A DNA stretch of 64,000 bases, taken from assembly GCA_903945495.1 (NCBI GenBank), contig CAJAVU010000045.1, positions 1 to 64,000 of the forward strand, read 5' to 3'. Source of the stretch: an uncultured Flavobacteriales bacterium (GTDB taxonomy: Bacteria; Bacteroidota; Bacteroidia; Flavobacteriales_D; Crocinitomicaceae). Shown here piece after piece: positions 1 through 64,000 of this stretch; positions within the stretch are counted from its first letter, which is position 1, and each line of letters begins with the position of its first letter. The position numbers and the translations under genes are program-made. Below the pieces are notes generated by a model that saw nothing but the letters and a program-made list of their open reading frames with translations, did not search any database and had not been told where the DNA came from.

Positions 1-107
1 CAGGTAAAGATTACATTCACTTTACAGTCCAAGGATCGAGTATTGCTTCACAGAAATTCTTTGAAGCATTTTCAGCAGAATTTGCCAAATGGCAGCAAAC
101 TAAATAA
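1..107 (+). CDS. C-terminal end of an SGNH/GDSL-type hydrolase (partial)
   Basis: Only the last 34 codons are present; the reading frame starts at base 3 and stops with TAA at 105-107. The fragment contains DYIHFT, which matches the block V Asp-x-x-His of SGNH hydrolases, and the next gene carries the same motif as DMVHFT followed by a similar tail. I infer that this is the end of a second SGNH protein, so two related hydrolases lie in tandem before the MBOAT gene. The catalytic Ser and the N-terminus lie outside the window. Confidence 0.6.
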   Translation, partial: GKDYIHFTVQGSSIASQKFFEAFSAEFAKWQQTK

Positions 108-123
108 GCAATAGTTAAGCATT

Positions 124-1443
124 TTGATACGTAGCACTCTTCAACTTTTCTGTTTGATGTTAGTCCTTCAATTGAAGGCACAGGAAAGCTACGTCCCGCC
201 AACAAGTGATTCGCTAAACCAATATTGCTTTCCCGATTTTGTTAAGATTGATACGAATTTCATTCATCAATATCCGTTCGTCTCCATCGAAAAAAACAAT
301 TTTCAATTCTATTCTGTCAACAGTCCAAATTGGGAACATTTCTACAATGAAATGGATTCGATGATTCGTTTCAAAGATCGTAAGTTGAATTTTTATCACA
401 TTGGTGGCTCGCACATTCAAGCAGATATTTATTCACATGACATGCGTACGTTTTTGCAAAGTAACTGGCCAGAAGCAACAGGTGAACGCGGTGTTGTTTT
501 CCCGTTGAATTTAGCACATACGAATGATCCAGCGAATTATCAATTTGCCTCACCGAATGTTTGGACCGGCTTCAGAAGTGTCACGCATAGAATTGAAGGA
601 ATCGAATATGGAATGATGGGCGCGGCTGTTGTTTGCAAAGATTCTATGATCAATATTACCTTTCAACATGATCGTACAACTGTTAAACCGCCATTTTGCA
701 GTATACGGATTTACCATAACAAAGGTGAATTGCCTTATGAATTGAATTTTGGAGAAGATGAAATTCTCATTTATCACATTCAACAAAACCAAGAATTAGG
801 GTTTACCGAGGTTTATTTTACCGATCCATTGAATGATTTGGATTTACAATTTTCGCGTAAAACAAGTGAAGCTGCTCAACTCGAAATTTATGGTTTTCAA
901 TTCATGAATGAAGATCCAGGTATTTCCTATACATCGATTGGAATCAATGGTGCAGGATTGTATACTTATCTAGAAAACAAGAATTTCGAAGAACAATTAG
1001 CTGCTTATCCACCAGATTATTTTGCTTTTGCGGTTGGAATTAACGATGGAAACGTACCGTATGAAAGTTTTGATCCTCAGGTATACAAACGTAACCTCGA
1101 GAAGATGATGAAGATGGTTTTGCGTGCAAATCCGAAGTGTGCAATTTTGTTGACTGTTCCAAATGACGCGCATTACAAACGAAAATATTTGAATCGAAAC
1201 ATAGCCCGCGAGCGCGAAGTGATTATAGAATTAGCCGAACAATATAAAATGCCAGTTTGGGATTTTTATGGCGTTATGGGAGAATTAGGTTCTTCACGCT
1301 TGTGGATGAATCGTGGATTGATGCAAGGTGATATGGTTCACTTTACATCAGAAGGTTATCATATTAAAGGTGATTTGATGATTGATGCTTTTAGAAAGTT
1401 TCTGATTCAAATGAAAGAAATTGAAGATTTAAAAACGAACTAA
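124..1443 (+). CDS. Secreted SGNH/GDSL-like hydrolase, partner of the MBOAT acyltransferase
   Basis: The 439-residue product has a hydrophobic export signal ending near residue 20 (LQLKAQ). SGNH landmarks are GGSHIQAD around residues 94-101 (Ser96 as candidate nucleophile), GIND near 305, and D-x-x-H in DMVHFT near 402-405. The best start is TTG at 124: an in-frame TAG lies 12 bases upstream, and the first ATG (157) would cut into the signal peptide. The gene overlaps the downstream MBOAT gene by one base (TAATG), so the two are probably translationally coupled. In AlgI/AlgJ- and PatA/PatB-type systems the SGNH partner moves or removes acyl groups on an extracellular polysaccharide; that role is inferred here. 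Confidence 0.8.
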   Translation: MIRSTLQLFCLMLVLQLKAQESYVPPTSDSLNQYCFPDFVKIDTNFIHQYPFVSIEKNNFQFYSVNSPNWEHFYNEMDSMIRFKDRKLNFYHIGGSHIQADIYSHDMRTFLQSNWPEATGERGVVFPLNLAHTNDPANYQFASPNVWTGFRSVTHRIEGIEYGMMGAAVVCKDSMINITFQHDRTTVKPPFCSIRIYHNKGELPYELNFGEDEILIYHIQQNQELGFTEVYFTDPLNDLDLQFSRKTSEAAQLEIYGFQFMNEDPGISYTSIGINGAGLYTYLENKNFEEQLAAYPPDYFAFAVGINDGNVPYESFDPQVYKRNLEKMMKMVLRANPKCAILLTVPNDAHYKRKYLNRNIAREREVIIELAEQYKMPVWDFYGVMGELGSSRLWMNRGLMQGDMVHFTSEGYHIKGDLMIDAFRKFLIQMKEIEDLKTN

Positions 1444-3104
1444 TGGAAAGACTTTACGACGTATTTTCTTTTGCAGCAACCGATCGAATGGTTTTTAACC
1501 GTTTGGATTTCTGGTTGTTCTTTTTAGCATTTATGATTGTGTTTTCTGTACTGCACAAACACCAATTGGTGCGCAGTATTTTCTTCACAGTTGTCAGCAT
1601 GTTCTTGTATTATAAAACATCTGGATTGTTTGTTGTGCTGCTTGGCGGTTCAATTGTCTTCAACTATTTACTCGGAAAATGGATTCATACTGTTGACAGC
1701 AATACCAAACGAAAATGGATTATTGCACTCTCCGCGGTTTTCAATATTTTCTTCCTTGCCTATTTCAAATACGCTTATTTCTTTACTGAATCGTATAACG
1801 AATTGTTCCACACCAAATACGAAATTGTCAATTGGTTCGCGCAAATGGGGAACGGATTCTTTGGTGATGGCTTCTTTGAAACGAAAATCTTATTGCCTGC
1901 CGGAGTTAGTTTCTTTACCTTCCAATCAATTTCATATGTTGTTGATATTTATAGAAAGGAAATTACACCTGTAAAAAACTTCTTTGATTACGCTTTTTAT
2001 GTGACGTATTTCCCACACGTGATCATGGGACCAATCGTTCGTGCACGCGATTTTATTCCACAGATTTATCAACCATTTAGACTGACAAAAGACGAATTTT
2101 CTGCTTCAATTATTCATATTGTAAAAGGATTAATTAAGAAAGTAGTACTGGCCGATTACATTGCCGTTCATTTCATTGACAAAGTTGTTGATGCACCCGA
2201 AGCCTATCCAGGATTTGTAAGTGTTTTAGCAATGTGGGGCTATTCATTACAGATTTACGGTGATTTCTCAGGTTATACAGATATCGCTATCGGTCTTTCC
2301 AAATTGATGGGATTTGAATTGTTACCAAACTTTAATTCTCCGTACAAAGCCAACAGTGTTGCGGATTTCTGGAGACGTTGGCATAAATCTTTGGGAGCTT
2401 GGTTACGCGACTATTTGTACATTCCGTTGGGTGGAAATAAATCAGGTGGATTCGCAACGTACATTGCAACAACAATCATTTTTGTCTTCCTGTTCTTCAT
2501 TCTTCAATGGTATGAATTGATTTTTGTATACGCTGGATTGACCTCCATTTATATCATTGGTTCACTCATCTTTCCGAATTTCAAGAAATACGTTCACCGT
2601 GATTTAAACTTACTCATTACAATGGTTGTTGGTGGATTGTGGCACGGTGCAAGTGAGAATTTTATTATTTGGGGAGCCATGAATGGCGCCGCGTTGGTCT
2701 TGTATAATTACTGGAAGAAAATTTCACCGTACGAAAACAAATCATGGTTGATTGTGCATTTCTGGAAGATCTTCTTGACCTTCAATTTCATTACGTTTAC
2801 GCGTATTTGGTTCCGTTTGGATGGCGAAGGTGAACCAGTTAAAATGTTGCAACACATCTGGAATAAATTCGATTTTGACTGGAATACGTTTGTTACAGTT
2901 TTAGTGACGTATCAAAGTGTATTTTGGGTTATCTTGGTTGGTTACATCGTACATTGGTTACCAGACAGCATCAAGAAAAGTTGGGAGAATCTATTTGCGA
3001 AATTCCCAATGCCTGTTCAAGCGATTGCGGTTTCGATCATCATCTTTGTGATGTATCAAGCGGTTTCGGATACGTTTAAGCCCTTTGTTTATTTTGCTTT
3101 TTAA
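1443..3104 (+). CDS. MBOAT family membrane-bound O-acyltransferase
   Basis: This 553-residue polytopic membrane protein is of the AlgI/DltB type. It has the stretch YGDFSGYTDIAIGLS, then DFWRRWHKSLGAWLRDYLYI, then GGLWHGAS near residue 400, which holds the conserved MBOAT His. Family members take an acyl group across the inner membrane for transfer to a surface polymer. The start codon overlaps the stop of the SGNH gene. The polymer acylated here cannot be named: no alginate, teichoic acid or other polymer genes are in view. Family assignment is firm; substrate is unknown. Confidence 0.9.
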   Translation: MERLYDVFSFAATDRMVFNRLDFWLFFLAFMIVFSVLHKHQLVRSIFFTVVSMFLYYKTSGLFVVLLGGSIVFNYLLGKWIHTVDSNTKRKWIIALSAVFNIFFLAYFKYAYFFTESYNELFHTKYEIVNWFAQMGNGFFGDGFFETKILLPAGVSFFTFQSISYVVDIYRKEITPVKNFFDYAFYVTYFPHVIMGPIVRARDFIPQIYQPFRLTKDEFSASIIHIVKGLIKKVVLADYIAVHFIDKVVDAPEAYPGFVSVLAMWGYSLQIYGDFSGYTDIAIGLSKLMGFELLPNFNSPYKANSVADFWRRWHKSLGAWLRDYLYIPLGGNKSGGFATYIATTIIFVFLFFILQWYELIFVYAGLTSIYIIGSLIFPNFKKYVHRDLNLLITMVVGGLWHGASENFIIWGAMNGAALVLYNYWKKISPYENKSWLIVHFWKIFLTFNFITFTRIWFRLDGEGEPVKMLQHIWNKFDFDWNTFVTVLVTYQSVFWVILVGYIVHWLPDSIKKSWENLFAKFPMPVQAIAVSIIIFVMYQAVSDTFKPFVYFAF

Positions 3105-3157
3105 GAAGGTGCTAGTTAATTTAAAATCGTTGATGTGATTTAGGTGTTAGGTGTCTT

Positions 3158-3205
3158 GGAAATTCGCAAATTCGCAAATTCGCAAATTCGCAATATTACG
3201 AATGA
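3158..3205. repeat. AATTCGCA tandem array, 4 units, long copy
   Basis: Four adjoining 8-bp AATTCGCA units are preceded by GG and followed by ATATTACGAATGA. The same flanks and unit recur at 50037-50068 with two units, so that copy is exactly 16 bp shorter. The two loci are 47 kb apart and otherwise unrelated. Confidence 0.85.
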
Positions 3206-3230
3206 AGTTAATTTATGGGTTTAATACTTT

Positions 3231-3260
3231 GCAAAATTTAAATATTTAAATTTTACAAAC
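3231..3260. repeat. AT-rich 30-bp dispersed repeat, copy 1
   Basis: The sequence starts GCAAAATTTAAATA and continues as an imperfect palindrome. It is nearly the same as 49956-49985. Both copies lie within about 100 bp of an AATTCGCA array, but on opposite sides of it. Confidence 0.6.
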
Positions 3261-3402
3261 ACTAAACATCTAGTCTTCGAGTCCTTTAATATTCTGTACT
3301 AAAGCAAACACTTTCCTTTATGAAAAGAATTTAAGTTTGACAACCACTTCAATCCATCTTCTAAATTCTAGCTCTAACTTCTAGTTCTTCCGTCGCGGAG
3401 GA

Positions 3403-3966
3403 CTATCTACATTCTGCCTGAACCTCTTTATTTCTCCATTGAATCCAGTATTCTTGAAGTCCTTCTGGGGTTGTTTTAAGTTCACTGATATTCAATTTGT
3501 CACCAGGTAAAAGAATGGTTGAAAGTTGTTCTGTACGCAGTTCAATTGCCGGAGGATGATTCCAACCACCTGAATGATCAAATGAAGTAAACGCTTCACA
3601 TTTGTACTTTACGCGCTTAAACGGAATTGTCAATTTGTACGTTACTTGCCCAGTTCCCATTCCTTTGGTGGACATGTGGATGTGATCGAAATCAACTTTT
3701 GCGTATTTACCTGCTTTGTACAATTTCTTCAATTGATTGCCCACTTTCTTGGACATTTCGTTGGAAAATTGATGCGCCACATCGTCACCTTCAATAAATT
3801 CTGGACCAACATAGCTTCCTTCGCAAATAAAATCGGAAGAAGTGATTTTTTCACCTTGTTCTTTATGTTTTTTAACGGACGCGGGAGAAGAACAGGAGTC
3901 AATAAAGAATACCATCAAAAGCAAAAAACCAAGCTCAAATACGCTATATTTTCTCAAATTATTCAA
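3403..3966 (-). CDS. Predicted lipoprotein of unknown function
   Basis: The 187-residue product begins with a basic n-region and a hydrophobic core followed by a lipobox-like FIDSC at about residues 21-25, so it is probably a lipid-anchored envelope protein. The rest is a soluble, Lys-rich domain that I do not recognise. Its end converges on the MBOAT gene across the repeat-bearing gap. Its start lies one base from the end of the parE-like gene, but a shared function with that pair is unlikely. Confidence 0.6.
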   Translation of the reverse strand: MNNLRKYSVFELGFLLLMVFFIDSCSSPASVKKHKEQGEKITSSDFICEGSYVGPEFIEGDDVAHQFSNEMSKKVGNQLKKLYKAGKYAKVDFDHIHMSTKGMGTGQVTYKLTIPFKRVKYKCEAFTSFDHSGGWNHPPAIELRTEQLSTILLPGDKLNISELKTTPEGLQEYWIQWRNKEVQAECR

Positions 3967-3967
3967 T

Positions 3968-4261
3968 TTAAAACTTATTCTTAATATCCATTACTTCATG
4001 TAAAACACGAATGATTTCAATATCTTTTTCAATTGTTATTCGATAAAAAACAATGTGTTTCATACAGGGGTAACCAAATAAATCAGGCAATATACTTGAA
4101 TAGATTTTTCCTTTATTCCCATCCTTTACGAGCGATTTGCATGCCTGAATTATCATTAAATAATAATACTCGGCTTGCTCTTCAGACCATGTTTCAGCAG
4201 TATAATGGTAAATTGACGTCAAATCTTCAATCGCCTTTGTGGAAAATTTAAGCTGATTCAT
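3968..4261 (-). CDS. parE: ParE/RelE superfamily toxin
   Basis: This 97-residue protein has the layout of ParE toxins: an N-terminal segment FSTKAIEDLTSIYHYTAETW, a central helix, and a C-terminal strand pair with HIVFYRI and EIIRVLHEVMD, typical of the RelE/ParE fold. Family members poison DNA gyrase (ParE) or cleave mRNA (RelE); the ParD-like partner favours the ParE side. The start overlaps the antitoxin stop by 4 bases, the usual coupled order with the antitoxin first. Confidence 0.85.
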   Translation of the reverse strand: MNQLKFSTKAIEDLTSIYHYTAETWSEEQAEYYYLMIIQACKSLVKDGNKGKIYSSILPDLFGYPCMKHIVFYRITIEKDIEIIRVLHEVMDIKNKF

Positions 4262-4503
4262 TTTTTACGATTCGCTTTCAAAACCTTCAAATATTCGGTT
4301 GGATTAAAATCTTCAACCATTCCACTATCAAGTCCTTTTTGGATAGCACTTTTTAGATTGGATGATTTTTGTTCTTCTTCCTCCAATAATCGCAATCCAG
4401 CTCTAACCGCTTCACTTGTGTTTTTGTATCGCCCTTCCTTCAACATCGTTTGAATGAAGTCGTCAAAATAATCACCTAACGTAATGGATGTGTTTTTACT
4501 CAT
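4258..4503 (-). CDS. parD: ParD-like antitoxin (ribbon-helix-helix)
   Basis: This 81-residue protein opens with SITLGDYFDDFIQTMLKEG followed by YKNTSEAVRAGLRLLEEEE, the ribbon-helix-helix dimerisation and DNA-binding signature of the CC2985/ParD antitoxins. The C-terminal part (about 50-81) is the flexible toxin-wrapping tail. The antitoxin would neutralise the downstream toxin and repress the operon. A perfect inverted repeat at 4524-4540, 21 bp upstream of the start, is a good operator candidate. Confidence 0.88.
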   Translation of the reverse strand: MSKNTSITLGDYFDDFIQTMLKEGRYKNTSEAVRAGLRLLEEEEQKSSNLKSAIQKGLDSGMVEDFNPTEYLKVLKANRKK

Positions 4504-4523
4504 AAACTCAAATTTACACTAAA

Positions 4524-4540
4524 ATACCAAAAATTGGTAT
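4524..4540. promoter_or_regulatory. Candidate ParD operator
   Basis: A perfect inverted repeat ATACCAA-AAA-TTGGTAT lies just upstream of the antitoxin start codon. Ribbon-helix-helix antitoxins autoregulate through short palindromes in this position. The role is inferred from position and symmetry only. Confidence 0.55.
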
Positions 4541-4556
4541 AAATAAAAAGCTTTGA

Positions 4557-4590
4557 CAAAAAAATCCCTCTCCACTTTCGCAGAGAGGGA
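4557..4590 (-). terminator. Intrinsic terminator of paaZ
   Basis: Read on the minus strand, TCCCTCTC and GAGAGGGA form an 8-bp stem around a 10-base loop, followed by seven T. It starts 19 bases past the paaZ stop. Confidence 0.88.
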
Positions 4591-4608
4591 CTCACAATAA
4601 ATTATCAT

Positions 4609-6660
4609 TTACTTCGACTGATCCAATTTTTTCACCATCGTTAAGATTGTTGCTAACGCTACCGTTTCACCAGTTTCGTCATATACATCAACCAAGAATT
4701 TAACGATTCCTTTTGCAATATCATCTTCTGAATGTTTCTCTTGATCTACTTTTTCCTTTACTGTAAAACGTACACCAATTGTTGCTCCTGGATAAACAGG
4801 TTTTGTGAAACGTGCTTCATCCAATCCATAATTCAATAAAACTGGACCTTTTTTAGGATCTACGAATAATCCGGCAGCTTTTGACAGTACAAAATAACCA
4901 TGAGCTACTCTTCCTTCGAAAATTGTTCCTTCCAAAGAAGTTGCGTCCATGTGTGCATAGAAATTATCGCCTGAAACATTCGCAAAATTTACAATGTCTG
5001 TTTCTGTAACAGTGTGTTTATGCGTAAATACCGTTTCACCAATCACTAATTCTTCAAAGTGTTTTCTGAAGACATGTGGATTCGCTTCTGGCATTTCTGC
5101 TCCAACTTGGAATTGTTGCGTAATGTGTGTAATTGTCGTTGGATGACCTTGAATGGCAGTGCGTTGCAAATAATGTAAAACACCACGTTTTCCACCCATT
5201 TCTTCTCCACCACCAGCACGACCAGGACCACCATGTGTTAGCAATGGCATTGGCGAACCGTGTCCAGTACTTTCTTTCGCACACTCTTTATTCAAAACCA
5301 AAATACGTCCGTGCATACTTGCTGCACCAACAACATATTCAGCCGCTTCTTTATCATTTGGGGTTACAATTGATGAAACCAAGGAACCTTTCCCCATTTT
5401 CGCTAATTCAATTGCATCGTCAATTTCTTTGTAAGGCATAATCGTTGAAACTGGACCAAAAGCCTCAATATCATGACATGCAGTTTTGTTGAATGGATCA
5501 TTGTTTCTGAACAAAATTGGTGAGAAGAATGCGCCAGTGTTTTTGTCTGCACCGAACACTTCAAACTCATCCATGTTTCCAAAAACGATGTCTTGCGATT
5601 TTGCTAATTCTTCAACACTTGCACGAACGCGATCTACTTGCATGCGTGTAGCCAAAGAACCCATGCGAACACCATCTACACTTGGATCTCCAATTTTCGT
5701 TGTTGCTAAGCGCGCTGCAATTCCTTTTTCTACTTCGTCAATTAAATCTTCAGGAACGATAATGCGTCGTACTGCCGTACATTTTTGACCTGCTTTAACC
5801 GTTATTTCTTTCACCGTTTCCTTGATGAACAAATCAAATTCTTCTGTCCCCGGAACAGCATATTTCCCTAGGATTGTTGCATTCAACGAATCCGCTTCTA
5901 GGTTAAAAGCAACGCTTTCTTGTGCAATGCGTGGATGTGCTTTCAACATTTTTCCTGTCGCAGCACTTCCCGTAAACGTAACAATATCTTCGGAAGAAAC
6001 GCTATCGATCAATCCGCGACCTAAACCACAAATTAATTGCAACGATCCTTCTGGAAGTATTTTCGAATCGATGATGTCGCGCACCATTACTTCTGTAAGG
6101 AAACATGTATATTCAGATGGTTTCACAATAGCAGGAACGCCCGCCATTAAATTCACCGCGATTTTCTCTAGCATTCCCCAGATTGGAAAGTTAAAAGCAT
6201 TGATATGAACAGCAACACCTTCTTTTGGAACCATAATGTGGTGACCGATAAACGAACCATTTTTCGATAACGGAGCAGCTACACCATCAACGTAATAAGG
6301 TAAATCGGGAAATTGACGACGCAAAGATGCATTTGCAAATACGTTTCCAATTCCACCTTCGATATCAATCCACGAGTCAACTTTTGTTGCACCAGTCCAT
6401 GCACTTACTTGATAATACAAGTCTTTTTTCGTCATCAAATGCATTGCTAATGCTTTCAACATACGACCGCGTTCTTGGAATGTCATTTTGCGCAATGCTC
6501 GTCCACCAGTTTTGCGCCCATACTCCAACATAGCAGCGTAATCTAAACCAATACTTGATGTTTCACCGATTTTTTCACCCGTGATTGCATTGTATAAATT
6601 TGTTTCTGTTCCATCGCCATCAATCCATTGACCAAGAGCGTAACTTTGATATCGTTGCAT
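4609..6660 (-). CDS. paaZ: Bifunctional oxepin-CoA hydrolase / 3-oxo-5,6-dehydrosuberyl-CoA semialdehyde dehydrogenase
   Basis: This 683-residue fusion has an N-terminal NAD(P)-dependent aldehyde dehydrogenase domain (about 1-520) with catalytic Cys294 in GQKCTAVRR, joined to a C-terminal MaoC-like hydratase (about 530-683) containing ANVSGDNFYAHMD. This is the PaaZ architecture: ring opening of oxepin-CoA and oxidation of the resulting aldehyde in aerobic phenylacetate breakdown. I place the start at ATG 6660; an in-frame TTG three codons upstream is possible. The rest of the paa cluster is not in the window, so this copy stands alone between ParDE and a small STAS-like gene. A terminator follows it and palindromes precede it. 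Confidence 0.92.
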   Translation of the reverse strand: MQRYQSYALGQWIDGDGTETNLYNAITGEKIGETSSIGLDYAAMLEYGRKTGGRALRKMTFQERGRMLKALAMHLMTKKDLYYQVSAWTGATKVDSWIDIEGGIGNVFANASLRRQFPDLPYYVDGVAAPLSKNGSFIGHHIMVPKEGVAVHINAFNFPIWGMLEKIAVNLMAGVPAIVKPSEYTCFLTEVMVRDIIDSKILPEGSLQLICGLGRGLIDSVSSEDIVTFTGSAATGKMLKAHPRIAQESVAFNLEADSLNATILGKYAVPGTEEFDLFIKETVKEITVKAGQKCTAVRRIIVPEDLIDEVEKGIAARLATTKIGDPSVDGVRMGSLATRMQVDRVRASVEELAKSQDIVFGNMDEFEVFGADKNTGAFFSPILFRNNDPFNKTACHDIEAFGPVSTIMPYKEIDDAIELAKMGKGSLVSSIVTPNDKEAAEYVVGAASMHGRILVLNKECAKESTGHGSPMPLLTHGGPGRAGGGEEMGGKRGVLHYLQRTAIQGHPTTITHITQQFQVGAEMPEANPHVFRKHFEELVIGETVFTHKHTVTETDIVNFANVSGDNFYAHMDATSLEGTIFEGRVAHGYFVLSKAAGLFVDPKKGPVLLNYGLDEARFTKPVYPGATIGVRFTVKEKVDQEKHSEDDIAKGIVKFLVDVYDETGETVALATILTMVKKLDQSK

Positions 6661-6676
6661 AAACTTCAATTTTGAG

Positions 6677-6690
6677 CACTAAAATTAGTG
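6677..6690. promoter_or_regulatory. Palindrome in the paaZ promoter region
   Basis: CACTAA-AA-TTAGTG is a 6-2-6 inverted repeat centred about 24 bp upstream of the paaZ ATG, a position where a repressor could act. No regulator gene is adjacent, so the binding protein is unknown. Confidence 0.35.
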
Positions 6691-6730
6691 AATCTATCTG
6701 CAATAGCGAATATAAATTGACAGCAATTCA

Positions 6731-6745
6731 TCGATTTTTAATCGA
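6731..6745. promoter_or_regulatory. Second palindrome between paaZ and its divergent neighbour
   Basis: TCGATT-TTT-AATCGA is a perfect 6-3-6 inverted repeat, and the half-site TTAATCGA recurs at 6759-6766. The region lies between divergently transcribed genes, so it could control either one. Confidence 0.35.
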
Positions 6746-6857
6746 AGATATATTTGGTTTAATCGAGAATATGTTTTAATTTGGAGGAAAAATTAACAAT
6801 ATTGTGCTTTCAAACCTATAGAACCACTTAACAACAAGATTAAATTAACTACGGAAC

Positions 6858-7268
6858 ATGCCGTTCAACGAACTGTTAAAAACGCGTTTGGTATCTGAAA
6901 AGGATATTGGTACAACGATTTTTCGCTTGTATGATAACCGCATTTACCATGTCATCATCAAAAAAGGTGAACGCGTGACAATGGAAGTTGTTGAAGAAGG
7001 TTACAAATTCTTGAATGAAAACGGCGGTGGTTTATTTTACAATGTGTATGAATTTCACTCATTTTCAGACGTTGATCCAGAAGTACGCGAATGGTCGGCT
7101 TCGTCAACAAATAATTCATATACTATTTTAGATGCAATTGTAATTAACAGCTTACCTCAAAAAATTCTAGCCGATTTCTATATTCGCTTCAACAATCCTG
7201 TTAAACCAACGAAGGTGTTTATGTCGATGGATAAAGCGTATGAGTGGATTGAAGCGTTTAGGAACTGA
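6858..7268 (+). CDS. Small STAS/SpoIIAA-like protein of unknown function
   Basis: The 136-residue soluble protein has no signal peptide or membrane segment. Alternating strands and helices and the ending KAYEWIEAFRN resemble Bacteroidetes SpoIIAA-like proteins (I believe near the DUF7793 group), where the last helix closes a STAS-like fold. The call rests on overall feel rather than a catalytic motif. It is divergent from paaZ and followed at once by a 7-bp tandem repeat. Confidence 0.5.
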   Translation: MPFNELLKTRLVSEKDIGTTIFRLYDNRIYHVIIKKGERVTMEVVEEGYKFLNENGGGLFYNVYEFHSFSDVDPEVREWSASSTNNSYTILDAIVINSLPQKILADFYIRFNNPVKPTKVFMSMDKAYEWIEAFRN

Positions 7269-7271
7269 CAA

Positions 7272-7308
7272 TTTGTGATTTGTGATTTGTGATTTGTGAT
7301 TTGTGATT
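7272..7308. repeat. TTTGTGA tandem repeat, about 5.3 copies
   Basis: Five perfect 7-bp TTTGTGA units plus TT start four bases after the stop of the preceding gene. Variants of the same word (GTGATTTATGATT) appear near 27505, 39125, 39220 and 49790, so it belongs to a wider set of word-like intergenic repeats. A perfect heptamer array could vary by slippage. Confidence 0.9.
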
Positions 7309-7340
7309 AATTCCTTAATTTAGTTCAAGAATCTAGATGA

Positions 7341-7757
7341 ATGCACAAAAAAATATCCAATTACCTTTCAATACTAACAGTAATACTATTAATTGCTACT
7401 TCATTTCTGCCGTTCAAATCAATTTATTCAGTTCACAAAATTGACAATTCGAGTAAAGAAGTCGAGAAAATTGAATCCAAAATTCATTATACAACAACTT
7501 ATTTTGGTTATGAATCGGTGGAATTCTACTTTGCCATTGGGTTAATTCTATCCATTTTCCTTATTGCACATTTTACAAAAGAGCCTGTTAAAAACATTTC
7601 CGTAATCCTTCTGGTACTTTTGTTTTATCTCGGTTTACTTTATACTTACATTATAAGTGAAATTGGAGATTATGAATTATTTCTATCCTTCCAAATCATA
7701 CTAGTTTGCTCATCTTACTTAATTTTCAGAAGTATGCAACACGCATTTAAGAAATAG
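7341..7757 (+). CDS. Small integral membrane protein of unknown function
   Basis: The 138-residue protein has a hydrophobic segment at about 10-27, an extracytoplasmic-looking loop with several Lys and Ser, then three more hydrophobic segments (about 58-75, 80-105, 108-128). I do not recognise a family. It is flanked by the TTTGTGA repeat upstream and converges on dusB downstream. Confidence 0.5.
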   Translation: MHKKISNYLSILTVILLIATSFLPFKSIYSVHKIDNSSKEVEKIESKIHYTTTYFGYESVEFYFAIGLILSIFLIAHFTKEPVKNISVILLVLLFYLGLLYTYIISEIGDYELFLSFQIILVCSSYLIFRSMQHAFKK

Positions 7758-7789
7758 AACGTTTTTTAATAAAACAATTCTCAATTTAA

Positions 7790-8782
7790 TTACACAAACT
7801 GAAACTCATTTTCGTGTTCTGCAATGTAATCCAATGTTTCCAAGATTTCATTTAAATCGAAAGACGTCACCAATTTCATGCGGAGCTCTTTGAAATGAGA
7901 AATTCCTTTAAAATAGTTCGTATAATGTCGTTTCATTTCAGCAACACCTAATGTTGGGCCTTTCCAGTTGACACTCATTAATAAATGTTCACGGGTTGCT
8001 TCTACTCGCTCACGAATTCCTGGAGGAGCCAAATGAGTTCCCGTTTCCATGAAATGTTTGACTTCGTTGAAAATCCAAGGATAACCAATACTTGCACGGC
8101 CAATCATGATCCCATCAACACCGTAACGATTTTTGTATTCAACCGCCTTTTCCGGTGTATCAATATCGCCATTCCCGAAAATTGGAATACGCATACGCGG
8201 ATTGTTTTTCACTTCACCGATTAACGTCCAATCAGCATCACCTTTGTACAACTGAACACGTGTACGACCATGAATCGAAATTGCCTCTACTCCAACATCT
8301 TGTAGTTTCTCAGCTGTACTCACAACAAACTTCGATTGGTCGTCCCAGCCTAAACGTGTTTTTACGGTAACAGGAAGATTCGTCGCTTTTACAATTTCAT
8401 CAGTCATTCGAACCAACTTCGGAATATCTTGTAGCATTCCAGCTCCAGCACCTTTACAGGTAACTTTTTTCACCGGACAACCAAAGTTGATATCGATAAT
8501 ATCCGGATTCGTTTTTTCAATAATCTTCGTTGCTTCACGCATCGATTCGATATCATAGCCAAAAATCTGAATTCCAACTGGACGTTCGTACTCGTAAATA
8601 TCCATTTTCTGAACACTTTTTGCAGCGTCACGAATCAAACCTTCTGAGGATATAAATTCTGTGTACATCAAATCGGCACCATGTTTTTTACACAAGGCAC
8701 GAAACGGTGGATCGCTCACATCTTCCATTGGAGCCAACAAAAGTGGGAATTCACCCAATTCAATATCACGAATTTTAACCAT
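7790..8782 (-). CDS. dusB: tRNA-dihydrouridine synthase, DusB/NifR3 type
   Basis: This 330-residue TIM-barrel flavoprotein reduces uridines in tRNA D-loops using FMN and NADPH. Visible motifs are APMEDVSDPPFR at the N-terminus, DINFGCPVKKVTCKGAGAG with the catalytic Cys, VKTRLGWDD, and GNGDI with GIMIGRAS for phosphate binding. Length fits the family. The start codon lies only four bases after a TACTTTTG -7 element, so the transcript is probably leaderless or nearly so. Confidence 0.93.
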   Translation of the reverse strand: MVKIRDIELGEFPLLLAPMEDVSDPPFRALCKKHGADLMYTEFISSEGLIRDAAKSVQKMDIYEYERPVGIQIFGYDIESMREATKIIEKTNPDIIDINFGCPVKKVTCKGAGAGMLQDIPKLVRMTDEIVKATNLPVTVKTRLGWDDQSKFVVSTAEKLQDVGVEAISIHGRTRVQLYKGDADWTLIGEVKNNPRMRIPIFGNGDIDTPEKAVEYKNRYGVDGIMIGRASIGYPWIFNEVKHFMETGTHLAPPGIRERVEATREHLLMSVNWKGPTLGVAEMKRHYTNYFKGISHFKELRMKLVTSFDLNEILETLDYIAEHENEFQFV

Positions 8783-8786
8783 GGTG

Positions 8787-8794
8787 CAAAAGTA
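8787..8794 (-). promoter_or_regulatory. dusB promoter -7 element
   Basis: TACTTTTG matches the Bacteroidetes -7 consensus TAnnTTTG and is followed by CACC and the dusB ATG. The rsmG gene has the same arrangement at 22396-22410. Confidence 0.65.
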
Positions 8795-8924
8795 CGAAAG
8801 AAGTTAGAATATAGATGTTAGAATGTTGAATTTAGAGATGTAGATAAACAAAGATTGCTAATAGACTAAATATCTAGTCTTCCAAAATTTTAGAATTTCT
8901 AAATGTTCGAATCAACAAAAAAAG

Positions 8925-8932
8925 TACATTTA
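8925..8932 (+). promoter_or_regulatory. Candidate -7 element deciding the start at 8948
   Basis: TACATTTA is a 7-of-8 match to the TAnnTTTG layout. It lies 15 bases upstream of the ATG at 8948 but downstream of another in-frame ATG at 8903, which supports the shorter protein. Confidence 0.4.
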
Positions 8933-8947
8933 CAAAAAACAACAGCC

Positions 8948-9448
8948 ATGGAAACACACGCTCTTTTTACCGAAAAACAACGTTTTAATCAATGGTGGAT
9001 TTGGGTTATTCTTCTAAGTGTGAATGCTGTCATGATTTACGGCTTGCTGCAGCAAATAGCATTCAAAAAACCATTTGGTGACAATCCAGCAAGTGATGGT
9101 GGGATTATTTTTGGCGCGTTTATGTGTTCGCTGATCTTAGCCGTCTTTTTGAGCTTCCGCTTAGAAACAAGAATTTACAAAGGAGGAATAGCTGTTCGCT
9201 TTTTTCCTTTACAATTAAAAACACGTTATTTCGCTTTTGACGATCTTGCCTCGATGGAAATCCGTGAATATAAACCAATCATGGAATACGGAGGCTGGGG
9301 AATCAGAGGATTCGGTTCAAACAGAGCTTTAAACGTAAAAGGAAAAATTGGTCTTCAACTCATCTTTAAGAATGGTCAAAAATTATTGATCGGAACCCAA
9401 AAACGTGAAGAGTTGGAGAAAGCACTTGCTCAGTTTAAAAACAGGTAA
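8948..9448 (+). CDS. Two-TM membrane protein with PH-like tail (DUF6141-like)
   Basis: The 166-residue product begins METHALFTEKQRFNQWWIW and has two membrane helices (about 18-38 and 50-70), then a soluble domain of short strands with GIRGFGSNRALNVKGKIGL and FKNGQKLLIGTQ, similar to bacterial PH-like domains. I recall this layout as DUF6141 but cannot confirm it. An in-frame ATG at 8903 would add 15 residues; it lies before the likely promoter. Its stop is one base from the stop of the convergent thioredoxin-like gene. Confidence 0.6.
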   Translation: METHALFTEKQRFNQWWIWVILLSVNAVMIYGLLQQIAFKKPFGDNPASDGGIIFGAFMCSLILAVFLSFRLETRIYKGGIAVRFFPLQLKTRYFAFDDLASMEIREYKPIMEYGGWGIRGFGSNRALNVKGKIGLQLIFKNGQKLLIGTQKREELEKALAQFKNR

Positions 9449-9449
9449 G

Positions 9450-9971
9450 TTATTTCAATTGCTTGTCTAATTCCAAATGCAAGCCCATTCCACGTAATGA
9501 TTGTCCTTTAGCGACAATCACACCTTCACCGTCAATTAAGAATCCAGAAGGAATGGAATAAACTTGATACGCTGTCGCAACAACATTGTCTTTATCCCAA
9601 CCGTGGTTTTTCCAAATCAATTTATCTGCAGTTATCGCCTTTTTCCATGCTTCTTCGTTACGGTCTAACGAAACACTATATACTTCAAATCCTTTTGCAT
9701 TCTTGAAAGTTGATTTGTTATATTTATTATATGCTTCAACAACATTTGGATTTTCTGCTCTACATGGTCCACACCAAGATGCCCAAAAGTCAATCAATAC
9801 CATCTTACCTTTCAATTTAGAGAGTTTGATTGTCTTACCTTTTGTGTTCACCAAAACGATATCTGGCGCTTTTGTATTTAACTCAATGCCTTGAGGAATT
9901 TCTTTTCGCGGGATAAATGCTGTAGCAACTCCCAAAACCAGTAACAATCCAAATAATATCTTTTTCATCAT
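9450..9971 (-). CDS. TlpA/ResA-like periplasmic thioredoxin
   Basis: The 173-residue protein has an N-terminal signal or anchor (about 3-20) and a thioredoxin fold with the redox motif WASWCGPC (Cys67, Cys70), preceded by KGKMVLIDF and followed by the cis-Pro segment YSIPSGFLID. Relatives reduce disulfides or resist oxidants outside the cytoplasm. The start overlaps the murA stop by 4 bases, so it is probably co-transcribed with murA; no functional link is evident. Confidence 0.85.
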   Translation of the reverse strand: MMKKILFGLLLVLGVATAFIPRKEIPQGIELNTKAPDIVLVNTKGKTIKLSKLKGKMVLIDFWASWCGPCRAENPNVVEAYNKYNKSTFKNAKGFEVYSVSLDRNEEAWKKAITADKLIWKNHGWDKDNVVATAYQVYSIPSGFLIDGEGVIVAKGQSLRGMGLHLELDKQLK

Positions 9972-11275
9972 CCAATTCTTCTGATATCAGCACCCAAATT
10001 ATTCAATCGAATTTCAATGTCTTGGTAACCTCTATCGATTTGTTCAATATTGTGAATAACGCTTTTCCCTTCAGCTGAAAGTGCAGCAATTAACAAGGAA
10101 ACTCCTGCGCGAATATCCGGTGATGTCATTTGAATTCCTTTCAACGAATGTTGGAAATCTTGTCCAATAACTGTGGCTCTGTGCGGATCACATAAAATAA
10201 TTTGCGCGCCCATGTCAATTAATTTATCGACGAAGAACAATCGTGATTCAAACATTTTTTGGTGAATCAACACTGAACCTTTCGCTTGCGTTGCTACAAC
10301 CAAAATAATTGATAATAAATCTGGTGTAAATCCTGGCCATGGAGCATCAGCAATTGTTAAAATGGAACCATCAATAAACGTGTCAATTTCATAATGATCT
10401 TGTGCAGGAACAAAAATATCATCTCCGCGACGTTCCAATTTGATTCCTAAGCGACGGAAAATATTTGGAATGATTCCTAAATTCTCCCAACTAACATCTT
10501 TAATCGTAATTTCTGAACGAGTCATTGCTGCCAATCCGATGAAACTTCCGATTTCAATCATGTCTGGTAAAATGCGGTGATAACATCCACCCAATTCTTT
10601 CACACCTTCAATGTGTAGCATATTTGAACCAATTCCAGTGATTTTCGCACCCATTGAATTCAACATTTTACACAATTGTTGCAAATAAGGCTCACACGCC
10701 GCATTGTAAATCGTCGTTTTACCTTCTGCCATAACAGCTGCCATCAAAATGTTAGCAGTTCCTGTTACTGAAGCCTCATCCAAGTGAATGTACGTTCCTT
10801 TTAATTTTTTCCCTTCGATTGAATAGAAATGTTCACCTGCATCGTAATTGAACTTTGCTCCCAACATCATAAATCCTTCGAAGTGTGTATCTAATCTTCT
10901 ACGACCAATTTTGTCTCCTCCTGGTTTTGGAATAAATCCTTTTCCGAAGCGTGCCAACAATGGTCCGACAATCATAATTGAACCACGCAATGAACCAGCA
11001 CGTTTTTTGAAATCTTCCGTTTCCAAATATGCCAAATCAATGTCTTTTGCTTGAAAAATAAATGTTCCTTTCTCAACTTTTTCAATCTTCACACCCATCG
11101 TTTGTAACAAACTAATCAATTTGTTGACATCGATGATATCAGGAACATTCGATATGGTAACTTTTTCAGCGGTTAAAAGTGGCGCACAAAGTACTTGTAA
11201 CGCTTCGTTTTTAGCTCCTTGCGGAATCAATTCACCCTTTAATTTTTTACCACCGTGTATTTCAAATGAAGACAT
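9968..11275 (-). CDS. murA: UDP-N-acetylglucosamine 1-carboxyvinyltransferase with Asp at the fosfomycin site
   Basis: The 435-residue enzyme makes the first committed step of peptidoglycan synthesis, adding enolpyruvate to UDP-GlcNAc. The fold signature includes GELIPQGAKNEAL with the active-site Lys-Asn pair and the loop KPGGDKIGRRRLD. In E. coli the corresponding loop reads GGCTIG with Cys115; here the residue is Asp121 (codon 10913-10915, GAC). Cys-to-Asp at this position is known from mycobacterial and chlamydial MurA and makes the enzyme insensitive to fosfomycin. DUF4290 lies upstream, as is common in Bacteroidetes, but a large T9SS gene sits between them here. Confidence 0.93.
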   Translation of the reverse strand: MSSFEIHGGKKLKGELIPQGAKNEALQVLCAPLLTAEKVTISNVPDIIDVNKLISLLQTMGVKIEKVEKGTFIFQAKDIDLAYLETEDFKKRAGSLRGSIMIVGPLLARFGKGFIPKPGGDKIGRRRLDTHFEGFMMLGAKFNYDAGEHFYSIEGKKLKGTYIHLDEASVTGTANILMAAVMAEGKTTIYNAACEPYLQQLCKMLNSMGAKITGIGSNMLHIEGVKELGGCYHRILPDMIEIGSFIGLAAMTRSEITIKDVSWENLGIIPNIFRRLGIKLERRGDDIFVPAQDHYEIDTFIDGSILTIADAPWPGFTPDLLSIILVVATQAKGSVLIHQKMFESRLFFVDKLIDMGAQIILCDPHRATVIGQDFQHSLKGIQMTSPDIRAGVSLLIAALSAEGKSVIHNIEQIDRGYQDIEIRLNNLGADIRRIG

Positions 11276-11369
11276 GTCTTATAATATTATGCTTTTACAA
11301 ATCAAAAGAACAAATAAATACTGTTCGGAACTCATTTTAAAAAATAAATGTTCAACAATTCAATATTAA

Positions 11370-11396
11370 TAAAAAAGGGTAGCTCTCACTACCCTT
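11370..11396 (-). terminator. Intrinsic terminator of the large T9SS protein gene
   Basis: On the minus strand AAGGGTAG and CTACCCTT form an 8-bp stem with a 6-base loop followed by a run of T. It lies 21 bases past the stop at 11417 and insulates murA. Confidence 0.88.
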
Positions 11397-11416
11397 CTAA
11401 ATTTCAATCTATTTTT

Positions 11417-14233
11417 CTAATGAACTAAATGGATAAACCCTTGATTCATCAATTCTTGATCATTCATAAGTGTAACATTCAAAATGTATGAATAAACACC
11501 TTCATCCAATACGGTTCCGTTTTGTGTACCATCCCAAACAATTAAAGGATCCGATGTTTGAAAAACAACATTCCCCCATCGGTTCACAATGGAAAGTTCA
11601 AATGTTTGTACACCTGCATAATCAATATACAAGGCATTATTACCAGCTTGGGAAGACAATACAATGATATTTGGAACATTGATCGAACAAGGGATAGAAA
11701 GCACCGTGGCAGTATCAACCGCCACTCCGCACTCATTGCTTGCTTCAACAATATAATCTCCATCCACAGAAGCAGAAGTGGAAATACCTGTAACGCCATT
11801 ACTCCAAGTATATAAATCGTTTTGTAGTACTCCGAGTGCTACCAATGTAACAACATCACCACTGCATATTGTTGTATCAAAAGTTGAAACGACAGGATTG
11901 GCGATAAAATCAATATCAATATCTTCCGAAATTTGACATGCATTATCCGTGAACGTTATTGTATAAACTCCCGGTGTTGTTGTTTGAACTAATGGATTCT
12001 GTGATGTCGCATTATTGAAACTAATTTCAGGTGACAAACTCGTCCAAACACCTCCACTATTCGCAACTGTTCCAATCACCATCAACTGATTGTTACATGC
12101 GATTGTATCCTGCATAACTTGAGGCACTACTGCAATGGTAACATCCACGTCAACGGAATTTAAACACTTTTTATCCTCCATTACCAAATTATACGTTCCA
12201 GGTTGATCAAAAACGACCGTAGCCAACATTGTCGCATTATCTGGTGAGAAATGCACATTAGTTGGATCCGAAGAAGTCCAGGTGACCGAATTTCCGTACG
12301 CACTTATATTGACGACGTTGAGTGTATCGTTACAAATCAGCGTATCACTAAATATCGTTGGATATGGAATGAATTCAATCGAACTCTGTAAGGTTTCATT
12401 ACAAACATTATCTGTAAAACTAACTTGGAACGTTCCTACCGAAGTACTTGTAACAATTGGATTTGCCAATGTTGGATCATTAAAGCTTATTTCAGGATCT
12501 AAACTCGACCAAATTCCGCCACCAGCAGAAAACGTATTTGACACTTGAAAACTAAAATCACAAGCAAACGAATCGATAAATATTGCGGGAGAAGGAATCA
12601 TTGAAATTGTAATTGTCGTGTCATTTGAACACGAACCAGTATTATCAAAAATCTCTACTACGTATTGACCATTCACTAGATTGATAGAAAAATTGGACGA
12701 AATAGGAATCGTTGGTGCCGTTGCATTAAACCAATTCACACTCGATAATAAAACAGAATCCGACAAAGCTAATTGCGTGAAAAATTCACTTGAACAATAA
12801 TCAAAACTTCCAGAGAAATTAAATGGTGGTGGCTGATTTACAGTAACCAAGGTGTCAATTGTATATGAACAACCATTTGAAGTTACCGTCACCGAAAGAA
12901 TACCATCATATACTCCATCAACAGAATAAACATTCGATGTATTATTTGGATTCGTGCCACTTCCCGTTTCTTGCCATGAATAACTGTCCCATGTTCCTGA
13001 CACTGTAAAATCAACTGGTGCACAACCCGCAGTATATGAAACTACTGGCGGAGGCGTGAAAAAGCCCGACCCATCTACGATTTCAAAGTAATACGTTATC
13101 GTTGTTGTATCTGGAGTTGTATAATTATCGACTGCACTTATTGTTAAACTATGTATCCCAAGTGATTCTTGCGCACCATTAATATTTACAGTAATAGAAC
13201 CATTTGCTGCCACAATGGAATCTTGTGTTGTATAATTTAGAAATGTTGTGGAATCAACATACACATGTGTTAATTGCGTTGTTTCTGGTGAACTAAAAGG
13301 AAAAACGATCTGTGACGAACCTGTGTTACAGATTTGAATGGTATCACAATAGGATGTTTGTAGTGCGATTGGCGCAATATTTCCAGTCGAACAAAAGTCA
13401 AAATAGAACGATTTATTATCTAACCAAGATACGCCATCATTGTTTCCATTTGGACCGTCATAATCTACTCCAGCATGATCAAATCGTCCAATTTGAATAA
13501 AATCAACTCCATTCCCGGCATTCGCACCAACTGTAGCTGGAGTTCCTAAAAAACCTCCTACTCCGCTTGATGCACTACCTGTTGTCCATTGCATATCTGC
13601 AAAATGAATAGCAGTATTTCCTTCAATTACAAGAGGATCCAAGCCGTTGGTGATTACAATTTGACAGGTATTAACCTTATCACTTTGATTATTAAAGTAC
13701 CCCATGCTCACCCAATTAAAGATTGCAGCAGTTGGAGTTATTGTAGCGTGCATTGTTCCTCCATTTGTCAGGTAGAAATCTGCCCAAAACGCTGCAATCA
13801 TCGTGTTACCAGCTGAAGGAAAAGCCATTGAGCTAAATGTAGAAATACCACTATTAAAACTGATGTTTCCATTGTTATTCATCCAAACTTGGTTGTAAGG
13901 ATTTCCGTAAAAACAGAATTGAAATGGTAAGTTGAATGGACTTGCCGCCGCCCAACCATCATCAATTGATGTAGAAGGTAAAGATGGTCCAGGCGGTGGA
14001 AAATATCCAGAGCAACCTGTTGCTTTTTGAGGAGAAAAATGTGTTACATAAACATCTCCTTTGTAATCATTCGGATTCACCATTCCAGCAGAAAGAACAA
14101 CTTCATTACCTGTTAAACCATTGTGAGTTTTCAAGTAATGATACTGCGCTTCTGTAACGTAATTATATGTTTGAGGAGTTTGACTGAATGACCAAGACGT
14201 AATAAACGCGAGTAGTAGAAATAGATTTTTCAT
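11417..14233 (-). CDS. Large secreted multi-domain protein with T9SS type B C-terminal domain
   Basis: The 938-residue protein has a Sec signal (about 1-18, ending SFSQ) and a large N-terminal beta domain. It then has at least three related Ig/PKD-like repeats at about 560-800, seen as GGIWSSLDPEISFND and GGVWTSLSPEISFNN, each with a Cys pair. The gliding-associated C-terminal domain includes LSIVNRWGNVVFQ and WDGTQNG. That domain directs export through the type IX system and surface attachment. The protein is probably an adhesin-like surface component. A long hairpin lies just upstream of its start. It interrupts the usual DUF4290-murA neighbourhood. Confidence 0.85.
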   Translation of the reverse strand: MKNLFLLLAFITSWSFSQTPQTYNYVTEAQYHYLKTHNGLTGNEVVLSAGMVNPNDYKGDVYVTHFSPQKATGCSGYFPPPGPSLPSTSIDDGWAAASPFNLPFQFCFYGNPYNQVWMNNNGNISFNSGISTFSSMAFPSAGNTMIAAFWADFYLTNGGTMHATITPTAAIFNWVSMGYFNNQSDKVNTCQIVITNGLDPLVIEGNTAIHFADMQWTTGSASSGVGGFLGTPATVGANAGNGVDFIQIGRFDHAGVDYDGPNGNNDGVSWLDNKSFYFDFCSTGNIAPIALQTSYCDTIQICNTGSSQIVFPFSSPETTQLTHVYVDSTTFLNYTTQDSIVAANGSITVNINGAQESLGIHSLTISAVDNYTTPDTTTITYYFEIVDGSGFFTPPPVVSYTAGCAPVDFTVSGTWDSYSWQETGSGTNPNNTSNVYSVDGVYDGILSVTVTSNGCSYTIDTLVTVNQPPPFNFSGSFDYCSSEFFTQLALSDSVLLSSVNWFNATAPTIPISSNFSINLVNGQYVVEIFDNTGSCSNDTTITISMIPSPAIFIDSFACDFSFQVSNTFSAGGGIWSSLDPEISFNDPTLANPIVTSTSVGTFQVSFTDNVCNETLQSSIEFIPYPTIFSDTLICNDTLNVVNISAYGNSVTWTSSDPTNVHFSPDNATMLATVVFDQPGTYNLVMEDKKCLNSVDVDVTIAVVPQVMQDTIACNNQLMVIGTVANSGGVWTSLSPEISFNNATSQNPLVQTTTPGVYTITFTDNACQISEDIDIDFIANPVVSTFDTTICSGDVVTLVALGVLQNDLYTWSNGVTGISTSASVDGDYIVEASNECGVAVDTATVLSIPCSINVPNIIVLSSQAGNNALYIDYAGVQTFELSIVNRWGNVVFQTSDPLIVWDGTQNGTVLDEGVYSYILNVTLMNDQELMNQGFIHLVH

Positions 14234-14237
14234 TATT

Positions 14238-14295
14238 CAATTTTGAAATGCACTACTTAGACTGTAAATAAGAATAAGTAGTTGCATTCAAATTG
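14238..14295. other. Long imperfect hairpin abutting the T9SS gene start
   Basis: CAATTTTGAAATGC-ACTACTTA and TAAGTAGTTGCATTCAAATTG are near-complementary arms of about 21 bases around a 15-base loop. The structure lies between the DUF4290 stop and the T9SS start codon, five bases from the latter. It lacks a T tract, so it does not look like a simple terminator; it could affect translation initiation or mRNA stability. Confidence 0.6.
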
Positions 14296-14300
14296 AAAAC

Positions 14301-14942
14301 CTATGGCTTTTTAATGAATTTCTTTTTTTGATTTTTTTGCTTGAAGTTCGATTTGTTTCGTTTGTTCTGGTTTTGACCAATACCCATTGAACGTAAAATC
14401 GTATTCGTGTTCACCAACTCATCTGGATTTTCAAGGATTAATTCTCCTTTTGAAAGTTCCTTTAACTGATCAGCAATTACATTGTTTTCTACCGCATCAT
14501 TATTGTGCGCCAAGAATTGCTTTTTCATGAAATTGGCCATGGTATTTTTCATGTACTCACGTTCTTTTTCATCTGTGATATCTTTCGCAGATTCCAAAAT
14601 ACGCTGGGTATAACTTCCATAGTGTCCGTAACGAATTGAACTTTTTGGATATTCCATAATTTGAGGTTTTTCATTCAAGACCTCTTGTTTTGGAATTTCG
14701 TAAGGAGAATCAACGTCCAATTTAAAATCAGACATCACAAAAAGGTGCGTCCACAACTTGTGACGAAAATCGTCCACATCACGTAAATGTGGATTCAATT
14801 GTCCCATCACCTCAATAATTGCTTGTGCTGCGCGATTACGCTCATCACGATCTGCAATTTCCATTGCATGTGCAATCATGTTCTGTACATTTCGACCGTA
14901 TTCCGGCAAAATTAACTTCCCTCTTGTTGTATTATACTCCAT
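14301..14942 (-). CDS. DUF4290 family protein
   Basis: The 213-residue soluble protein starts MEYNTTRGKLILPEYGRNVQ and contains the family stretches ERNRAAQAIIEVMGQLNP and DVDDFRHKLWTHLFVMSDF. DUF4290 proteins are conserved in Bacteroidetes, have no known activity and often lie next to murA. The C-terminal 25 residues are strongly basic and Asn/Lys-rich, which suggests nucleic-acid contact, an inference from composition only. The gene follows purL with a 34-bp gap that holds a hairpin. Confidence 0.85.
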   Translation of the reverse strand: MEYNTTRGKLILPEYGRNVQNMIAHAMEIADRDERNRAAQAIIEVMGQLNPHLRDVDDFRHKLWTHLFVMSDFKLDVDSPYEIPKQEVLNEKPQIMEYPKSSIRYGHYGSYTQRILESAKDITDEKEREYMKNTMANFMKKQFLAHNNDAVENNVIADQLKELSKGELILENPDELVNTNTILRSMGIGQNQNKRNKSNFKQKNQKKKFIKKP

Positions 14943-14955
14943 TCAAGCTACATTC

Positions 14956-14975
14956 ATTCAGGGTTAAACCTGAAT
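14956..14975 (-). terminator. Hairpin immediately after purL
   Basis: ATTCAGG and CCTGAAT form a perfect 7-bp stem around a 6-base loop within two bases of the purL stop. The following bases are not T-rich, so termination is likely partial, or the hairpin protects the purL 3' end. Confidence 0.45.
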
Positions 14976-14976
14976 A

Positions 14977-17214
14977 TTAATTTTCTAATAGTTTACCTAA
15001 AGCATTGTTGTACAAATCTTTCGCCTCAGTTATAAAACCATAATGCTCGTCATCGACCATTAATTTTCCTTTCGTAACATGACCAAGTAGCGTGAAACTT
15101 ACTCCTGAATCCATCATAAATTCAATAAATTCTTCTTCTTGATCTTCGCTAACTGTAACAACAACACGACCTTGTCCTTCACCAAATAAGAACGCATCTT
15201 CTCGGACTTCTGAATCAGTTACGATATCAAATCCAAGTTCGCGAGGCATAGACATTTCCACTAAAGTAACAAATAATCCGCCATCTGCAACATCGTGCAC
15301 TGCATTCACTAATTCATTTTGGATCATTCCTTTCACCATGTGCTGCATTGCATACTCTTTATCCAAATCGAAATATGGAGCTGGAGACGCTTTTACACCG
15401 TGATAAGTAGCTAAATATTCTGATGATGCAATGTCATTTGTACTTTCTCCAATGATGAAAATTAAATCACCTTTTTGTTTGAAATCCAAGGACATTACTT
15501 TGTCTTTATCTTCTACGATTCCAATCATACCAATTGTTGGCGTTGGGAAAACCGGAACTTCAACACCATTTTTCACTGTTTGATTGTAAAACGAAACGTT
15601 ACCACCTGTTACTGGCGTTTCGAATTTCAAACACGCAGCTGACATTCCTTTGATCGCTCCAACAAATTGCCAGTATGATTCTGGATTGTAAGGATTACCG
15701 AAGTTCAAACAGTTTGTAATTGCGCTTGGTACACCACCTGAACAAACGATGTTACGAGCAGCTTCAGAAACAGCAATCATTGTCCCAATTTCAGGATCAG
15801 CATTCACATAACGTGAATTACAATCAACGGTCATTGCTAATGCTTTGTTTGTTCCTTTGATGTTTACAACTCCAGCATCCGAAGGACGATTGGTTGTCAT
15901 TGTTTTTGTTCCAACCATTGAATCGTATTGCTCATATACCCAACGCTTAGAAGCGATGTTTGGCATTTGCAACAATTTATAAGCAACCTCTTTTAAATCT
16001 TCTGGTTGTTTAATTGAATCAATGTTGAATTTTTTATATTCTTGGTAATAAGCAGGCTCACTGTATTCGCGCTCATATTGTGGCGCTCCACCTCCTAAAA
16101 CCAATGATTGACAAGGAACATCTCCAACTAATTCACCTTCCATGAAGTAGCGAACACGATCAGAATCAGTAACAACACCGATTTCTTCAGCATGTAAATC
16201 CCATTTGTCAAAAATATCTTTTACAACTTTCTCTTTTCCTTTTTCAACCACAACTAACATACGTTCTTGTGATTCAGAAAGAAGAATTTCGTATGGCAAC
16301 ATGTTATCTTGACGTGTTGGAACACGATCCAAATGAATATCCATTCCAACATTTCCTGCAGCACTCATTTCGTTTGTTGAACACGTGATACCAGCAGCTC
16401 CCATGTCTTGCATTCCACGAATACAATCTGTTTGTGCCAATTCCATCGTTGCTTCCAACAATAATTTTTCCATGAATGGATCTCCAACTTGTACAGATGG
16501 CAAATCATTTGCAGAATCTTCTGTAATATCTTTTGAAGCGAAAGCAGCTCCAGCAATTCCATCTTTTCCAGTAGCTGAACCAACAATGAACACAGGATTT
16601 CCTGGTCCAGTTGCTTTAGCAGAAATCATTTTTGATGAATCGATAATTCCAGCAGAAAACGCATTCACCAATGGATTTGTATTGTATGACTCATCAAAGA
16701 ACACTTCACCACCTACGATTGGAATACCGAAAGCATTTCCATAATCACCAATTCCTTTTGTCACACCTTTTACCAACCATTTTGTACGGTCGTTTTCGAT
16801 GTTTCCAAAACGCAATGAATTTAATTGAGCAATTGGACGCGCACCCATCGTGAAAATATCACGGTTGATTCCACCAACTCCAGTTGCAGCACCTTGATAC
16901 GGTTCTAATGCACTTGGGTGATTATGCGATTCAATTTTGAATACACAACCCAAACCATCACCAATATCAACTAAACCAGCATTTTCTTCACCAGCTTTCA
17001 CCAACATGTGTGGGCCTTCTTTTGGAAGTTTTTTCAACCATAAAATTGAGTTCTTGTACGAACAGTGTTCTGACCACATCACGGAATAAACCGCAGTTTC
17101 AGTGAAATTAGGTGTTCTACCTAAAATCCCTTTGATCATCTCAAACTCATCTGGACGCAATCCTAAATCGACCGCTTGTTCTAATGTTGCTTCTTGCTGT
17201 AATGTGCTTTCCAT
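14977..17214 (-). CDS. purL: Phosphoribosylformylglycinamidine synthase subunit PurL, small type
   Basis: The 745-residue AIR-synthase-fold protein carries out the ATP-dependent synthetase half of FGAM synthesis in purine biosynthesis. Length and the absence of a fused glutaminase show the short PurL form that needs separate PurQ and PurS, not in view. Motifs include [20 protein letters not shown] and [18 protein letters not shown]. The start is placed at ATG 17214: an in-frame GTG at 17232 overlaps the TACTTTTG promoter element and so cannot lie in the mRNA. Confidence 0.93.
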
Positions 17215-17231
17215 AAATACAAAATGTTGCA

Positions 17232-17239
17232 CAAAAGTA
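17232..17239 (-). promoter_or_regulatory. purL promoter -7 element
   Basis: TACTTTTG fits TAnnTTTG, with its last base 17 bases before the ATG at 17214, giving a leader of roughly 10 bases. Confidence 0.55.
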
Positions 17240-17333
17240 ATGAATTATTTTTTGTACTGTACCGATTTTGTCTACAGAAAAGTGGACTTATTAACAACAA
17301 GAAAGGAATGAATTGTTAGAAAGGAAAATGGAT

Positions 17334-18107
17334 TTATTCACCCAAGCGAATATGCACTCCAAACATACCATTAAACATCCAATTTCGGACATCTTTAGGT
17401 GGCTTGGAATCGAAGTAATTGTTCACTTCAAATTTAAAATCTGTTCGTTTGAAGGCATGAAAATTAATGGCGTATTGTCCCATAAAACGGTAGTCTTTGA
17501 AATCGGACCAAAAAGGTTGAAAATACGTCACCGCTGAAAAAGAAAATGTTGATTTTGGATTGAAATACCACGAAATGTAATTGCTCCAACGAAAACCTTG
17601 AATAATTTCATTTGACGACTGAATATCTTCGTACTCAAAAAAAGTTGAGGTTCCAGCAAAAATTCGATACCCTTTTTGGTCTAAGGCTTTAACACGTAAT
17701 CCTGTTCCAACGAGTGTTCTTAGACGCTGATCCAATAGTTGATTGTATTGCACTTGCGCATAACTCTCCCATTTCCATGGACTTTTCTTCATTGCATTTT
17801 TGCGCTGTAAACGATAAGCATAGCGAAAATGCGCCATTCCCGTATTCGCATAAACGCGATCTGCTCCTTTTGAGTAATACCAATCAGTCAAAAAGAGAAA
17901 ATAATGCTTTGTTGTCTTCAATTGTATACGCGGACGAAAATTTCCATTTAACAATAAATCTTTGTTTTGTACAGCAGAGAAACCTGCATCCAAAGCACCA
18001 CTCCATCCCGATGTATCATCGTAAATACGCTTATTCTCAATATTTACAACTTGTGCAAACAGCGAATCACATAGAAATAGAACTACTATTAAAACAACTC
18101 TCGTCAT
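17334..18107 (-). CDS. DUF481-like outer membrane protein
   Basis: The 257-residue protein has a signal peptide (about 1-18, ending LFAQ) and alternating amphipathic strands rich in aromatic residues, such as HYFLFLTDWYYSKG and GMAHFRYAYRLQ. It ends in short barrel strands, consistent with the DUF481 family of small outer membrane beta-barrels. Function is unknown. It abuts the LptF/LptG permease gene, from which it follows directly, so the two are likely co-transcribed. Confidence 0.7.
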   Translation of the reverse strand: MTRVVLIVVLFLCDSLFAQVVNIENKRIYDDTSGWSGALDAGFSAVQNKDLLLNGNFRPRIQLKTTKHYFLFLTDWYYSKGADRVYANTGMAHFRYAYRLQRKNAMKKSPWKWESYAQVQYNQLLDQRLRTLVGTGLRVKALDQKGYRIFAGTSTFFEYEDIQSSNEIIQGFRWSNYISWYFNPKSTFSFSAVTYFQPFWSDFKDYRFMGQYAINFHAFKRTDFKFEVNNYFDSKPPKDVRNWMFNGMFGVHIRLGE

Positions 18108-19187
18108 CTATTTCTGCGCAAATTTATAAAGTATGTAAGCGATAAAACCGAATAGGACATTTGGGACCCAAACTGCCAAATAAGCCGGGAATCCAATTTT
18201 CATAGCCGCAACTGTGGTAACCTTCATCGCAAAGATGTAAATAAAGATTATTCCTAATCCAAGTGCTATATTCACACCAATTCCACCTCGTTTTTTTCGT
18301 GATGAAACAGAAACACCAATGATGGTTAAGACATACGTTGCAAAAGGATAGGAAGTACGTTGGTACAATTCAATTTCATACATCGGCACATTTCCAGAAC
18401 CTTTTTCTTTTTCACGTTCAATGAACTTTTTCAATTGACTATATGTCATCGCCTCTGCAATATTGTCGCGCGTTGCCATTTCTTCAATTTTAAAATTAAA
18501 CGAAACAATTTTACTCTTACCCTCGATAACACTATCGTTTGGATAACCAAGATAACGCTCGTAGTAATCGGATAATTTCCATTTGTTTGTTCCTGGTATA
18601 TTCACCGCAGTTCGCGCCTTTAAAAAGTAAATTTCACGTTCCTTTTTCTTATCCCATTTCTCCAGCACAAAGTCATTTACTGTATTATTTTCTTGCAAGT
18701 AGCTCGAAAAGTACACAACTTGATTCCCTGGATATTCCGCATGGTAATCTTCAACACTCATCGCATCACGGTAATATTTCTCTTCAAATTCCAAACGTGT
18801 TTGATTGGAACGCGGTAAAATAAAATGATTCATGACCAAGGAAATCAACATCAGTACAGTCGCTGCAATCATGTAAGGGCGTAAAAAGCGATGAAATGGT
18901 CGTCCACTGTTCCACATCGGGATAATTTCCGTGTCTTGCGCTAATTTTGCAGTAAACCAAATAACCGAAACGAAAATGATCATCGAGGAAAACATATTCC
19001 CATAATAGAGAATGAAATTCCCGTAATAATCCAATATAATAGCGGAAATTGGCGCTTGATTATTGATAAATTCAGACAAACGTTCAGACAAATCGAACAC
19101 CATAGCAAGGAGCATAATAATTCCTAGCATAAAGAAGAAAGTCGTTAAGAACTTTCGAATGATGTAACGATCTAAAATCTTTAACAT
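18108..19187 (-). CDS. LptF/LptG family permease
   Basis: The 359-residue protein starts MLKILDRYIIRKFLTTFFFM, the hallmark of YjgP/YjgQ family permeases. It has three N-terminal membrane helices (to about 125), a large periplasmic beta-jellyroll-like middle (about 130-270), and three C-terminal helices from about 285. LptF and LptG form the membrane part of the LPS extraction transporter LptB2FGC. I cannot tell F from G. It lies 4 bases after the tgt stop, an arrangement common in Bacteroidetes. Confidence 0.88.
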   Translation of the reverse strand: MLKILDRYIIRKFLTTFFFMLGIIMLLAMVFDLSERLSEFINNQAPISAIILDYYGNFILYYGNMFSSMIIFVSVIWFTAKLAQDTEIIPMWNSGRPFHRFLRPYMIAATVLMLISLVMNHFILPRSNQTRLEFEEKYYRDAMSVEDYHAEYPGNQVVYFSSYLQENNTVNDFVLEKWDKKKEREIYFLKARTAVNIPGTNKWKLSDYYERYLGYPNDSVIEGKSKIVSFNFKIEEMATRDNIAEAMTYSQLKKFIEREKEKGSGNVPMYEIELYQRTSYPFATYVLTIIGVSVSSRKKRGGIGVNIALGLGIIFIYIFAMKVTTVAAMKIGFPAYLAVWVPNVLFGFIAYILYKFAQK

Positions 19188-19191
19188 TTCC

Positions 19192-20322
19192 TTATAATCG
19201 GTTTTTCAATTTTGGAATCATTTTATCTTTCCACTCACTAAACGTACCTGCTAGAATTTGTCTACGTGCTTCTTTTACCAACCAAAGATAAAACGCTAAG
19301 TTGTGAATTGTCGCAATTTGAATGGCTAAATTTTCTTTTGCTTTCACTAAGTGACGCAAATATGCTTTTGTGTAAACATGATCTACATACGCTGTTCCAT
19401 TTGGATCAATTGGCGAAAAATCAAGTTCCCATTTTTCATTTTTAATATTGATGATTCCTTCAGAAGTAAACAACATTCCATGGCGTGCATTTCTACTTGG
19501 CATTACACAATCAAACATATCAACTCCCATTGAAATACATTCCAATAAATTCACTGGAGTACCAACACCCATCAAATAGCGTGGTTTTTCAGTAGGCAGA
19601 ATCGAACAAACCAAATCAGTCATTGAGTACAATTCTTCATCTGGTTCACCAACAGACAAACCACCAATTGCATTTCCAACTGCATCGTGAGAAGAAATTG
19701 TTTCAGCAGATTCAGTTCGCAAATCTTTGTAAACACTTCCTTGGATAATTGGAAACAAAGCTTGCTCATAACCATATTTCGGTTCTGTCTCGTCCATTTG
19801 ATTAAAACAACGTTTCAACCAACGGTGCGTCATGTGCATCGAACGTTTCGCATAATTGTAATCACACGGATACGGCGTGCACTCATCAAAGGCCATAATA
19901 ATATCAGCTCCGATAGTACGTTGAATATCAATTGCTTTTTCTGGCGTGAAGAAATGATAACTTCCGTTAATGTGCGATTGAAACTTCACTCCTTCTTCTT
20001 GAATTTTGCGTGAACCCGAAAGCGAATACACTTGGTAACCGCCACTATCTGTTAAAATTGGACGTTCCCAACCAATAAACTGATGTAAACCACCTGCCTT
20101 TTCAAGCACTTCTAACCCTGGTCGCAAGTATAAATGATACGTGTTTCCAAGGATGATTTGCGCCTCGACATCTTCTCTAAGCTCTTGTTGATGAACACCT
20201 TTCACTGACCCAGCCGTACCAACGGGCATGAAGATTGGCGTTTCGATTGCACCATGATCTGTTTGAAGAACTCCTGCTCTTGCTTTTGTTTTTGAATCGG
20301 TGTGAAGTAAATTAAAGTGCAT
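19192..20322 (-). CDS. tgt: Queuine/preQ1 tRNA-guanine transglycosylase lacking the zinc cysteines
   Basis: This 376-residue TIM barrel exchanges guanine-34 for preQ1 in tRNAs with GUN anticodons. TDSGGYQVYSLS, MAFDECTPYPC and GGLSVGEP are intact, as is DCVMPSRNARHG. In the usual zinc site (CDCYTC in E. coli) the sequence reads NGTAYVDH, so all three Cys are replaced, while the later IHNL His is kept. The start at ATG 20322 follows a TATCTTTG promoter; an upstream in-frame GTG at 20346 overlaps that box and is rejected. It leads an operon with the LptF/G permease and the DUF481 protein. Confidence 0.92.
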   Translation of the reverse strand: MHFNLLHTDSKTKARAGVLQTDHGAIETPIFMPVGTAGSVKGVHQQELREDVEAQIILGNTYHLYLRPGLEVLEKAGGLHQFIGWERPILTDSGGYQVYSLSGSRKIQEEGVKFQSHINGSYHFFTPEKAIDIQRTIGADIIMAFDECTPYPCDYNYAKRSMHMTHRWLKRCFNQMDETEPKYGYEQALFPIIQGSVYKDLRTESAETISSHDAVGNAIGGLSVGEPDEELYSMTDLVCSILPTEKPRYLMGVGTPVNLLECISMGVDMFDCVMPSRNARHGMLFTSEGIINIKNEKWELDFSPIDPNGTAYVDHVYTKAYLRHLVKAKENLAIQIATIHNLAFYLWLVKEARRQILAGTFSEWKDKMIPKLKNRL

Positions 20323-20345
20323 AAATTGTTGAAAAATAAACGCCA

Positions 20346-20353
20346 CAAAGATA
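20346..20353 (-). promoter_or_regulatory. tgt operon promoter -7 element
   Basis: TATCTTTG matches TAnnTTTG and ends 24 bases upstream of the tgt ATG. Confidence 0.55.
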
Positions 20354-20402
20354 CATGTATTTCATTAAGCACCCCATCTTTGCACTAAAGCTTTAAAAAG
20401 GA

Positions 20403-21539
20403 ATGCAATTTTTCCCCACATTTGAATTTAATTTAATCACCATTTTATTCCTATTCTTCGCCTTCATGGCGTTGATTAACTTGTTGTACACCTTTGTAAT
20501 TTATGGTCGATTAGCATTTTTTAAAGAGCCTGCAAAACTTTCAGATGAACAATTGCCGCCAGTAAGCATCATCATTGCTGCACGAAATGAGTCGGACAAT
20601 TTGTATGAAAACCTTCCGTATTTATTGCAACAAAATTATCCTGAATACGAAATTATTGTCATCAACAACCAATCGATTGACGATTCTGCGTATTTGTTAA
20701 ATGCCTTCACACAGCAATTCGAAAATGTGCGCGTTATCGAGGTAAGCAGAAGTCAACATATCAAACCAGGGAAAAAATTACCCTTGACACTTGGAATCAA
20801 AGGAGCGAAATACGAACATTTATTGTTCATCGATGCGGATTGCAAGCCAACTTCAAATACGTGGATCAAAAGCATGGCTTCGAATTTCGTTACAGGCAAA
20901 GAATTGGTGATTGGTTACGGCCCTTACACAAAAGAAAAAGGCTTTTTGAATCGCGTGATTCGTTTTGATACTTCTTGGATTGCCGTGAGTTATTTTTCAA
21001 TGTCCTTGGCAAAACTTCCTTACATGGGCGTTGGAAGAAATATGGCTTACACAAAAACGTTGTTTAATTCGGTTAACGGATTTAAATCACACTATTCTCT
21101 TCCTTCAGGCGATGATGATTTATTCATTCAAGAAGCGGCAAAAAAACGCAATTACGCAATCAATCTTGATCAACATTCATATTCCTATTCTTCTCCTCAC
21201 AGCACTTGGTCAGGATGGATTCGACAAAAGACACGTCACTACAGCACTTCGAATCGTTATTCTCGTTTCAAAAAAATAATGTTAGGCGTATATCCCGCGA
21301 GTTTATTGCTGGTTCTTTTTTCGTTCATTATTTTGATGTTCGATGCTGATTTTCGTTGGTTAACACTTGCTTCGTTCTTATTCTTAACCTTCCTAAAATG
21401 GTGGATTCAAGGACGTTGCTTTATCAAGTTGAACGAAAATAGTTTTGTGAAATACTTGCCGTTGTGGGATTTGTTCTACACAGTTTTGATGCCTGTTATT
21501 TATTATTCTTCTGATAAGAAGGAAGTGAATAAGTGGTAA
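20403..21539 (+). CDS. Membrane-anchored family 2 glycosyltransferase
   Basis: The 378-residue protein has an N-terminal membrane helix (about 10-32), then a GT-A domain with PPVSIIIAARNESDNL, LFIDADCKPTS (the DxD-like metal site) and a QKTRHYS acceptor-side motif near 280. Two or three helices end the chain. This is the layout of processive or membrane-linked GT2 enzymes that build surface glycans. A related enzyme lies at 62425-63543. It is divergent from tgt and has no neighbouring glycan genes. Confidence 0.85.
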   Translation: MQFFPTFEFNLITILFLFFAFMALINLLYTFVIYGRLAFFKEPAKLSDEQLPPVSIIIAARNESDNLYENLPYLLQQNYPEYEIIVINNQSIDDSAYLLNAFTQQFENVRVIEVSRSQHIKPGKKLPLTLGIKGAKYEHLLFIDADCKPTSNTWIKSMASNFVTGKELVIGYGPYTKEKGFLNRVIRFDTSWIAVSYFSMSLAKLPYMGVGRNMAYTKTLFNSVNGFKSHYSLPSGDDDLFIQEAAKKRNYAINLDQHSYSYSSPHSTWSGWIRQKTRHYSTSNRYSRFKKIMLGVYPASLLLVLFSFIILMFDADFRWLTLASFLFLTFLKWWIQGRCFIKLNENSFVKYLPLWDLFYTVLMPVIYYSSDKKEVNKW

Positions 21540-21552
21540 TTCCACTTTCTTC

Positions 21553-21699
21553 ATTCGTACGAATCATTTAACTTTTTCACGTTATTAAAAAAGCCTTGTT
21601 AGGAAATCTAGCAATGCCGTGTCGAAACAGGCAAATTCCTTTGTTATTTTGAAGCTTATTACGGAGTTCCGTTAATTGTGATTGTCAGATTATTTCTGA
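21553..21699. promoter_or_regulatory. Cluster of short palindromes upstream of the sigma factor gene
   Basis: Three inverted repeats lie in the 198-bp gap: ATTCGTACGAAT (21553-21564, perfect), ACGGA-GT-TCCGT (21661-21672) and TCAGA-TTATT-TCTGA (21685-21699). The last two are 40-75 bp upstream of the sigma factor start, a plausible control position. No consensus -7 box is clear. Confidence 0.35.
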
Positions 21700-21737
21700 T
21701 ATACTACTATTCATCGGGAAAAATGGAAGCAAAATAA

Positions 21738-22343
21738 ATGGTAGAAATAGAGCATTTATCAGACAAAGCGAAGCAGGATTTAATTCTTGTGGAAGCGGCG
21801 AAGAAAGGAAATCAAGCTGCCTATGCAGAATTGATGGATCGCTACCGTGAATCTATTTATTTCATGATGTTTAAAATGGTAAAACACGCCGACGATGCTG
21901 ATGATTTAACAATCGAAGCATTCGGTAAAGCGTTTAGCCGTTTAGACCAATATTCTCCGAGCTTTGCATTCAGTACTTGGCTCTTCAAAATTGCTTCCAA
22001 TAACTGTATCGATTTCATTCGCAAAAAACGCATCAAAGTCACTTCCATGGATACTGGAATCACAACTGATGACGGCGAAGTATTGTTTGTTGATGCACGT
22101 TCTCAAACCATGGATCCTGAAGAAACAATGGTTTACGGACAAAAAGTCGTTCACATGCGCATGCTTGTTAGTAAATTGAAACCGCGTTACCGCGAATTGG
22201 TTGAAAAACGGTATTTCGAAGAATTGAGCTACGAAGAAATTGCTGAAGAACTGAATCTGCCATTGGGAACAGTGAAAGCGCAATTGTTCCGTGCACGCGA
22301 CTTCTTGGCAAATATGATTGAAAAAACGAAAGACACGATTTAA
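21738..22343 (+). CDS. ECF (sigma-70 family) RNA polymerase sigma factor
   Basis: The 201-residue protein has sigma region 2 at about 22-95 (AYAELMDRYRESIYFMMFKM, DDADDLTIEAFGKAFSRL, FSTWLFKIASNNCIDFIRKK) and region 4 at about 140-195 (RYRELVEKRYFEELSYEEIA, LPLGTVKAQLFRARDFL). It is a typical extracytoplasmic-function sigma factor. No anti-sigma gene is adjacent, so it may be a general or constitutively active Bacteroidetes ECF factor; its regulon is unknown. Confidence 0.92.
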   Translation: MVEIEHLSDKAKQDLILVEAAKKGNQAAYAELMDRYRESIYFMMFKMVKHADDADDLTIEAFGKAFSRLDQYSPSFAFSTWLFKIASNNCIDFIRKKRIKVTSMDTGITTDDGEVLFVDARSQTMDPEETMVYGQKVVHMRMLVSKLKPRYRELVEKRYFEELSYEEIAEELNLPLGTVKAQLFRARDFLANMIEKTKDTI

Positions 22344-22395
22344 TCAATCTTTCAGTAATTCATCATCTAATTCATGTTTTCTTACCCATTTCTCT

Positions 22396-22403
22396 TACTT
22401 TTG
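22396..22403 (+). promoter_or_regulatory. rsmG promoter -7 element
   Basis: TACTTTTG is followed by CACC and the ATG at 22408, the same spacing and bases as in front of dusB. Confidence 0.65.
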
Positions 22404-22407
22404 CACC

Positions 22408-23037
22408 ATGCAAATCATTACAAATTACTTTCCCAATTTAACGGAAACGCAAATCGAACAATTCGCGAAGTTGCAAGAACTTTATACTTTTTGGAATGAA
22501 CAAATCAATGTAATCTCTAGAAAGGATACGGAGAATTTCTATGAACGTCACGTGCTTCATTCGCTTGGAATCGCGAAAGTAATGCCATTTGCAGACGGAA
22601 GCGAAATCCTTGACATTGGAACTGGTGGTGGTTTCCCTGGAATTCCTCTTGCGATTCTTTTCCCGAATTGTAAGTTCACCTTGGTGGATTCAATTGGAAA
22701 GAAAATTAAAGTGGTAAACGAAGTTGCCGAAGCACTTGGACTAGAAAATGTTAAAGGAATTCATGAACGCGCAGAGAAAGTACCTGGAACCTTCGATTTT
22801 ATTGTGAGTCGCGCAGTAACAGCAATGCCGGCATTCTTAACATGGACAAAAGGTAAAATCAATAAAGACAACAAGAACGAATTAAAGAATGGAATTCTTT
22901 ATCTGAAAGGTGGAGATTTGACTGAAGAAATGAAGCCTGTGATGAAAGCCTATGAAATTTACGAATTGAATACGTTTTTCAAAGAAGAATTTTTCGAAAC
23001 GAAGAAAGTTGTTTACGTTCGATTAAAGGTAAGTTAA
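22408..23037 (+). CDS. rsmG: 16S rRNA (guanine-527-N7)-methyltransferase
   Basis: The 209-residue SAM-dependent enzyme has EILDIGTGGGFPGIPLAI as the SAM-binding loop, preceded by NEQINVISRKDTENFYERH and followed by FDFIVSRAVTAM. It methylates G527 of 16S rRNA; its loss gives low-level streptomycin resistance in other bacteria. An upstream in-frame ATG (22318) is rejected because it lies before the promoter and inside the sigma factor gene. It stands as its own transcription unit. Confidence 0.92.
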   Translation: MQIITNYFPNLTETQIEQFAKLQELYTFWNEQINVISRKDTENFYERHVLHSLGIAKVMPFADGSEILDIGTGGGFPGIPLAILFPNCKFTLVDSIGKKIKVVNEVAEALGLENVKGIHERAEKVPGTFDFIVSRAVTAMPAFLTWTKGKINKDNKNELKNGILYLKGGDLTEEMKPVMKAYEIYELNTFFKEEFFETKKVVYVRLKVS

Positions 23038-23078
23038 TAACTTCTTCAATCAATAAAAGAAAATAGAAAGTTCGTTGA

Positions 23079-23621
23079 TTACGAATTCAATTTGTAGCGT
23101 TTAAAGAACGCATCCCAATTCCAGATAAAATTACCCATTACCTCATCCATACGTTTTAAGAACAATGGATTTGGCGCTTGCATTCTTCTGAAATATTCAT
23201 CTTGGAAATCATTTAACTTGTATTTGTAGAATACTGCTTTTGACATTCCGTAAATCATATTTTTAGAAGGATGATTCACACGAGAGATGAACGATTGATA
23301 GTCACGAATTAAGCGCGAAAAGTCCAATTCTGACATATCATAGATTTTAGAAAGCTTTTCAAAAATGATTTTTTCCACGCGTCCAGCTTGTTCAGCATCA
23401 AACGTACTTTCTAAGAATGATAAATTTCCAACAATCACAATCAAACCAAATTCACCGTTCTCATTTTCAGCAAGATTAGGCGATTGAACAAAAGCAACAT
23501 CTTCGTTGATTAACTGTGCGACCTCTTTGAAGCCGTTATCCACAGTATCAAAAATGGCATTGATAAAAATATTGGCAACCTGGTTGTCCGATAATTTACG
23601 TTTCAGAATAGTGCTTAACAT
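23079..23621 (-). CDS. Conserved-looking soluble protein of unknown function
   Basis: The 180-residue protein is mixed alpha/beta with no signal, membrane segment or recognisable motif. Visible stretches are QVANIFINAIFDTVDNGFKE near the N-terminus, FGLIVIVGNLSFLES in the middle, and WNWDAFFKRYKLNS at the end. It has its own likely promoter and converges on rsmG. I do not recognise the family. Confidence 0.55.
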   Translation of the reverse strand: MLSTILKRKLSDNQVANIFINAIFDTVDNGFKEVAQLINEDVAFVQSPNLAENENGEFGLIVIVGNLSFLESTFDAEQAGRVEKIIFEKLSKIYDMSELDFSRLIRDYQSFISRVNHPSKNMIYGMSKAVFYKYKLNDFQDEYFRRMQAPNPLFLKRMDEVMGNFIWNWDAFFKRYKLNS

Positions 23622-23680
23622 TCTTTATTCGATTGTAGTTATTGACTTTTACAAAGTTAAAGTTTGATTAACGCGTCCGA

Positions 23681-23688
23681 CAAAGGTA
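23681..23688 (-). promoter_or_regulatory. Candidate promoter -7 element of the 23079-23621 gene
   Basis: TACCTTTG matches TAnnTTTG 60 bases upstream of the start; a second match, TAACTTTG, lies closer at 23653-23660. Confidence 0.4.
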
Positions 23689-23804
23689 TGTTAAGAGGTT
23701 ATTAACTAAGTTTTCAACAGTTAATCGATTCGATATCAACATTTTTAACCTTTACGCTGAATAATTCATCCGAATAAGGACAGTTTTCGTAATTTCAGCA
23801 CATC

Positions 23805-24488
23805 ATGATTGTTTTATTTACAAGGGGGAAATTACAGTTGAAGTCAAACTTTATGGCACTTTCCGTTGTCTTTAGTTTGAGTATAGCCTGTTTTGCTCAG
23901 CATACCTCTCAATCTTCCTTAGATCGTTTAAAATCAGAATACCCTTTTGTTTGCGAAGTTCCAATTGAATTAGAAACAGCCGTTTATTCAAGTCTTTCAA
24001 ATTATCCTGAACTTCAGAATAATCCGATTCGTTTTAAACAAGCACGTATTTCAACCACCTTGAATGCGCGTCCAACGCTTGGCTCTTTACTTTTCAGGCG
24101 AAAGGAAAATCGTCGATATGTGGTACGCATCAATTCAACAATGGCTGATAGTATTATTTCAGTTTATCACCTTTCTGAAACTGCGAAAAGAGGAATCATT
24201 GGACATGAATTTGCGCATTTTGCGGATTATGAAACGCGGAATTTCTGGCAAGTGCTTGGTCGCGCCTTCAGTTATCTTTCTAAAAAACGAAAAGCAGTCT
24301 TTGAACAATCAATTGACACAGCAACGATCAAACGCGGTTTGGGACACGAATTGTATGCGTGGTCTTACTATGTTTTGTACGAATCGAACGCCACTGCTGC
24401 TTACAAAAACTTTAAGCGCGAAACGTATTTAACGCCTGAAGAGATCAATTCCTTGCAACAACAATTTACTTCAACAACTCCAAAATAG
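23805..24488 (+). CDS. Secreted zincin-like metalloprotease candidate
   Basis: The 227-residue protein has a basic N-terminus, a hydrophobic export segment at about 17-30 and a likely cleavage after CFAQ. The zinc motif HEFAHFADYE (HExxH) lies near residue 142, preceded by SETAKRGIIG. Relatives with an exposed HExxH in a small secreted chain are metallopeptidases, but I cannot name a MEROPS family. An internal ATG (M17) would remove the basic residues before the signal and is less likely. Its last 23 bases overlap the 3' end of the convergent alkaline phosphatase gene. Confidence 0.65.
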   Translation: MIVLFTRGKLQLKSNFMALSVVFSLSIACFAQHTSQSSLDRLKSEYPFVCEVPIELETAVYSSLSNYPELQNNPIRFKQARISTTLNARPTLGSLLFRRKENRRYVVRINSTMADSIISVYHLSETAKRGIIGHEFAHFADYETRNFWQVLGRAFSYLSKKRKAVFEQSIDTATIKRGLGHELYAWSYYVLYESNATAAYKNFKRETYLTPEEINSLQQQFTSTTPK

Positions 24489-26103
24489 GTTCACCGGTCA
24501 TTGCTCCAACGCGCTGTAAATACAACAAATGTGTTAATGTCGCCGAGATGTCGGTAATGTTTACTCTTCTGAACACTTCTTGTGTTGGAACATTTTTTCC
24601 GTACCAAATCAATGGAACATGTGTATCGTAATTGAAGGCTGAACCATGACTTGTTCCTTTGTGCGCCGCTTCTGATTCAACACCTTTTGGTAAGAATCCT
24701 GGTTCAAGAATAAACAAAACATCGCCGCTTTCTTTTGCGTGATATCCTCTGCGAACCATGTCGCGCCATTCGTCATCTGATGTTGAATTGTTCAATTGAT
24801 GTCCGGTGAACACACGTTTCACATTCTCCCAAGTTTCAACACGCGAAGCAACAAAATCTGCTACATCGTTTCTGTTCAATTTCAAGGAATCAATGCGGTT
24901 GTGGTTCAAATAGATGTTCAAGTTTTCTTCCATGATGATTAAATCTGAACCATATTTCGCTGTTACTTCTTTGCGTAAGTTCACCAATTTCTCATCCAAG
25001 AAAACATATCCACCTGGTAATTTCTTATCAACCAAATACTGAGGTACTGGAACAACGGCGTGATCTGCTGTCAAGAAAATCACAAACTCGTCCTTCCCTA
25101 CTTTCGCTTCCAATTCTTTGATCAATTTCCCGATTTCTAAATCCAAACGAATGTAAATATCTTCCAACTCAACTGAATATGGACCAAATGAATGTCCAGC
25201 AATATCAGGCGTTGAGAAACTAATGCACAACATATCCGTTTGTTCGTCCTTACCTAATTGTTCTGCATCAATCGAACGAATAGCGAAATCTGCTAAAAAG
25301 GTATTGGCAAATGGCGTTACTGTAAACAAAGTATTTGCTGGTGTTAAAGCGGTCATTTCTTTTAAATTATACGGGAAGGTTGGCGTTTTCTTTCCTCCTA
25401 ACAATTGTTCATACTTAGAATCATCTGGACCACTTTCGCCATACGCCGCAATGTCCAACAAAGTATTCCACGTTCCATTCATGTACTTTCCTACTTGTCC
25501 TTCATCATTGAATTTCGTTACCCATTCTGGAAGTGTTTCTTTGAAAAATGAACTTGTGATAAACTTTCCTGATGAATAGTCATACCAATACGAACCATTG
25601 CTTAAATGTCCACCCGGTAGAATTGCTCCACGGTCTTTGATTGACATTGAAATCACTTTCGCATTTGGATAAGTCAAACGCAATTGATCGGAAATGGTAT
25701 TTGTTTTCAAGTAATGTGGCGAACACAAACCATCTGTTGATGCGGTTCCAACAGATTTCACTGTGTTATCATCTACGCAATTGACAACTGCTCCTGTTTC
25801 GCGTTCGTACCAATCATTCGAAACGATTCCATGATTTTCTGGTGTTGTTCCAGTGTAAATCGACGCGTGTCCCGGACCTGTGAAGGTTGGCACATAATTG
25901 TAATACGTGTTGCGGCAATTCGTTCCTTGCTCCATCAATTTGCGGAAACCGTTCTCACAAAACTTCGCTTGATAACGGTACAAATATTCATAGCACATTT
26001 GATCGATGACAATTCCAACCACCAATTTCGGTGATTTCGTTTGTTGTGCAATCGTTGGTGTGACACTCAATCCAACAAATAACAGGGCAAGAACATTTTT
26101 CAT
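24466..26103 (-). CDS. pafA: PafA-type alkaline phosphatase
   Basis: The 545-residue periplasmic enzyme has a signal peptide (to about residue 20) and the alkaline phosphatase superfamily core. Metal and nucleophile landmarks are GIVIDQM (Asp34), VPTFTGPGHAS (Thr75 as nucleophile), FSTPDIAGHSFGP, FLTADHAVVPVP and THVPLIWYG. A Thr nucleophile and this length are typical of Bacteroidetes PafA, a phosphate-insensitive calcium-activated phosphomonoesterase. The start at 26103 follows a TATTTTTG promoter; a TTG-type extension to 26124 is not needed. Confidence 0.88.
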   Translation of the reverse strand: MKNVLALLFVGLSVTPTIAQQTKSPKLVVGIVIDQMCYEYLYRYQAKFCENGFRKLMEQGTNCRNTYYNYVPTFTGPGHASIYTGTTPENHGIVSNDWYERETGAVVNCVDDNTVKSVGTASTDGLCSPHYLKTNTISDQLRLTYPNAKVISMSIKDRGAILPGGHLSNGSYWYDYSSGKFITSSFFKETLPEWVTKFNDEGQVGKYMNGTWNTLLDIAAYGESGPDDSKYEQLLGGKKTPTFPYNLKEMTALTPANTLFTVTPFANTFLADFAIRSIDAEQLGKDEQTDMLCISFSTPDIAGHSFGPYSVELEDIYIRLDLEIGKLIKELEAKVGKDEFVIFLTADHAVVPVPQYLVDKKLPGGYVFLDEKLVNLRKEVTAKYGSDLIIMEENLNIYLNHNRIDSLKLNRNDVADFVASRVETWENVKRVFTGHQLNNSTSDDEWRDMVRRGYHAKESGDVLFILEPGFLPKGVESEAAHKGTSHGSAFNYDTHVPLIWYGKNVPTQEVFRRVNITDISATLTHLLYLQRVGAMTGEPILELLK

Positions 26104-26121
26104 GAAAACAATTTTGTAGTT

Positions 26122-26129
26122 CAAAAATA
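26122..26129 (-). promoter_or_regulatory. pafA promoter -7 element
   Basis: TATTTTTG matches TAnnTTTG and ends 19 bases upstream of the pafA ATG. Confidence 0.5.
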
Positions 26130-26166
26130 GTGAAAGCTTTGTGATTGTATCTACAAATGCTTCTAT

Positions 26167-26174
26167 TAACTTTG
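26167..26174 (+). promoter_or_regulatory. miaE promoter -7 element
   Basis: TAACTTTG followed by C matches TAnnTTTG(C), 18 bases upstream of the miaE ATG. Confidence 0.55.
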
Positions 26175-26191
26175 CATTAAATTAGTCGAGT

Positions 26192-26782
26192 ATGCTTGGT
26201 CTTAAACTTCCTACTGATCCGCGTTGGGTGAACATCGTTGAAAAAAACATTGAAGAGATTCTAATTGATCACGCCTTTTGTGAGCAAAAAGCGGCGAGCA
26301 ATGCAATTTCGATGATCGTTCAATATCCACATTTACCTGATTTAGTAGAAGCAATGGTGGAAATCAGTAAGGAAGAAATGGAACACTTCGGCATGGTTCA
26401 TACTAAATTGCTTGAGCGTGGCTTAAAAATGGGCTTCGAGCGCAAAGATCCGTATGTGAATGATTTAGCAGATTACTTGCGAAAAACCAAAAGTGGCGGA
26501 CCAAAAGCGAGTCATTTTGTGAATCAAATGTTGTTTGCAGCCATGATCGAAGCACGTAGTTGTGAGCGTTTCAAGATTCTTTCGGAAGAAATCAACGATG
26601 AAGATTTACGTATCTTTTACCGCGGATTGATGGAAAGTGAAGCGAGACATTACACCACATTTTTAAATTTTGCGCGCAAATATGCTGAAGGAATTGATGT
26701 AGATGCGCGTTGGCAAGAATTTCTTGACTTCGAAGCTTCGTTGATGGACAAATACGGTAAAAACGAAACCGTTCACGGTTAA
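26192..26782 (+). CDS. miaE: tRNA-(ms2io6A)-hydroxylase-like di-iron protein
   Basis: The 196-residue helical-bundle protein carries ferritin-like iron ligands: EEMEHFGMVHTKLLERG, AAMIEARSCERFKIL and GLMESEARHYTTFLNFA, giving the paired ExxH motifs. MiaE hydroxylates the isoprenyl side chain of ms2i6A37 in tRNA using oxygen. The downstream AlkB-like oxygenase gene starts 5 bases after the stop, so the two iron oxygenases are probably one operon. Confidence 0.88.
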   Translation: MLGLKLPTDPRWVNIVEKNIEEILIDHAFCEQKAASNAISMIVQYPHLPDLVEAMVEISKEEMEHFGMVHTKLLERGLKMGFERKDPYVNDLADYLRKTKSGGPKASHFVNQMLFAAMIEARSCERFKILSEEINDEDLRIFYRGLMESEARHYTTFLNFARKYAEGIDVDARWQEFLDFEASLMDKYGKNETVHG

Positions 26783-26787
26783 GCGCT

Positions 26788-27390
26788 GTGGATTTATTCT
26801 CAACTTCTGAAAACGAAAATCTTCTTCCCTTTGATGGTGAAGTGACGTACACGCCTTCCTTTCTGAGTAACCAGAAAGCAGTCGAACTTTTCACGCACTT
26901 ATTAAACGAAATCGAATGGCAGCAAGATGAAGTGCGAATGTTTGGCAAAACGATTATCACCAAACGCAAAGTAGCGTGGTACGGCGACAAACCTTATGAA
27001 TACATTTATTCCAACACACGCAAAGTTGCTTTAGCGTGGACAGCACATTTACTGGAAATCAAAAAAGCAGTGGAAGCAGAAACGGGTATTGTGTTTAATT
27101 CTTGTTTGTTGAATTTATACCACGATGGAACTGAAGGTATGGGTTGGCATTCCGACGATGAAAAACCCTTGGGAACACATCCGGTAATTGCTTCTGTAAG
27201 TTTGGGAGCAACACGAAAATTCGCTTTTAAGCACAAGTTGACTAAACAGTCGGTTTCTCTTATTTTGGAAAATGGTTCCTTACTTCTGATGCAAGGAAAA
27301 ACGCAAGAAGCGTGGTTGCATGCTTTGCCGAAAATGGCGAAAGTGAAGGGGATGCGGATTAATTTAACGTTTCGGAGGATTGAAGATTGA
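26788..27390 (+). CDS. AlkB-like 2-oxoglutarate/Fe(II) dioxygenase
   Basis: The 200-residue protein has the full 2OG-Fe(II) site: His121 and Asp123 in GMGWHSDDEKP, His178 in AWLHALPK, and the 2OG-binding Arg190 and Arg196 in GMRINLTFRR. NLYHDGTEGMGWHSD is typical of the ALKBH2/3-like bacterial group that repairs alkylated DNA or RNA bases. The start is GTG at 26788, five bases after the miaE stop. The last codons and stop lie inside a 21-bp sequence that recurs 80 bp downstream, so the C-terminus may have been rewritten by the repeat. Confidence 0.88.
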   Translation: MDLFSTSENENLLPFDGEVTYTPSFLSNQKAVELFTHLLNEIEWQQDEVRMFGKTIITKRKVAWYGDKPYEYIYSNTRKVALAWTAHLLEIKKAVEAETGIVFNSCLLNLYHDGTEGMGWHSDDEKPLGTHPVIASVSLGATRKFAFKHKLTKQSVSLILENGSLLLMQGKTQEAWLHALPKMAKVKGMRINLTFRRIED

Positions 27391-27475
27391 GAATTGAAGA
27401 TTGAAGATTAGCTACGTTGCAGTACCGATGAATCGGGATAAACTCTTCGGCGGTGAGGATTGAAGATTGAGAATT
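27375..27475. repeat. 21-bp direct repeat pair, one copy containing the AlkB stop codon
   Basis: Exact 21-bp copies beginning GAGGATTGAAGATTGAG lie at 27375-27395 and 27455-27475. Between them is a GATTGAAGATT run and, at 27428-27453, TGAATCGGGATAAAC with CTTCGGCGG, which recurs at 39229-39254. The spacing is exactly 80 bp. Confidence 0.8.
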
Positions 27476-27478
27476 CTT

Positions 27479-27510
27479 GATTTCCTGCCTGTCGCAAAAC
27501 AAGGTGATTT
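27479..27510. repeat. GATTTCCTGCCTG dispersed element, copy 1
   Basis: GATTTCCTGCCTGTCGCAAA continuing to GGTGATTT. Two other copies are at 39150-39182 and 49809-49840. Each contains a partial palindrome around the CCTG words and is flanked by TGATTTATGATT text. Confidence 0.75.
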
Positions 27511-27545
27511 ATGATTATGAAAGTCACGCCTCGATGACTCCCAAT

Positions 27546-27899
27546 TTAAGTGTTAAACTGAAGCATATTTCCATTTAGCATTGTATAAACTGTAATAAGG
27601 TGGAAGATTGCAATTAGCAGATTACTAATGACAATTGGATTCTTGATTGATTTTACCGTAAATGGACTGATGAATTTGTAAATGATTTGCATGCCAAATA
27701 GTGCAAAGGCGAGTTTCACATCCGTATAGAAAAGTAAAAAGGTGGAAGCAAATAGAATTGTAAGATAAATCGCTAATAAAATTCCTCGAGCTGGGGAAAA
27801 AACACCCGCTGTTTGTTGTATTTTTTCAAAATTCATGATCAAGGAAAAACATACAGGAATTAAAACAAGAATATTTAGAATAAGTGAGGCAGTAATCAT
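27546..27899 (-). CDS. Small four-helix membrane protein of unknown function
   Basis: The 117-residue protein has hydrophobic segments at about 3-22, 38-58, 62-76 and 88-108, with a short cytoplasmic-looking loop NFEKIQQTAGVFSPARG between the first two. It resembles many small unassigned inner membrane proteins; no family is recognised. It stands at the start of the accessory stretch and converges on the AlkB-like gene across the repeats. Confidence 0.5.
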   Translation of the reverse strand: MITASLILNILVLIPVCFSLIMNFEKIQQTAGVFSPARGILLAIYLTILFASTFLLFYTDVKLAFALFGMQIIYKFISPFTVKSIKNPIVISNLLIAIFHLITVYTMLNGNMLQFNT

Positions 27900-28003
27900 C
27901 TGATTTTAAATTGTGATACAAAACACAAACAGTTTAACCTTTAAAATTGTTCAATTCACTTACCTGATCTTCCGAAACGTTTCTCCGAAGTTGTTGGATA
28001 GGT

Positions 28004-28705
28004 TTACCTAAAAAAATATTCATCAAACCTTTCCAAATCCCACTCATCGAGATCAATTTTCTTTGCGGCAATCAAATCACTTCCTTTGTGCTTCACACCT
28101 TTCTTATCGTAATAAAAGCCCATGGAAGATATGAACTTGAAGTGCTCTAAATCACAACTGGTATAGCGACCTGAATTGATAAATTTGATTGCTTTCTTGA
28201 TTTTTCCGTTTGATGGATTGATGTAATATTCGCTCTTGCGCAGGATGAAAGGTGAATAATCCGATGGCATCCAAGGATCGTTGTGCGGAACACAATTTAA
28301 CAAATAACAATCTTCGCCTAAATTCAATTTGATTGATTGACCATCCAAGGTAAATGCAATTGGCGGATAAGCGAATTCGGTTTGTACAATGTAAATCGCA
28401 AATGTATCGCTGAGTTTATAGGTTCCACCCATCGTTACGGAAAATTGACTCCCGATGATGCGCTCCGCTCCAGAACATGGTCGACTCAAATCTTGAATAA
28501 CAAGTCCACCGTCCAAAATATCTTTAGGGAAATCATAAATGAAAACGCCAATATTTTCGGAACCAAATTGCAAGCCCATGTGCACAACCATTGAATCGTT
28601 GAGCATTCTAAACTCGCTTTCCTCATATTCTTGTGCCAAGGATTGATTGTTTGAGCTAATGCAATAAAAAGCGAGTATGCAAAGCAAGATGCTTAGTTTT
28701 TTCAT
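28004..28705 (-). CDS. Secreted protein of unknown function
   Basis: The 233-residue product begins MKKLSILLCILAFYC with a signal peptide ending about residue 25 (SLAQ). The mature part is a mixed beta protein with two Cys-containing loops (DLSRPCSGAE and LLNCVPHNDPW). No domain is recognised. The longer in-frame start at 28744 would place unrelated residues before the signal and is rejected. Confidence 0.55.
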   Translation of the reverse strand: MKKLSILLCILAFYCISSNNQSLAQEYEESEFRMLNDSMVVHMGLQFGSENIGVFIYDFPKDILDGGLVIQDLSRPCSGAERIIGSQFSVTMGGTYKLSDTFAIYIVQTEFAYPPIAFTLDGQSIKLNLGEDCYLLNCVPHNDPWMPSDYSPFILRKSEYYINPSNGKIKKAIKFINSGRYTSCDLEHFKFISSMGFYYDKKGVKHKGSDLIAAKKIDLDEWDLERFDEYFFR

Positions 28706-28756
28706 ACAGATATTTTTATACAAATATAAAGATTGAAGTAGCATGAAACGCGACTA

Positions 28757-29521
28757 TTACTCCCTTTCAAAATGAATCATTGGATCATCTTCGCCTTTGA
28801 ACCACGCGCCTGGAACAAAGTACATATAGCCATCGTCGTAGAGAAACGTATATTCGCGCATTTGACCATCAGTGCGCATGTTATAGACCTTTTTGTTACC
28901 AAGTGAAGCGGTCAATTGTTTTCTGGTCAGTTTGATGGCATTCGGTAGGTCATGTGGAAATTGTAATTCATAATGCGTTCCGTAATCATAATCTTTTTCG
29001 CGCACGAGCTTCCATGTACCCGCCAATTCAGGATAATTGACACCATACGTTCTCATCACTTCCACAATGCTATCGTTGAATGTTGTGCGAACAAAGGTTT
29101 CCTTAAAATAGCCAGGTTCTGTTACTACAGGCGTAAAGCAAATGAAGGTATCGTTTGCAAATTGAATTGGACTTGCAATCAAATAGCCATTCCGCCTAAC
29201 GTGTAAATATCCCGAATCAAGTGAAAAGTGCGTTCGTTCAAAAGCTTGAATAGGATAATCCACCTTGAACAAGGAATCCTGCTCAACGATTAAATCGTGT
29301 GCTCTGTAATGATCCCAAGGTGAATCTTCGCTTACCTTATTAAGTAATTCAGCAAAGGGTTTTTGATGCTTTAAGAAAGGTACCTCATCAACCAAATCAG
29401 TATTGACAAGTTTCCAATGCCCCGTTAAGTTTGGCTTATTCCAAAGTGAATCCGTTTGTTGTGCATGCAACACGAGTGTATTCAAAAACACGACAACAAC
29501 GATTAGGTGCTTCACGCTCAT
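28757..29521 (-). CDS. Secreted lipocalin-like protein of unknown function
   Basis: The 254-residue product starts MSVKHLIVVVVFLNTLVLHA with a signal peptide cleaved near AQQ. The mature part has two similar segments introduced by LTGHWKLVNTD and LAGTWKLVREK, which resemble the GxW opening of lipocalin-type barrels, so it may hold two short calycin-like units. The start overlaps the stop of the upstream membrane gene by one base, showing translational coupling. The open frame continues to 29890, but that part lies inside the upstream gene. Confidence 0.55.
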   Translation of the reverse strand: MSVKHLIVVVVFLNTLVLHAQQTDSLWNKPNLTGHWKLVNTDLVDEVPFLKHQKPFAELLNKVSEDSPWDHYRAHDLIVEQDSLFKVDYPIQAFERTHFSLDSGYLHVRRNGYLIASPIQFANDTFICFTPVVTEPGYFKETFVRTTFNDSIVEVMRTYGVNYPELAGTWKLVREKDYDYGTHYELQFPHDLPNAIKLTRKQLTASLGNKKVYNMRTDGQMREYTFLYDDGYMYFVPGAWFKGEDDPMIHFERE

Positions 29522-29940
29522 CACGACAAATTTTTTCCTTGAGTAAGATACAACACTAAAAATACGATTGAAATCGCAAGGTAAACAAATTGCAGAAGTC
29601 CAACTAGAATTCCCACAATAGAAAAGAAACAGAACAAAGCGAACACGAAAGTTAACAGAATGTAGACAATCGATGCAATGAGGTAAATCACCAAGCCTAG
29701 CTTTTTCCCTGTCAACATGAGAATGGCGCCAGCGATTGTCCCAAAGCATGTTAAGAATTCGATGATATACACTGAATTGATCAATTGAATTCCACTTTCG
29801 CTTCGAGTGCCATTGGAGTCGATCAAAATAGTATAACCGATCAAGCCTTTCAGCAACACAAAAACACTTCCGACCAGTGTTAGAATGCACAACACGAGTA
29901 AGGTGGAAGATGTTTGTTTGGATTCGATTTGTTGGTTCAT
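29521..29940 (-). CDS. Four-helix membrane protein in an unknown three-gene cluster
   Basis: The 139-residue protein has four hydrophobic helices at about 10-35, 48-72, 74-95 and 97-128, with a Ser/Gln-rich N-terminus. No catalytic motif is visible. It is the middle gene of a compact minus-strand set: a GRAM/PH-like protein 18 bases upstream, and the lipocalin-like secreted protein overlapping its stop. Confidence 0.5.
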   Translation of the reverse strand: MNQQIESKQTSSTLLVLCILTLVGSVFVLLKGLIGYTILIDSNGTRSESGIQLINSVYIIEFLTCFGTIAGAILMLTGKKLGLVIYLIASIVYILLTFVFALFCFFSIVGILVGLLQFVYLAISIVFLVLYLTQGKNLS

Positions 29941-29958
29941 TGATCTAGCATATTCAAA

Positions 29959-30342
29959 TCATTGTATTTCTTGTTTCGCTTTTTCAATGATTACTGGCCA
30001 TTGATCGCGTTCTGCCTTTTTTTCATAAACCATCAATTTAAATTCATTTCCTTGATGATCACTCAATACAACTCGTTTTGACAAGCCATAGCGCTTAAGC
30101 GAACAATTCAATTGCCCTAATGGAATGTCAAAAAGGTGCTCTTCTTCTGGATTATCATATCCCATCGCAGTTTCCATTTTATCGCGAATAACATTCCCAA
30201 TTGCTCCATGATTCATGCGGATTCTCGCTTGTGTGCCTGAATAAAAAACACGTTTATTGGTTAAGACCAAATAACCTTCCAACATGTTCGTAGCTGTTTT
30301 TAAATAGCTAGCTTTTACTTCTTTCAATACAATTTCATCCAT
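29959..30342 (-). CDS. GRAM/PH-like domain protein
   Basis: The 127-residue protein contains GYLVLTNKRVFYSGTQ in its first third, the typical beta-strand entry of bacterial GRAM/PH-like domains, and a closing helix EKKAERDQWPVIIEKAKQEI. Such domains usually bind membranes or act as regulatory modules. It lacks membrane helices. It leads the three-gene cluster ending at 28757. Confidence 0.6.
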   Translation of the reverse strand: MDEIVLKEVKASYLKTATNMLEGYLVLTNKRVFYSGTQARIRMNHGAIGNVIRDKMETAMGYDNPEEEHLFDIPLGQLNCSLKRYGLSKRVVLSDHQGNEFKLMVYEKKAERDQWPVIIEKAKQEIQ

Positions 30343-30450
30343 AATTCTTTTGTTAGAGTTGATTTATTTTACTCGCTTAAAACAACTATCAGTAGAGTGA
30401 ATTGAACAATATATATATTATGCTATGTGAGTGCGTACATCCTCGGTGCC

Positions 30451-30486
30451 TATCACTTCGTGGCTGCTCCGCGGTGTGGTGAAAAA
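30451..30486. repeat. Solo right arm of the TTAGCCACA element family
   Basis: TATCACTTCGTGGCTGCTCC with GCGGTGTGGTGAAAAAA matches the right ends of the elements at 31091-31276 and 39377-39519, with a diverged last word. No matching left end is visible upstream. It is followed by CTAGTCTCTAGTCTCTA text at 30532-30547. Confidence 0.65.
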
Positions 30487-30545
30487 ACTAAGCGAGACGC
30501 ATATTTTTCTCTAGACCTCTGCGTTAAAATTCTAGTCTCTAGTCT

Positions 30546-31007
30546 CTACCCTTCACACATTTCCTTCAGCTTCGCCAAGGCTTTTGGATACGTTTCATTC
30601 ATGTAACCTTCGAAGTCTGTTGGAACATCTAAATCGACAGTAACCGTCGTCGTTCCGTTGTTTTCATTGAAGGCATAGTTTTCAAAACCATTCGCCCATT
30701 TTTCTACTTCTGGTCCTTCCGTGATTTCAACGCCAGCTTGGAACAATCCCAAGTGATGGATTGAAACATATTCGTTGCGTCTGTTTTCCGCGATACGCGA
30801 TACAATTCCGCCTTTTTGTCCTTTCTCATCTACGCCGATAAAAAACATCTTCGACCCTTCCTCCCACGTTCCTTCATAAGTTGATGTTGGATTGAAAAAA
30901 ACAGTCCATTGTTCGTAGTTTGCTATATCGTTCAAGCCTAACATGTTTTCATAAACTGTTGCAGCTGTTGCTTGGATGGAGATCGTGAAGAGAAGTTTCT
31001 TTTTCAT
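30546..31007 (-). CDS. SRPBCC (START/AHSA1-like) protein
   Basis: The 153-residue protein begins MKKKLLFTISIQATAATVYE, the first strand and helix of a helix-grip fold, and continues with NYEQWTVFFNPTSTYEGTW and GSKMFFIGVDEKGQKGGIVS. The C-terminal helix contains ETYPKALAKLKEM. Length and pattern fit SRPBCC domains that bind small hydrophobic ligands. The ligand is not predictable. Confidence 0.7.
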   Translation of the reverse strand: MKKKLLFTISIQATAATVYENMLGLNDIANYEQWTVFFNPTSTYEGTWEEGSKMFFIGVDEKGQKGGIVSRIAENRRNEYVSIHHLGLFQAGVEITEGPEVEKWANGFENYAFNENNGTTTVTVDLDVPTDFEGYMNETYPKALAKLKEMCEG

Positions 31008-31090
31008 GTGTAAAAATTGTGTGTTTCAAAAATAATAAAATATTCCAAAATCGCTATTGGTTCGAAGAACCGTGCATGAACTGTAAAAGA

Positions 31091-31276
31091 TTAGCCACAG
31101 ATGCACGGATGATGCACGCCTCGCAGCAGCCATGAAGTGAGATTATGCACAAAGTTTGAAATGTATGTTTCTTAGATCTTCTATAATTTAAGTTGAGAAC
31201 ACGACTAAATTTATCAATTCAATAAAAATCCATCTGAGTATCTCACTCTGTGGCTGCTTCGCGGTGTGGCTAAAAA
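31091..31276. mobile_element. MITE-like element 1 with TTAGCCACA ends
   Basis: The element starts TTAGCCACAGATGCACGGAT and ends GCGGTGTGGCTAA. The left arm (31091-31143) and the right arm (31240-31276) are long imperfect inverted repeats: both read inward through GCAGCAGCCA or GAAGCAGCCA to AGTGAGAT. The AT-rich interior has no ORF. It lies between two minus-strand genes, touching neither. A related but shorter element lies at 39377-39519. No clear target duplication was seen, so mobility is inferred from structure and recurrence. Confidence 0.65.
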
Positions 31277-31302
31277 ACCGCAGTGCAAATCTAACCATCC
31301 CA

Positions 31303-31779
31303 TTAAATCATACGTATCGGAATCCAAATCTCTTCTTCAGAACTTGCATCGTTGTTTTTGTACTTTTCACCCAACACTTCAAAATGCGGACGCTGATCTA
31401 ATTCATACGCCGAATTGGGTAACCACGTTCCAAAGATGTATTGGAAAATACTGGTATCGCTACTCGAACCTGTGTAATCGAAAACGGCACACAATCCTCC
31501 TGGCACGATTAACGTTTCCATTCCATCTGGCACAACATTATACAGTTCGACCTCCACTGCTGCCCATTTTTGGAATGCCTTACTTGGATTGAAGTCCACA
31601 AAATGATTGGGGCTATACACTTGTAACGAAATCAAATCCGTTGAACATAGATGTTCGATCTCTTTGCGACGTGGCATGAAGCGGCTCCATAATTCACCCG
31701 TTTTGTTTTCAAGCAAACTCATGGTTTGGTGCATGCCAATTAATTTCTTTTCGGGTGTTTGTAAAATACGTGGGGTCAT
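31303..31779 (-). CDS. GyrI-like/AraC effector-binding domain protein
   Basis: The 158-residue protein starts MTPRILQTPEKKLIGMHQTM, the entry of GyrI-like SHS2 domains, with ELWSRFMPRRKEI as the helix and GGLCAVFDYTG and FQYIFGTWLPNSAYELDQRP in the second half. DQRPHFEVLGEKY followed by EEEIWIPI is the standard end. Such stand-alone domains bind or hydrolyse small cationic or electrophilic compounds. It has no DNA-binding domain. Confidence 0.82.
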   Translation of the reverse strand: MTPRILQTPEKKLIGMHQTMSLLENKTGELWSRFMPRRKEIEHLCSTDLISLQVYSPNHFVDFNPSKAFQKWAAVEVELYNVVPDGMETLIVPGGLCAVFDYTGSSSDTSIFQYIFGTWLPNSAYELDQRPHFEVLGEKYKNNDASSEEEIWIPIRMI

Positions 31780-31927
31780 GGTGGTCTGCTTAACTTCTAT
31801 TCAATAATTATGTCAAAGTTCAAAATTAGTAAAAGGCGAATAGAAAGTGGAAACGATCCAACTAGATTTAAATTCCCGTTATTGCCAAACCCATTTTATA
31901 GAGTCATCATTTTCTAATAACTCATTT

Positions 31928-33001
31928 CTATAACGTTGGATAATCAGTATATCCTTTTTCGCCACCACCATACATTGTTGCGCGATCCGCCTCATTGAGT
32001 TCAGCATTTACTTCAAAACGTTTTGGCAAGTCAGGGTTTGCTAGAAATAAAGCACCATAAGAAATCATTTTTGCTATCCCTTTTTCTAATTCTTGTTCAC
32101 CTGTTTCACGCGTATAACCTCCATTTGCCATGAGTGTGTGCTGTGTTTGTTTTCCAAAAACGCCGATTATATCGCGTGGATATTGAGGTAAGTTGTCAGT
32201 TGGGAACATAGCATTCATCAATTGTACATATAGCAATGGCAACTTATTAAGTTCAGAGATAAGGAATGAATATAAATCAGTTGGGTTGCTGTCAATAATA
32301 CTGTTAAATGGGATACTTGGCGAAAGTTTTATTGCTACTTTGTTTTCGCCAATTCCATCTACCATTGCTTGCATCACTTCTAAAACGAAACGACTTCTGT
32401 TTTCGATACTTCCACCATATTCATCAGAGCGTTGATTAGCGCTTTCTACCAAAAATTGATTCGGTAAATAGCCAAAGGCTGCATGTAATTCTACCCCATC
32501 AAAACCAGCTTCAATTGCATTTATTGCTGCTTGTTTATACTCTTGAACAATTTGTTTGACCTCGTTTGTTTCTAAAGCTCTCGGTGTTTCATATTCTTTT
32601 GGACCTTGTGAAGTAAAATGTTGTTGCCCTTGAATAGTAATAGCTGATGGAGCAACTGGTAAAACTCCACCTTTGTCAATCGAATGTCCAACGCGACCCG
32701 TATGCCATAACTGAGCAATAATTTTACCGCCGTTATCATGTACAGCTTTGGTTACTTTTTTCCAAGCATCAATTTGTTCTTGAGTATAAATACCTGGTGT
32801 GAAAGGGCTTCCAATTGCTTGATTTGAAATATTTATGGCTTCAGAAATAAGTAAACCTGCACTTGATCTTTGTGTATAGTATAACACAGTTAAGTCGTTA
32901 ACAATTCCATTCATATCGGCACGACTTCTTGTCATGGGTGCCATCGCGATACTGTTTTGTAATTCTAAATTACCAATATGTGTTTTTTGTAAAAGTTTCA
33001 T
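31928..33001 (-). CDS. Old Yellow Enzyme family alkene reductase
   Basis: The 357-residue FMN TIM barrel has IAMAPMTRSRAD, AQLWHTGRVGH, DGVELHAAFGYLPNQFL and NQRSDEYGGSIENRSRF, all classic OYE signatures. It would reduce activated C=C bonds in electrophiles and quinone-like compounds with NAD(P)H. The start is ATG 33001, four bases after the pirin stop. With the upstream MarR and pirin genes it forms a likely electrophile-response operon. Confidence 0.9.
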   Translation of the reverse strand: MKLLQKTHIGNLELQNSIAMAPMTRSRADMNGIVNDLTVLYYTQRSSAGLLISEAINISNQAIGSPFTPGIYTQEQIDAWKKVTKAVHDNGGKIIAQLWHTGRVGHSIDKGGVLPVAPSAITIQGQQHFTSQGPKEYETPRALETNEVKQIVQEYKQAAINAIEAGFDGVELHAAFGYLPNQFLVESANQRSDEYGGSIENRSRFVLEVMQAMVDGIGENKVAIKLSPSIPFNSIIDSNPTDLYSFLISELNKLPLLYVQLMNAMFPTDNLPQYPRDIIGVFGKQTQHTLMANGGYTRETGEQELEKGIAKMISYGALFLANPDLPKRFEVNAELNEADRATMYGGGEKGYTDYPTL

Positions 33002-33005
33002 ATGT

Positions 33006-33860
33006 TTATTTTTTAATTGATTCAATTTTAACTGTTCCCATTTTCCCCAATTGGTAATCCATTATAACTTTTCGAATTTGGTCTTGACTGTTCATAACAT
33101 AAGAAGCATAGCCAACAATGGGTTCATTGAGGGGCGTTCCACCAAAAAGTATAAAATGCGTATCTTCTATAGCCTTTACTTCGATTAAATCTCCCTGAAC
33201 CGAAAAGGAAGTCATATAGGTTCGTAAAATGCTTTCGTTTTCAGCTGTCAAATGACCTTTGATAACATATAAACCTGCCGTATCACCATTTTTTATAGGG
33301 ATTTCAATTGTGTTATTTTTTGGTAGTTTAAATTCAAAAATGTAGGATGGTGATAAACTTTTAACCGGTGAAGTATAGCCTAACAATTCTCCGCAAACTA
33401 CTTTCACCCTCGTTTCGTTTAACGTAAATTCTGGTAACTGATCACATGGATGATAATAAAAAGCCGGATCAATAAATTTATCTTTTGCAGGAAGAGAAAT
33501 CCAAAATTGTAAACCTTCAACCGTTTCAATTTCTTTTCTATTTTCATTCATTCCTTCAGCGTGGACAATGCCTTTTCCCGCTTGCATCCATGCAATATCA
33601 CCGGCATGAACAAAGGCATCATTTCCTAAACTATCTTGATGACGATTGCTCCCTGAAAAAAGATAGGTGATGGTAGCAATTCCAGCATGTGGATGTGGAG
33701 GAATACCCTGACCGTCTGGTTGCTTTTCGATTGGTCCAAAATGGTCCAAGAAAACAAATGGATCAATGTGTTCAATCGCACTTGGTATTACTTGCCTAAC
33801 ATTTGGGCCCATACTTCTACTTGCATGTGCTTTATTCGATGTAATTAATTTCTTTTTCAT
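33006..33860 (-). CDS. Pirin family protein
   Basis: The 284-residue bicupin has the N-terminal iron-site motifs PPHPHAGIATITYLF and WMQAGKGIVHAEG, giving the expected His, His, His, Glu ligands. Bacterial pirins can act as quercetin dioxygenases or redox-sensing partners. It lies between a MarR regulator and an OYE reductase. A candidate operator, sharing a half-site with one in front of marR, lies 7 bp upstream of its start. Confidence 0.9.
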   Translation of the reverse strand: MKKKLITSNKAHASRSMGPNVRQVIPSAIEHIDPFVFLDHFGPIEKQPDGQGIPPHPHAGIATITYLFSGSNRHQDSLGNDAFVHAGDIAWMQAGKGIVHAEGMNENRKEIETVEGLQFWISLPAKDKFIDPAFYYHPCDQLPEFTLNETRVKVVCGELLGYTSPVKSLSPSYIFEFKLPKNNTIEIPIKNGDTAGLYVIKGHLTAENESILRTYMTSFSVQGDLIEVKAIEDTHFILFGGTPLNEPIVGYASYVMNSQDQIRKVIMDYQLGKMGTVKIESIKK

Positions 33861-33866
33861 TCAAAA

Positions 33867-33884
33867 TACATGTATATACAACTA
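33867..33884. promoter_or_regulatory. Candidate MarR operator in front of the pirin gene
   Basis: TACATGTATATACAACTA is an imperfect palindrome whose second half TACAACTA is identical to one half of the site at 34392-34409. It lies 7-24 bp before the pirin start codon. Confidence 0.5.
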
Positions 33885-33902
33885 TTTTATAAAAAAAACA
33901 GT

Positions 33903-34364
33903 TTATTCATCTCTGAGTTTATCCAATAGGGCATTCAAATGGAAAGCTTCAGATTCATTTAGTTTACCGATAGAACCCGAATTATTGATCAACGCTTCTC
34001 CTACCTGATCCAATAAGCACAAACCAGCTTCGGTAATGTTGATTTCGTATTCTCTTTTATCCATTGCTGACTGTTGAACAACAATTAATTCTTTAACCAC
34101 TAACTTTTTCACAATTAATGTAATGTTTGATTTTGGGGCTATCATCCTTGACAATACATCTTTTTGACTCATCTTGTTGGGATGACTTCCTTTTAAGATT
34201 CTTAAAACATTAAATTGTTCGTGTGTTAAATTAAATGGTTTTAATTGAGAAGAGATTTTATTGTACAACCAATTCGCAGTAAATAGAACATTCAAATGAG
34301 ATTTGATATGCTCATTTTGAAATTTTGGTTGCTTTATTTCATCTTCTAGTCTTGCCATTTTCAA
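33903..34364 (-). CDS. MarR family transcriptional regulator
   Basis: The 153-residue winged-helix protein contains FNLTHEQFNVLRILKGSHPN, MSQKDVLSRMIAPKSNITLI as the recognition helix region, and the wing RREYEINITEAG-like segment (seen as DKREYEINITEAGLCLLDQV). MarR proteins of this type often sense oxidants or electrophiles. It has only His and few Cys residues, so sensing may be by ligand binding. It would regulate itself and the downstream pirin and OYE genes through the two related palindromes. Confidence 0.88.
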   Translation of the reverse strand: MKMARLEDEIKQPKFQNEHIKSHLNVLFTANWLYNKISSQLKPFNLTHEQFNVLRILKGSHPNKMSQKDVLSRMIAPKSNITLIVKKLVVKELIVVQQSAMDKREYEINITEAGLCLLDQVGEALINNSGSIGKLNESEAFHLNALLDKLRDE

Positions 34365-34391
34365 TTAAGATTTTGACAAAGCTAAGAATAT

Positions 34392-34409
34392 TAGTTATAC
34401 ATACAACTA
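34392..34409. promoter_or_regulatory. Candidate MarR autoregulatory operator
   Basis: TAGTTATA-CA-TACAACTA is an 8-2-8 inverted repeat with one mismatch, 28 bp upstream of the marR start. It shares TACAACTA with the site before pirin. Confidence 0.55.
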
Positions 34410-34592
34410 TTTAAGGACATTACTTTTAATTTTGTTTGCAGACGATACCATTAAAAAGCTTTGAGTCTGAAAAATGTTTGATAGCAATCATCGGGATAAA
34501 AAACACATGTGAACCAACTTAACCAACAAATTCTTTTGGTGATTATAGCGAATGTCTATTTATTTTTCAGTTATTGCTATGTATTTTTTTAA
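34410..34592. other. Gap upstream of marR
   Basis: No gene, terminator or clear repeat is visible here apart from the MarR operator at its edge and a CATCGGGATAAA word near 34488 related to the ATCGGGATAAAC word at 27432 and 39233. The next feature is the SDR gene remnant. Confidence 0.4.
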
Positions 34593-34684
34593 TTAAGTTT
34601 GTTTTTCTGCTTGTTTTATTAAAAAGTCAGCTACGTTAGCTCTATTGATTCCTTCTCTATTAATACCTTTAAACAATTGTCCTA
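34593..34684 (-). pseudogene. 3' remnant of an NAD(P)-binding SDR/NmrA-like gene
   Basis: A frame ending TAA at 34593-34595 encodes REGINRANVADFLIKQAEKQ, which resembles the near-C-terminal I-x-R-x-D/N-VA-x-F motif of atypical SDR/NmrA proteins. There is no start and nothing of the Rossmann fold upstream; instead the frame runs into the truncated YjbR gene. I infer a deletion that fused the 5' part of one gene to the 3' part of another. Confidence 0.45.
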
Positions 34685-34866
34685 TCAGCGGCAGAAAACA
34701 CATCTTGATCGATTTCTGACAACTTGATACGCGCTCTATTTTGAACTCCGTCATAGCTTGCGAAGATTTTCTTTTTTACTCTGAACGACGTTTTTTCAAA
34801 GTGCGCTTCTTCTGTCGCTTCTGGAAACGAAAGTGCTAATTTTCGGAATGTGTCAATTGTTACCAT
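34669..34866 (-). pseudogene. Truncated MmcQ/YjbR family gene
   Basis: The 65 residues match the N-terminal half of MmcQ/YjbR proteins: MVTIDTFRKLALSFPEATEE, then FEKTSFRVKKKIFASY and ARIKLSEIDQDVF. The family is about 110-120 residues long; here the frame stops at DRTIV, and the expected C-terminal half (with its GW motif) is absent. The sequence after the break belongs to another gene family. It is probably inactive. The adjacent DUF4287 gene is intact. Confidence 0.65.
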
Positions 34867-34917
34867 TGAATATCAAACGAAGAGTTGATGGAAATATAAG
34901 GAATGTTTTGTGGTGTT

Positions 34918-35136
34918 CTATGAAGTTTTCCCTTTGAAAGTTGCATAAATCGCCATTGCATGTCCATGTCCCAATTCAAAATCTGCTTTGAGCCAATTCG
35001 TTATTTCTGTTGCCTTTGTAGCAGGATTCAATTTTCCATTCACCACAAATCCTTTTCCTTCAGCTAGGATTTTAAAGTCCTCAGGTGTCTTTCCTGTCTT
35101 GGCTTTGATGTTATCAATGTATGCTTGAAACGACAT
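34918..35136 (-). CDS. DUF4287 domain protein
   Basis: The 72-residue protein is MSFQAYIDNIKAKTGKTPED followed by FKILAEGKGF and GHGHAMAIYATFKGK, the full DUF4287 core. The function is unknown; the fold is a small helical DNA-binding-like unit. In many genomes the domain is found near or fused to proteins of the YjbR/DUF1801 sort, which fits its position beside the YjbR fragment. Confidence 0.85.
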   Translation of the reverse strand: MSFQAYIDNIKAKTGKTPEDFKILAEGKGFVVNGKLNPATKATEITNWLKADFELGHGHAMAIYATFKGKTS

Positions 35137-35228
35137 TGTTTATAAGTTAATGGTTCGAATTTACTATTTTTTGCATTGTTAACTTTAATTCGTGTATTCT
35201 GTTGTCCGTTGTAGAGAGAAAAACTGTA

Positions 35229-35981
35229 TTAACAACTTGTTGGAGTAGTAAATACAATGAACTTCTCAACGACGCGACCCGTTTTGCTGTTCCTTGCTAC
35301 AATTTTAAATGTATAGCGACTCGTAAAGATTTCTGAACGTAGTTTATCGACTGACTTAACATACTTTATCTCATTGTACCACTCTATTCCACAGTTTTCT
35401 TTAACCGCGGATTTGAATTCGTCAACCGTGTAGTTTATTTTGACTCGTATATCATTTTCGTTGGACATAAATTTTAGATCATCTTGCTTAAGTTGAATTT
35501 TACTCCATCCAGATTCGAACGTTTTCCAGTCGTACATAACACAAAAAGGAACGTCAACAGGCAGATTTGAGTTGATTGCCATATTGTACGTTATTTTTTC
35601 ATAAAGTTCTATTTTGTCGAATTCCATTTGGGCGACTTTGAAAGCTTTATCAAAAAACCAATCGCCTGGCCATAAGTCAAAATAAGCTGTATCAGAAATC
35701 GTGGTATAAATACTATCATTATTTGTTCTATACATATCATCCCAACTCATTTCAATTTCTTCCACCAAAATGGTCAAATCTGTGAAGTGAATTTGTTGCC
35801 ATTTAACAATTTCCGCTTTAGATGGAGTTTCATTTGTGACCTGAAATTTGTGACCTACTGATTGTGCCTTTTTCTTCGTAATCGCATTCATTTTCACATT
35901 CGCACCTTTATCTTTAGGCTGATTAGCGCTGCAAGAAAAGAGCAAAAATACTAAAGACAGAAGTTGAACAGTGTTTTTCAT
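35229..35981 (-). CDS. Predicted lipoprotein of unknown function
   Basis: The 250-residue product begins MKNTVQLLSLVFLLFSC, with a lipobox LFSC at about residue 14-17. The mature part is acidic and aromatic, with a helix-rich C-terminal half (VDKLRSEIFTSRYTFKIVAR). No domain is recognised. A second in-frame ATG two codons upstream (35987) cannot be excluded. Confidence 0.55.
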   Translation of the reverse strand: MKNTVQLLSLVFLLFSCSANQPKDKGANVKMNAITKKKAQSVGHKFQVTNETPSKAEIVKWQQIHFTDLTILVEEIEMSWDDMYRTNNDSIYTTISDTAYFDLWPGDWFFDKAFKVAQMEFDKIELYEKITYNMAINSNLPVDVPFCVMYDWKTFESGWSKIQLKQDDLKFMSNENDIRVKINYTVDEFKSAVKENCGIEWYNEIKYVKSVDKLRSEIFTSRYTFKIVARNSKTGRVVEKFIVFTTPTSC

Positions 35982-36090
35982 TAACATGAATTGATTGAGA
36001 CTAGTAACTTACCTCTCTGATAAATTAAATCGTTTCGCTTGCTTTCGCATAGCTTCTTGGAAGCCAAGCCGAAGATAAAACTAATTTAAT

Positions 36091-36642
36091 TTAATTGGTC
36101 TTGGGTTCCGTTTTTAATTTATACATCCGATGCTTTCTGAGCCAATTTTCTATTGATTCTGGAACGCAAGCATTTTCATGAAACAACCATTCTTGATTTG
36201 TTCTTTGTCCATTTTGTTCGATTATTCGAATACCATTTTTTGTCATAAGGGCCTTAAAATCATATCTCTCAGCTTTCATTAAACCAGGGAAATCTGCCAC
36301 GATATACTCAACTAAAATTGTATCATTTTTTATTGTGTAAAAGCCAAAAGGACCATCGGTATAGTTTTTTTTACCAAACTTACACAACCAACGATCGAGG
36401 GAATCGATGTGTTCATAATTGGAACCAAGTTCAAAACTCCCATCTTTAAAGAAATAAATCTCTTGAATTGCATTTGGCCATGCGCCATGAACTGTTGAGT
36501 CTGATTTCGAATAATAAAAACCATTCGTTGAAAGAGCTGAATTGTTCGGTTGATATCCGTCAACATAGTATTCTAAACTATCATAAAATGATATACAGCT
36601 TTGCAGAACGATTAGTAGAGATGTAACTAGTATCAATTTCAT
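36091..36642 (-). CDS. Predicted lipoprotein of unknown function
   Basis: The 183-residue product starts MKLILVTSLLIVLQSC with a lipobox LQSC at residues 13-16. The mature chain is beta-rich with short repeats of the type KDGSFELGSNYE and TKNGIRIIEQNGQ, as in small lipocalin-like or META-like lipoproteins. No catalytic motif. It follows the 36664-36918 gene by 21 bases and may be co-transcribed. Confidence 0.55.
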   Translation of the reverse strand: MKLILVTSLLIVLQSCISFYDSLEYYVDGYQPNNSALSTNGFYYSKSDSTVHGAWPNAIQEIYFFKDGSFELGSNYEHIDSLDRWLCKFGKKNYTDGPFGFYTIKNDTILVEYIVADFPGLMKAERYDFKALMTKNGIRIIEQNGQRTNQEWLFHENACVPESIENWLRKHRMYKLKTEPKTN

Positions 36643-36663
36643 TGGGAATAATATCGCTTTCGT

Positions 36664-36918
36664 TTAAGTTAATCGAACATCCTCAACTTTTCTTGTTTTG
36701 GTACTTACAACTAGTGAGTAATCATTCACGCCATCTATAAAAGGACCTGTATTAAGATTTTCGGCAAACACTACCCAAACAGGGTGGTCAACTGTATGTA
36801 AAAACGCATCCAATACCCATTCATTCATATATTGAGCACGACCTGTTAGAGTTGCGTGGATATTGGAACTGTTATCAATGTATTCTTGCGCTATTTTGAG
36901 TGCATCTTCTTTGATCAT
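36664..36918 (-). CDS. Small soluble protein of unknown function
   Basis: The 84-residue protein has an N-terminal helix (MIKEDALKIAQEYIDN) followed by beta strands including HPVWVVFAENLN and YSLVVSTKTRKVEDV. The helix plus WxV strand arrangement is reminiscent of small PepSY-like or immunity-type domains, but no family can be named. Confidence 0.5.
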   Translation of the reverse strand: MIKEDALKIAQEYIDNSSNIHATLTGRAQYMNEWVLDAFLHTVDHPVWVVFAENLNTGPFIDGVNDYSLVVSTKTRKVEDVRLT

Positions 36919-37012
36919 GCGATAATTTTTTGTGGTTGTTTCTCAACTAAGTTACGCACACTTTTCAAGTTTAATTGCTCCTCCCGTGTGATTTAGTTGT
37001 TGAATTGCACGT

Positions 37013-37834
37013 TTATTCTTCTTTAAATAAGGTCGTGAGTCCATCCATTACAGAGAATAAATACATTGCGTTATGATCTTTATCGAACGAAGCGGTTGAA
37101 ACGTTAAGATTGGAATAATCACGTAGCACAATCCCGAGCGAATCAATCATGAATAGATGGTGATCTACCATTTCTCTTGGTCCGTCGAATGCGATTCCTT
37201 TTGAAATGTAGATATTGCTTTTGTCGCTTGAATCAAGCTCTTTCTGAATATTCTTTAAAGCATCTCCATCATTATACCAAATACTCGCATCATAGATTTG
37301 GAATGCAGAAAACGTTTGTTGAATTGGAAGAATGTAGGCGCAAAAATATCCTCCGATGGAGTGACCCATTAAAGTATTGAAACCGTTTGTACTGTATTGC
37401 TGATCAACAAAAGGGACAAGCTCATCTTCAAGAAATTTTAGAAAAGACAATCCATTTCCCGTTATAGACGAATTAAAATAGCCAATGGTATCTTCCTTGC
37501 CTTGTCCGTTCACTTTTGAATCAGTAAACGTTAAATCATGAATTCTGTGAAATCGATCAATATGAGGTATTCCCACCACGATCACTTCGGGAATCGCATG
37601 TTGGTTTTCAAACAGTTCTTTAGCAAGCGTGTAGGTTAACTCAAATCGTTGTTCAGCATCTAACACGTATACAACAGCATACGAACTGTCTTTGTTATAG
37701 TTCGTTGGAAGTCCCACCCAAAGAGTTCTTTTTTCCTTAAGCACCTTCGATTTTATGGTGTGAACTTCAAAGCAATTTTGTGAATTGCCGAGTAGTGAAA
37801 AAAATACAGTAAAAAGAATGAGAGTTTGTTTCAT
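37013..37834 (-). CDS. Secreted esterase D-like alpha/beta hydrolase
   Basis: The 273-residue product has a signal peptide (to about residue 18) and the putative esterase fold of the PF00756 group: VVYVLDAEQRFELT, EVIVVGIPHIDRFHR and the nucleophile elbow LMGHSIGGYF. A catalytic His is plausible in SFDKDHNAMYL near the end. Relatives hydrolyse ferric enterobactin or acyl esters. A paralogue lies at 55729-56574. The start at 37834 is the first ATG before the signal; the longer frame to 37918 adds non-signal residues. Confidence 0.82.
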   Translation of the reverse strand: MKQTLILFTVFFSLLGNSQNCFEVHTIKSKVLKEKRTLWVGLPTNYNKDSSYAVVYVLDAEQRFELTYTLAKELFENQHAIPEVIVVGIPHIDRFHRIHDLTFTDSKVNGQGKEDTIGYFNSSITGNGLSFLKFLEDELVPFVDQQYSTNGFNTLMGHSIGGYFCAYILPIQQTFSAFQIYDASIWYNDGDALKNIQKELDSSDKSNIYISKGIAFDGPREMVDHHLFMIDSLGIVLRDYSNLNVSTASFDKDHNAMYLFSVMDGLTTLFKEE

Positions 37835-37898
37835 TGTGTTTGTTTGGTGTTTGGGAGTGAGATTGAAGGGTTGGTGATAAACCCAGGTTATGCGCGTG

Positions 37899-38390
37899 CT
37901 AATTATTATGTATTTCAATCTTTTCCAACTTTTCGAATCGATTGAGGCTTCTCAAAATGTGTTTTTTCTTTTCGTTACTCGGTAAATCAAGGTAAATAGT
38001 ATAAAAAGCCTCAGGATATTTGATGAATTCCCATTTATGTATTTTCAGTTTTGTTTTTTTAGAATCGTGAAGAAAAAATGTGATTTCCAAGGATTGAAGA
38101 GGCATTTTTAAATATTGTAAGAGATCTATTTTACTAAGATCAATGGATTTATCGGTTTCATTTCTGATTTCAATTTTCAGTGATAAAATATTGTCTTGAC
38201 TTAGAAACAACTTTTTTGAACGCTCTGAATCATATGACCATTCTCCGTTTGAATCAAGATAATACGCGATCGAGTCGATAATATAAAGCGTATCCTTCTC
38301 GAAAACAACTGGAAAGGGTGAACATTTTTCCTTTGTTTCTGGATGAATAAACAACTCTGGGGAGGTAAAATCTGGTATTGCTCCTGACAA
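37899..38390 (-). CDS. Unknown protein, probably 5'-frameshifted
   Basis: The frame encodes 163 residues from a TTG (38388-38390), with a stop codon only three codons upstream. In the neighbouring frame an ATG at 38416-38418 opens MFKRIVLIWFV, a start of a signal-peptide type, which runs into this frame if one base is inserted or lost near 38385-38395. The body has beta-rich segments such as EIRNETDKSIDLSKIDLLQY but no known domain. It may be a frameshifted lipoprotein or secreted protein, or a sequence error. Its stop lies 65 bases before the esterase start. Confidence 0.4.
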   Translation of the reverse strand: MSGAIPDFTSPELFIHPETKEKCSPFPVVFEKDTLYIIDSIAYYLDSNGEWSYDSERSKKLFLSQDNILSLKIEIRNETDKSIDLSKIDLLQYLKMPLQSLEITFFLHDSKKTKLKIHKWEFIKYPEAFYTIYLDLPSNEKKKHILRSLNRFEKLEKIEIHNN

Positions 38391-38456
38391 ACCAGATTAA
38401 AACTATTCTTTTAAACATATTTTCAATTCATTATTCTGTGATAGGTGTTTGATAGA

Positions 38457-38534
38457 ACATAACGGTTCTCAACTAGGAGACGCGGGCTTCTCCGATATGG
38501 CTGTTCAGCCCGTGGCTTTTAGTTGATGTTATGT
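38457..38534. repeat. 78-bp nested palindrome (REP/MITE-like)
   Basis: Three nested inverted words fold the whole segment: ACATAAC/GTTATGT at the ends, TCAACTA/TAGTTGA inside, and CGGGCT/AGCCCG nearest the centre, around an 18-base middle. It is more GC-rich than its surroundings. It lies between two minus-strand genes. No second copy is in the window. Confidence 0.6.
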
Positions 38535-38544
38535 GTATTAATTC

Positions 38545-39000
38545 TTACCATATAAGCTGATATAGTTCACATTCTCCGGCATTAATTGTAATTGTTTGGC
38601 TCCAATTGCGGATTTCAACGTTCGCACCATCAAAAGCCTTAGCTGTAATGGAAACCGTTTTACTCTTAGTTCCTTCCATTGTTATCCAATTACCTATAGT
38701 TGTGTTACTACATTCAGGCTCGCTTGACCAAAAAATGAAATTTGGATCGAAATTTTGAAAAACCTCATTATCTAAATAAATGGAAACCGATGCTATGTTG
38801 TTGGCAAGCAAGCTATCACGAGTGGTAGTGTCATACCAATTAGTTAAATTTCCATGGTAATAGCAACTCCCGTTGTCAAGATTGGCTTCAACATTATAGT
38901 TGTCTGATGTAGGGTCCGTACATCCATTGATGTCTTTTTTACATGAAAAATTGATCAACGATAAAATGACTAATAATAAAATGGCTTTAATTGGTTTCAT
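38545..39000 (-). CDS. Lipoprotein with GCTDPxxxNY/DNGSC motif
   Basis: The 151-residue product has a signal and lipobox NFSC (Cys about 20), followed at once by GCTDPTSDNYNVEANLDNG and SC. That motif is common in Bacteroidetes surface proteins and resembles thrombospondin type 3-like calcium-binding loops. The remainder (about 45-151) is a beta-rich domain with two further Cys. Function is unknown. Confidence 0.7.
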   Translation of the reverse strand: MKPIKAILLLVILSLINFSCKKDINGCTDPTSDNYNVEANLDNGSCYYHGNLTNWYDTTTRDSLLANNIASVSIYLDNEVFQNFDPNFIFWSSEPECSNTTIGNWITMEGTKSKTVSITAKAFDGANVEIRNWSQTITINAGECELYQLIW

Positions 39001-39149
39001 ATTCTCTTTAATAATTACACATAACTTATATATAACCGAAACTCACTTGCGCTTATTCTTCCAGATACAGGTGGATAAACGAAACAGTTCAGCTTTAGTA
39101 CTTTTTTACGAATGTAAAAAAGATTCATGATTTATGATTCTTAATTTGT

Positions 39150-39182
39150 GATTTCCTGCCTGTCAGCAAACCGGGTGATTTG
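39150..39182. repeat. GATTTCCTGCCTG dispersed element, copy 2
   Basis: GATTTCCTGCCTGTCAGCAA continuing to GGGTGATTTG. It is 12 kb from copy 1 and 11 kb from copy 3 and is flanked by the same TGATT-type words. Confidence 0.75.
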
Positions 39183-39264
39183 TCATTCATGATTAGCTGC
39201 GCTTCTGCCTGACGGCGGTTGTGATTTATGAATCGGGATAAACACTTCGGCGATCGTGATTTAT

Positions 39265-39330
39265 CCTCCGTGCCTCCGTGGTGAAAAAATTTAAACCAGA
39301 GAGCCGCAGAGAACGCAGTGGTTTAACCAC
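39265..39330. repeat. CTCCGTGCCTCCGTGG / CAGAGAGCCGCAGAG segment
   Basis: The segment is built of near-repeated words (CCGTG-CCTCCGTGG, then AGAGAGCCGCAGAGAACGCAG) and closes with the perfect 13-bp palindrome GTGGTTTAACCAC. From memory, very similar wording occurs between genes in unrelated environmental bacteria; this cannot be checked here. Confidence 0.45.
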
Positions 39331-39376
39331 AGTTGGAAACTGAAGATTAGCCAAAAGTGAGATGCACGTGAAAAGG

Positions 39377-39519
39377 TTAGCCACAGATGCACAGATGATA
39401 CAGAAAGAATGAAATGAATAATGCTTAAATTTTTCACTAATCAATATTGAGTATCTTGTTAATTAATCTTATTTAAATCAATTCATCTCACTTCGTGGCT
39501 TCCTTGCGGTGTGGCTAAA
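39377..39519. mobile_element. MITE-like element 2 with TTAGCCACA ends
   Basis: It starts TTAGCCACAGATGCACAGAT, sharing 25 of 26 or so bases with the left end of element 1, and ends CACTTCGTGGCTTCCTTGCG then GTGTGGCTAA. It is 143 bp against 186 bp for element 1, with an unrelated AT-rich interior and no ORF. It sits directly upstream, on the map, of the terminator of the M14 peptidase gene. Confidence 0.62.
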
Positions 39520-39527
39520 AACGACTG

Positions 39528-39564
39528 GTAAAAAAAAAATCCCCTCTACCGAAGCAGAGAGGAT
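39528..39564 (-). terminator. Intrinsic terminator of the M14 peptidase gene
   Basis: On the minus strand AATCCTCTCT and AGAGGGGATT form a 10-bp stem with one G-T pair around an 8-base loop, followed by ten or more T. It lies 23 bases past the stop at 39587. Confidence 0.88.
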
Positions 39565-39586
39565 TCTAACTAATATTCTATTGTAT

Positions 39587-42184
39587 TTAAAGTACTGCGA
39601 ACTTCATTTGTCCATCAACACCATTTTTCGTTGTGTGTAAGTAATATAAGCCTGCGCCTACTCCATCCAATTGAATTTCTTCGAATTTAGAAGTAACTGC
39701 TTTTTTCATGATTACTTTTCCGTTCAAGTCATAAATCGCGAAGTCTGTTCCAAGCTCCAATCCCTTGATCACAAAGTTTCCGTTGTTTGGATTCGGTACA
39801 ATTGAAACACCGTTTTTCTCTAAGTTCTCAATCGTTGCACAATTCTCAATCGTAACTGTCATTTGATACGAATCAGAACCTGCTGTGTTCGTTACTGTCA
39901 AATCAACTGTATACGTTCCAGCTGTTGCATAAGTATGCACTGGGTTTTGATCTGTTGATGTTTGTCCATCACCAAAATTCCAAGCCCACGCTGTTGGTAC
40001 GTTTGACGAGAAATCTGTAAATGTAATTGATTCGCCTTCACAAATCGTTGTTGCACTTGCTGTGAAATTTGATACAGGTGCTACAACCGCTCCTGCTTCG
40101 TTGTACATGATTTTGAAATCATCGAAGAAGAATCCATTTCCATTTGTTCCAACATCTGATTTCAATTGGAAACGCACTTTAATTGTTTGGCCTAAATAAT
40201 CGCTCAAGTTAACTTCATCCAATACCCAAGATGATTGAACGCCTTCGTAAACTGGTAAATTGTTTGGTTGCACACTTCCACTACCACTTGTTCCAGGAAC
40301 GGTGTAGTTTGTACATTGACCAACCCATGTTGTTCCGTTGTCTGTAGAAACTTGGAATTGCGTAAAGTCATAATCTGCTTCGATGTCCCATTTTGCATAG
40401 TACGTAATCATTGCAGCTGTTGCGTTTGTTAAATCGATTGAAGGAACGTATGTATACGTTTTGTTCGTGTTGCTTGAATAATTCCCTGTTGGACTATCTG
40501 CATACGATGTTGAAGGAGAAACAAAGGTAGAAGTTGTAGTTCCCCATGTTCCGGTCCAGTTCGTTGCGCTTCCATCCTCCAAAGCTTGCAATGTTAAAGC
40601 ACCATACGTTTTAATGATAGTATCGCGTTTCACCCACAAACCGTTATCTGTTTTCAAGATGTATTTAATTTGATCTCCGAATTGAATTCCAGGAGTTAAA
40701 GAGTATGAAATCGCTCCGGCTTCCGTTTGTTGAATTGCCAAATTGTGTACAACTGGCGCTCCAACTGAAGCAATGTTTAACAAAGGCTCAATCGATACTG
40801 TTACTGAACCATTTTCCAATCCCAAGCGATAACTATCGTGGTTGAAATTCCCAGTCATCGTTGCAACAGTAGAAGGATCTGTATCCGTACTTACAACATA
40901 AACACGAGAAATATGTGCCAATACTAAATTTGGGAAAACCATTTCTTGACATGTTGGATCAATTTCGCTGATTGCTGGCCAAAAGTCTGTTCCCACTTCT
41001 GGAGTATGAGCGAAAATCGTGTCTTTTTGATTTACGCCGATATCAACTTTGTACATGTAATCATCTGAATCACCAGAAGCTGGATACAAAGCAGATGATT
41101 TCATTGCCGTATAGCCATTGTATTGTACCATGTGGTTTCCTTCCGCTTGAAAATAATCGTGGTGATCAGCGAATTCAGCTGTTGTTGTTCCGATTGGGAA
41201 TAAAATATCTTGAGCGTACGTGTGAGCGTTGAATGCTGTTTTAAAATCATTATTCTGCACCAACCAACGCATTGCTTGAGTTTCTGGTTCAGAGAAAGCA
41301 GCTGATCCACAATATGTTTCATTGTTCATATTGGTAGAAGTGCCAGTTGTTCCCCAACCGTATGAATAGTTTCTATTTAAATCGACACCTTTATTCGATG
41401 TTCCAACATTGCGGCGGTTTTTACGATGCATTCCTCCACCATTTGGATTTGTTGTTTCATTGTAAACGTATCCATCTGGATTTAAACACGGCACAAAGTA
41501 CAATTTCATATTGTTAACGATGTATTGCACTTCTTCATTAGTTGCGTAGTTCTCTAACAAGTACCACATGTAAAAGATTGTTTCCATCAACGCCATTGGT
41601 TCACGCGCATGGTGAATGGCAGTGTACAAAATTTTCGTTTCACCCGCTTCGTCGATGGTTGGATTATCAGAAAGCATCACGTGATAAATTGGACGATTTT
41701 CGAAGGTAACAAAAGTTGAAATTGGAGCTTTCGCAGTTATTAGGTTTGGATATTGCGCTGCCATTGCATCTAACTCAGCCAACATTTGACTATACGTTAA
41801 ATAACCACCCATTGAACCATGGTTGAAATTTGACGGAATCGTTGGTGTGAAATCATTTGATCCACCACCTGTTCCAGAACACGCCACATTTTTTTCTGTT
41901 GGCTCAGTAGCAATCAAATTTTGTTGAACGTAATATTTCTGAACATCTTCAATCAAAATTTCAATGTCGTAATTGTAATCACGCATCACTTGAATTTCCG
42001 CTGCAGAGAAATCTGAAATAAAGAACATATTTTCCTTGTATGTTCCGTGGTCGATTGTAACACCGTGTTCAGCAAGAAAAGCCAAACCAATAGCATCAGA
42101 ATTAATTTTAACTCTTGAATAGTCTTGTGAGTAAGAATAAAATCCAATAATTAAGGAAAGAATAAGAAGTGAGTTTCTCATCAT
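39587..42184 (-). CDS. T9SS-exported M14 zinc carboxypeptidase with PKD domain
   Basis: The 865-residue secreted enzyme has a signal peptide (to about 19), a propeptide, and an M14 domain at about 125-430. Zinc motif HHAREPMALME (HxxE) and NAHTYAQDILFP (second His) are present, with VDLNRNYSYGWG for substrate and HTPEVGTDFWP holding the catalytic Glu. A beta-sandwich with a MAM-like look follows, then a PKD domain (WNFGDGQTST, about 725-770) and a type A T9SS C-terminal domain from about 790 (IVPNPNNGNFVIKG). It would digest external peptides. The second codon is also ATG. Confidence 0.9.
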   Translation of the reverse strand: MMRNSLLILSLIIGFYSYSQDYSRVKINSDAIGLAFLAEHGVTIDHGTYKENMFFISDFSAAEIQVMRDYNYDIEILIEDVQKYYVQQNLIATEPTEKNVACSGTGGGSNDFTPTIPSNFNHGSMGGYLTYSQMLAELDAMAAQYPNLITAKAPISTFVTFENRPIYHVMLSDNPTIDEAGETKILYTAIHHAREPMALMETIFYMWYLLENYATNEEVQYIVNNMKLYFVPCLNPDGYVYNETTNPNGGGMHRKNRRNVGTSNKGVDLNRNYSYGWGTTGTSTNMNNETYCGSAAFSEPETQAMRWLVQNNDFKTAFNAHTYAQDILFPIGTTTAEFADHHDYFQAEGNHMVQYNGYTAMKSSALYPASGDSDDYMYKVDIGVNQKDTIFAHTPEVGTDFWPAISEIDPTCQEMVFPNLVLAHISRVYVVSTDTDPSTVATMTGNFNHDSYRLGLENGSVTVSIEPLLNIASVGAPVVHNLAIQQTEAGAISYSLTPGIQFGDQIKYILKTDNGLWVKRDTIIKTYGALTLQALEDGSATNWTGTWGTTTSTFVSPSTSYADSPTGNYSSNTNKTYTYVPSIDLTNATAAMITYYAKWDIEADYDFTQFQVSTDNGTTWVGQCTNYTVPGTSGSGSVQPNNLPVYEGVQSSWVLDEVNLSDYLGQTIKVRFQLKSDVGTNGNGFFFDDFKIMYNEAGAVVAPVSNFTASATTICEGESITFTDFSSNVPTAWAWNFGDGQTSTDQNPVHTYATAGTYTVDLTVTNTAGSDSYQMTVTIENCATIENLEKNGVSIVPNPNNGNFVIKGLELGTDFAIYDLNGKVIMKKAVTSKFEEIQLDGVGAGLYYLHTTKNGVDGQMKFAVL

Positions 42185-42403
42185 AGTACTTGTATTTTCT
42201 AGTTTTAGACCAGCAAGTTAACGAGATTTTTTTTAATACCTTTTTTTTTTAGACAATTCTTGATTTTTTATAGATAATTCGTTTCTTCCTAGCAACATTT
42301 ATCATTAAGAATAAGCATTTAAAACACTATGTCACCATCCATCAATTTAAAACCAGTTTAGCAAGAATATTGACCTACATTTACCTTCATATAATCTCTC
42401 ATC
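42185..42403. other. Divergent gap between the M14 and sppA genes
   Basis: The 219-bp region is AT-rich and includes an 11-base T run near 42240, which is a likely slippage site. No clear TAnnTTTG box or operator is visible; promoters for both genes must lie here. Confidence 0.35.
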
Positions 42404-44206
42404 ATGACAGAAAAGAAAATTACATTCGGTAAAATATTTTGGCCTAGTTTTTTGGCTGTATTTATTATGTCCATTATTGGTCTAATCATTTTTTCATTGA
42501 TCCTCGGTGGCTTAATTGGAAGCTTTGGTAAGTTTGGTCCAAAACCTTTGGCAATAAAAAACAATACCGTTTTACACATGACATTGTCAGGTGCTATTGG
42601 TGAAAAGTCTAGTTCAACATTTAATCCATCTTCTTTCCAAATGGATAAAAAGATTGGATTAAGTGACATTCTTTATGGATTGGAGCATGCCAAAACTGAT
42701 TCTAAAATCAAGGGTATCTTTTTGGAAATCGGTGATCTTAGTTGTGGATATGCTACTGCTAGAGAAATTCGCAATGCCATCAATGACTTTGAAGAAAGTG
42801 GAAAATTTGTTGTTGCTTACAACGGAGGTGAAGTAATCACGCAAAAAGAATATTACGTTTCTTCAGCTGCGAATGAAGTGTATGGTTTCCCATCTTCTAC
42901 AATGGAATTCATTGGACTTGGAGCTGAATTGTCGTTCTTCAAAGGAACATTGGATAAATTAGAGGTGGAAGTACAAGTGATTCGTGGATCGAACAATGAT
43001 TTCAAAAGTGCGGTTGAACCATTCTTCCGTGAAAACATGAGTGATTCAAGTCGTGTTCAAATTGAGCGCTACTTAACATCTATGTGGGAAGATATTCGTA
43101 CGGATATTTCAGCTGACAGAAAGGTTAAGATTGAAAAATTAAACACGATTGCCGACAGTGCATTCATTCGTAGAGCCGATGATGCTGTGAAATACAAATT
43201 AATGGATGGAACAAAATACCGTGATGAAATCATTTCATTAATGTCAGAAAAAGTTGGTCTAGAAGACGGTGACGAATTGGAGCTGCAAGAGTTTGAAAAA
43301 TATGCGAAAAAGAAATTTTACCACAATCAAGTTTTAGCGAAAAACGATAGCCCGAACATTGCAGTTATTTTAGCAGAAGGAGATGTTTCTGTAGATGGAG
43401 ATGGTTTAACATCGAAACAAATCTGTAAACTATTCCAAGAAGCTCGCAAAAACAAAACAATTAAAACGGTTGTCTTCCGTGTGAATAGTCCTGGAGGAAG
43501 TGCATTAGCAAGTGATGAAATTTGGAGAGAAGTTCAACTAACGAATGAAACGAAAAAAGTGATTGTTTCTATGGGCGATGTAGCTGCATCTGGCGGATAT
43601 TATATCTCAGCGCCAGCAACAACTATTTTTGCTGAGCCGTCGACAATCACCGGATCAATTGGTGTGTTTGGAATGATTCCGTACACAGGAAAAATGTTGC
43701 AAAACAAATTGGGAATGACCTTCGATCGTGCTGCAACAAATCAACATTCTGTGATGACAACAAATCGCAAATTGACACCTGAAGAATTTTTATTGGTTCA
43801 AGAGGAAGTAGATGCAATTTATGATCAGTTCTTGAGTAGAGTTGCTGAAGGACGTGGAATGACAAAAGTTCGCGTAAATGAAATTGCACGTGGACGTGTT
43901 TGGACAGGACGCGATGCGTTGAAAATTGGTTTAGTTGATAAGTTGGGAGGAATTTCTGACGCCATTGCATACGCGGCGAAAAAATCAAACATCAGTTCAC
44001 CTAAAGTGTTATATTATCCTTTGAAAAAAGAAGATCCTTGGGTAAGTTTATTAGAGGATTTGGAGGAACAACAAGAGAACGAAATGCGTGTAGCAATGCA
44101 ACATTCGATGCCACAAGAATTAGTTTATTATTACAACCAATTAAAAAGTATTGAATCTATGAGCGGTATGCAAATGCGTATGCCTTTCGAATTATTGATT
44201 CGATAA
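42404..44206 (+). CDS. sppA: Signal peptide peptidase SppA, 67-kDa type
   Basis: The 600-residue membrane-bound serine protease has one N-terminal membrane helix (about 12-40) and two tandem ClpP-like domains. The Lys general base is Lys148 in ITQKEYYVSSAA in the first half; the Ser nucleophile is Ser366 in NSPGGSALAS in the second half, as in E. coli SppA. It degrades signal peptides left in the membrane. It has a strong terminator and stands alone. Confidence 0.92.
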   Translation: MTEKKITFGKIFWPSFLAVFIMSIIGLIIFSLILGGLIGSFGKFGPKPLAIKNNTVLHMTLSGAIGEKSSSTFNPSSFQMDKKIGLSDILYGLEHAKTDSKIKGIFLEIGDLSCGYATAREIRNAINDFEESGKFVVAYNGGEVITQKEYYVSSAANEVYGFPSSTMEFIGLGAELSFFKGTLDKLEVEVQVIRGSNNDFKSAVEPFFRENMSDSSRVQIERYLTSMWEDIRTDISADRKVKIEKLNTIADSAFIRRADDAVKYKLMDGTKYRDEIISLMSEKVGLEDGDELELQEFEKYAKKKFYHNQVLAKNDSPNIAVILAEGDVSVDGDGLTSKQICKLFQEARKNKTIKTVVFRVNSPGGSALASDEIWREVQLTNETKKVIVSMGDVAASGGYYISAPATTIFAEPSTITGSIGVFGMIPYTGKMLQNKLGMTFDRAATNQHSVMTTNRKLTPEEFLLVQEEVDAIYDQFLSRVAEGRGMTKVRVNEIARGRVWTGRDALKIGLVDKLGGISDAIAYAAKKSNISSPKVLYYPLKKEDPWVSLLEDLEEQQENEMRVAMQHSMPQELVYYYNQLKSIESMSGMQMRMPFELLIR

Positions 44207-44226
44207 TCAATCATAAGCAAGAGAAA

Positions 44227-44258
44227 GGGGGATTGTTTAAACAATCCCCCTTTTTTTT
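44227..44258 (+). terminator. Strong intrinsic terminator of sppA
   Basis: GGGGGATTGTTT and AAACAATCCCCC form a perfect 12-bp stem with no clear loop bases, followed by eight T. The opposite strand lacks a T tract, so it acts in the plus direction only. Its T tract overlaps the stop of the convergent barrel gene. Confidence 0.92.
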
Positions 44259-44940
44259 ATCCTGTATTTTTTCGCTTGTATCGCTGCTTACCGTGTACCC
44301 ATTTGTAGCGCGATTTACTTTGCTTAAATGGCTTTTTCATTGGTTGCATTCTATAGACGATACCTGCTGTGTGCTGAATGTAATCAGCATCTGAATTATA
44401 AATATTACTTACTAAGGCCAACTTTCCGACTGTTTGCAGTTGCAATCCCCAACGTTTTGTTAACCAAAAGTTCATTCCAAGTCCTAAATTCACCGAAGGA
44501 TTCAATGGATTTGCGCGCACCGTTCGATACGTTACTCCCAAACCACCTGTTAGATACGGATCAAACCACTTTGCAGAAGTTGGCAAGAAACGATTGAAAC
44601 TGTATTTCACATGAAAATCTCCTGAAACAAAAATCCCTGAAACACCTGTTGTATCGTTGATCAACTTACTTGACGTGTAAGTATTGTATGCCGCCATTCC
44701 TTCCAAGCTCCATCCTTTTTTGATGTACTTATCGACAGACAAGCGCGTTGGGTACGGCAAATAATTCCATGAACCTTGGTAATCGAACAGGTTTCCAAAA
44801 GCATTTCCATCATCGTCTATCACGCTCCAACTAATGCCAAACATCCAACGATAGGGATTTTTCTTACGGTTGATCGACGAAGGTTGAGCCAAACTAATAT
44901 TTAACACCAACAACATGACAATCGTACCAACTAATTTCAT
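44257..44940 (-). CDS. Outer membrane beta-barrel protein with basic tail
   Basis: The 227-residue product has a signal peptide (to about 19), then alternating strands with aromatic girdle residues, such as WSLEGMAAYNTYTSS, GDFHVKYSFNRFLP and DPYLTGGLGVTYRTV, as in small OmpA-like eight-stranded barrels. After the last strand (AGIVYRM, about 197) comes a Lys/Arg-rich tail of about 30 residues. Barrels usually end in an aromatic residue, so this tail is unusual and probably periplasmic. Confidence 0.72.
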   Translation of the reverse strand: MKLVGTIVMLLVLNISLAQPSSINRKKNPYRWMFGISWSVIDDDGNAFGNLFDYQGSWNYLPYPTRLSVDKYIKKGWSLEGMAAYNTYTSSKLINDTTGVSGIFVSGDFHVKYSFNRFLPTSAKWFDPYLTGGLGVTYRTVRANPLNPSVNLGLGMNFWLTKRWGLQLQTVGKLALVSNIYNSDADYIQHTAGIVYRMQPMKKPFKQSKSRYKWVHGKQRYKRKNTG

Positions 44941-45023
44941 TCTTCTAACTTTTGATTATGCGGTAAAATTAAGGAAAAGATTGTTACATCACTCTTCTTT
45001 CAATTTTCCGGAAGTTTAAGCAC

Positions 45024-45057
45024 AAAAAAAGTCCTCCACATTTGTGAAGGACTTTTG
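45024..45057 (-). terminator. Intrinsic terminator of tig
   Basis: On the minus strand AAAAGTCCTTCACA and TGTGGAGGACTTTT form a long stem with one mismatch, ending in seven T. It lies 20 bases past the tig stop. Confidence 0.88.
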
Positions 45058-45076
45058 TATCGAATTTCACTTCTAA

Positions 45077-46429
45077 TTAGTTTGAAGCCAATGCAATGAA
45101 ATCATCGTATGAAATTTCTTTCTCATTCAATTTCACTGTGCTTTTGAAGTAGTTTGTCAATTTTTGCTCAGCTAACATGTCGTAAACACGTGTTGCTTCT
45201 TCACGGTTTTGTAAAACTTGCATTGCAGAAGCAGTCAATTCTTGATCTTCTGGTGCTGGAATACCGTATTGTGCGTAGTTGCTTACCAACAATCCTTTTG
45301 TGAACTCAATTACTTCAGCATTTTCCAAACGGATTTGGTTTGTTTTGAAAATGTTTCCTTGAATCAATTGCCATTTCAAGTTGTCAGCATAGCCGTTGTA
45401 TTCGTTTTCAATTTGTTCCATCGAGATATCTTTCTCGTTTGACAATTTGATCCATCTTTTCAAGAACTCGTTTGGTAAATCAACTTTCGTTTTGTTTACA
45501 AGGTCTTTGTAAATTTCACGTGTTAATAAACGATCTGAATCATTTGCGAACATTCCAGTTAAATCTGTTGCGATACGCTCTTTCAACTCTTTCTCAGTTG
45601 AAACAACTCCTGCTCCAAACAATTTATCAAACAAGTCTTGGTTTAAATCAGCCATTTCCATTTGTTTAATCTCTGTGATTGTCATTTGGAATTTATCAGA
45701 AATCGTTGCTAACGCGTCTTCAGCAATTCCTAACATTGCAGCTGTATCTTTCGGTCCTCTTGAAACTGTAGAAGGTTTAACAACAACTTTGTCACCTTTC
45801 ACTTTTCCAATTAGGTCTTTTTTCACTTTTTTATCTTCAACGAATTCCATAGAAATTGTTGATGAGTGCATGATCCCTCCTTCTAAGATTTCACCAGTAT
45901 CATTCAACTCAACAAATTGCGCCAAAATCATATCGCCTTCACCTACTTTATCTACAGAAATTAATTTTCCGTAACGACGACGTAAGTCTTCCACTTGTTT
46001 GTTCAACAATTCATCATCGATTTTCACTTTTACGTAATCGTATTTGCTTTTATTCGATAACGGAATTTCGAACGTTGGCGCCAAACCAATTTCGTATTCG
46101 AACGTGAATGTATCTGGTTGATCAAAACTTCCAGCCACTTCATTTCCTTCTTTTGGAATTGGGTTTCCTAAAATTTCGATTTTATTTTCTTCAATGAACT
46201 TGTACAAAGAATCATTTACGATTTTGTTCAATTCTTCAGCCAATACCGCTTTTCCATATTGTTTTTGGATCATTCCCATTGGAACATGTCCAGGACGGAA
46301 TCCAGGAATCTTCGCAGTTTTACGGTATTTCTCTAAGGTCGTTTTTACTTTATCTTGGTAATCAGCAGCTGCGATTTCCACTTTTAACACGGCATTCAAC
46401 GCATCAACATCTTGACGAATTACGTTCAT
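45077..46429 (-). CDS. tig: Trigger factor, ribosome-bound chaperone
   Basis: The 450-residue protein starts MNVIRQDVDALNAVLKVEIA and has the ribosome-binding signature GFRPGHVP in the N-terminal domain (about residue 44-52). The middle is PPIase-like, with weak FKBP features as usual in Bacteroidetes, and the helical C-terminal domain forms the cradle arms. It folds nascent chains at the exit tunnel. The frame extends upstream to 46492, but the terminator of the tRNA gene lies in that stretch, so the ATG at 46429 is chosen. Confidence 0.92.
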   Translation of the reverse strand: MNVIRQDVDALNAVLKVEIAAADYQDKVKTTLEKYRKTAKIPGFRPGHVPMGMIQKQYGKAVLAEELNKIVNDSLYKFIEENKIEILGNPIPKEGNEVAGSFDQPDTFTFEYEIGLAPTFEIPLSNKSKYDYVKVKIDDELLNKQVEDLRRRYGKLISVDKVGEGDMILAQFVELNDTGEILEGGIMHSSTISMEFVEDKKVKKDLIGKVKGDKVVVKPSTVSRGPKDTAAMLGIAEDALATISDKFQMTITEIKQMEMADLNQDLFDKLFGAGVVSTEKELKERIATDLTGMFANDSDRLLTREIYKDLVNKTKVDLPNEFLKRWIKLSNEKDISMEQIENEYNGYADNLKWQLIQGNIFKTNQIRLENAEVIEFTKGLLVSNYAQYGIPAPEDQELTASAMQVLQNREEATRVYDMLAEQKLTNYFKSTVKLNEKEISYDDFIALASN

Positions 46430-46459
46430 ATCTTCTTCTTTTTTATAAACTATTTTAAA

Positions 46460-46492
46460 CAAAAATGGCCTCGCTTGAAAAAACGAGACCAT
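46460..46492 (-). terminator. Intrinsic terminator of tRNA-Leu
   Basis: On the minus strand ATGGTCTCG and CGAGGCCAT pair with one mismatch around a 10-base loop, followed by T residues. It lies 6 bases past the tRNA 3' end and upstream of tig. Confidence 0.8.
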
Positions 46493-46498
46493 TTATAG

Positions 46499-46580
46499 TG
46501 CGGATGGAGGGACTCGAACCCGCATACCTCTCGGCACTAGATCCTAAGTCTAGCGTGTCTACCAATTTCACCACATCCGC
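46499..46580 (-). tRNA. tRNA-Leu (anticodon UAG)
   Basis: Read on the minus strand the gene starts GCGGATGTGGTGAAATTGGT and closes with CATCCGC plus discriminator A. The acceptor stem is a full 7 bp. The anticodon loop CTTAGGA is held by CTAGA/TCTAG and contains TAG. A long variable arm (GTGCCGAGAGGTATGC region) marks a class II tRNA, and GGTTCGAGTCC is the T arm. CCA is not encoded. It would read CUN Leu codons. Confidence 0.96.
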
Positions 46581-46592
46581 AAATTTATTTCA

Positions 46593-46613
46593 GCACTTCG
46601 ACAAGCTCAGTGC
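46593..46613. repeat. CACTTCGACAAGCTCAGTG element in the tRNA leader
   Basis: The 21-bp segment forms a small hairpin with 5-bp arms GCACT/AGTGC and lies between the tRNA promoter and the mature tRNA, so it would be in the 5' leader. From memory the core TCGACAAGCTC recurs between genes in many unrelated bacteria; that was not checked. Confidence 0.45.
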
Positions 46614-46662
46614 ATGCTCTCAGGTTTCGTTCAACCTCGCCCGCTTCTTTCGAATTGGAGTG

Positions 46663-46670
46663 CAAAGATA
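46663..46670 (-). promoter_or_regulatory. tRNA-Leu promoter -7 element
   Basis: TATCTTTG followed by CAC matches TAnnTTTGC about 83 bases upstream of the mature tRNA 5' end on the minus strand. Confidence 0.55.
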
Positions 46671-46779
46671 TTGTTTTATTTTAAACTGTGAAATAATGCG
46701 AAAAAAATATTTGGGTCGAAAAGCATTTTTTTGTGGAAAAGTCTTCGTTTCTTTTCTCCATTTCCTTTCAAATTCAAAT

Positions 46780-46787
46780 TACCTTTG
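46780..46787 (+). promoter_or_regulatory. Promoter -7 element of the flavin reductase-like gene
   Basis: TACCTTTG followed by C matches TAnnTTTGC, 18 bases upstream of the ATG at 46806; it lies inside a longer open frame and decides the start. Confidence 0.55.
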
Positions 46788-46805
46788 CAAAAAGTCTTTA
46801 AGAAC

Positions 46806-47702
46806 ATGTTGAGTATCGACCCAAAATCATTACCAATTCCAAAACTCCACCAGTATTTACTTGGAGCGATTGGTCCTCGTCCGATTGCATTTGCATCTAC
46901 GATTGACGCTGAAGGGAATCACAATTTAGCACCTTTCAGTTTTTTCAATGTATTCAGTGCGAATCCACCGATTTTGATTTTTTCTCCTGCGCGTTCAGGC
47001 AGATCAAACACAACGAAAGACACGTATAACAACGTTAAAATTGTTCCTGAAGTAGTCATCAATGTGGTGAATTATGACATTGTTCATCAAATGAGTTTAG
47101 CAAGTTCACCATATGCTCCAGGCACAAGTGAGTTTGTGAAAGCAGGCTTTACTCCTCTTGCTTCAGAGAAAATCAAACCAATGCGCGTTGCAGAATCACC
47201 TGTTCAGTTTGAATGTAAAGTGAATGAAGTAATTGAATTGGGAACTGAAGGAGGCGCTGGAAACTTGATTATTTGTGAAGTTGTTCAGATTCACATCAAC
47301 GAAGCGATTTTGGATGAAAACGGAATGATTGATCAGCACAAGATTGATTTGGTTTCACGAATGGGTGGAAACTGGTATTGCCGTGCTGATGAAAAATCGA
47401 TGTTTGAAATCGCGAAACCAATTACAACATGTGGAATCGGTTATGATCAACTTCCTGCCGACATTAAAAGCAGTAGCGTATTGACTGGTAACGACTTAGG
47501 TCAATTAGGCGGAATTGAAGAATTGCCAAATGAAACAGATGTAAATGAGTTTAAGCTCTTGGAATTAAGCGAAATCTTTGTATCTTTAGAAGACAATCCT
47601 GCTGAATTGGAATTGGCTTTACACCATAAGGCGAAAGAATTATTAGCAGAAAACAAACTGGAAGAAGCGTGGATGACACTTCTTTCTTTTAATAATGGAT
47701 AA
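46806..47702 (+). CDS. Flavin reductase-like FMN-binding protein
   Basis: The 298-residue protein has the flavin reductase split-barrel opening YLLGAIGPRPIAFASTIDAE, then NLAPFSFFNVFSANPPILIF and the Arg-rich turn SPARSGRSNTTKDTYNN for phosphate contact. The C-terminal 90 residues form a helical extension not found in the smallest family members. Such proteins bind FMN; the electron acceptor here is unknown. An in-frame upstream ATG at 46731 lies before the promoter and is rejected. Confidence 0.85.
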   Translation: MLSIDPKSLPIPKLHQYLLGAIGPRPIAFASTIDAEGNHNLAPFSFFNVFSANPPILIFSPARSGRSNTTKDTYNNVKIVPEVVINVVNYDIVHQMSLASSPYAPGTSEFVKAGFTPLASEKIKPMRVAESPVQFECKVNEVIELGTEGGAGNLIICEVVQIHINEAILDENGMIDQHKIDLVSRMGGNWYCRADEKSMFEIAKPITTCGIGYDQLPADIKSSSVLTGNDLGQLGGIEELPNETDVNEFKLLELSEIFVSLEDNPAELELALHHKAKELLAENKLEEAWMTLLSFNNG

Positions 47703-47736
47703 AACAAAAACAACAACAAAATAATAAAAAACCAAT

Positions 47737-48135
47737 ATGTTTAAATTAACCGGAACCGTTAAGGTATTGAACAATACAGTTCAAGTGTCAGAGAAATTTT
47801 CTAAAAGAGAATTCGTTGTAACAGATACATCAAGTATGTATCCTCAAGATATTATGTTCCAAGCAACACAAGATAAATGTTCAATGCTAGATGCAGTTCA
47901 AACTGGCGAGCAAGTTGAAGTATCGTTTAACTTACGTGGTCGTGAGTGGACAAGTCCGCAAGGTGAAGTGAAATACTTCAATACATTAGAAGCATGGAGA
48001 ATTGAGAAAGTTGGTGCTGCTGCTCCACAAGGAATGCCACAAGGCGGACCATCTGCAATGAACTTAGATCCAATGGCTGCTGCTCCATCAGCTGCGGTTA
48101 ACGTTGACAGTGAAGACGACGATTTACCTTTCTAA
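47737..48135 (+). CDS. DUF3127 family protein with SSB-like C-terminal tip
   Basis: The 132-residue protein has an OB-fold-like core (about 1-95) with FKLTGTVKVLNNTVQVSEKF, SKREFVVTD and FNTLEAWRIEK, the DUF3127 signature. A Gly/Ala/Pro/Gln-rich linker follows, and the chain ends DSEDDDLPF. The end matches the canonical acidic tip of single-stranded DNA-binding proteins (DDDIPF), which docks DNA repair and replication enzymes. I infer an SSB-related ssDNA-binding role. It lies 34 bases after the flavin reductase gene and is followed by a terminator. Confidence 0.85.
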   Translation: MFKLTGTVKVLNNTVQVSEKFSKREFVVTDTSSMYPQDIMFQATQDKCSMLDAVQTGEQVEVSFNLRGREWTSPQGEVKYFNTLEAWRIEKVGAAAPQGMPQGGPSAMNLDPMAAAPSAAVNVDSEDDDLPF

Positions 48136-48154
48136 TTCGAATGAAAAAATAATG

Positions 48155-48186
48155 AAAGAGCCGAGCAATAATGTTCGGCTTTTTTG
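48155..48186 (+). terminator. Intrinsic terminator of the DUF3127 gene
   Basis: AGCCGA and TCGGCT form a 6-bp stem, extended by a G-T pair, around a 10-base loop, followed by six T before the convergent ABC transporter gene. Confidence 0.85.
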
Positions 48187-48193
48187 TTGAGCC

Positions 48194-48874
48194 TTATTTC
48201 AATCCGAGTTGATCTATTTTGTTTCCAATAGAAACATCTTTCATCGCAGCTTCTAATTCATGAAATTGTTCCTTTTGAACTGCTTCTTCAAATTGACCAT
48301 TTTTCAACAAGTGAATTTCGTCACATGTATCTTTTAAGGTACTGAAGATATGAGATGAAATAAGCACCGTTTTGTTCAAAGCTTTTAATTTCAGGATGAT
48401 TTCAGTGATAATCATGTTGCTTTGAATATCAACACCATTGAAGGGCTCGTCGAAAATGAAATAAGTGTTTCCTTGTAAAAGAAGTCCTAAAATCGCCAAC
48501 TTCTTCTTCATTCCTGTTGAATAGGTCGAAGCATATTGACCCAGCGGTAAATCAAAAATGTTGCGCTCATCAAAATTCGTTTCCTCAACTGAACGTGCAT
48601 TGCATAACAATTGCAAGTATTCTCTTCCTGTAATTTTTGAGAAGAAAAATGGTTCTGTTAAGAGTAAACCAAGATAATCTTTTAAAGGAGTTTTGCTTGC
48701 AGTGATTGTTCCTTTGTAAGCTTCCATCTCTGCAATACAACGAAAGAGTGTTGTTTTTCCAGCACCGTTTTCACCAACAATTCCATAAACTTTTCCTTCT
48801 TCAAACCGTAACGTAATAGCTTTCAGAACTTCATTTGTTCCATAGCTTTTATTGAGTTGGTGGATTTCGATCAT
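48194..48874 (-). CDS. ABC transporter ATP-binding protein
   Basis: The 226-residue ATPase has Walker A GENGAGKTTLFR, signature YSTGMKKKLAILGLLLQGN (LSGGQ replaced by STGMK, as in the DrrA/ABC-2 drug or lipid-type exporters), and Walker B FIFDEPFNGVD with the H-loop HIFST. It pairs with the membrane protein whose stop overlaps its start by 4 bases. The substrate is unknown. Confidence 0.9.
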   Translation of the reverse strand: MIEIHQLNKSYGTNEVLKAITLRFEEGKVYGIVGENGAGKTTLFRCIAEMEAYKGTITASKTPLKDYLGLLLTEPFFFSKITGREYLQLLCNARSVEETNFDERNIFDLPLGQYASTYSTGMKKKLAILGLLLQGNTYFIFDEPFNGVDIQSNMIITEIILKLKALNKTVLISSHIFSTLKDTCDEIHLLKNGQFEEAVQKEQFHELEAAMKDVSIGNKIDQLGLK

Positions 48875-49782
48875 TTCAAATACGATTTTAAACGATTGGT
48901 CGCTTGATTATAGAAAAGTGGAATAAAAAGTAATAATAAGAATGGCGCAGGAATGCTTATACCTAAAAAGAAGACTTGTATTAGTTGAATTTCATTTGGA
49001 TACGCGGCATATTTCGCTAATACAACAGCAATCATAAAAACAAACGTTATTAAAACAAACAAAGCGATATAACCACCATTCATTGGATAGAAGCCCAAGA
49101 GTATTAGCACAAGTGGGGCGCTCAACAAACTAGCATTCATTAAGGCTGTTTTTACTTTAGAGAATAAAAACGTTGATGTCGAATGATGATGAATCCACAC
49201 ATAAAATTCCTCTTCTGGTTGCGTATAGAATCCCATACAAACAACAAAAAGCGCGAGAATTGAAAACATTCCAAGATTAAAATTGTCAACGTATAATCCA
49301 ATTCCCATTAGGATATAACACGCAATCAATAAAAGAAAAGCAGATCGAAAACCCACACTAAATTCAAACGGACGTTTTGAAAAGGGCGTTGGAAGCGTTT
49401 TCTGATGACTGATTTTTACATTTATCAGCGCTAATAGAATCGTTGTTAATCCCAGTGAAGCTAATGCAATCCATTTTTGATAAACGATGAATTCGATCAT
49501 GAATGGCAGTGCCATCAACGCATTCTCCAATAATCTAATTCGTCGAAATTTTCGTGAGGTAAAAACAGTTTTTAGAAAATCAATGCGTTTTTGATTTCCA
49601 AGATTAACTTGCAATAGCATATACAAGGCAACAAAAACATATGGCGCAAAGGAATATCGCTCAAATGATTGATGTACCACCGTCATCAAAGTCAACAAAA
49701 TCAACACATATGCAAACCAAGGTTCGAATCCAAGTTCTTTGAACCGTCTGTTGAGGAGCTTGAATTGCAGTTGGAAATACAC
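48871..49782 (-). CDS. ABC transporter permease-like membrane protein
   Basis: The 303-residue protein has about eight hydrophobic segments and a short N-terminal basic part (NRRFKELGFEPWFAY). It has no ATPase and overlaps the ATP-binding gene by 4 bases, so it is probably the membrane partner of an ABC-2-like exporter. The start is GTG at 49782; an in-frame stop 6 codons upstream rules out a longer form. The repeat-rich gap begins 7 bases upstream, so the original promoter and start may have been altered. Confidence 0.7.
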   Translation of the reverse strand: MYFQLQFKLLNRRFKELGFEPWFAYVLILLTLMTVVHQSFERYSFAPYVFVALYMLLQVNLGNQKRIDFLKTVFTSRKFRRIRLLENALMALPFMIEFIVYQKWIALASLGLTTILLALINVKISHQKTLPTPFSKRPFEFSVGFRSAFLLLIACYILMGIGLYVDNFNLGMFSILALFVVCMGFYTQPEEEFYVWIHHHSTSTFLFSKVKTALMNASLLSAPLVLILLGFYPMNGGYIALFVLITFVFMIAVVLAKYAAYPNEIQLIQVFFLGISIPAPFLLLLFIPLFYNQATNRLKSYLK

Positions 49783-49808
49783 TTTAGGATTCGTGATTTA
49801 TGATTTAT

Positions 49809-49840
49809 GATTTCCTGCCTGGCAGCAGACAGGGTGAATT
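49809..49840. repeat. GATTTCCTGCCTG dispersed element, copy 3
   Basis: GATTTCCTGCCTGGCAGCAG continuing to GGGTGAATT, with a partly symmetric CCTGCCTGGCAG centre. It follows TGATTTATGATTTATGATT words, as copy 2 does. Confidence 0.75.
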
Positions 49841-49955
49841 ATAGAAACGAAAGTATTAATTATTCATGAGCCATTTAATGAATGTGTGATAGATTAACGA
49901 AAATTGGGATGACTGGTGATTTGAATAATTCAATAATGGGATGATTTGATGAATA

Positions 49956-49985
49956 GCAAAATTTAAATAGTTAAAATTTTGTAAC
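49956..49985. repeat. AT-rich 30-bp dispersed repeat, copy 2
   Basis: GCAAAATTTAAATAGTTAAA and on to GTAAC; differs from the 3231-3260 copy at only a few positions and keeps its inverted-repeat character. Confidence 0.6.
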
Positions 49986-50036
49986 CAACCATAGGAACGG
50001 TAATTGCGCCTTTAAGGTTGAAGCTGGATAAATCAT

Positions 50037-50068
50037 GGAAATTCGCAAATTCGCAATATTACGAATGA
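50037..50068. repeat. AATTCGCA tandem array, 2 units, short copy
   Basis: GGAAATTCGCAAATTCGCAA followed by TATTACGAATGA matches the 3158-3205 array with two fewer 8-bp units and identical flanks. Confidence 0.85.
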
Positions 50069-50084
50069 GTTTTATCGCAGTTTT

Positions 50085-50573
50085 TTAATGTTCCTTCTCG
50101 TTGTATACAATTTCATAAATCGCACCTTCTTCACCATCAAAATCAAACTCTTTCAGAAAAGTTAAACCAATTTTTTCTAGAACTTTGATTGAAGCGATAT
50201 TGCCGACCATTGCGCGACCAACAATCCGTTTAATTCCAAGAGAATCAAATCCAAGTTGGATGCATTTCTTTGCAGCTTCAGTTGCAAAACCTTGGTTCCA
50301 TGCAGCTTTAAAAAAGCGAAAACCAATATCTACCTCATCTATTGTCGCTGAATATTTCAGTCCGCACCATCCAATAAATTTCCCTGTCGATTTTTGAACA
50401 ACTGCCCATCGTCCAAATCCGTGCAAAGCATATTGATCATAGTTCTCAAGAAAAATACGCGCATCTTCCAAAGAACCAAACGCTTTATCGCCGGTGTATT
50501 TAATAACTTCGGGATTATTGTTTAATTCGAACATGGATGCTGCATCTTGAACAGAAAATTCACGCAAGTACAA
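50085..50573 (-). CDS. GNAT family N-acetyltransferase (RimJ/RimL-like)
   Basis: The 162-residue protein has the acetyl-CoA-binding region GFRFFKAAWNQGFATEAAKK (motif A with Q-x-x-G-x-A) and MVGNIASIKVLEKIGLTF. It resembles RimJ/RimL-like acetyltransferases. The first usable start is TTG at 50573, giving an opening of MYLREFS; yet the codons upstream in the same frame read FETDRL, the standard family N-terminus, with no ATG or GTG before an in-frame stop 13 codons away. The gene may start at a rare codon or have lost its ATG. Confidence 0.85.
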   Translation of the reverse strand: MYLREFSVQDAASMFELNNNPEVIKYTGDKAFGSLEDARIFLENYDQYALHGFGRWAVVQKSTGKFIGWCGLKYSATIDEVDIGFRFFKAAWNQGFATEAAKKCIQLGFDSLGIKRIVGRAMVGNIASIKVLEKIGLTFLKEFDFDGEEGAIYEIVYNEKEH

Positions 50574-50677
50574 CCGGTCGGTTTCAAAATGGACTGTATT
50601 TTTCAGCTTTCAGGAATTTAGAATTTAAGACGAAGCTATTAAATTCTATCGAATAGTTATTGATTCTAAAATTCGCG

Positions 50678-50697
50678 AAGACTAGATAGTTAGTCTT
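50678..50697. repeat. AAGACTA/TAGTCTT inverted repeat
   Basis: AAGACTA-GATAGT-TAGTCTT is a perfect 7-6-7 hairpin in the gap between the GNAT and YeiH genes. It contains the CTAGTCTT word family seen near 3270, 8870 and 30530, and may act as a weak terminator. Confidence 0.45.
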
Positions 50698-50735
50698 TTA
50701 GTAAAGTTGAAGGTTATTTTAGGTTAAAAAATGGT

Positions 50736-51716
50736 TTACATAATGCAAATAAAACCATATAACATTGCTAGTTGAATACCAAACAATAGCAATCCAAATC
50801 CTAAACCTCTTCTTCCTGAATTGATTAATTTTTGGAAACTAACTTTCATTCCAATCGCGCCCATGGCAATTGTTAGAATGATTTTACCAATCGATTCCAT
50901 TGTTGCTAAAAAACTTTCAGGAAAGGTGACAAACGTTCCTAGTATAGTGATAAGAATAAAACCAATCAAGTACCAGGGCAATTTAAAGTGATCTTTCCAT
51001 GAAGCAGCAGTTTTTCGATTGATTAAGAAATTGATAAAGATTAATCCTGGTGTCAACAAAGCAACACGTGCTAACTTAATTGTGATTGCCGCCTCACCAG
51101 CTTCTGGTCCAACGGTGAATCCAGCACCTGCAACATTTCCAACTGAATGAAGTGATCCTCCAATCATCAGTCCCATGTCATTTGCATCCATTCCTGTGCG
51201 CAATAAAATCATTGGCAAGAAGATCATTCCTAAGGTTCCATACAAGTTAACAACAGCCATTGAAACTGCGACATCTTCTTTGTCTTTCGTCACAGATGGA
51301 GAAAGCGCCGCAATTGCAGAAGAGCCACAAATCGCCGTTCCAAATCCAATTAACCATCCTGATGAACCCGGACAATTGAATTTCTTTGCTAAAAAAACGG
51401 TTAGAATAAGAAGTGTAAAAAGTACAACCGCAACAGCAATAAAACTGCCGCTACCTAACTTTGATATATTGGTGTAGTTAATGGCAAAGGCTAAAAATAA
51501 AATAGAGAGTTCCAACAACTTTCCACTAGTGTAGGAGATTCCTGAACTAAATGCTTCGGGTACTTTCCATACATTTCCCAGTGTGATACCAATAATCAAC
51601 GCAATCATTACACTATTGATTGCACTTGGGGTGTAATTAGCCAAAAAAAGGGAAATTATCCCAATGACCGAAGCCAAGACAATTCCCCTTCCCTCTCTAT
51701 TAAAAAACGATTTCAT
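50736..51716 (-). CDS. YeiH/UPF0324 family putative sulfate/sulfite exporter
   Basis: The 326-residue polytopic membrane protein has ten or more hydrophobic segments with GFGTAICGSSAIAALSPSV, GTLGMIFLPMIL and SLHSVGNVAGAGF, the UPF0324 signature. Relatives near sulfur genes are thought to export sulfite or sulfate. The start shares one base with the rhodanese stop (TAATG), so the two are coupled. The longer in-frame start at 51743 lies inside the rhodanese gene and is rejected. Confidence 0.85.
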   Translation of the reverse strand: MKSFFNREGRGIVLASVIGIISLFLANYTPSAINSVMIALIIGITLGNVWKVPEAFSSGISYTSGKLLELSILFLAFAINYTNISKLGSGSFIAVAVVLFTLLILTVFLAKKFNCPGSSGWLIGFGTAICGSSAIAALSPSVTKDKEDVAVSMAVVNLYGTLGMIFLPMILLRTGMDANDMGLMIGGSLHSVGNVAGAGFTVGPEAGEAAITIKLARVALLTPGLIFINFLINRKTAASWKDHFKLPWYLIGFILITILGTFVTFPESFLATMESIGKIILTIAMGAIGMKVSFQKLINSGRRGLGFGLLLFGIQLAMLYGFICIM

Positions 51717-52150
51717 TATGGTTTCACAACGTTTCCTGTCCAACCAGTGATTCCACCTTCAAGGTTATACACTTTTTTGAATCCATTGTCAATCATGTAT
51801 TGAGATGCAGATGCACTGCGACCACCACTACGACAATAAATTACATACGCTTTTGATTTGTCTAATTTCGCGATTTCAGTTCCAAAGTTGCTTGATTTAA
51901 AATCAATCATCATATCACATCCTTCGATTACTCCTTCTGCAGTTTCCATTGGTGTACGAACATCGATTACAATTGCTTCTTGTTCATTCACCGTTTTTTG
52001 GAAATTTCCTGCTGTAATGTTTGTGTACGAACCTCCTGTTTGTGCGCTTTCTGCAGTTGCAGATTCTCCGTTTGCCTCAGTACTCGATGCACAACTTACC
52101 GTTGCAAAAACTCCTGCTGCTGCTAAAATTGAAAATAAAATTGTCTTCAT
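51716..52150 (-). CDS. Rhodanese-domain lipoprotein
   Basis: The 144-residue product is a lipoprotein (lipobox TVSC, Cys20) with one rhodanese domain at about 45-144. VIDVRTPME is the domain entry and YCRSGGRSASA holds the active Cys106 in a CRSGGR loop, as in thiosulfate or polysulfide sulfurtransferases. It is coupled to a YeiH-type exporter, so a role in extracytoplasmic sulfane sulfur or sulfite handling is likely. A Crp/Fnr-like palindrome lies about 50 bp upstream. Confidence 0.88.
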   Translation of the reverse strand: MKTILFSILAAAGVFATVSCASSTEANGESATAESAQTGGSYTNITAGNFQKTVNEQEAIVIDVRTPMETAEGVIEGCDMMIDFKSSNFGTEIAKLDKSKAYVIYCRSGGRSASASQYMIDNGFKKVYNLEGGITGWTGNVVKP

Positions 52151-52200
52151 AGTTAAATTTTGAAATGTTTGACAAACCTACACAATCCGTCTACCTTCAG

Positions 52201-52218
52201 TTGTAACAATAGTTACAA
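52201..52218. promoter_or_regulatory. Crp/Fnr-like palindrome upstream of the rhodanese-YeiH operon
   Basis: TTGTAAC-AATA-GTTACAA is a perfect 7-4-7 inverted repeat with the spacing and TTG...CAA ends of Crp/Fnr family sites. It ends 51 bp from the rhodanese start codon on the promoter side. The identity of the regulator is inferred. Confidence 0.6.
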
Positions 52219-52279
52219 TCTTGAACAAGATAAAACAAATTCTTGATTTGCCAGATGAATTAAATTGATTTACGATCTG

Positions 52280-53881
52280 TTATTTTGTTAAAATCACCTT
52301 TTCGATTCTACTGAATTTTCCATCGTAGACAAAATTGAACATATACGTTCCTTTCGATAAATGTGCTTCTTGGCAATTTAACTTGAACACTGTGCCATTT
52401 GAAGGGGACATTTCTTTGTCATATACAATTTTCCCATCAACACTTGTCACAAATAAATGAACCAAACCAGCTTGTGGCAAGGCTAATTCAATTGTTAAAT
52501 CACCGTCAGTTGGATTCGGATGAATTGCAACATTGAACGGATTATTTCCATCAATCGCCTGAATAGCCGCATGATCATTTCGCTTCAACCAAACTTCATA
52601 TATTCCATTACTCGCAGATGTTGATACAGTATTATTTGCCGTGAACGGATTCAAGGTTGTAGTAGCGATACCACCAACAACATAACCTATCATGACTGAA
52701 TCAGCAGTAATTTGATCGAGTAAGATGACACCTGTTGGCGACATAGGAAGTGATAAATTATGAATAAACTCAGCACTTGCTCCAATCAATCCAGGCATTT
52801 CATTTGGAAAAACAACTTCTAATAAATTTCCACTTGCATCGCGCGAAACACGACTAATGGTTTTTACAAACGGTACTGCATTGTCTTGTACCAAAGCACC
52901 ATTCGAATAATAGTATTGACTCATTCCTCCGAAAAACAATGAATGCATTGCGTTTGATGTACCATCATAAACTCCGACGATTGGAGAATGATAGTTACTT
53001 AAATACTGGTTAAAAGCAGTTTGAGGCGTATAACCATTTGCTGTAATATCTACTGGATATAAAAATGGTGCATCAACTCCAATTTGAAAAACGCCTGAAG
53101 AAATCATTAATCCATCTTCACCATTTGGATAAATCTGTGGAACCAAATTATAATCTCTGCGGTGTAAATGTACTTGATCTGTTATTTCCGAATAGTTGGC
53201 AAAACTCAATTGTGAACCACTATTGTCAATCGTGAATTTGCGAATTCCATCTACATATGTTTGCACATAGGTTGGATTCCCCATTGGATTGTAACGGCCA
53301 TCAAAACGATTTCCTCCAACTAAATAAAATGTATCACCAAGCGTAGCCAAGTGTCCACCCGAAACAGCAAAGTTTTGTTCTGTAATTTGTTTGAATAAAG
53401 CATCAATTGATGTTCCTTGCACAACGGCGTCAATTAAATCAGAAACCACCACCGATGTTAAGTTTGGAAACGTAATATGATCCACAGCTGTTGCGCTGTA
53501 TCCATATCCACCTAATAAATACAAAGTATCTCCTTCTTGGTGAAAATTCATGTTGGTTGTTTGCAATTGTTCTTTGATACTTGTTGGCAAACCGTTTATT
53601 GAAGCCGTCCATAATTGGTCTGTTACAGGATCAACTACAAAAATATCGGTGTTATTACTTGCCTCTGGAAAAGCATTAAACGGTTGGCGTGCATGCAAAC
53701 CATCTCGGCGTCCACCGATAATTACCCATTTTCCGTTTGCTTGTCCATGAGCATACGAGTGTACGCCAGGAAAACTTGGAACCGTTTTAGAAACAATATT
53801 AACATCGTAATTGAATGGAATTTGTCCAAAAGTCGTTAAGCCAGTAAAAACGGCTATTATCAGTGAATTTAACTTTTTCAT
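52280..53881 (-). CDS. T9SS-exported kelch-like beta-propeller protein
   Basis: The 533-residue secreted protein has a signal peptide (to about 20), then repeats of the kelch type around GG doublets: GKWVIIGGRRDG, DTLYLLGGYGYSA, DTFYLVGGNRFDG and HSLFFGGMSQYY. This indicates a beta-propeller. The last 75 residues are a type A T9SS C-terminal domain (IHPNPTDGDLTIELALP, then LSKGTYMFNFVYDGK). The ligand is unknown. It is divergent from the M28 peptidase gene. Confidence 0.85.
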   Translation of the reverse strand: MKKLNSLIIAVFTGLTTFGQIPFNYDVNIVSKTVPSFPGVHSYAHGQANGKWVIIGGRRDGLHARQPFNAFPEASNNTDIFVVDPVTDQLWTASINGLPTSIKEQLQTTNMNFHQEGDTLYLLGGYGYSATAVDHITFPNLTSVVVSDLIDAVVQGTSIDALFKQITEQNFAVSGGHLATLGDTFYLVGGNRFDGRYNPMGNPTYVQTYVDGIRKFTIDNSGSQLSFANYSEITDQVHLHRRDYNLVPQIYPNGEDGLMISSGVFQIGVDAPFLYPVDITANGYTPQTAFNQYLSNYHSPIVGVYDGTSNAMHSLFFGGMSQYYYSNGALVQDNAVPFVKTISRVSRDASGNLLEVVFPNEMPGLIGASAEFIHNLSLPMSPTGVILLDQITADSVMIGYVVGGIATTTLNPFTANNTVSTSASNGIYEVWLKRNDHAAIQAIDGNNPFNVAIHPNPTDGDLTIELALPQAGLVHLFVTSVDGKIVYDKEMSPSNGTVFKLNCQEAHLSKGTYMFNFVYDGKFSRIEKVILTK

Positions 53882-53975
53882 CGTATCATATTTTCCCGAA
53901 AATTAACCAGCATGTTTCGCTTTGTATGTTACACATGTTACATTTACACGAATCAATTCAGAGTAACGTTGTAAC

Positions 53976-55211
53976 ATGAAGTATTTTTTAAGTTGTTTTA
54001 CCCTCATTTTTTTGTTTCCAGCACTATCACAGAAGTCTGAAACAACAAATTATTTACAAAAAATTGTAACTACGCTTTCAGCAGATTCGATGGAAGGTCG
54101 TTTAGTTGGTTCGTATGGCGAACTCACAACTGCAGTATTTCTATCGAGTGAATTACTTAAAATTGGTGTAAAACCATATCAAGATTCATATGCCAAACCG
54201 TTTACTTATCTCTATTCGCCAAATCCACATGATTCAACAGATGCTTCTAAACAACAAATCAATAGTCAGAATATAGTTGGTTTCATTGACAATCATCAAA
54301 AACGAACAATTGTGATTGGTGCTCACTATGATCACATTGGTCGCAACGAACACAACAATTCTTCCTTGGTAAACAGTGCTGGTCAAATACACAACGGAGC
54401 TGATGATAATGCTTCTGGAGTTGCTGCTGTTCTGACGCTTGCCAACCATTTACAAAACAATAAATCACTTGAACCGGTAAATTATTTAATTGCTTTCTTT
54501 TCAGGTGAAGAAGACGGATTGGTCGGTTCGAAGGCACTTATTGAACAATTAAGTAGTGATTCTCTTGCGATATCAGCCATGGTCAATTTAGACATGGTTG
54601 GACGCTTGGATTCATTGAATCATTTGTATATCGGCGGAATTGGAACGAGTCCAAGGTTCGGTGAAATCATACAGTCGGCAAATCACTATGACTTTAAAAT
54701 TGTTTCCGACAGAAGTGGAATTGGACCGTCAGATCACACCTCTTTTTATTTAAAAAATATCCCTGTTTTGTTCCTATTTACTGGAACGCATAGTGATTAT
54801 CACAAACCAAGCGATGATAGTGAAAAAATCAATTTTGATGGATTGACGAAAATTCAGGCGTATCTTATCGACTTACTAAAAGAACTGAGTAATTCCGATG
54901 AGCTTCCATTTACTGCGACGAAAAACACGAGTAAAGCTAAACCTCAGTATAAAGTTACCTTGGGAATCATGCCGAGTTATGTTACCAATGAACAAGGCTT
55001 ACAAGTTGATGGTGTTGTTGATGGTAAGTTGGCACAAAAAGCAGGGATTCAAGCTGGAGATATTTTGATTCAACTAAATGAGTGCAAGATTTCAGACATT
55101 TATTCCTACATGGATTGTTTAGCGACTTTGAAAAATGGTGAAGTACTTCGCATCAAGTTTATTCGAAAAGGAATCATTTCTGAATCGACCATTTCAATTC
55201 CAGAAAACTAA
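53976..55211 (+). CDS. Secreted M28 zinc aminopeptidase with PDZ domain
   Basis: The 411-residue protein has a signal peptide (to about 18), an M28 domain with the metal ligands AHYDHIG, GADDNASGVA, FFSGEEDGLVGS, VNLDMVGRLD and GPSDHTSFYLK, and a C-terminal PDZ domain at about 325-405 (VDGVVDGKLAQKAGIQAGDI). Relatives cleave N-terminal residues outside the cell. The PDZ domain may bind substrate tails. It has no T9SS domain, so it stays in the periplasm or is released otherwise. Confidence 0.9.
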   Translation: MKYFLSCFTLIFLFPALSQKSETTNYLQKIVTTLSADSMEGRLVGSYGELTTAVFLSSELLKIGVKPYQDSYAKPFTYLYSPNPHDSTDASKQQINSQNIVGFIDNHQKRTIVIGAHYDHIGRNEHNNSSLVNSAGQIHNGADDNASGVAAVLTLANHLQNNKSLEPVNYLIAFFSGEEDGLVGSKALIEQLSSDSLAISAMVNLDMVGRLDSLNHLYIGGIGTSPRFGEIIQSANHYDFKIVSDRSGIGPSDHTSFYLKNIPVLFLFTGTHSDYHKPSDDSEKINFDGLTKIQAYLIDLLKELSNSDELPFTATKNTSKAKPQYKVTLGIMPSYVTNEQGLQVDGVVDGKLAQKAGIQAGDILIQLNECKISDIYSYMDCLATLKNGEVLRIKFIRKGIISESTISIPEN

Positions 55212-55218
55212 GACGCAC

Positions 55219-55251
55219 AAAAAAGCCCAACATTGCTGTCGGGCTTTTTCA
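55219..55251. terminator. Bidirectional intrinsic terminator
   Basis: AAAAAAGCCCAACA and TGTCGGGCTTTTT form a stem with one mismatch and T tracts on both strands, serving the M28 gene on plus and the cold shock gene on minus. Confidence 0.9.
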
Positions 55252-55272
55252 AAAAAATTAACTAGTATCTTA

Positions 55273-55464
55273 TTAGATTACTTTAACGTTTACCGCGTTT
55301 AATCCTTTTTTTCCTTCTTGTAATTCGAATTCTACTTCGTCACCGTCACGGATCTCATCAACTAATCCAGATACGTGTACAAAGTACTCTTTACCTGTTC
55401 CTTCTTCATTAATAAAACCAAATCCTTTTGATTCATTGAAGAATTTTACTGTGCCTTTACTCAT
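55273..55464 (-). CDS. Cold shock domain protein, CspA family
   Basis: The 63-residue protein is a complete OB-fold cold shock domain: GTVKFFNESKGFGFI with the RNP1 core and EYFVHVSGLVD with RNP2. It binds single-stranded RNA and DNA. The 260-bp gap to the next gene start leaves space for a structured 5' leader as in other csp genes. I could not identify a cold-sensing structure by eye. Confidence 0.94.
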   Translation of the reverse strand: MSKGTVKFFNESKGFGFINEEGTGKEYFVHVSGLVDEIRDGDEVEFELQEGKKGLNAVNVKVI

Positions 55465-55706
55465 AATAATGTGTTATATAAAGTACGAATGTACACTTAT
55501 AAAACCGATAAACACGTTTTTATTTTTTTATTCGCTCATTTTAAAAGTCCAAAAGCGCTAATACGTCCTATTTATAGGAGATGAACAAAAGAAAATAATT
55601 TCCTGCAAAAACAACGGAATTGCTGATTTCCTGATATTTCTGCTTAAATGGCAATTAAATTCTTCTTTCTCAATCTTGAATTTGTATCAAATTTCACTTT
55701 ACCAAC

Positions 55707-55714
55707 TATCTTTG
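55707..55714 (+). promoter_or_regulatory. Promoter -7 element of the esterase gene
   Basis: TATCTTTG matches TAnnTTTG and ends 14 bases upstream of ATG 55729; it lies inside a longer open frame that starts at 55648, so the shorter protein is favoured. Confidence 0.55.
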
Positions 55715-55728
55715 AAAAAACACGCAAT

Positions 55729-56574
55729 ATGAAATACGTTTTCGCTTTCCTTTTATTTCTTTTTACCTCAATTCACTCGTTTGGTCAAAAGACTCCCTTC
55801 TCCATTGGTGTTATTGATTCAGTAAAATCGATTGAATTGAACGAAACACGCATTCTGAATATTTACTTACCTGTAGGCTATTCAGCTGATTCCGCACAAA
55901 CGTATAATGTGATTTATTTATTAGATGGCTCAGCAGATGAAGATTTCATTCACGTTTCTGGTGTTGTTCAATTTTGCAATTTCTCTTGGATTAATCTGCT
56001 TCCTCCTTCTATTGTTGTCGGGATTTCAAATGTAAATCGCAAACGTGATTTTACCTTTCCAGCTAAAGACACAGTTTTGCCTGAAATTATCCGTGCCTAC
56101 AATGTTGATTTCTCTTCAGCAGGTGGTTCAGATAAATTCATGTCCTTTATAGAAACGGAACTGCAACCTTATATCGATAAAAATTACAAAACCAACAGCA
56201 ATAAAATGTTGATTGGTCAGTCGCTTGGTGGTTTATTGGCGACAGAAATTCTTTATAAAAAACCTCTTCTGTTTAATCAATACATGATTATCAGTCCAAG
56301 TCTATGGTGGGATTATGAATCTTTACTGAATTATAACGCTTCTGTCTTAAATAGTTCTTTCACGCAAAATCTTGAGTTATATATTGCAGTTGGAAATGAA
56401 GGAAAAGTGATGGTTCGCGACGCAAAAAAACTCTACAAACAATTGAAAAAAAGTAAAGCCTCAAACCTAAGTGTAGAATTCAAATTCCTCGGAAATAAAA
56501 ACCATGCAACAATTATGCATCAAGCAATTCTGAATGGATTTGAAGCCTTTAACCAACTTAAAACCATCCAATGA
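55729..56574 (+). CDS. Secreted esterase D-like alpha/beta hydrolase
   Basis: The 281-residue product starts MKYVFAFLLFLFTSIHSFG with a signal peptide ending near GQ. The PF00756-type core has YNVIYLLDGSADEDF, PPSIVVGISNVNRKRDF and the nucleophile elbow MLIGQSLGGLLATEI, with GNKNHATIMH near the end as the His region. It resembles the 37013-37834 gene across its length. Likely substrates are acyl esters or ferric siderophores. The stop overlaps the DUF2007 gene by 4 bases. Confidence 0.85.
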   Translation: MKYVFAFLLFLFTSIHSFGQKTPFSIGVIDSVKSIELNETRILNIYLPVGYSADSAQTYNVIYLLDGSADEDFIHVSGVVQFCNFSWINLLPPSIVVGISNVNRKRDFTFPAKDTVLPEIIRAYNVDFSSAGGSDKFMSFIETELQPYIDKNYKTNSNKMLIGQSLGGLLATEILYKKPLLFNQYMIISPSLWWDYESLLNYNASVLNSSFTQNLELYIAVGNEGKVMVRDAKKLYKQLKKSKASNLSVEFKFLGNKNHATIMHQAILNGFEAFNQLKTIQ

Positions 56575-57017
56575 GTGAACTAATTGACAAAGATTTAATC
56601 ACAAATGATTTTCAACCGCTTGAACGTGTTACGGTAAAAACATTTGATACTTCTGTAAACGCGCATCTCTTTCGAATCGAACTTGAAAATGAAGGAATTG
56701 AAAGTTTCATTTACGATGAAGAAACAATTACAATGGATCCACTTTTGTCGAACGCCATCGGTGGTATCAAAGTAAAAATCAATGCAAAAGATATCGAACG
56801 AACAAAGGAATTTCTCGCTAAACGTGAAGAGGAAAACAATCCTCCGTGTCCGAATTGTGGCTCAAAACGCATCATGACGAATTTTCGATCGTTTAAAAGT
56901 GCTTCTGGAATCATTTCTGCGATTGCAGCTTTTCTGTTCACCATTTTTCCTCCTTTGTTTAAAACCGTGAACAAATGTCTAGACTGCAATAAAGAATTTG
57001 AATCACTTGACACGTAA
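56571..57017 (+). CDS. DUF2007 domain protein with zinc ribbon
   Basis: The 148-residue protein has a DUF2007 (putative signal-transducing) domain at about 18-82, with VTVKTFDTSVNAHLFRIELE and GIKVKINAKDIERTKEFL. A Cys4 zinc ribbon follows, made from NPPCPNCGSKR and NKCLDCNKEFE, split by a hydrophobic hairpin that may enter the membrane. The role is unknown. It is coupled to the esterase by a 4-base overlap. Confidence 0.8.
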   Translation: MSELIDKDLITNDFQPLERVTVKTFDTSVNAHLFRIELENEGIESFIYDEETITMDPLLSNAIGGIKVKINAKDIERTKEFLAKREEENNPPCPNCGSKRIMTNFRSFKSASGIISAIAAFLFTIFPPLFKTVNKCLDCNKEFESLDT

Positions 57018-57054
57018 ATCTTCTGTGTGATAGCGTTCACTGCAATTTCCTTCG

Positions 57055-57062
57055 TATCTTTG
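57055..57062 (+). promoter_or_regulatory. ABC-F gene promoter -7 element
   Basis: TATCTTTG followed by C matches TAnnTTTGC, 20 bases upstream of the ATG. Confidence 0.55.
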
Positions 57063-57082
57063 CGCCTTCAAAAATTACACAC

Positions 57083-58714
57083 ATGATTTCAGTTGACAAT
57101 ATTGCAGTAGAATTTAGTGGAACAACGCTTTTTAGTGATGTTTCATTCGTTATCAATGACAATGATAAAATTGCCTTGATGGGGAAAAATGGAGCTGGTA
57201 AATCTACGCTCTTAAAAATTCTTGCTGGTGTCAACAAACCAACGCGTGGTGGAATTTCCGCTCCGAAAGATGCAGTAATTGCTTATCTTCCTCAACATTT
57301 GTTAACCGAAGACGATTGTACTGTTTTTGAAGAAACATCAAAAGCATTTCAAGCGATTTTCGACATGAAAGATGAAATCGAGCGACTGAATGATGAACTA
57401 ACTGTTCGAACAGATTACGATTCAGACGATTATATGAAAATCATTGAATCAGTTTCTGAATTAAGTGAAAAATACTATTCTATTGAAGAAATCAATTACG
57501 AAGCGGAGGTTGAAAAAGTATTGCAAGGATTAGGTTTCTTACGTGAAGATTTTGTGCGTCCGACCTCAGAATTTAGTGGTGGATGGAGAATGCGCATAGA
57601 ATTAGCTAAAATTCTTCTTCAAAAGCCAGATTTAATTCTATTGGATGAGCCGACCAATCACATGGACATTGATTCGATTGAATGGTTGGAAGATTTCTTG
57701 GTGAATCAAGCAAAAGGAGTTGTGGTAATTTCTCACGATAGGACCTTCGTTGATAACATTACTTCTCGTACGATTGAAGTTACGATGGGACGCATTTACG
57801 ACTACAAAGCGAAATATTCGCATTACTTGGAATTGCGCAAAGAACGTCGTGAGCAACAACAAAAACAATACGAAGAACAACGTCGTTTCATTGCCGAGAC
57901 AACTGATTTCATTGACCGTTTTAAAGGAACCTATTCAAAAACAAATCAAGTTCAATCGCGTGTGAAGATGTTGGAAAAATTAGACATTATTGAAGTCGAT
58001 GAAGTTGATTCTTCAGCATTGCGTTTACGTTTCCCTCCTGCTCCACGTTCTGGGAATTATCCAGTGACAGTAAAAGAATTGACAAAAAAATACGGCGATC
58101 ATGTTGTTTTTCAAGATGCTTCCTTAACGATTCAACGCGGTGAGAAAGTAGCCTTTGTTGGTAAAAACGGAGAAGGTAAATCGACAATGATCAAAGCCAT
58201 CATGAAAGAAATTGATTTTGACGGAAGTTTAGAACTTGGACACAATGTTCAAATTGGCTATTTCGCGCAGAATCAAGCGTCGTTATTGGATGAAGATCTA
58301 AGTATTTTCGAAACGATTGATAACATTGCGGTTGGTGAAATTCGCACCAAAATCAAAGATATTCTTGGAGCGTTTATGTTTGGTGGTGAAATTTCAGCGA
58401 AGAAAGTGAAAGTGCTTTCTGGAGGTGAAAAAACACGTTTGGCAATGATTAAATTGTTGCTTCAACCAGTGAACTTGTTAATTCTCGATGAGCCAACGAA
58501 TCACCTTGATATGAAAACAAAAGACATTATCAAAGATGCCTTACGCGATTTCGATGGAACATTGATTCTTGTTTCGCATGACCGTGATTTCTTAGATGGA
58601 TTAGCAACGAAAGTATTCGAATTTGGAAACAAACGCGTAAAAGAACATTTCGAGGATATCAAAGGATTCATGGCGAAGAAGAAAATCGAGCACATGCGTG
58701 AGTTTGAAAAGTGA
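57083..58714 (+). CDS. ABC-F family ATPase (YbiT/EttA-like)
   Basis: The 543-residue soluble protein has two ATPase domains: Walker A LMGKNGAGKSTLLK and FVGKNGEGKSTMIK, signatures SGGWRMRIELAKILL and LSGGEKTRLAMIKLLL, and Walker B LILLDEPTNHMD and LLILDEPTNHLD. The charged linker (RREQQQKQYEEQRRF) between the domains is the P-site tRNA interaction motif region of ABC-F factors. It acts on the ribosome in translation or antibiotic protection; no C-terminal coiled coil of the Uup type is present. Confidence 0.92.
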   Translation: MISVDNIAVEFSGTTLFSDVSFVINDNDKIALMGKNGAGKSTLLKILAGVNKPTRGGISAPKDAVIAYLPQHLLTEDDCTVFEETSKAFQAIFDMKDEIERLNDELTVRTDYDSDDYMKIIESVSELSEKYYSIEEINYEAEVEKVLQGLGFLREDFVRPTSEFSGGWRMRIELAKILLQKPDLILLDEPTNHMDIDSIEWLEDFLVNQAKGVVVISHDRTFVDNITSRTIEVTMGRIYDYKAKYSHYLELRKERREQQQKQYEEQRRFIAETTDFIDRFKGTYSKTNQVQSRVKMLEKLDIIEVDEVDSSALRLRFPPAPRSGNYPVTVKELTKKYGDHVVFQDASLTIQRGEKVAFVGKNGEGKSTMIKAIMKEIDFDGSLELGHNVQIGYFAQNQASLLDEDLSIFETIDNIAVGEIRTKIKDILGAFMFGGEISAKKVKVLSGGEKTRLAMIKLLLQPVNLLILDEPTNHLDMKTKDIIKDALRDFDGTLILVSHDRDFLDGLATKVFEFGNKRVKEHFEDIKGFMAKKKIEHMREFEK

Positions 58715-58729
58715 TTTTGAGAGCCGAGA

Positions 58730-58897
58730 ACCGAGAGGAGTAAAGACAAAAGACCGCTTCGCTTAAAGACTTGTAAGTATTAAATCACTGAGAATATTTA
58801 TTCTAAAATCTTTGTCTTTCGTCTTTCCATCCTTTGTCGTAAAGTCGTAAAGTCTTTCTCTTAACGTCCTTTGTCCTAATGTCTTTTGTCTTTTTTA
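58730..58897. repeat. AAAGACAAAAGAC-bounded repeat element
   Basis: GAGAGCCGAGAACCGAGAGG starts the segment at 58720-58739. A perfect 13-bp inverted pair, AAAGACAAAAGAC at 58742-58754 and GTCTTTTGTCTTT at 58881-58893, bounds an interior filled with GTCTTT-like words (GTCTTTCGTCTTTCC, AAAGTCGTAAAGTCTTTC). No ORF is present. It lies between the ABC-F gene and the beta-barrel gene. Confidence 0.7.
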
Positions 58898-58965
58898 ACA
58901 GTTCAAACTTGTAACTAAACGATTAAATAGTGTTATTTGTCGTGAATTACTCTACCTTTTTATAC

Positions 58966-61713
58966 ATGAAACAATTAGTTGGACTTATACTTTTTTCTTT
59001 TATTTCCTTGTCGGCCTGGTCACAGAATATGAAAATTTCTGGAACAGTGTACGATACGTCAGGCACAAAACCACTTCCTGATGCAATCGCTATGGCTGTG
59101 CGTATCAAAGATTCTGTTTTACTTGATTATGCACTTACCGATGCAGAAGGGAAATTTTCATTAAAAAAAGTACCTCTGGATTCGTTTACTTTGGTGATTT
59201 CGCACTTTCGATTTGATGATAAAACCTATTATATTTTTGGTAGTCAAGAGAACCAAGAGATCAACATTCCGAATATCCGCTTGAGTTTTAAAACAAAAGA
59301 ATTAGCCGAAGTTGTTGTCTATGCGAATAAGAATCCAATTTATTTTCGTGGCGACACCTTGGTTTATGTAGCCGATTCGTTCAAAGTTGGACAAAATGCA
59401 GTTGTCGAAGATTTATTGAAGAAGTTACCAGGAATAACGGTTGACGCTGACGGAAAAATAAAAGCCCAAGGGAAAGAAATCAGTAAAGTCTTTGTAGATG
59501 GCGATGAGTTTTTTGGGACAGATCCAACGATTGCAACCAAAAACCTTGGCGCTAGTGGTGTTGAAACGGTCGAAGTCTACGAAAAGAAAAACGAAAATGC
59601 TGCTGAAGGAGAAGATGAAACCATACAAATCATGGATCTCAAGCTCAAGGAGGAAGCCAAGAAAGGGTATTTTGGACGAGTCTCGGCTGCTTCGGATTTC
59701 ACACAATTCTATGAAGGTGAAATGCTCTTCAATCGCTTTAATGGAACTCAGAAGCTAGCAGTTTTCGTGTTGTCATCTAATACACCTCGATCACAGTTTG
59801 ACTGGGGCGATATCAATAAATTTGGATTGGATGAAGAAAATGGTTATTCGCAAAATGAAGATGGCGATTGGATGCAAAAAGGTTCAAATGTGAATGGCAA
59901 TGGGATTCCTCAGACCTTACGTGCTGGAGTCTATTTTAGCGATAAAGTTGGTAAAAAGAAAAAAACGAAAATTGGGTTTAACTATTCGTATTTGAATTAT
60001 CAATTAAACGCATTGTCACAAAGCTATTCTCAGTATTTTTTAGCCGACTCAAGTTATTATTCTGCCGATTCAACCCGAACAACTTCGAAAAATGAATCGC
60101 ATACTGCCAATTTCACCATTTTCACCCAAATTGATTCGTTAACAACACTTGAAATCAAACCAAGTTTTCAATTTTCAACAGGATCTACAAACGTTTCAGA
60201 TTACTCTCATTTCTTAACCTCAACAAGCGAAGCTTCTCGAAGTAATTCAATTTCAAAAGGTACAACTTCAGATGGTTTATCTGCGAATTCAGAGATCAAT
60301 TTTACACACGATTTCAAAAAGGAACGTCGCTCATTGAGTTTGCAACACAAATTCAATTACGGAAATAATACAACAGACGGAAATTTGTATTCTGAAAACC
60401 TCTATTATTTGGGAGGAAGTATCAACGACACGCTGAATCAGCTAAAAACGAATAAAAATACGAATCATGTGGAAACGCTGAAAGCAACCTATTACGAACC
60501 TTTGACCAAAAAATGGAAACTTGAAACAGAATACATGTTTGAGTATTCTACAAATGCTCAAGAAAAGGAAGCGCGTAATATTTTGTCGGAAACAGCTTCG
60601 GAAATAGATTCAAACTTTACGAATAGTTTCGAAACGAGACGCTATCAGCACCGTATTGGTTTGGCTGCAATTTACGAAAGCAGAAAGCACTCTGTAACAA
60701 TTGGAACTCGCGCTCGAACAATACAAATTGAGAATTACAACATTTATACTGCGAATACGATTACACAAAACATCTCCAATATTTTACCACGCATCAGTTA
60801 CACCTTCAAACCAACGAAAACAAGTCATTTAAGTGCACGTTACAATACGAGTTCCATGCAACCAAGTGTAAACTCACTTCAACCAATTCCAGACAATACC
60901 AACCCAAATCGTGTGCAAATTGGAAATCCCGATTTAAAACCCACGTATAGCCATCGTGTAGGATTGAATTACAACAGTTGGAATGCTGTCACGAATCGAA
61001 ACGTTTGGTCTGGAGCAAATTTCAATTATACGAACAATGCCATGGTAGATTCTACTGTTTTTGATGCTGATGGTCGACAATTCGTAAAGACGGTTAATGC
61101 TGATGGAAATTATTGGGCAAGTGTTTATTTAGGAAGTGGAATTGGCGTTTATAAAAAAATCATAGATGTAACTCCTGGTTTTAATACTTCTTACAGTAAA
61201 TCAATTTCTTACATTGATGGACAAAAAAATGAACGAGGCTCACTACAATACAATGTGAATTTTGGAATCAATATCAACCTAGATTCAATGTCACTTTCAA
61301 CCTATTCTTCGGTAGGAAGAACTAGTCCATCATCGACGATTAACTCAAGTGCGAATCAATCGTACACCACTCAAGAGCATCAAGTTTATTTTTCTTGGAC
61401 GCTTCCATTCTGGCATATCACGTTAAAGAGCGACGCAACGTACTTTTTAAATGGTCAGCGAACAGATGGTTTTAATTTGAATTACTTTATTTGGAATGCA
61501 TCGATTGATAAAGCCTTTCTGAAAACTGAAAATTTAATTCTTGGTGTTCAAGGAAATGACATCTTAAACCAAAACATTATTGCACAAAGAACGGTCAGCG
61601 CAAATACCATAACGGATTATAAGACAAAGATCATTTCGCGCTATTTCTTGGTAAAATTAACCTACAAGTTCAATAATAAAAAAGCTAAAGAAGAAGAAAA
61701 TGAGTGGTATTAA
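58966..61713 (+). CDS. Outer membrane beta-barrel protein with N-terminal carboxypeptidase-regulatory domain
   Basis: The 915-residue product has a signal peptide (MKQLVGLILFSFISLSAWSQ), a carboxypeptidase-regulatory-like domain at about 23-110 (ISGTVYDTSGTKPLPDA), and a plug-like segment at about 130-200 (VEDLLKKLPGITVDADGKIK, FVDGDEFFG). A large C-terminal barrel follows with many aromatic strands and the ending YFLVKLTYKF. It resembles the TonB-dependent-receptor-like barrels of Bacteroidetes that pair with GLPGLI proteins. Its last 14 bases overlap the GLPGLI gene. Confidence 0.85.
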   Translation: MKQLVGLILFSFISLSAWSQNMKISGTVYDTSGTKPLPDAIAMAVRIKDSVLLDYALTDAEGKFSLKKVPLDSFTLVISHFRFDDKTYYIFGSQENQEINIPNIRLSFKTKELAEVVVYANKNPIYFRGDTLVYVADSFKVGQNAVVEDLLKKLPGITVDADGKIKAQGKEISKVFVDGDEFFGTDPTIATKNLGASGVETVEVYEKKNENAAEGEDETIQIMDLKLKEEAKKGYFGRVSAASDFTQFYEGEMLFNRFNGTQKLAVFVLSSNTPRSQFDWGDINKFGLDEENGYSQNEDGDWMQKGSNVNGNGIPQTLRAGVYFSDKVGKKKKTKIGFNYSYLNYQLNALSQSYSQYFLADSSYYSADSTRTTSKNESHTANFTIFTQIDSLTTLEIKPSFQFSTGSTNVSDYSHFLTSTSEASRSNSISKGTTSDGLSANSEINFTHDFKKERRSLSLQHKFNYGNNTTDGNLYSENLYYLGGSINDTLNQLKTNKNTNHVETLKATYYEPLTKKWKLETEYMFEYSTNAQEKEARNILSETASEIDSNFTNSFETRRYQHRIGLAAIYESRKHSVTIGTRARTIQIENYNIYTANTITQNISNILPRISYTFKPTKTSHLSARYNTSSMQPSVNSLQPIPDNTNPNRVQIGNPDLKPTYSHRVGLNYNSWNAVTNRNVWSGANFNYTNNAMVDSTVFDADGRQFVKTVNADGNYWASVYLGSGIGVYKKIIDVTPGFNTSYSKSISYIDGQKNERGSLQYNVNFGININLDSMSLSTYSSVGRTSPSSTINSSANQSYTTQEHQVYFSWTLPFWHITLKSDATYFLNGQRTDGFNLNYFIWNASIDKAFLKTENLILGVQGNDILNQNIIAQRTVSANTITDYKTKIISRYFLVKLTYKFNNKKAKEEENEWY

Positions 61714-62428
61714 ACAACTATTGATCATTGGATTTTGCTCAATCCTACAGCTTTCATTTGGACAAATTAAAGTGGGAAAAATCGTCTATGAGCGAAAAAC
61801 AAACTTGGAGAAAGAATTCAAAGATGTTATCGACAGTGATTTTTTGGATTACATCAAGAAAAATAAAATCAAAAAAGATGAATTCGAATTGTATTTCAAC
61901 GATACACTTTCGATTTTTAAACCCGTTTTTTCTGACTTGGCAGATGAAATGAGCTGGGCAACAAATACAAACACAACACTGCATTCATTGGCGTCAAATC
62001 AATACACAATTGTACTCAACATGTGGGGGCAAGAATTGATTTTGGAAGATACCTTGAGCGCAAAAGTTTGGCAAATCACTGACAGCAAACGTGTAATTAG
62101 CAACTATGAATGTCGCAAGGCTATTTGGCAAAAAAATGATACAACACGCATTTACGCATGGTATTCCACTGAAATTTTAGCCAATGCAGGTCCTGAAGGA
62201 TTTTGTGGTTTACCTGGAACTATTTTAGGATTAGCAACGGAAGACGGAGGTGTTATTTACTTTGCCAAATCGGTAGAATTGATTACGCCAAGTGAGCAAG
62301 ATTTCATCGTTGAGAAAAAGCGCAAAAAAGTGTTTGCCTACCAACAATTGTATGATCAGTTAATGGAAGATTACGGAAACGAAAAATGGGGAAAACAAAT
62401 GATTCTGGAGCTGTTTGAATGGCTTTAA
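61700..62428 (+). CDS. GLPGLI family secreted protein
   Basis: The 242-residue product has a signal peptide (to about 21) and the family motif CGLPGTILGLATEDGGV near residue 172, preceded by YECRKAIWQKN and IYAWYSTEI. GLPGLI proteins are found only in Bacteroidetes beside large regulatory-domain beta-barrels; their function is unknown. Overlap with the barrel gene by 14 bases shows that the two are co-expressed. It ends with 4-base overlap of the convergent glycosyltransferase gene. Confidence 0.9.
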   Translation: MSGIKQLLIIGFCSILQLSFGQIKVGKIVYERKTNLEKEFKDVIDSDFLDYIKKNKIKKDEFELYFNDTLSIFKPVFSDLADEMSWATNTNTTLHSLASNQYTIVLNMWGQELILEDTLSAKVWQITDSKRVISNYECRKAIWQKNDTTRIYAWYSTEILANAGPEGFCGLPGTILGLATEDGGVIYFAKSVELITPSEQDFIVEKKRKKVFAYQQLYDQLMEDYGNEKWGKQMILELFEWL

Positions 62429-63543
62429 AAATTCCGTTCCAACTTTCTTCCCTTCCACTTTGGCTTGAAGGTATACATCAAACTCACGATCAATAAAGTG
62501 TAAAAAGGAAAAAGTAGTTCATACAATGGAATGTACAACCATGAGCGCATTCTTCCCATACGATTGAAAAAAGGCAAGAAAAACAGTAAGTCAATCACTG
62601 ATTTCACGATAAAAACAACCAATGCCCATTTCCATTCATGTTGCAAGAGAAGGAACACCATTAAGGCAACAAATCCGGCCGTTAATACTCCTTGAATGAT
62701 TGCTAAACTTGTACTCAAATGATCTTTCACGTCGCCCGTTTTCGCAATCCAACGCAATCGTTGATGAAGAAATTCACTAAAACTTTGTGGCGTTTCTGTG
62801 TACACTGCTAATGTTCGATCCGTTACTAAATTCACCTTCGCTTTGGCTTTTCTAAAATCACGTAACAAGTAAATATCATCTCCACTTGGCATGTGCGCGT
62901 GTGAAGCATATTGATCGTACGAGTGAAATGCGCTGCGTTTGTATAACATATTTGCACCACTTGCCATAATTGGACGAATCAAACCAGAAACACCGCAATT
63001 TGCCGCATTCACCAACAATAAATCCACTTCATACAAATGCTCGAATTCACGTTCAGCAACCATCACCGCGGGCATAACATACAAATCTGCTTCTGGTAAT
63101 TGGCTCATGCGATCAAAATAGTTTGGCGAAAACGAACAATCAGCATCCCAACCCAAGACATAATTCGATTCACTCAATTCAATTCCTTTACGAATCGCCA
63201 ATTTCTTACCTTCTACTCCATCTTCTAACGATATGATTTGATAAGGAATCGTATCATTCAGTACTTGTTCAATTCGTTCACAACTTAGATCCGTTGAATG
63301 GTCATTCACAAAAATGTATTGGTTTGGATGCAGTGCTGATTTATTGATGCTTTCCAACAAAACAGCAATTCGCTTTTCTTCATTTCGAAAAGGAATGATT
63401 ACAACCAATTCAGCTAAATCAATTCCGTTTTCCTCACAAACAAATTTGCTTTCTTTTTGACGTTGAAGGAAATAACCTAGAACGGAAATTGTTCCAAGTA
63501 AACTTGCGTAGAGCACAAAATAGATTAGTATCCAACTAAGCAT
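62425..63543 (-). CDS. Membrane-bound family 2 glycosyltransferase
   Basis: The 372-residue protein has an N-terminal membrane helix, then LAELVVIIPFRNEEKRIAVL, VLGWDADCSFSPNY (metal site), MPSGDDIYLLRDFR, and the acceptor motif LHQRLRWIAKTGD (QxxRW). Two or three C-terminal helices follow. It resembles the GT2 at 20403-21539. Its start overlaps the upstream flippase-like gene by 8 bases, suggesting that the two act on the same lipid-linked glycan. The frame to 63576 adds a non-family N-terminus and is rejected. Confidence 0.88.
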   Translation of the reverse strand: MLSWILIYFVLYASLLGTISVLGYFLQRQKESKFVCEENGIDLAELVVIIPFRNEEKRIAVLLESINKSALHPNQYIFVNDHSTDLSCERIEQVLNDTIPYQIISLEDGVEGKKLAIRKGIELSESNYVLGWDADCSFSPNYFDRMSQLPEADLYVMPAVMVAEREFEHLYEVDLLLVNAANCGVSGLIRPIMASGANMLYKRSAFHSYDQYASHAHMPSGDDIYLLRDFRKAKAKVNLVTDRTLAVYTETPQSFSEFLHQRLRWIAKTGDVKDHLSTSLAIIQGVLTAGFVALMVFLLLQHEWKWALVVFIVKSVIDLLFFLPFFNRMGRMRSWLYIPLYELLFPFYTLLIVSLMYTFKPKWKGRKLERNF

Positions 63544-64000
63544 TTTCCTTTTTTCCTTTGCATACAACCACTGCAATTAGCGTTGGAAGTAATAGATTAA
63601 ACACCCAAATGATAAACGAAGAAGCCACAACCGTAATTTCATTCATTCCTGCAAAGGCCAATACCCAAACAGAAATACTTTCGCGAATCACAATTTTCCC
63701 TAAGAACAAACTTGGAGCAAGCGTTACCCAGAAATAGACTTGCCAAATCCAAAGGATATTGACCCATGAAATCTCATTGCCAAATGCTGCCAAAACGCAA
63801 GCAAATTGAATAGTAAAAATCGTATGACGCACAATACTCAATCCAAAAATTGTCCAGCGAAAACTTCTTCTACGATTTAACGTGCGAATGAAACGATGAA
63901 CACTTTGTTTGCGCTTAAAGAAGAGCTTTGTAATCCATTCGAAATTGAAATAAAACAATACGACAACAATGAAACCAACAATAAAGAGCCATTTCCACCC
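63536..64000 (-). CDS. Lysylphosphatidylglycerol synthase/flippase-like membrane protein (C-terminal part)
   Basis: The C-terminal 154 residues are in the window; the frame is open through the last base, so the 5' end lies beyond it. At least four hydrophobic helices are visible, with VHRFIRTLNRRRSFRWTIFG, QVYFWVTLAPSLFLGKIVIR and ASSFIIWVFNLLLPTLIAVV. This matches the family of integral membrane proteins (LPG synthase TM region, UPF0104) often placed beside glycosyltransferases. The role, possibly lipid transport, is inferred. Confidence 0.65.
   Translation of the reverse strand, partial: GWKWLFIVGFIVVVLFYFNFEWITKLFFKRKQSVHRFIRTLNRRRSFRWTIFGLSIVRHTIFTIQFACVLAAFGNEISWVNILWIWQVYFWVTLAPSLFLGKIVIRESISVWVLAFAGMNEITVVASSFIIWVFNLLLPTLIAVVVCKGKKENA

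Follow-up and report, generated by a model that had tools for sequence, protein, structure and literature searches.

A DUF3127 protein of Bacteroidota joins a predicted SSB-type OB core to a conserved acidic Pro-Phe tip and is a candidate second single-stranded DNA-binding protein

The window, which is the whole 64,000-nucleotide stretch of the Flavobacteriales contig that was analyzed, encodes a DUF3127 protein whose features are listed in Table 1. The PF11325 model matches residues 4 to 90 above its gathering score (E = 1.4e-26; 92.9 bits, cut-off 27), and the protein ends in ...NVDSEDDDLPF. A preliminary description of the window had reported a DUF3127 ORF with a DDDLPF end at this place, exact in its coordinates, and the length of 132 amino acids and the family match bear it out. 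Its account of the linker as rich in Gly, Pro, and Gln holds in part: the tail, KVGAAAPQGMPQGGPSAMNLDPMAAAPSAAVNVDSEDDDLPF, is predicted to be disordered and is Pro-rich, but Ala and Pro exceed Gly and Gln. The best named relative of the protein is 91% identical, and the closest relatives come from metagenome genomes, many of them titled Flavobacteriales or Crocinitomicaceae. In 74 of 80 named relatives a flavin reductase homolog precedes the DUF3127 gene in the same orientation (for one of the other six the upstream sequence is 217 bp long), and the two genes are therefore perhaps co-transcribed. The conserved neighbor marks a settled host locus, as opposed to a prophage remnant. Between the trigger factor and flavin reductase genes, a tRNA gene was found by Rfam on the minus strand (46499-46580).

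Table 1 Features of the DUF3127 locus within the window
Feature	Position	Strand	Basis or remark
Flavin-reductase-domain gene (PF01613)	46731..47702	+	34 bp 5' of the DUF3127 gene
DUF3127 (PF11325) gene	47737..48135	+	132 aa plus stop; ORF list and Pfam
Predicted OB core, residues 1-92	47737..48012	+	AlphaFold2, Foldseek, VIA
Trp71 codon	47947..47949	+	Pairs with the conserved Trp in the 'RSW' strand of SSB; aromatic in 146/148 copies
Disordered Ala/Pro/Gly-rich linker, residues 93-125	48013..48111	+	Low pLDDT, without secondary structure, variable in the alignment
Acidic tip EDDDLPF, residues 126-132	48112..48132	+	P131/F132 invariant in 148/148 aligned copies
Terminator-like hairpin and T-run, 3' of the DUF3127 stop	48150..48189	+	Consensus match only

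An AlphaFold2 model built with 84 sequences (model m7164b723e1b7) predicts a confident core followed by a disordered tail. Mean pLDDT is 91 to 95 in every ten-residue block from residue 1 to 90, and the predicted order of elements is strand-strand-strand-helix-strand-strand, with strands at residues 2-11, 22-30, and 37-44, a helix at 45-53, and strands at 59-72 and 78-91. When this model was compared with the PDB by Foldseek, 48 of the best 50 rows were bacterial SSBs, many of them chains of the same PDB entries, and the other two were one PriB and one subunit of an RNA-editing complex; the best E-value was 2.8e-6. VIA gave Z-scores of 11 to 12 for SSB, PriB, yeast Rim1, and human mitochondrial SSB, with SSB and PriB (Z about 12) equal in fold score. 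The core is thus predicted to be an SSB-type OB fold, and the structural comparison that had been proposed for the OB-fold-like core came out on the side of SSB, together with the profile comparisons.

Profile alignment of DUF3127 with the Bacteroidota SSBs by hhalign covered residues 54-94 when the tip was left out (E = 2e-7), and gave an E-value of 3.1e-9 with the tip; an unrelated family used as control gave 0.55. In the tip-less alignment Trp71 falls opposite the Trp of the 'RSW' strand in SSB. The aromatics with which E. coli SSB stacks on ssDNA are Trp40, Trp54, Phe60, and Trp88; the placement residue by residue covers Trp71. DUF3127 copies themselves keep aromatics at positions 35, 71, 80, 81, and 87 in 146 to 148 of 148 cases. 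A DUF3127 core profile without the tip was also searched against 75 SSB entries (one paralog being present in triplicate) and, from the named loci, 1312 stop-to-stop frames. With the HMMER filters off, tail-trimmed SSBs made up 38 of the 40 best matches other than DUF3127, and the better of the two control hits ranked fifth (E = 0.0046, to be taken as a rank, as are all E-values from searches as small as these); with the filters on, four SSBs and that one control passed. PF00436 gave no match to the window protein at E up to 10 with filters on, and a search of the whole genome with the same model found five places, none of them at the window DUF3127 gene, which is why the protein is not filed as a classical SSB. 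By these sequence comparisons the core is judged distantly homologous to SSB, and DUF3127 is probably a distant sister of the classical SSB family. The core is less basic than its counterpart: the mean charge is +0.3 for DUF3127 and −2 for the window protein, compared with about +1.7 for SSB cores.

The conservation of the tip was assessed in a phylum-wide set that is not biased toward it, because the PF11325 model ends before the linker and tail. Searching 296 Bacteroidota genomes with this model gave 176 matches in 171 genomes, of which 174 were assessable after a duplicate row of a frameshifted gene (G077) and a gene cut by a contig end (G257) were left out. A Pro-Phe end, usually preceded by an acidic run, is present in 170 of the 174 copies. 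The four exceptions belong to a single family, f12, and account for all four of its genomes (G006, G011, G016, and G001): they end in VDDE (L438), VDDD (L440 and L443), and EDEA (L444), and so retain the acidic run. In the one f12 genome whose canonical SSB was read, G006, that protein (L258) ends in DDDLPF. Some Pro-Phe ends are only weakly acidic, such as the AQDQPF of the second copy in G045 (L454). The preliminary description had let its reading hang on whether the tip is conserved across the family, and outside family f12 it is.

In an alignment of 148 copies, no column other than P131 and F132 is invariant, and within the core the most constant single residues are Arg69 (145 copies), Trp87 (143), Tyr35 (142), and Lys23 (142). 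As controls we took 1239 other ORFs of at least 100 amino acids from the same loci, and applied an acidic test defined as a Pro-Phe end with at least three acidic residues among the preceding seven. One control ends in Pro-Phe and none passes the acidic test, compared with 148/148 and 124/148 of the DUF3127 copies. The Pro-Phe tip of DUF3127 is far above chance. Position −3 is relaxed, with 93 Leu, 25 Cys, 16 Val, and 14 other residues among the 148. The end is found in 79 of 80 named near relatives. Among the viral loci, 80 in number, the protein ends in PF in 70 and in PW in 2, has PF within six residues of the end in 4, has another end in 3, and is truncated in 1; both of these sets lean to similar sequences because they were drawn with the window protein or its close relatives. 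In the exception among the near relatives (L369, 5680-5710, from a Flavobacterium metagenome genome), TGG follows DLPF where the relatives have a stop, which adds seven residues.

DUF3127 coexists with a canonical, tip-bearing SSB in the window's genome, and PF00436 SSBs are present in 293 of the 296 phylum genomes. When one high-scoring SSB was taken from each of 71 genomes, the window's own included, all 71 ended in PF, 65 in DDLPF, and 70 had Leu at −3, the position that is relaxed in DUF3127. The window's genome encodes four further SSB-like paralogs, none of which ends in PF, so that an SSB fold does not by itself entail a Pro-Phe tip in this genome. Three short SSB-fold genes without an acidic tip (L115 to L117) lie within a stretch of about 1.5 kb on contig C21, at about 396.5-398 kb, and a 135-amino acid ORF separates the second from the third. 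The idea that DUF3127 replaces a second SSB paralog was dropped, as many genomes of the window's class have both; outside that class, many DUF3127-negative families show two SSB matches when inspected by eye.

DUF3127 was found in 72 of 73 genomes of the window's family, order, and class, its own genome included, and in 99 of 223 outside them, as counted from the listing. It is absent from 125 of the 296 phylum genomes, among them part of genus g49, and would thus be dispensable in some lineages. A search by full profile for divergent DUF3127 in 33 of the 125 negative genomes found none; its 18 weak matches fell on SSB genes (14) and in long ORFs of 669 to 791 amino acids (4). Plasmid copies are rare (2 of 72,556 records), and both are annotated as 'DUF3127 domain-containing protein'.

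The identified chromosomal neighbors outside g49 are mostly genes of metabolism and translation rather than of DNA repair (flavin reductase, Aat, acetyl-CoA synthetase, ETF, and, by eye, AlaS). A RecQ cluster, whose representative has RQC and HRDC domains, lies directly upstream of DUF3127 in 8 of 146 loci. In 16 of 146 the gene directly downstream belongs to a DEDDh exonuclease cluster (L409-L412 and related loci), and both adjacencies are confined in this sample to genus g49. Operon context was therefore rejected as a general functional clue. Of the partners named in the preliminary description, the window's genome encodes RecO, PriA, and RecQ, but exonuclease I of the E. coli type was not found there, and the earlier partner list is corrected on this point; among 14 controls, E. 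coli alone has one.

A tblastn search (E up to 0.01) found 118 phage records that encode DUF3127. Over its full length the window protein matches phrog_4932 (E = 3.5e-33), with residues 3-132 aligned to positions 2-117 of the 117 in the model; this PHROG is described as 'single strand DNA binding protein', and several RefSeq phage records annotate their DUF3127 protein in the same words, one of them citing PF11325. Either tblastn, with the window protein as query, or the PHROG model picked out the members of this group, among them proteins of Flavobacterium phages mumin/mymlan and Fpv5 and Tenacibaculum phage Gundel_1; the main text of the Mumin phage paper contains none of four SSB terms looked for. 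Context was analyzed in 75 of the 80 viral loci, with one representative identified per neighbor cluster. Exonuclease clusters, with a PHROG exonuclease and YqaJ as representatives, lie directly upstream in 41 of the 75 loci, and a primase/helicase cluster lies within three genes downstream in 32, in 25 of them directly. This context suits a phage SSB. The phage genes are thus often found in recombination or replication modules, whereas the window copy is chromosomal and sits in a conserved host locus. In 40 of the 75 loci the second or third gene upstream belongs to the commonest viral neighbor cluster, phrog_21613 (L033 328-885), which has no known function; from its place in the exonuclease module, our guess would be an annealing or recombination protein. 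A quick tree of 120 columns, its viral sample having been selected by similarity to the window protein, scatters the viral sequences over several places, with 11 label changes, at least three of them forced by starred branches.

Compared with bacterial SSBs such as E. coli SSB and Bacillus subtilis SsbA (PF00436), DUF3127 is alike in its predicted SSB-type OB core, its disordered linker, its acidic Pro-Phe tip, and the distant homology of its core, and differs in lacking a PF00436 match, in its less basic core, and in the relaxed −3 position. The partners of E. coli SSB are described as dependent on its C-terminal tip, with binding weakened by deletion of the Phe or change of the Pro (PMC10164576). 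Precedents for the recognition of such proteins exist in phyla other than Bacteroidota: Anabaena All4779 and Staphylococcus aureus SaSsbC, 'hypothetical' and 'SSB-like' proteins, are reported to have been found to bind ssDNA (PMC3976300; PMC5945547), and are likened to DUF3127 as precedents only. A phage protein with a DUF3127 domain has also been reported as an SSB, gp25 of Pantoea phage AAS23, with PRK09010 and DUF3127 domains (PMC8004638). Unlike the window copy, it belongs to a phage of a proteobacterium, and its assignment was made by database and HHpred only.

The fold, the distant homology to SSB, the tip, the coexistence with a canonical SSB, and the phage context were computed, and from them we infer ssDNA binding, partner docking, and a pathway as follows. 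The divergent SSB-type OB core would bind single-stranded nucleic acid, most likely ssDNA, while the flexible linker would present the SSB-style acidic tip. The tip would dock into the pockets that receive the tip of canonical SSB, in RecO, PriA, RecQ, RecG-like partners, and possibly a DEDDh exonuclease. In Bacteroidota cells DUF3127 would serve as a second, housekeeping SSB alongside the product of the canonical ssb gene, presumably in recombination or gap repair rather than in bulk replication, and the phages that carry it in their recombination and replication modules would gain access through the tip to the host's partners. We give a probability of roughly 0.7 to the reading in which the OB core binds ssDNA while a true SSB-type tip, carried on the flexible tail, is offered to the repair proteins of the host, so that DUF3127 is a second SSB-like protein in cells and a lure for the host machinery in phages. 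The SSB-like hub of the preliminary description is supported in part: in its fold, in its tip, and in the presence of RecO, PriA, and RecQ in the genome, with recQ or a DEDDh exonuclease gene beside DUF3127 in one genus, but not in exonuclease I as a partner, in the composition of the linker, or in the tip of family f12. A broader proposal is more tentative, with somewhat less than an even chance: much of Bacteroidota may possess two tip-bearing ssDNA hubs, SSB and DUF3127, that share the RecO, PriA, and RecQ pockets and divide the work, for example between forks and recombination or gap repair, and phages may carry the second hub so as to steer the host's repair proteins toward phage ssDNA.

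Carriage by phages, and the lineages that do without DUF3127, would also fit a specialized SSB for incoming or phage and plasmid ssDNA rather than a general repair hub, like the SsbB of naturally transformable Firmicutes; a second SSB of this kind is described in Streptococcus pneumoniae (PMC3128108). We consider this unlikely, given that DUF3127 is nearly universal in one class and that its chromosomal locus is stable in near relatives. A tip more conserved than any core residue, on a core less basic than that of SSB, could instead belong to an SSB-derived OB protein that has lost ssDNA binding and holds or regulates SSB partners through its tip, as an adaptor or decoy. The retention of the five aromatic positions speaks against such a loss, as do the frequent placement of phage copies within DNA-processing gene modules and the PHROGs assignment to ssDNA-binding proteins, and we regard it as improbable. 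Least probable, by a small margin, is a PriB-like role in the primosome, in which an SSB-derived dimer of OB folds would work with PriA at replication restart: PriB is among the best VIA matches, PriA is encoded in the window's genome, and a laboratory PriB-SSBc chimera is reported to stimulate PriA more than PriB does, but natural PriB, which shares the SSB-like OB fold, is described in the same paper as having no SSB C-terminal tail (PMC8509808), as against the Pro-Phe tip of DUF3127, SSB ties with PriB in fold score, and the phage neighbors are exonucleases as well as primase/helicases.

The SSB label is already known for the phage members; the novelty lies in the cellular members and in how strictly the tip is kept. 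In the open-access literature searched, DUF3127 was mentioned in a phage context only, PF11325 was not mentioned, and no experimental work on any DUF3127 protein was found; no paper on a second SSB in Bacteroidetes was found among the matches listed. If DUF3127 is a second SSB-like protein, 171 of the 296 Bacteroidota genomes sampled would have a second SSB in this family, and the picture of replication restart and recombination would change for the phylum, which abounds in the human gut and in the sea. The phage DUF3127 family would then be explained by the use of host partners. Family f12, with DUF3127 proteins lacking Pro-Phe and, in G006, an SSB that keeps the tip, offers a natural test of the tip's role.

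The window's genome has a second DUF3127 copy (L003) on contig C67, at 258-611 on the minus strand, which ends in EEDILPF and which a quick tree places in the other large clade from the window copy. On this 5.6-kb contig, as judged by eye from the sequence, the gene lies beside a DRGHLAPA-type nuclease and a regulator of the sigma-54 type whose N-terminal half is RtcR-like.
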